Position numbers and translations under genes: made by a program
Source of the DNA: Ectocarpus siliculosus
Lineage: Eukaryota; Sar; Phaeophyceae; Ectocarpales; Ectocarpaceae
Direction of reading: 5' to 3'
Length of the DNA stretch: 24,623 nt
Assembly (NCBI GenBank): GCA_000310025.1
Contig: FN649740.1
Span: 2,131,756-2,156,378, forward strand
The notes under the pieces: model-generated
The model's database searches: none
What the model was told of the DNA's origin: nothing
Seen by the model: only the letters and a program-made list of their open reading frames with translations
In this document: one piece after another, positions 1-24,623 of the stretch
Numbering within the stretch: position 1 is the stretch's first letter
How the letters are laid out: every line of letters starts with the position of its first letter

Positions 1-330
1 GAAAAAAAAAATTTTTTTTTTTTTTTAAATTTTTTGGGTTTTTGGAAAAATTTTTTAAAAAAAAAAGTTACCCCCCCAAAAATTTTTTTTCCGGGAGGAT
101 TGGGGAAAAACCAGTTTTTAAATTTTTTTTTTTTCCATTTTGGCGGGTCCCCCAAATTCCCAAAAAGGGGGGGGGATTTTTTGGGGAATAAAAGGATTTA
201 ACCCCCAGGTGGGGTTTTCCTTTTTTTTCCGGGGGCCCCCTTCAAAAAAAGAAAAAAAATTGGGGAAACCCCCCGGGTTTTTTTTTTTCCCCCCCCCCCC
301 CCCCCTTTCGCGTTTGGTGATGGGAGAGCC
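1..330. other. Low-quality contig end (homopolymer-stretched sequence)
   Basis: Almost every base sits in a run of 3 to 15 identical bases (A, T, C or G), with none of the mixed composition seen from about 330 onward. Reading frames here are artefacts of these runs. The pattern matches degraded base calling at the end of a read or contig, and the other end of the window (24361-24623) looks the same. Nothing biological is called. Confidence 0.8.
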
Positions 331-1205
331 TGGTCCGGTGAGAACCGGGCGCGTTCCGTCCCGGTTTGGTAGGGATGGGAGGCCAAGGGTCAAAGGATTA
401 CGGCAGGCAGGACTAGGAGTACCCCCCCCCCCCCCCATTGCCTGGCCCCATGTCCATGCCCAACAGGGCGCTCCTATCCGAAGTCAACCCGCCCAGAACC
501 GAAGAAATTTCGTCCAAGATCGCGTGCGACTCTGTTATGTGGTTGCTTGCTGGCCGGACGAAAGACTAGCCAGAGTACAAGAACTGCAATCGTTTGCAAC
601 GATAAAAAAAAGGTAACCGTATCCTTTACACCGTCATCACATGGATTCTGGGATCTGAATTCAAACAACCAGCAAATTACACGCAATCATTCTGACGTGC
701 ACACAAAAGAACCACGAAAACGATGCTATTATATCACCTAGTATTTCCACAGCCCCGCCAAGAGCGAATGCCGCACGGGCTACTCCCACCCCCAAGCGCA
801 CAAAAGTCAGTCTGCTATTCGGCGGCGCTTAGGTATCGCCGTGGTAGTTGCCGTTGGTTTCGCTGTCGTACCCCCCCCTTGTGTAGATTTCGGTGCCGCT
901 TTCGCTGCGTCTTCCGCTTCGTGCGCTCGGTCGAGGCAATGTGCGACAGCTTCCAAAATCGGAAATAGGGAACGGTTCAACAACAGATGATGCGAACGAA
1001 CAGCAACAACAAAAAGTTAAAACGGCGGCCGGCATCTGGATGACACCCGCAGGAAAAAGCCGAGAAACTTTCGCGTTGGATGCATGTGCCAATGGGGTGT
1101 CCGGTGTATGATAGGCTATACATATGGTTGTGGTTCTCGGTGGGAACGGCGAGAGAGAACGTGCAACAGGTATTGTCCCTAACAAGTGGCAGCATCCACT
1201 CTGTG
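331..1205. other. Non-coding flank downstream of the small minus-strand gene
   Basis: Normal-complexity sequence with a 16-base C run near 421-436. I see no recognisable gene. On the minus strand, 831-880 is a short C-ending reading frame (ending ...YDSETNGNYHGDT, then stop). It could be a last exon of an alternative transcript of the neighbouring gene, but the nearby AG acceptors do not give the phase needed, so it is not included. Confidence 0.4.
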
Positions 1206-1641
1206 CTAATGCGTTCTGCTCGGCGTTGGTCCAGGTACGCCGCTATTGATGATGCCGGTGCCTACCTTGGTGGTGCTACTGTACACCGCTGAAAGCACAA
1301 GGAACAGAACATGAATGGCAACCTCGCCGTGACATCAGCTTCATATAATGCGCGGTACTACTGAGAGAGGTATATAGCAGGGCGGGTGGATGGTCTAACC
1401 TAAACTATGACAGCTGCATCTCTCGCTAGGCAAGCAAACACAGACAAGTGCACGTACTGTACTGCCTCCGACTACACGTAGGGCTCTGGCACTCACCGAA
1501 AACCAGTGCAACGGTTCCGACGAAAGGAGCTGCCGCTTTCACAGCTCCGAGGCCGTAGGCGGAGTACATCAGGAAACTCAAATAGGTCACGGACAACGCT
1601 ACGGTCACAAGGACCAGGTACGTGGCGGCGGACGAACTCAT
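1206..1641 (-). CDS. Small putative two-helix membrane protein, unrecognised, two exons
   Basis: Exon 1 runs from 1641 to 1497 and ends at a strong donor (TTCG|GTGAGT), phase 1. Exon 2 runs from 1288 to 1206, entered through TTTCAG, and stops with TAG. The joined frame is about 75 aa. After a short polar start (MSSSA) come two hydrophobic stretches, about residues 6-32 (YLVLVTVALSVTYLSFLMYS) and 38-51 (APFVGTVALVF), which look like membrane helices. A short polar, Pro/Ser/Thr-containing tail follows. I do not recognise the family. The start is the only ATG just ahead of the hydrophobic segment. A shorter exon 2 (1288-1266, donor AAG|GTAGGC) joined to a further 3' exon is possible. It is divergent from PSMB3, about 390 bp away, so the two may share a promoter. 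Exon 1 is fairly convincing; the 3' structure is not. Confidence 0.42.
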
Positions 1642-2031
1642 CTCGGGTTCAGCGGCTGGAGGGAAAGAGACGAGACGCCAGAGACCGAGGGGGGTTAGCA
1701 GTGAGCAGAGAGAGGGTTGGCGGAAGTTCTACGAAGATCTCGGAGTTCAACCGCGGCGTTTTCGAGAGAAAATTAAAAGTGGACCGGAGATCTCGGAGAC
1801 CGGACCGGAGACGGATCAGAGATCACAGAGCGATCGCCACAAAACACACACAACACGCTTGGCAAGTCTGTGCACGCCGGGAGCATGGAAGCAAAAATGC
1901 TTCACGGCCAACATGGCAACGGGAAACGAGTTCGAAAGCGTTGCACCGCTGTCGCCCACTGCAGCGACGATCGACGAATACGACATCGCTGCCTTTTTCC
2001 AACTAAGCTCACGCGCTTGATCGGCGCCATC
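1642..2031. promoter_or_regulatory. Divergent intergenic region between the small membrane gene and PSMB3
   Basis: This interval of about 390 bp separates two start codons facing away from each other, so it should hold both 5' UTRs and either a bidirectional or two overlapping promoters. I see no clear TATA box. It is purine-rich on the plus strand around 1665-1810 (many GAGA/CGGAG motifs). An ATG at 1913 opens a 35-codon frame that closes at 2020 and is not in the PSMB3 frame; it may be an upstream ORF or part of an unseen 5' exon. Confidence 0.4.
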
Positions 2032-4306
2032 ATGCTCGTCGCAACGGTAGCTCTCAGGGGCGGGGTCTTGGCCTCGTCAAACCCTCTCGAGCTCAACGGG
2101 GGGTCTTGCCTCGCTATGGCGGGCAAGGGTTGCGTGGCGCTGGCGGTGGACCGGCGATTCGGGCTGGAAGGGCAGCTTGTCTCAACCGAGGCGAAACGCG
2201 TGTTGAAGGTACGGCTTTGGGAGGGAGCTGCACACCTGCTGTTTGGCACACGGCTTCAAGCACACCTTGGTGATGGGATAGATGTGTCGCGTATTCCGCC
2301 AAAGTAGTCGAAGCTCTGGGTGCTCGAAGTCGGTGAAAACAGTGCTTTGTGCGGCCTTTGTACAGCACACAGCACTCGCGAACGCCTAGGCACTGGAAAG
2401 GGAAACTTTAGCGTTCACAACCTACGAACAGAGTGTGCACGGGACTGTCAACTTTGACCTCACTGCTGTAGTGGTTTTAGCAGTTGATGGAGAGTTGCGA
2501 ACCCTCTTGCTCTTGCAGAGAGCAAGGTGTCCTCACGTTGGGCAACGAGAATGAAAGTGGGGCACGTGTAGGACCACGTGGACAGCAGCAGGACAGGCCT
2601 GAAGAAACCAGAGAGACGTAATGTGAAAGGAAGTGAGACCAGGCGAGGACAACCTACACGGGACTGTGAGCCAACTGGATACCTGGTGTACAACAGTGCT
2701 GTTACATGAAAACCTTGTTTGGGTATTGAATGGTTGTTTTGGCGACGACCCAGGTTGTTGTGTGGCGCACCCTCTCCTGGAAACATCACGGAGCCGAGCT
2801 TTGGCCTCTCGTGTCAGCTACCGTAAGAGGCGGAGAGATGGCACGACACCCCCCCGAGACCGACTTTCCAAGCTCGATTGCTCCACAGCCAAGGGGGGTG
2901 CGGAAAGAGTCCGATGCGTCTGCGGAAAGCCGTCGATGCAATCTTTCCAAAACCACTATTGTTGGTGTTATTACAATCTTGGTTATGGAGTAGTCGAGGT
3001 CTAGGGGGGTGCCATCTCGCCGCCTCTTTTGGTGTTCTTTTTCTCTCTCCCTCTCTCTCTCTCGCCCCCCCCCCCTCCCCCCCCCCCTCTCTCTTTTTTG
3101 AACCCTAGCAGTCCTCAATCCCCCATCTCACACACACCACGACAGGGCACACCTCTGAAACATACACCGAAAATTTTCATCCTACAACCTGCGCGCATAA
3201 CACACACACAGGTCAACGGCCAACTACTTTGCGGATTCACGGGGCTGTGGACGGACGTCTTGACGGTGATGCAGGACCTGTCCTCGGAGGTCGCCCTCAA
3301 GAGCCTGGCGGAGGCCGACCGCCCCATCGCCCCGGCGGCGCTGGCGGGGCTACTCTCTACCCTGCTCTACTCGCGCCGAGGGAGCCCGTGGTTCGTGGAG
3401 CCGATCGTTGCGGGTCTGGACCCCCGGGGCAGGCCGTATCTCTGCGGGCAGGTGTGTTCTGGGCTGCTGGTGTATGTACTTCAGACGGGGGGGTGGGCGA
3501 GGCGGGGCCTGTTCTATTCGAAAACGTGTTTGTCATGGGTTTTCACATTGGTCGAGAGATTTTTCCAGGTCGTTCGCCAAGGAGTTGGATGTTCTCTCTG
3601 TGGCCCCACCACAGCAGTAAACAAGCCTGTCAAGTGTCAGGGCCATGGGAAAATGGCGTCTCCGTGAAGACAAGAGACAGCCTGGGCGCTGTATCCATTT
3701 TTACGCATGTTTTTGCAATTTTTGCACAGCCAGGGTTATCGGCGTGAGTGTGTGCCCATAACCACGGCGTTGTGAGATGCTTCGATCCCTCTGCGAGCCC
3801 AGGAGGAAGGTTTGCCGATCACGCAAGGTTTGGAGGGAAGGACTCAGTCGGACATGTTTTTGGTTGGCCTTTTGGGTAAAGCGGTACCATTATACTTGTA
3901 GAACAGCACCATTCAATAACCACATGTCCAGTTGGATTCTTGGGGAAGACAGACGATAGTGCCCACAACTCAAACATGCAGAATCAGCTAATGTTCTAAT
4001 TTTTTTCTGCAAGTCCCTCACCTGAGTAGCACCTGTCCCCCGCCCTCCGCCCCCCCACAGGACATACTTGGAGCCCCCGTAGAAGTGGACGATTTCGTGG
4101 TGGCAGGTACCTCGGCGCAGTCCCTGTACGGAACCTGCGAGGCTTTCTTTCGGCCGGGGATGGAGCGGGAGGAATTGTTTCGGGTGGCTTCCCGCTGCCT
4201 GCTGTCGGCGCTGGAGCGGGACTGCTTGAGCGGGTACGGGGCGGTGGTTCACCTCATCACCGAGGAGGGCATCGAGACGCGAGAACTCACGACTCGGATG
4301 GATTGA
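2032..4306 (+). CDS. PSMB3: 20S proteasome subunit beta type-3 (non-catalytic), three exons
   Basis: PSMB3 is one of the four non-catalytic beta subunits of the 20S core. It forms part of the beta ring and has no peptidase activity. Exons are 2032-2208, 3212-3451 and 4061-4306, with both introns in phase 0 and GT..AG borders; the joined protein is about 220 aa. Family hallmarks in order: NGGSCLAMAGKGCVALAVDRRFG (residues 22 on), LCGFTGLWTDV, EPIVAGLDP, VDDFVVAGT, LSGYGAVVH and the C-terminal LTTRMD. Alignment to the animal protein is gap-free across the exon 1/exon 2 junction. The residue where catalytic beta subunits have Thr1 is Ser after GG, as expected for an inactive subunit. The animal protein is 205 aa. 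The extra 15 residues all precede NGG, so the ATG at 2032 is a best guess, and a 5' intron or later start is possible. Intron 1 carries an inverted-repeat element at 2825-3028. Confidence 0.93.
2825..3028. mobile_element. MITE-like inverted-repeat element in PSMB3 intron 1 (copy B)
   Basis: The left arm (from 2825, AAGAGGCGGAGAGATGGCAC) is matched in reverse complement by the right arm ending at 3028 (AAGAGGCGGCGAGATGGCAC), with one mismatch in 20. Homology continues inward through a C-run, AGACC and CTCGA..ACTCCA. The left arm has an extra 11 bases (GACTTTCCAAG) that the right arm lacks. Total size is about 200 bp with no coding capacity, as in a MITE. No target-site duplication is obvious. 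Its inner arm (GACCGACTTTCCAAGCTCGA) matches the arm of the element at 19494-19930, so the two appear to be one family. Confidence 0.6.
3042..3102 (+). repeat. Polypyrimidine (CT)n/C-run tract in PSMB3 intron 1
   Basis: A stretch of about 60 bases that is almost all pyrimidine: CT dinucleotides, then two long C runs, then CT and a T run. It begins about 14 bases after the inverted-repeat element and lies roughly 110 bases upstream of the exon 2 acceptor. Confidence 0.8.
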
Positions 4307-6388
4307 TCAATTCTCCGAAAAAAGCGGAGGCGGATATATGGTTTGTGTTGATTTCGTTGGGAGTGTGTGTCGATCGATAGCTCTCGCCTGGGAAAGTAAG
4401 ATTGACACACATCCGAGAGTGGCGGTAGACACGGCGTGATTCAATGATTGGATGCCGCCGCGGTGCCTTGCGTTGTGTGGTTGATTCGCTTTTACGGAGT
4501 ATCGGTGTGTTTGTAATAGCCTGAATCATGTGAATATTGTCTGCGTTCGCGCCACGCTTCGGCGGAGAGCATGACAACACGTACGTATGACCTTTTGATT
4601 GGACTCAGAAGGACCAATCAACGCAAATGATGGCATGTCTTGTTGATATGTTGTTTCGTCGGTCGACTTTGCTGTCCAACGACGACGCCTCTCCTTGTGC
4701 TGCTGGTTTGTTGCCCCCAACATCTCGAGGATTCCACCTCAACCGCATATATATGCACAACGAATCGGCCATCATGCCATGATGGGTTAGGCCCTATAGC
4801 GTTGTGGGGGTCGATTTTAGCGCACAAGTGCGGAGGATATCGGCGGCGTGCCGTCCGACAGCCGACTTATTTTGTGTGCTTCTAGGAAGGCGCGGGAAAT
4901 AGAGGTCCGTGCGTGAGTGGTCCCGGATCGAAAACAACCTGATTTTTTTTCTCGTACGATACTGCTGTACCTGTCGCGGGTCGCAACCTCCTGACTGTTG
5001 GCCCCCCAGGTAATGCGTACCAGCAAGTACCAGTATCATTTTCGGACACAAGCGCACTGGACATGAAATTACCACGCAAACGAGAAGCGGGAGAAAGACG
5101 AGAACATTAAACCTCAGGTTGAATCACTAGGCAAGCGTAGTTACATGATTGACTCATGGGACATACTGCTCAAATATGTTAGTGTGCGAAAAGCCAAAAA
5201 CGCGGCAAAGACCCAGCACTGTATATTGGGACATTGATTCCTCCTCCCTTCCAAACTCCCACTTCAACAAGTTAGATATTGCAAAGAACAAATCGATTCG
5301 AACGTTGGCGCTACCACCGCCTGTGGGCGACACAAAGATGTACCACAGGCACGCCTCTCGCGGCGGCAACTGCGAAAGGTCATGCCCCCGCACAAAACGC
5401 CTAGAGCAGCTTCGGCATCTACTTCAACCTGCACATCGTATTTACCTTCTCTAAAATAGACAGTCGTATTCTACCCCTTCGCCAGCAACCGACGCACCAT
5501 AAAACAACGGCACACGAGCCGCCAACATGGCAGCAGTGCTGTTGCTGTTGCTGCTGCTACTCCTAAAATTTACGAACAGCGGGGCGAAACGCCAAGCTAA
5601 GGGGAAAAGAAAAGCGCGTCATCGCACAACTGCCGCCCGCTGTTGCTCACGTTCGCGTGAATAGACCCTGCCTACCGAAAGCTCCCTTCGGAGATCATGC
5701 CTCCTCCTTCCCCTCTCTCCTCTTCCGTCGGGAAGCGATCACGCCGCATCGTTGCCGGGATTTGCTGCTGTGTCGCTCAGTTTTCAACTGGAAGTTTTGT
5801 TGGACTTCCGACCCCGGGAGGCACATGCCTTGCGGGACGAAAACAACGAGTCCCAGAGGCTCTGGCTCTCGCTCGGCACATGAACGGTTTCAAGCCGGTC
5901 GCCACAGGGAGGGGTGCAACCTCCCCACTCCCCTTTGTCCGCGAGAACTGAAGCGTCTGTTTACTCGTTTTTGTGCGTCCGTCAGTCTTCTGCAACACCC
6001 CCACTGAAAATCTCAAGTATCTTATTACACGGCGGTGTGAGACAGTTGTTAGGAAAAATAAATAACACAGAAAGACAGTTGTGCTGAAGGCTATGGTACC
6101 ATTTATCCGAGACACTACCATGCAAGAAACTTCAAGGTTGACGTGCCCAAAACAACCGAAGGGGTGAGACCTGTCCCGTGCTGTTGCTGCTCCTGCTAAC
6201 GCATTGCCGAGGAAAACGCTCACACAGCAGCAGCCTTGCCATCTCGGGCAGTGCAGTCTTGGAGCTCTTCCCGCTACGGCAACAGCGACGAAAAAAGCAC
6301 GAAAAACACGCAATTGATGCTACAAGAGTTAAAAGAAAAAAGTCAGTCAAGCATGACTTCCGCTCCTTGGGGATGATGGGGCTTGTTC
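4307..6388. other. Convergent intergenic interval (3' ends of PSMB3 and NUF2)
   Basis: About 2.1 kb lies between two stop codons that face each other. I see no conserved protein or RNA gene. Long 3' UTRs of both genes probably occupy part of it. A possible plus-strand poly(A) signal variant (ATTAAA) is near 5106, and an AATAAA on the plus strand lies near 6057. A CTG/TTG-rich patch is at 5533-5560 and a similar one at 6179-6196. The longest reading frame, on the minus strand at 5777-6313, has no recognisable domain and mixed codon use; I treat it as chance. Confidence 0.5.
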
Positions 6389-9300
6389 TCATGTGAGGAC
6401 GGTTGAGGGATGGTGCTCTCCGTCTCGCATCGCTGCCTGGAGCCGCCTCGCGTAGGCACCGGTGATGCCGCCGATCTGTGTCAGGAGCTCCTTCGTGTCC
6501 GAGACGTTCTTCGCCTGTTCAAAGGAAGATCGACAGAAAAGATAGGAATCCAAGGGTTTTTATTATATCCACTTCGTATGTATGTACCGCACACACGAAG
6601 CGCACGACGGAACATCAGTCCAGGTCGTCACTGACTGTGGAGATTGCCTTAAACGAAGAAAGGGTTGCGTCTCCCCAACGATTGCCGAGGACGGGCCCCG
6701 CCTTTTCACGTCACGGTGAGCTTTTCAGGGCGAGCTTAACGGCAAGCAGGGCACCACTTACCGCACAAGCAAGCAGATATTGCTGTTGCTTCTAACGCGT
6801 ACACGTTCGTCGGCTCAAGGAAGGGCACCGTAGTGCGCCGAACTATATCCAGCACGCGAACAACAGCAATCACGAAGATAACCCCGACGCGTACCTATTT
6901 AGGAACACAATGTTTGATGTTACGAAATACTCACGACTTCAGCCTCCACGTTTTCCTTCTCCTGGCGGTACTGATCTAAGACCGCCTGGGATTCCTCCAT
7001 CCGAGCATGTGCCTGCGTCAAATTAAACCAAAAAGACAAGCAAAACGACAACAATGCCCGCAACAAGCACGGAAACAACAGGTCACACACACCACAGCAG
7101 TCGATTGTTTTCTTTTCGAGCAAGGCGTTTTATCGCCTACATATTTCTTGGCTGTCGCTCGTCGTTCCTCATCTCTCTTACCGGTACAGGTAGTTTTACG
7201 GGGGCTACCCACTATTATATAGCATGATCGGGCTGTGTTCAACAGGCAGAAAAATCCATTGAAGGTCAAGAAGGGTCATCCTCTCGGTGGTATACTCGGG
7301 ACGACGGCAACTTGGAGTACGTGATGGAAGCACAAAACACGGCATATAGCGTGAAAATCACCTGGGATTGGTGTGCGAAGGGGCGAGAATGGGATCAACC
7401 CGGAATCAGCGCGCAACAAGACTATTGTACCGCCCGCGGAACTGAAAGGATTGACTCCCTGACATACATGAACCATCGAGGAGAGCATATTTAGCGAAGA
7501 TTCTCAAGGATTCATGTTGACCAACGGAAGCACGTTCAAAAGAAAACTCTTGTGGGTACAGCTCTCCCTTTTAACAGCCTTTCTACGCCACTCCCATTGA
7601 ACCCACGCAATGAAAACAATAAATTTGCTGGTTGACCTTGTCGCGTCTTCTTAAAATGAAGTGAGTGGATATTTTGCTCTTCAATTTACTTTTGTGTTGG
7701 GAGCGGGGAAGCTAGGAGCGAGCACGCACACCCACCTCGTTGTAGTGAGCCTCATTCTCAGCGATGGCCGCCCTGATCGCCTCCATCTCCCCCGCCATCG
7801 CTTCCGTCTTGAAGGCCGCTTGCTTGCGAAGGTGGGCAAGCTTTTCCTCGAACCTGTTTCAATTTCACGCGTGTTCGTGGTTGTTGTTGTTGTTGTTGCG
7901 ATACCGCTGTGCATATTCTCACCATTCCTTGCAAGAGAAGAAAGGCGAGACCCGAAACAAACAAAACGAGAGAGTCCAGAGAACACGCGAAGGAGAGAAA
8001 AGGAAGGGCAAAACCTCGCTTTGAGTAAGCATAGGGCAACCACTGTCCACTAAGAGGGCATGGATGACTTCGACACAAATACCCAAAAGTGGACAGGGGA
8101 TTTCAAATACCCCGCTGACAAGAAACGCTGCGATGAATACGCGGAACAGGTAGCACCATACGCATGGGCATGAGAGACACGCGCGTACGTATGCATACAC
8201 CCGCACAGGGCGTGCGCGAAGCTACGACGTGCTTGCCTGACACCTGGGCTCGTCCCATTCGTCTAATGCTAGCTAGCTCCCTGGGAGAACCATGGTTTCT
8301 TGTTGTTAGACCGATCGTACACTATGTTGCGAGGGGTCAGTCGATTGGCACAGGTCAACGCTAGCAAACAATCACACTTCGCCCAGATATCATGACCCTT
8401 AGAAGCGCTTTCCCGATTTTTACCGGCACTGAGACCGACAGCTTTTCGCTGGTCAGCCGGTTGGCACAGACAGGAAATACGCTAACAAACATACCCACCC
8501 AGATCATGGCGCTTCGAAGCGTTTTTCCGTTTTTTCCCGCACTGAGACCGACGGTTTCGTACTCATCAGCCGGTTGGCACACGACAGGTCAACGCAAGCA
8601 ACCAAGCGCAACTAACACTCCTCACCGGACCAGCCTGCGCTGGAGCTCTGCCTTCTCCGACGACCTCGTCGCAAAGTCGTTCCTCTTCTCGTGGATCTTG
8701 TACTGCGTGTTCTTCACCTCCCTCATGGCGGACTCCTGCTTGCTCAGCTCCGTCGCCGCCTGCCAGGAATTATAAGTTTATTGGTTGTGCTTGGGTGTTG
8801 TGCTGGTGTTGTTATCTACGCCTATCGATAGGATCAATCGCCCAGCTGGCGATCCTTCAAGTCTACGGTCGTGATTGGATGCGTCGCGGCGCTCTTGCGT
8901 TTCTTTTCGATCAATCGTCAGTGCCGGCAACCGAATGTTTCCACGCAGGCCATGTCGTGCACGAGGCGCACCCTTGGGTCCTGCCCGCCCCCCACCGCTG
9001 TCTGACGCTGGAGAACCTCTCACGAGTTCTCTCTCTGTGATACACCAAAAAACGGTACCGCTGCACCACAACACGCCCGGTACTTCAACTGTGATGGCGC
9101 TGCCGTACAGTACCTCTTCGATGTTAGCCGTAGCCTTGGCAAGCTCTCTTCGCGCCTTGTTCATCACCACCACGCTGTGCTTGAAGCTCTGGGCTTTCCT
9201 CGTCTCCGCCTCCACCTCCGACAGCTCCTACAGTAAACATCCGCAAAGGAGTTCCAGTAAGTAAAAAAAAAACATCGCAACGGCAACAACAGGCAACAGC

Positions 9301-12300
9301 AAGAACGAACCGCGAAGAAAGTCACCGGCACCTGAGAAAGACACAAAAAATAGTTCCATCCATCGAAATAAACTCATCTCAACGACCACAGCAGCAGCAG
9401 CAGCGGCAGCAGCAAGAACGGGCTATGAAGGAAGCCACCAGCACGCGACAAAAAAGCACCAAGTATACGGGACAGCATCAACACGACAAAGACGACGACG
9501 ACAACGACAACTATGTAGGTGTAGCAGCAACAGCAGCATACCTGCTCCAAGGATTGCTGAAGGTCGGATACCTCCCTCAGGATGCGTTTCGGCGAGCTGA
9601 CCACCTGCGCCTGGAGATTTTTCTTCTCGAGCTGATACAACATAGCGTTAGAAGAAATGAAACAGAGGAGAGAGAGAGAAAAAAAAAAAGGTAAACAAAG
9701 ATAGCAATATGAGGAAGGTGCTGATGTCAAGTCAAAAGCCTGTTGCTAGTCCAGCCCCCCTCCCCTCCCCTCCCCCTGAAGGAGCGGTATCACCGACTCA
9801 ACGCTATCATTTTCCTCACCACTCCGATGCCTGGATTCTCCCCAAATCATCAACACCCCCGCCCCCTCCCTGTCGGCCGGCCTTCAATTTCCACTCCGTG
9901 CACCCCCTCAACGCCCACATACTCCGGAGCCCCCTTCCCTCACCTCTGCCCGGTTGAGCGTAGCCTGGGCGGTGGCCACCCTGTCCTTGATGTCGTTGTT
10001 ATCCTTCTTGACCCTCGCCAGCTCCTCTCGCGCCGTGCCGACGCTCTTGGTGAGCTCTACCGTCTTCTGCTTCGCGGCCTCGTGCTTAGCGTTAACGGCC
10101 TCGATAGCCTGAGGGCATCCAGCAATCAATCAACACGCAGACGCCTGCTGAGCGAAAAACGCTCATTCTGTTGCGGTACTGCTGTAGCGTGTGCCCTGCG
10201 TCTGCAGGTTACTCCGTCACCTCCTTCCGTCCTCTCTTTCCTCTCTGTCTGTCTGTCTGTCTCAATACAACGACAGTCAGCCGCGAGAAAACCAAACCAG
10301 CCTAGTCCCCGTCAAAATTTGGCTTCAACGTCAAACGCGGATGGCACACAAAGAGTGAAAGCCACTCGTCGGCCTAAAAACAAGAGACACTATTATACCT
10401 TGTTTTTCTCCGCCATCCTGTCCTGGATGTCCTCGTGCTCTTCCTGCAGCTTGTTGTTCCGTTGCTGGGGGGCACGCGAACAGCGGGAGGAGGTTTACCG
10501 GGGGTGTATGCACGTGCACCAAACAAGAAACACGAACGAGAATTTATAAGTTGGCATTTCACCGCCTTTGGACCACGTGATTGCTGGTCTGTGGATAGAC
10601 GCGGGACATTGGGAGAAAGCCCTTAAGGCTCGTTGGTGTGACGAACACGACACAACCTCACACACATGATCACGCCCAAACCGGTGATAGTACAAGATAG
10701 CACGGGTGACGTGCACAGAAACATATGTAGTAGAAACACACACATACACACAAAAACATACCAGGAGGGAAAACGAGAGCGAAAATATCGGAACCGAATC
10801 GATTGGTACATCGCGTATTAAAACCACTGCATTTTTCGTACCGCAAGAAGCACTACAAACAGCGCGCGACGACGCGTAAAACGACAGCAACACACGCACC
10901 CAATCAAAACACAGCAGTATGGCACATCGCACACAACATGCGAACCACCGTATGGAAGTGTTTTTTTTTCGGTCCATATACCTGTGCGGCCGCGACAGCT
11001 GCCGCAAGCCTCTGCTTCTTGGCCATGGCGTCTAGGTAGAGGTGCTCCTTCCCCTCCTTGAAACGGACGAAGTTGATCACCGCGCTGAGCTGGCGCCGGA
11101 GCCTGCGTTTTTGTTTCGTGGGATGAAAAGAAAATGCGTTCTTCTGGGAGGGGGCGGGGGGGGGGGGGGCATGTTCCCGGCAACCAAATGTCCCAAACCC
11201 GAGCATGCGGTACTTGACGACACGACAAAAAGCGTCGGGAACGATAGTTCAAAAACTGGATTTGTCTTGTGGCTTGAGGAGGACGCAGAGCTACGTCGTG
11301 ACCACCGGAGTAAGATGGAAAGACCGCGGCATGCTCGTGCTGCCTCGAATTGTCCTCTGGCTTGAGGAGGACGTAGAGCCACGTTGTAAAACCACGACAT
11401 GCTCGTGCTGCCTCCCTTCGACATACATGTAATCGTTGCGCGGGACATGGCACCTTAGCGGTAAAAACAAGGTGACGCCACGAAATATACCACTAGAAAC
11501 CTTAAACTTGTAGGAACCGGCGAACAGCAAGTACCGCATTTTTTGACGTCTCTACAGCACTGTAAGATCAATCAACGTTGTCAACATCTTGCCACTGTAC
11601 ATACCAAATCAAGCGAAAGCGGTAAACGAGAACCAACCTTCGTTCGAAAGCAAAGCCTATTGAATTCACAGCACCTTTTTTGATTGGGGTCCGACATATC
11701 CTTGAGGGCAAAGTCCTCGATCCGTGAGATTCTCATCATCCTGCACACGTTGCGGAACAGCGCCAGGAACGCGATGCTCTCCTGCTCGGTGTTCGAGGAC
11801 CCCGTATTGTCGTTGCGAGGAGGCCGGGGTTGGGTGGGTTGGTCGCTGTCAAGCAATTTCATTCGCACAGGCTGCACACGCGGTCAGCAGGGTCATAGAA
11901 CGACCAAGGGATAACGTTCCTCACACCATCGCTGGGGATGGGGGACTAGATCACGCAAAGCCGGCCAGGCAACGGATCATGCCCAACAAGAGCAACAAAA
12001 CGCGACAACGAAGGCCACCATCATCAACCAAAACAGCGAAAGCACCATCCATGTATGCATACGACAGACAGGCTCTCACGTCGTGCAGCTCAGGATAGGT
12101 CAAGCAGCCCAGCCCCGCGAACACCGGCTGGCTCATCTCCTCCTTGGTGACGCCGAGCGTCGTCTCGACCAGCCTCTCGAACAGCATCGTCAGCTGCGGC
12201 ACGTGGTCCTTCGGGCTGGCCAGCATCTGAGACAAGCAAAACACCAACGGCGTACATACGAAAAAAATATACCGGTATATTGTATGCATATGATGCTAGG

Positions 12301-12843
12301 GTGGTCGGTTGGATCGAGGCTGTCGAGAGCTCGGGCCGCGAATCCAGATCCGCTCGAGGGATGACAAGATCTTGTTAACATGAGTGTTGGTGCTAGCCCA
12401 CGGAATAAGTAGTGAGAACAAGGTTCAGCCTGTGCGTGGCGGCGTTACGCGACGCACGCAGGATACCCCCCCCCCCCGGCGCGCACCACATCGATTCAAC
12501 ATACATAGTCCCGGGAAGGACTGCTGCGTGTGGACTACAAGACGGCGGAGAATATGCCGACTATCTACAATGGCGTTGGAAACACACAGCAGCAGTCGGA
12601 GGCGTTCCGGAAACGTACGCTCGATGACGAAGCCCTCACGCTCAATTTGGCAGCACGTCGGTTGAAACGTTTGAACACCCGGGTTGGGGTTGGGATTTGT
12701 TGCACCATCGCAATCATGGGTTTCCTGCGCATGAACCCTCTTACCTGTTCCGACACGTGTATGTTGAGGTCGCCCAGGTACCCCACGATCTTCTTGCTGT
12801 TCAGCATGGGGAAGCTATACGCCACATCTGCGCCATCAGCCAT
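6389..12843 (-). CDS. NUF2: Kinetochore protein NUF2 (NDC80 complex), 12 exons
   Basis: NUF2 pairs with NDC80 to form the microtubule-binding arm of the NDC80 complex at the outer kinetochore. Exons (5' to 3'): 12843-12745, 12226-12080, 11871-11675, 11102-10982, 10464-10399, 10108-9944, 9631-9542, 9227-9114, 8759-8626, 7853-7736, 7012-6935, 6514-6389. All junctions are GT..AG and phase-compatible. The joined frame is about 484 aa (animal NUF2 is about 464). Residues 1-165 fit the N-terminal calponin-homology domain: YSFPMLNSKKIVGYL, TYPELHD, RISRIEDFALKDM and the diagnostic LSAVINFVRFKEGK (about 153-166). From about 170 to 470 the protein is heptad-rich coiled coil, with a VSSPKR motif (about 275) matching the DSPEK-type site in other NUF2 proteins. 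The start is the first ATG before the SFP motif. Introns 3 and 9 are phase 2; the rest are phase 0. It is divergent from WDR90. Confidence 0.93.
8335..8625 (-). repeat. Tandem repeat of about 115 bp (2.5 copies) in NUF2 intron 9
   Basis: Diverged direct copies begin at 8335 (GGTCAGTCGATTGGCAC), 8451 (GGTCAGCCGGTTGGCAC) and 8564 (CATCAGCCGGTTGGCAC). Copies 1 and 2 share the landmarks CACTGAGACCGAC and GAAGCG. Copy 3 is partial and runs straight into the 5' splice site of intron 9 (donor at 8625-8624 on the minus strand). Confidence 0.85.
9389..9418. repeat. Imperfect CAG/GCA tract in NUF2 intron 7
   Basis: A run of about 30 bases of CAG triplets with one CGG interruption, inside the intron between exons 7 and 8. 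More CAG triplets follow at 9522-9537. Triplet tracts of this type recur throughout the window's introns. Confidence 0.7.
10244..10263. repeat. (CTGT)n microsatellite in NUF2 intron 5
   Basis: About four to five CTGT units within a pyrimidine-rich stretch of the intron between exons 5 and 6. Confidence 0.7.
11262..11414. repeat. Diverged direct repeat in NUF2 intron 3
   Basis: Two copies in direct orientation start at 11262 and 11350. Shared blocks are TGGCTTGAGGAGGACG, AGAGC.ACGT.GT, and GCATGCTCGTGCTGCCTC (ACATGCTCGTGCTGCCTC in copy 2). Copy 1 carries about 20 extra bases in its middle. The function is unknown; a local duplication is the simplest reading. Confidence 0.8.
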
Positions 12844-14030
12844 GGTTCCCTCTGTATAAGCAGGCCGGAGGCACTCGGCGGTAGTTGATGAACTCTGGCT
12901 CCTGCTGTCGTGTTCTGGCAGCTGTTGCCACGGCCAAACGAAAGCAGCACGGACGTGCATGCAGGTGTAGTGTGCCAAAATTGATTGGCACTCGAGAAAC
13001 GCAGCTCGTTGTTCACACACCGTTTTCTCTACGAAGGCACAACTGCATCAGCAGCTGTGAAGCTGTGCGCTTACTGCTGTACAGCAGTAGGGGCGGACCT
13101 GCGCAAAACAGGAGTATCAGTATTCATCAGATCATACCAGCAAATCTCTGCTGCAGTTGCTCCCAGGAAACATCCACCACATCAGAGCAGTGCGGAAAAA
13201 GGTCTACGCAGAAGGAAGAATAACCATGGCGACGAAATAGGGATGCACGGAACGCAGCACGGGCTGGTGTTGGTGTGCCGGCGCTGGTGCTGCTGCTGTG
13301 CTGCTACGTTCCGATGTAGTCTAGCTTCTTGGCGTGATTTCGAATCCCTGCTGTGTGCGGGTAGGCGTACCGGTCTCGACACACAAAAGACACAAAAATC
13401 TGAACATCATCCTTCACCCCGATATCTTCTACCAAGGCACGTACGTAATCATGCCACCTCACCTCCTCTCCGTGCAGCCGGCACACACAGCAGTCCAGCG
13501 CGCCCAGCTCCTCCGCTACTAGACAACCAAAACGGCCGTTTCCTATTTAATGCTCTCCCCGCCGAATGTTCTTCTTTTTGGCAGGGGGGGGCCGGGGGTA
13601 CAGTAGTTCGAACTGCAGGCCAGGACAGACCACAGGCCGCGTCCTTGTTGTGCAGGGCGGGTACGCGCACTGAAGCCCAGCTCGCCAGGAACATTGGTTC
13701 TGAATCCTGCGCGGCTGGCGATCACCGCGAGGGAGAAGTGTGCCGCCATTAAACGCTGGCGGTAGCACTCTTAGGAGCGTCGTGAGAATTGCTCGAGTTC
13801 GCGGCGTTGAGCAACTACTACTTACAAGTCTGTTTGGATTTTTCAAAAAACCAAAACGGCTACGGCCGATCATCAAGAAGCAGCGGAGGGACGCAGCAGC
13901 CCTTTTTTCTTTGCTGTGCGCTACCTCCCACGCACACTCACACCACGCGCGGCAGAGAGCAGAACTTCTTCTGCTGCTTCTGCTGCCCGTGGATCGAGCC
14001 GGGACGTAGGTAGTCGCAGCGAGAACGACG
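12844..14030. promoter_or_regulatory. Divergent intergenic region between NUF2 and WDR90
   Basis: About 1.2 kb separates two start codons facing away from each other, so both 5' UTRs and promoters must lie here. A perfect 18-bp palindrome is at 13072-13089. Two GGCCG-containing blocks following CCAAAACGGC are at 13527-13540 and 13850-13867. No conserved gene was recognised. A possible short minus-strand exon (13518-13463) was considered and left out. Confidence 0.45.
13072..13089. promoter_or_regulatory. Perfect 18-bp palindrome in the NUF2/WDR90 intergenic region
   Basis: TACTGCTGTACAGCAGTA reads the same on both strands with no spacer. It lies about 230 bp upstream of the NUF2 start codon. 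It could bind a dimeric regulator or could be a chance product of the CTG/CAG-rich background; nothing else in the sequence separates these. Confidence 0.35.
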
Positions 14031-16777
14031 ATGGTGCTGCGCGAGCTGTCGGAGTCGGAATGGCAGCACTCGTTCGTGCCCGTCTTGGCGCTTGCGGGGT
14101 CCGCGAACAGGCTCGGTAGCGCCCCTGGGGGAGGAGGCGACCGCGCGAGAGAGCACGCCGTGGGAGACGTGAAGCACATCATGGTGAGAGCAGGACAAAC
14201 AAGTGCAAAGATCGGCAGACCCTCTGGCTGCAAGAGGAGGCGATGGAGTGGTTTTCTATGCACCGATCATGAGGCAGAGGGTGACATCCGTCCTCGTGCG
14301 CGCGTATGTACTACATACATCGAATAACAAACGGTACAAGTTTTAGTCAGCAGCAGCAGCAGTCGGTGTTTGGCGCGATCTCTCTCGCTGCTGCCCGCGC
14401 GTGTTTAGAGCCGCCGCCGCTCTTGCGCTGCTGTCACCGGATCGGCCAGCCGCGCACCAAGAGACACGAAGGACCAGCCGCCGACCACTACCAAGAAAAA
14501 GCGTGGTGACTTTTGTGCCGGCACCAAACACACACCCCTTGTCCCGTTTGCTCGACACCAAAAAAGCGCGATTCCAAAACAAAATCTTGCAAACGCGCCT
14601 GCTGCTACTCCGCTCCCGTATCAACCGCCCGCCAGGATAAGACGATCGGCAGGAGGTGTTGCCGGATCTCTGGCGCGGTCAGCGCCGCCAACTACCTCGA
14701 GGTCCCGCGGGAGGCGAGGATTGCCCCTCTCAACCTCACCGGCCGGTTCGTTTACATTCAGGTACGCTTGGTCAGAGGATACGCACGCTACAAGGTTTTA
14801 GCCCCAGCAGCAGCAACTGCAGCACAGCAGCATAGGCGATGCATTGTACAAAAAGCATGCACGTTGTTGTTTCGCAAGTGCAAGTACTGGTAGGGTCCAC
14901 ACGCTCCTTGCGTGTTCAACTCGGTATCAATGGACATGAATAGCATTTACATCGCCATTGTTCTTTTGCGAAACCTGTTGCTATGTGCTTCGCCCCCTCG
15001 ACCGTTGCCGCTGCTACAAGAAGGGAAGATAGATTGTAGATTGTGGTGTGTAGTGTCATATGCATACGGCGCCGCGGCGGATATTTCAAGATATTTCCGT
15101 ATGGTAGATTTCGAAAACGCCTTGAGAGCGGCCGCGTTGCCATGTTGCCATGTCCATGTAGGCCTCTCCGACTAAAACGAGTATGTGGTGGTAGGTTTCC
15201 CGGTGTTGGCTTGTTGGAAGCCGTAGGGAGCCTTCCCTGGAGTGACTTGCAGTGCAGTAAAAGTGCCATTGATGTCTCGCGATTGAGCGTCGTGTGCATG
15301 GGGTCCTGTTGTGCTGGCTGATGGCGAACGGCAGCACCGAGGTTTTACTACTCTGCTTTAGGGGCTTGTCCATGATTCACCACCTTGTTTTTTTATTCGA
15401 TCTGTATGTGTTGCACAAAGTAGCCCGAAAATCGTTAGACTTGTGTGCTCTCGCGGCTCGTGGCAAGCAGCAGCCAGGGGCGGCGTCTGCGCCCAGCAGG
15501 GGTGGAATGGGAACCTGCCCCGCCTGCCCACGGAGCGCGAACAAGCGACTAAATAAAGCCACTCCAACCCCCTGCAGCACGCGCCTTCGCTTTGAGAAAC
15601 ACTTCCATTTCCACACACCGCATGTTCATATTTAGTACAATTGTACAATGAGAAGAGAAAGTGTGTGTAACGTAGAAAATTCGTACGTCCTGTGCCACTT
15701 GCGCCAAAAACTCTTCTTGAGTTGTACAGGACACACAGCACGTGTATTGTACCACCATCCTTTTTTTTGTTTTTCACGGCCTCGCAGAATAAGGTCTCCC
15801 CTCCGCAAAATGCGTTCTCGTGAGAGAAAAACGCAACAGTCCACAAAATAGGATAGCCCGGCCGGGCATTTTTTTAGTGTTGTTATTGCCTTACTTTCTC
15901 CCGGAGAGATCTATCACCATGAGATTTTTTTTGGGGGGGGGATATCGCCCTCTCCCCGACAAAATCTATCGCAATGAGAAAAAGAGACCTGCCTTCCGCG
16001 TATATGCCTCTTGGTCCTGTCTGTACACACCGCATACTGCACCGCGGAGAAAAAGGGACACACGCCGCCCACACGGCGGTGGTGCGCCGCGTTGAATGCA
16101 CAGGCGGGCGGCCGAGGGGCGAGGGGTATGGGACTCTCGTCTCAGCTCCGCGCACAAAAAGGGGTGCAACGGTTAACAAGGCCACCATCAAATATGCCAG
16201 TTCTTGTAGTCCTTGGGGGGGGTGGGGGGCACTCATATCCTTGCATGCCGTAGTCGTTAGCCGAAAACAGCCGGGACGGAGCATGGTTGATTTTCTTGGG
16301 GAGAGGGGGGGGTGCTTGGTCGTAAGGACGACATGTCGCTTCTCCCCTGTGGGTGTGCGTGTGCCGGTGTATATCTTGAGCTTGTCTTTGGCGGCTTCGC
16401 TGCCCACGTCTGGATCCCTCGCCCCATCCTTGGCTCTGTCTGGCACCTGTTCGTGATGACCGCCGCCCACCACTACGTATTTACCGTTCCTTCGGCACGC
16501 CCTTCGCGCCGAGCGGTTGGCGGGGGATTTGGCGCCCCTCCCCCCGGCCCCTCTCTTCGGTACGCCACCAGCATCATCGCGGCGTGCTGGCCACTTGGTC
16601 ATGCGTGTTATGTTTGCGGCGTACTAAGCGCACCCGGGGAGAGAGATGGCTCGGCGCTGGAGGGAGTTGCTGCAGTAGCGCGACCCTACAGAACCGGAAA
16701 CGCCGTTCCATGGAACGAACGCGTCCTTCCATTTCGATATCCAGAAAGACGGGAACAAATCCGTTAGCGCAGCAGTG

Positions 16778-16816
<39 letters not shown>

Positions 16817-19800
16817 TGGACAAGCGTCACGGCTTGATGAATTGGAACTAACCTCAGCCTTTCTTTGGTTTAGTTTTTTTTTGGCTGAATGACTGAAACG
16901 TCTGGGCACACGGGTTGAATCAAAAGCTTTTCAGTCTACCTCGGTCGATTGACGGGTGGTGGAAACAGACCGCAACTGCTCTGGATATATTTAACAAGGA
17001 CGATGTATACTCACACCTGCTAGGTAGTCTTGAAGAGATTGCGAGTGTTTCTCTGCGCCGCTTTTGACTTTTGTGCAGGTGTTACCGATCGTTCACGTTG
17101 CTGTCTTGTGACCGTTGGTCTCGCTCGTCGTTGCTCACGGAAAAACGACCGACTGTGCACAGCCGGCACGGCCCCAGCGCGTAAATGCAGCGACGATGCG
17201 ACAGGGGGGCGCAAAACGATGCCGCCTCGGTAACACGTGCAAGGCGCGCATGCGCGTTTTAGAGAGAGTCTTTTTTCGCCCCTGAGACACGCAAAATAGC
17301 TAGTTACCAGTACATGTGTATTTCCTGGTTGATGTTTTGCTTGTCGCTTGTACGTTTCTTTTATGTGCGGGTGGATGCTTGTCTATACGCTTGTCTCTCA
17401 CCCCCCCCCCCGCAGAATGTACAGCAGCACCAAGGGCGGGCGAACACAGCACAGTTGTAGCTGTTGTAGGTTTTCAGGACGCCCGTGGGGGTCGCCTCTG
17501 CAAGCGTTGTCGACGCCTCTCCAAGTTTTTCGCGCCGCCAGCGTTTTGGTATCTCCTACTAGTATGTTGTAAGCGATGATCTGCTGCCCTGTGTACCGCC
17601 TTCAGTCTCTCTTGTGACGATAGCCGATGACGGCAGTGTTGGCTTTTTCCATGTTCTGGAAAACCCGACTGTGCTCTCTTTGATAGGGTTGACTTTTCCA
17701 TGTGCCTAAAACGACCGACTCTGCTCTGGTTGCGGGACGGGTGGCTCTTCTTATCCCCGGTGTGGTGCTGAACTGCTTGCTACAACGGGGGTAACGAGTC
17801 CTTCACCTAGCCGTGCTTGTCGCGATAGTTGCGAACGTCCAGACACGGTTGCATTGATCGTCGACGGCGCAAGGAGACTTGAGAAGTGTAAAAGCTCAAG
17901 CAACGAGATGTTTCACGTGTTTTTTTGTGTGTTTTTCCATCAGCAGAAACCGCCGACAGCCGTGCATTCAAGCTGTCTATCTTGAAACTCTCCTCCACCT
18001 TTTCCTAGAGCACTTACTTGTTTTCGTGTCGTTTGAAACCGGGGCTTGGATAGGTTGCCGCATGATCACCTACGATACTTACTCCCCCCCCCTTGTGCTG
18101 GAATGACTCCCGTCATAGATTCAGCGGTAAGATAAGCAAAGGTTGGGTGCGCATGCGACAGTGTTGGTTTTTCTTTTCTTTTCGCTGGTCCGCGATGTTA
18201 TTTTCAGCAGCTCTTGTTTTTTGTCATCCTAGTTTCTGTCCGTTCTTTGCATCGTCTACCGATCCACGGCCCTCCCAGCTGCCGTGCGATCTCATTACGC
18301 GCCGCAAACACACCATGCCTTGGGACCGTTTTCCCCGGTACCAGCCCAGTTCGAGCTGTCGGTCATCGACAACGGACCACATGTTGTCCAACATGCCATC
18401 CCCCCAACTATCAAAGCTTTTTTTTGTTTTGATTACGTCTGCGTCAGCTTTCCGAACAACGTCTTTTGTTTTGTGCCCCTCACCTGGCAGCAGTCATGAT
18501 GTCATCTCGAGCCATATAACTAAAACATTTCTTGTTGCTTGCTCACTCATGTATTATTTTTGGAAGCTACTGCTGTACGGGCGCGCGCCGCGACGTGATC
18601 TAAACCCGCCTGTTGTTGGTTTCGTTCCACCGCACCCCTCGTCGGAACCTCGCGTGTGCTCTCTCTCCCGTTTCTTGCGGCTGGTTCTCACCCGTCCCTC
18701 CCCGCTGCTCCCCCGCGATACTGTATGGATCGACCAATCAGGTGCGGCCAATCGGCGACAAGGTGATGACCTTCCACCTCGACGTGCTTGACGCCGGGGG
18801 CAGGCCGGAGCGCGTGACCTTCAGCACCCTGTACTCAAACCGCCCCTCGACGCCCACCCGTAGAGGCGGCGGCGGCGGCGGCGGGTCTTCCAAGCGACCT
18901 GCTTCTGCCGGGGACGCCGGAGGCGGCCGAGTCTCGACGACGACGACCCTCAGCAGGAACACCAAGCACGGCAACGGCGCTGCCTCCACGGCGGTAGCGT
19001 CAACGGCGACGGCGTTGGAGGCCTGGAAGAGCGGGGGGGTCGGCGGGGGCGGGGCCGGGTGGGCCACGACGACGATAGGGGAGGCCGCTACGGCCGACGC
19101 GGCCGCCGGCACGGCGCTGGTGAAGCGGGGCGGGGCCCTGAGGTACCCGGTGTCGTTCGATACGTCGCGCTCCCGGGGGTGGACGGTGGTGGGCATCGAC
19201 ATGGTGGCCCTCATGCTCGAGGGGGGCGGGAGGGCCGGGGCGGCCGGGGGGAGGGAGTACGGGGTGCTGAGAGGGGTGAAGCTGGGGTCGAACATGGTCG
19301 TGAGGGGCGTCTACGCGTCGGACTGCGTGTACTCGCCGCACACGCTGCCCAAGGAGATGGCTTTTCGGATCCCGGGGGGAGGGAAGGACTGGGAGACGGC
19401 GTACAACTGGCTGTGGCTCCCGGAGGTGAGAAGGAGGCTAACACGGGCGCGCTTTGGGGCCCTAGGCGCGCTCCCTTGTAACAATAGTACCGCAGGTGAC
19501 ACAAGGTGTCACACCCCTTGGACCGATTTTCAAAGCTCGAGTACTTCACGACGAAGAGATGTATACGTCATGACGATACGTTTTCGGAAGCTCTCCAGGT
19601 GAAGTTTATCTCTTTCGAAAAAACAGGCTACAGTACTTATTCGGCCTTCTCCTTCTTGAGGGCGTTGATGAGCTCGGTAACATCCTCTGCGGACCAGAGG
19701 TAGGTGGGCACGCGCTGGTGCACCTTCTCCGGGTTGATGTCCATCACGCGCTGCGTGCCGGTCGTTGCCATGCCCCCGCCTGCGGCGTGACAAAAGGGAC

Positions 19801-22800
19801 CAAGCAAGCGGACGACCAACGCATCAGCCCGTTCCAACGCCGTCATTTTCGCCGCCGCCACTCCTTGTACAATGTGGAGTAATCGAGCTTTGGGAAGTAC
19901 GCACAAGGGGTGTCATGTCTTGTGTCACCTACACATACGGGTACACGTGCATCAAAAACGCCCCTGCGCTGCTGCTGTTGATGAACGACGGGGGGGGGTA
20001 CAAACGCTCGGTAGCTTTTCAGGGAACGGGAGCATGATGTACCCCTTCCCCTTCCCACCCTAAACTTGGACCCGTTTTTGACTCCTCTCCTCGCGCACCT
20101 ACCTGCTCACAAACGGCCCGCGTACACCCCCGTCTCGTTGACAACTCATTCGTTCCAAAACAGGTTCCCGACGAAAACGCTGCCCCGCCGGCCGACGGCA
20201 CGCGTCCGACGACCCGCCTGGCGTGGCCCCCAGGGGCGGACTCCCCGACGCCCTCCGTGGCCGCCGCCAACGCCGCCGACGCCCGGGGTCGCCGGCGGAT
20301 GGAGAAGCGCCACTTCTTCGCCGAGCCGGGGACGGTGGGTAGGCTCCTGGCGCATGAGGATAACGACGGCGTCGGCGGCGGTGCCGAGGAGGAGGGTGCG
20401 GTGAAGACGAAGGGAAGGGCTTCGACCCCTGGCGGCCGCGGACGAAGCGGCGCGCCCGGGATCAGAGGGCGGCCGACCGGCAAGGGTAGGAGGGAGTCCA
20501 GCGGCGTCTCCGTCGGAGAGGGTTTCCCTCGTACCCCACGAAGGGCAGGTGGTGCCGTCGCGGTCGGGATCGCCGCCTTGTCTCCGGCCGCGTTGGGGAG
20601 GGGGGGCGGGCGCAGGGGCCAGAGCACCCCCCCGCGGCCGGTGCTGCTTGCGTCTCCGAGGACCCCGTATTCCCGCAGTCGTTGCGTGTCGCCGTTTTCT
20701 CGGTTCCCGTTGGCGAGCCCGGCGCAGATGCGCCCGGCGTCTGCCGCCGCCGGCGGCAGCGGCGGAATCCGGGGTGCTGCTGCCTCTAGCCCTAGGGCGA
20801 GGCCGACGAGCGGTGTGTGGAGAGCTCGAGAGCGATCGTTGATGGCGGCGCCGTCGCCTACGGCGGCGGTGGCCAGGCGACAAGGGAAACCCCCCGTGTC
20901 CCCCACGAGACGGAGAGTTACTGCTGGAGGGGGAGGAGGTCGAGGGCGGACCTTTTTCTTGGAGGACGATGAGGAAGACGACCACGATGATGGTGGTTTC
21001 GATGTTGGTGTTGATGTTGATGCTTGTGGCGGCGGTGATGTGGGTGGTGGCGGCGGTGGTGGCGGCGGTGGTGGTAAAGGTGGGGCCAAGAAGGGCAGCG
21101 CTTGGGATTGGACCAACGAGGAGCTCGAGGCGTGGCCCGGCGGAGAAACCGCGCCCGCCACCCCCGTGGTTGCCGTGCTGAACAACGGCGGCGAGAGGCT
21201 CACCGACGGCGACGAGGAGGAGGAGGAAGGGCGCGGGGCTGTCAGGCGTGCGGGAGCGTCACCATCCGGGGTTGTCGGGATGGATCCACCCGTTTTATCT
21301 CGCGTGCTTCCTCCTGGCCTAGAGGTGGAAGTGTTGTGCTTGGTTGGATTCGAACGGGGGGCACGTGTATCATATCTGATGGTGAATGTACGTCACAATC
21401 GATTTATAGGCGGTGCTCTCCTTGCCCAACAGGTCCTTTCCGTAACTTTTTTGATTCCGTTTGCGTACTACAGCTTCTGCTGCCTGGTGCACCCGGCCAT
21501 TGCTTTTCAAGCTCTCCCCCCGGGGGGTCGAGAGCCTCGTGCAGCTTTTCGTGCTCTTGTGTGTGTTCAATCTCTCGGTGCGTTTTGCATCGAAAGGATT
21601 TTTGCCTGCCGTGAACTCTTGTCCTACTTATTACCTCCCTCACTGCTGTCTCCCTCCCCCCCGCGGACGCACACGTACACAAAGCACATGTAACACCCCC
21701 CCCCCTCCCGCGCCCAAAAAACCCCGCGCCCTCTTAGGCGTCTCGCCCAGATCCGCCAGAGTTCGATCCGGACCCGGCCCTCCGCCTGGAGCGGGCGCTG
21801 TGCTACACCGGGGGGGACCTCCCGGGCAGCACCACCGTCACGTTCGTCGGAAGAGGGGCAGAGTTCATGGCGTTCCCCTGCAACAACGTGATCGTGCTGA
21901 TGGAGACGCCGGTGATGCCGGAGGCGGTTTTTTCGAGGGATGGGCCTGCCGGGATGGATGGGGGCGTTGGCGCGGAGAAGGAAGGGGAGGAGGAGGATGA
22001 GGAGGAGAGAGATGGGCTGTTGGCGCTGCCGCAGCCGGCCCCGGCTCCGCACATTTTCCTGAGGGGCCACACCGACACCGTTACGCGCCTGCAGCTGAGC
22101 CATGCCGGGCACCTGCTGGCGTCCGCACAGGGTGATCCACTTGGCGCTGCTGGTGAGCGCGTGTTTTTTGCTTGACGTCCTCCTGTGCGTAACGGGATCG
22201 AGAAAAATGGTTGCTTGCATGTTATTGTTCGTGTTTCAGTCGAAAGCCAGCGTGAGAGACGAAAAACCGACTCCTTGATACGCCTTTTTCTTTCCGTTTC
22301 GATGGGGTAGGATTTTCGCGCAAGCCCCTCTCAGGTACATCCCAAAAGAAGACGCAACTGACGGCAATAAAGAATGCAACACACCAAAGCTGGGCTTCGT
22401 GCGCCGCTTGCGGGCAAATCCTGCCCCGTCGAAACGGGGAAAAAAAGGCGAATGAAGGAGTCGGTTTTTCGTCTCTCACGCTGGCTTTTGGCCCCCGCTG
22501 CTTGTACCGTACCGCATGTGGCCCACGACCGGTACACTCGTCTGCTTCACAAGAACTTGACAAGAACTATCGTTTTACGAAACCGTTTTGGGCGGACAAT
22601 AGACGCCAGGACGATTTTTTTTTGTGTCTTGATCGAAACTAACCCCCGCATACTCTCTCCCAAACAGGCGGTCACGGCATCATTCGCCTCTGGAACGCGA
22701 CGTCCCTAGGCCGCCGCTCGCCGGCAGACTGCGGCAGCGCTAGGGCCGCCGGTGGCCGAAGGACGCCTCTTCGCGAAGGCGGTGGTGGCAAGTGCGCCGC

Positions 22801-23285
22801 GCATTTCATTGCTCACCGGTGGGGGGTGTCGTCGATGTGCTTCAGCTCGGACGATCGGCTGCTTTGCACCGTCGGCGGCGACGACCACCGGAGGACTCAG
22901 GTGTGGCGTTGGCCTTGGCCTTGGTGTTGGAGCAGGTATTGGCAGCAGCGTTCATGTTAGTGTTGGCGTTACCGTCGGTGTTGGCGTTAGCGTTGGCATT
23001 GGTATTCGCGTTGGCGTTGGTGTTGGCGTTGATGTTAGCGTTGATGTTAGCGTTAGCGTCGGTGCTGTCGTTGGCGTTGCCTACCGGTAAACCGCACCTT
23101 TCCTGGTTGGTTTCGTTGCGCCCGCGCAAGGTGATCGTGTGGGACGTGGCTCTCCTGTGCACGGCGAGAGCGGGGACGATCCACGGCGCCGGGTCTGGGC
23201 TGGCGGTGGTGGCGCGCCAGATCAGCGACTTCCCCATCACCAAGATGCTCTTCAGCCCTTTCGAGAAGCTGGTGCGAAAAGCTGT

Positions 23286-23331
<46 letters not shown>

Positions 23332-23976
23332 GCTGATGATGATGATGATGATGTCGATCTTTTCGTTGTCGTTGTCATTTTATCCCGAAGATGGTGATAC
23401 ATACATCGGCAATGTTGTGCTGTTATCTTTTTCTGTTGCTGCTGCTGTCGTTGTCGGTGGCAAGTTGTTGGTTTTGGTGTCCGCTTGTAGTGTGGATGGG
23501 GTACTGTAGCCCTAATTTTCGGAAAGCACCCTTTGGCTTGCTTCAATCTCGAATCCATCTTCCAGGCGACAGACACTACAACACGGTACAAATGTTGCCG
23601 AGTTCACCTCTGCGGGTTTTCTCAAGTGTCGTCATTCTTTCCTTACACCTTTGTCCGCTCTCTTATCGTTGCTATTGTCGTTGTTGTTCCTTGTTGGGTT
23701 CTTCGTTTCGAACGCCGTTTCGCCCTTCGTCCGTGTGTTTCGCGTTGCGTCCGTGTCTCCCGTCTCCGTTTCCTCCCGTGGTATCCGTCGTCGGTCGCCA
23801 TTTTTGGTCTGGTCGATTCGCAGCGCCTGGTGTCGTGCGGCAGAGAGAACGTCCGCTTCTGGCGGGTCCGGCGACGACACCTACCCGCCTGCCCGGCCGT
23901 GCTGAACGACTTCGCGCGGGACCTGGCGTGCACGGACCTGGCCTTCCAGAGCTCCTGCAGCGGGATTGCGGGGGTG
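14031..23976 (+). CDS. WDR90: WD repeat-containing protein 90 / POC16, 5' part (8 exons seen, 3' end off contig)
   Basis: WDR90/POC16 is a centriole and cilium protein of the inner scaffold. Exons: 14031-14183, 14636-14761, 18742-19425, 20164 to about 21324, 21738-22152, 22668-22900, 23131-23271, 23824-23976. The phases agree throughout and about 1022 aa are visible; the animal protein is about 1750 aa. Residues 1-321 hold a CFA20-like (DUF667) domain: EWQHSFVP at the start, [45 protein letters not shown], then [13 protein letters not shown] and [13 protein letters not shown] Gly/Ala/Thr-rich insert of about 110 residues splits this domain. Exon 4 is a low-complexity Gly/Pro/acidic linker of about 387 aa. 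WD40 repeats follow: [58 protein letters not shown] and [13 protein letters not shown]. The exon 4 donor is uncertain (21324 or 21381, both phase 0). The donor at 23977 leads off toward the contig end, so the gene is truncated by the assembly. Confidence 0.9.
16778..16813. repeat. (TGC)12 / (GCA)12 triplet tract in WDR90 intron 2
   Basis: Twelve uninterrupted TGC triplets. On the minus strand one frame reads as a polyglutamine run, but no gene is evident there. Confidence 0.9.
17638..17736. repeat. Two-copy tandem repeat of about 50 bp in WDR90 intron 2
   Basis: Copy 1 (17638-17687) and copy 2 (17688-17736) share GTTG.CTTTTTCCATGT, AAAAC, CCGACT.TGCTCT and a GG end. A related motif, GGAAAAACGACCGACTGTGC, occurs once more at 17140-17159, so the core is present three times in this intron. 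Confidence 0.7.
19494..19930. mobile_element. Inverted-repeat element with internal reading frame in WDR90 intron 3 (copy A)
   Basis: Imperfect inverted arms of about 55 bp lie at 19494-19549 and 19874-19930. Left arm landmarks are AGGTGACACAAG, TGTCACACCCCTT, and TTTTCAAAGCTCGAGTACTT. The right arm in reverse complement reads AGGTGACACAAGACATGACA, CCCCTTGTG, and CCCAAAGCTCGATTACTCCA. The outer 12 bases are identical. Total length is about 437 bp. The arms share their inner part with the element in PSMB3 intron 1 (2825-3028). No target-site duplication was found by eye and no transposase is encoded, so a non-autonomous MITE-type element is the best description. The interior carries a minus-strand coding-like frame (19637-19771). 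Confidence 0.6.
19637..19771 (-). pseudogene. Antisense coding-like fragment inside the inverted-repeat element (possible captured terminal exon)
   Basis: An ATG at 19771 opens 44 codons ending in TAA at 19637 (starts [20 protein letters not shown], contains TYLWSAEDV, ends LKKEKAE). Almost all third positions are G or C, as in the genuine exons of this window and unlike the surrounding intron. A splice-acceptor-like CACGCCGCAG lies a few bases upstream, so it resembles the last exon of a gene rather than a whole gene. It runs opposite to WDR90 and lies between the two arms of an inverted-repeat element. I do not recognise the protein family. It could be a gene fragment captured by the element, or the 3' exon of a nested minus-strand gene; I favour capture because I see no upstream exons. 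Confidence 0.4.
20965..21083 (+). repeat. Triplet-rich low-complexity coding segment in WDR90 exon 4
   Basis: Imperfect GAN/GGN/GTN triplets encode an acidic stretch ([10 protein letters not shown]), then Val/Asp alternation, then about ten Gly. The frame stays open and phase-correct, so it is a translated, probably disordered linker between the CFA20-like domain and the WD40 repeats. Confidence 0.75.
22243..22488. mobile_element. Foldback element with 82-bp inverted arms in WDR90 intron 5
   Basis: The left arm is 22243-22324 and the right arm 22406-22488, with an 81-bp loop. The outermost 34 bases are identical (starting AAAGCCAGCGTGAGAGACGA), and about 74 of 83 positions match overall. The arms are far longer than chance hairpins and much less diverged than the other repeats here, which suggests a recent foldback MITE insertion. 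No target-site duplication or coding capacity is visible. It differs in sequence from the elements at 2825 and 19494. Confidence 0.75.
22906..23082 (+). repeat. Degenerate hexanucleotide repeat (GTTGGC/GTTAGC)n filling WDR90 intron 6
   Basis: About 29 degenerate 6-base units around GTTGGC, GTTAGC and GTTGGT occupy nearly all of a 230-nt intron, starting 6 bases after the donor. The forward frames read as Val/Gly or Leu/Ala alternations, but conserved WD40 homology skips directly from 22900 to 23131, so the repeat is intronic. Confidence 0.85.
23290..23353. repeat. Compound (GCT)n-(GAT)n triplet tract in WDR90 intron 7
   Basis: About 13 GCT units, a CCGCT interruption, then about six GAT units. 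It starts some 18 bases after the exon 7 donor. All frames stay open through the tract, but it lies between two secure exons. Confidence 0.9.
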
Positions 23977-24360
23977 GTGAGAGCGAGGGCGGCGTTGGTG
24001 GTGGTACATGGCGTATGGATGGGATACACATGACAGAGGTCGTTGGTGTTGTTTTTGCGGCTGGTGTCGGCGCTTCTCGGCACTTTAAAAGGGGACAGCA
24101 GTGCCGCGTTTTGTGGGACCCTTGTTGACCTCACGAAGGGGGGGGGGGATCCACGTGGAAGAATCCGTTGAAGGGTGTGGTCCGTTGATTTTTGCGAGAG
24201 AGAGTGGACGGTTGTTTTCTCCTTCATAGCGTGAGACCGCGCGGTCGGAGAGCTACTGTAGGTCGCCCCTCTCACCGTTTGGTGGCGGTTTCTGCTCAAG
24301 TCTCAGTGAGGGAAGGCCGCGTACATCAGACACTACTGTGTAGGCGCTGACTCAGCTTTT
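23977..24360 (+). other. WDR90 intron 8, 5' part, to the edge of reliable sequence
   Basis: It begins with the donor GTG|GTGAGA after the eighth exon. The sequence is of normal complexity apart from a 10-base G run near 24139. No further WD40 exon is visible before the low-quality contig end. Confidence 0.6.
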
Positions 24361-24623
24361 AACTCGCCCCCCCCCCCCCCCCCCCGTGGCCCTTTTTCCA
24401 ATTTTTTTGGGGGGGGGGGGGGAAAACCCCAAACGGGGGGGGGGTCCCCCCGGTTTGGAAATCTCTTTCCCAGGCGGGGAAAGCCCTTTGGGGGGCCTGG
24501 GGCTGTCTTTCCTGCCGGTTGGCTTGTTGGCCGGCCGGCCGTCCTGCTTGCTCTTTGTCTGGCTGGCTTTTTCGGGGGTCTTGGCCCACAAGCGGGGGAA
24601 AAGGGGAGGGTTTTTGTCTCTTT
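24361..24623. other. Low-quality contig end (homopolymer-stretched sequence)
   Basis: From 24367 the sequence turns into long C, G, T and A runs (up to about 18 bases), mirroring 1-330. Reading frames here are Pro/Gly/Lys runs without meaning. I read this as a degraded read end. Confidence 0.8.

Follow-up and report, generated by a model that had tools for sequence, protein, structure and literature searches.

Pack-TYPE elements are non-autonomous Class II transposons in which DNA of coding genes has been captured between terminal inverted repeats (TIRs), as they are defined in PMC8903248. Among the matches listed in the literature, gene capture by TIR transposons is reported mainly in plants, with further cases in fungi and C. 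elegans. According to the main text of a survey of Ectocarpus (PMC12477816), the Mariner-Tc1 elements of this brown alga amount to almost 12,000 copies, mostly non-autonomous, many short non-autonomous DNA elements lie in introns, and giant non-autonomous DNA transposons carry other genes and are likened by the authors to Pack-MULEs. That main text names miniature inverted-repeat elements in full and uses neither the acronym 'MITE' nor the words 'captured' and 'gene capture' (PMC12477816). The matches listed in the open-licence literature included no small TIR element from a stramenopile that carries an exon. A small gene-capturing TIR element seems to be little described in the stramenopile lineage.

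The window analysed here is the whole stretch of 24,623 nucleotides of Ectocarpus siliculosus contig FN649740.1 (assembly GCA_000310025.1, positions 2,131,756 to 2,156,378 of the forward strand), and all coordinates given are those of the window. It quite probably holds an old non-autonomous TIR transposon of 437 nt, which captured the last exon of a class 1 fructose-1,6-bisphosphatase (FBPase) gene and landed in antisense orientation in an intron of a WDR90-like gene. The parts of the locus are as follows.

19426-20163, plus strand: host intron of the CFA20/WD40 (WDR90-like) gene, boundaries read by eye
19494-19549, plus strand: left terminal inverted arm, 56 nt, from the arm alignment
19550-19636, minus strand: A+T-richer stretch past the stop codon (GC 0.42 over 19550-19638), probably captured 3' sequence or transposon interior
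19637-19779, minus strand: putatively captured terminal exon from a class 1 FBPase gene, consisting of 8 nt followed by 44 codons and TAA (19771-19637), with a phase-1 entry; from PDB and FBPase_C matches
19780-19873, minus strand: probably the 3' part of an FBPase intron taken along with the exon, closing with the acceptor-like CACGCCGCAG; open frame without FBPase homology
19874-19930, minus strand: right terminal inverted arm, 57 nt, with 44/57 alignment columns identical to the left arm

The name WDR90, given to the host gene in an earlier note on this DNA, fits the domains matched in Pfam. The exon preceding the host intron matches the end of the CFA20 domain with 27.3 bits (cut-off 24), while a second match, to another part of the same domain, is found at 14633-14776 (16 bits, below the cut-off), and WD40 matches occur at 22056-22136 and 22787-22885, both below the cut-off. 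The exon ends that border the intron read NWLWLPE before it and VPDEN after it. Since CFA20 together with WD40 makes up the architecture of WDR90/POC16, WDR90 is, on these domain matches, a plausible name for the host gene. When the PDB was searched with the exon preceding the intron, two weak matches to dynein chains (E 0.12 and 0.25) and no CFA20 relative were obtained. Elsewhere in the window, exons of a kinetochore NUF2-like gene are encoded on the minus strand at 11015-11110 and 11668-11799 (Pfam Nuf2, 36.3 and 33.8 bits; cut-off 25), to which GC3-biased minus-strand frames near 12202-12262 may also belong. The proteasome subunit family (PF00227) is matched on the plus strand, with 69.7 bits in one frame over two stretches, the best at 4061-4249, and a further plus-strand match to the same family at 2095-2211 (15.6 bits) lies below the cut-off. 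Furthermore, a direct repeat of about 140 nt (8335-8474 and 8451-8588) has copies that are 76% identical and overlap slightly. RNA families and tRNAs gave no match in the window.

The minus-strand peptide between the arms, which had been taken as coding-like, is the C-terminus of a class 1 FBPase. Its frame of 44 codons ends in TAA and favours codons ending in G or C, as previously noted, with GC contents of 0.58, 0.36 and 0.87 at codon positions one, two and three. When 3703 open stretches of 44 codons were sampled from the window, 12 had a difference between positions three and two at least as large as that of this frame (0.52), the twelve overlapping one another and one of them overlapping the FBPase frame. 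The Pfam family FBPase_C matches the frame with 33 bits (cut-off 27), and with 26.4 bits, just under the cut-off, where the exon is scored inside a longer open frame. When the 44 residues were compared against the PDB, 36 of the 40 sequences listed at E values up to 10 were named as FBPases (best E 4.1e-9), the other four, not so named, being weak matches (E 0.36 to 1), while all 35 sequences listed at E values up to 0.001 for the 91-residue open frame were FBPases, with isozyme 2 as the best (1.6e-10). Similarly, the eight NCBIfam matches at E values up to 1 are all class 1 fructose-bisphosphatases, scoring well under the whole-protein cut-offs, as expected because the query is a piece of a protein. 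A notable residue change is that LWS in the fragment takes the place of LGS in isozyme 2.

The limits of this homology coincide with those of an exon. An acceptor-like sequence upstream of the frame had been remarked upon, and CACGCCGCAG is indeed present at 19789-19780 on the minus strand, where it ends inside codon 45 of the 91-residue frame. The PDB match begins at residue 44 of that frame, with identities from G46 and G47, so that the first whole codon past the junction is the start of homology, and the alignment reaches residue 90 of 91, one residue short of the stop codon. Because homology starts at the acceptor junction and ends one residue before the stop, the segment can be read as a terminal exon together with intron sequence on one side and 3' sequence on the other. 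The 43 residues that precede the match show no FBPase similarity, as expected of an intron, and on the acceptor side the piece looks to have been copied from genomic DNA rather than from a spliced mRNA.

The best reading of the source is a eukaryote-like class 1 FBPase gene. PDB entry 2gq1, which we take to be the E. coli FBPase, matches the 44 residues at E 0.9, far below the FBP2 and FBP1 entries. A bacterial origin was considered with a 48-residue exon query, for which none of 206 pattern matches in GTDB contigs was confirmed by tblastn, and a viral origin with the 91-residue frame, for which none of 13 IMG/VR pattern matches was confirmed, both searches being limited in reach to close relatives. 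No match in GTDB contigs or in IMG/VR was obtained with degenerate patterns covering the HQRVPTYLW region.

Inverted arms of about 55 bp had been reported on either side of this frame, and they are present, with lengths of 56 and 57 nt, bounding a segment of 437 nt (19494-19930). Their alignment comprises 57 columns with 44 identities, 12 mismatches and one gap (77% identical), and gives a match score of 47. When the two halves of the host intron were shuffled apart, none of 3000 dinucleotide shuffles reached this score (mean 18.8, maximum 34). An alternative null in which a stretch may pair with itself had a maximum of 48, with at least one of its 500 shuffles above the observed score, and was set aside because self-pairing inflates it. 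The window was also divided into 195 overlapping pieces of 738 nt; both pieces containing the complete element score 47, and a single piece exceeds them (121). That piece holds a second inverted repeat, at 22243-22488, which lies in the same gene region and is better preserved, with arms of 83 nt (74/83 identical) that lie 80 nt apart; it looks like a MITE without evident cargo and has no blastn match to the FBPase-bearing element. If the arms of the FBPase-bearing element were once identical, their 12 differences over 56 compared positions correspond to about 0.126 substitutions per site per arm (Jukes-Cantor), and the element is therefore either old or had arms that were imperfect from the start. 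The arm pattern gave no match in viral contigs, a collection in which little was expected.

No target-site duplication was found near the arm ends, either as an exact pair of 4-5 nt or as a pair of 6-12 nt with one mismatch allowed, and at symmetric ends there is no exact pair for lengths of 2-6 and 8-11. Exact matches of 2-3 nt, among them the triplets TAC and ACC, require a choice of ends that leaves the arms unequal. The closest short pair at symmetric ends is CA (left) and TA (right), obtained when the ends are taken as GGTGACAC; it is one change away from TA, and short enough to occur by chance. Tc1/mariner elements have TA as their target-site duplication. Mutator-like elements have duplications of about 9 bp, with 9 to 11 bp in a few rows of a table in PMC6446971, and a comparison over 9 positions gave a match in 1/9 positions at the arm ends and 5/9 in the best shifted symmetric case. 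For Harbinger MITEs the duplication is given as TNA or ANT in the text of PMC12477816, and no exact 3-nt pair occurs at symmetric ends. Pfam analysis of four open frames over the element (E up to 10) gave FBPase_C as the single match, and transposase families were absent both from these frames and from the six-frame scans of the window. The element has TIRs at both ends, coding-gene DNA between them and no transposase of its own, as Pack-TYPE elements do, with the target-site duplication as the missing character, and because no convincing duplication was found it is not formally filed as Pack-TYPE. By analogy, its best reading is that of an element which may resemble a plant Pack-TYPE element in its way of working. 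Of the earlier proposal that a MITE-like element acquired a 3' exon from a different gene, the acquisition is supported, and is made specific as the terminal part of a class 1 FBPase gene, whereas membership among MITEs or MULEs is not established for lack of a convincing target-site duplication.

Several observations count against a transposon, namely the lack of a target-site duplication, arms that are 77% identical, a parent gene not having been seen, and a window in which no other copy of either arm occurs, the two arms being accompanied by chance-level short matches alone. The FBPase fragment might instead have arrived by ordinary duplication or repair-mediated insertion, with a MITE inserting in the same place at another time and the two never forming one mobile unit, a history with which both the want of a convincing duplication and the identity of the arms in only 44 of 57 columns would agree. 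Yet the recognisable exon sits entirely inside the arms, separated from them by 87 and 94 nt of unassigned sequence, and no FBPase match occurs outside them, so that two separate events appear unlikely. The open frame, its strong third-position GC bias and the acceptor-like site would equally suit the 3' end of a real minus-strand FBPase gene nested at this locus, one of the conditions under which the earlier note would have given up its proposal. Against this, six-frame Pfam scans, which covered the window in pieces overlapping everywhere except at 19930/19931, gave no FBPase match besides the exon at 19637-19779 (threshold E 0.1, raised to E 1 for the 4.7 kb of minus-strand sequence upstream). 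The enzyme exceeds 300 residues, and more than one match would therefore be expected in those 4.7 kb, although very short or distant exons could escape. A nested gene is disfavoured within the window on these grounds and would leave the flanking inverted arms without explanation; we consider it extremely improbable.

A captured fragment may also have been put to use. The RNA of the host intron might form a hairpin whose loop, antisense to the FBPase mRNA, would give rise to small RNAs or to antisense control of the parent gene, and in the account given in PMC13317346 gene pieces captured by maize elements act as reservoirs of siRNAs that affect donor genes. The 437-nt RNA folds more stably than each of 100 shuffles (z -4.9). 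However, the interior without the arms gives a z of 0.27, with 55 of 100 shuffles as stable, and thus shows no sign of structure beyond the arms, from which the stability derives as in any TIR element. The open frame is likewise weak as a sign of constraint or use, for when neutral decay was simulated at 13% substitutions, 58% of the copies kept the frame open, and 6.7% did so once an assumed indel rate was added, which is compatible with a decaying pseudo-exon. Such an exaptation is highly improbable, and a function beyond passive cargo is unsupported. Wider in scope, and very doubtful, is the idea that small TIR elements of a family not yet named capture genes and shuffle housekeeping exons, here that of FBPase, among the introns of a stramenopile genome, and that some copies, this one included, lie antisense in introns where their hairpins might supply small RNAs directed at the parent gene.

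The reading as an old TIR transposon with a captured FBPase exon starts from what is directly supported, namely the inverted arms, the identity of the FBPase C-terminus, the start of homology at the acceptor-like junction and the window's single FBPase match. From these we infer a history in which the end of a resident FBPase gene, comprising the end of its last intron, the last exon, the stop codon and some 3' sequence, would have been captured between transposon ends, possibly by the route that PMC13317346 describes, of neighbouring insertions and aberrant excision. A transposase acting in trans would then have moved the element in antisense orientation into the intron of the WDR90-like gene, where, as the divergence of the arms suggests, it may have decayed as spliced-out intron sequence. 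At present it would most likely be passive cargo that is read in reverse as part of the host intron and removed by splicing.

If this reading is true, a small case with an identifiable donor exon would show the moving of exons in an independently multicellular lineage, the brown algae. It also supplies a definite arm sequence and a definite parent gene as starting points in the search for more cases. As far as the description in PMC8903248 extends, the element shares with plant Pack-TYPE elements the character of a Class II non-autonomous element, with inverted ends around the coding DNA of an unrelated gene, no transposase and a position within a gene, while it differs in having no convincing target-site duplication or assigned superfamily and in its brown algal host. 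Mariner-Tc1 elements of the TcMar-N1_Ec32 type (PMC12477816) are likewise short and bounded by TIRs, a comparison made by description, but the 437-nt element holds an FBPase exon, whereas the passages of that survey that describe the former mention no host exon. Given the abundance of Mariner-Tc1 elements in Ectocarpus, such an origin would be unsurprising, although it is not claimed. The giant elements of Ectocarpus, as portrayed in the same main text, are also non-autonomous DNA elements of a brown alga that bear genes without homology to transposases; they are generally longer than 10 kb, and most of their genes have no known function (PMC12477816), in contrast to the 437 nt and the recognisable exon of a metabolic enzyme found here.
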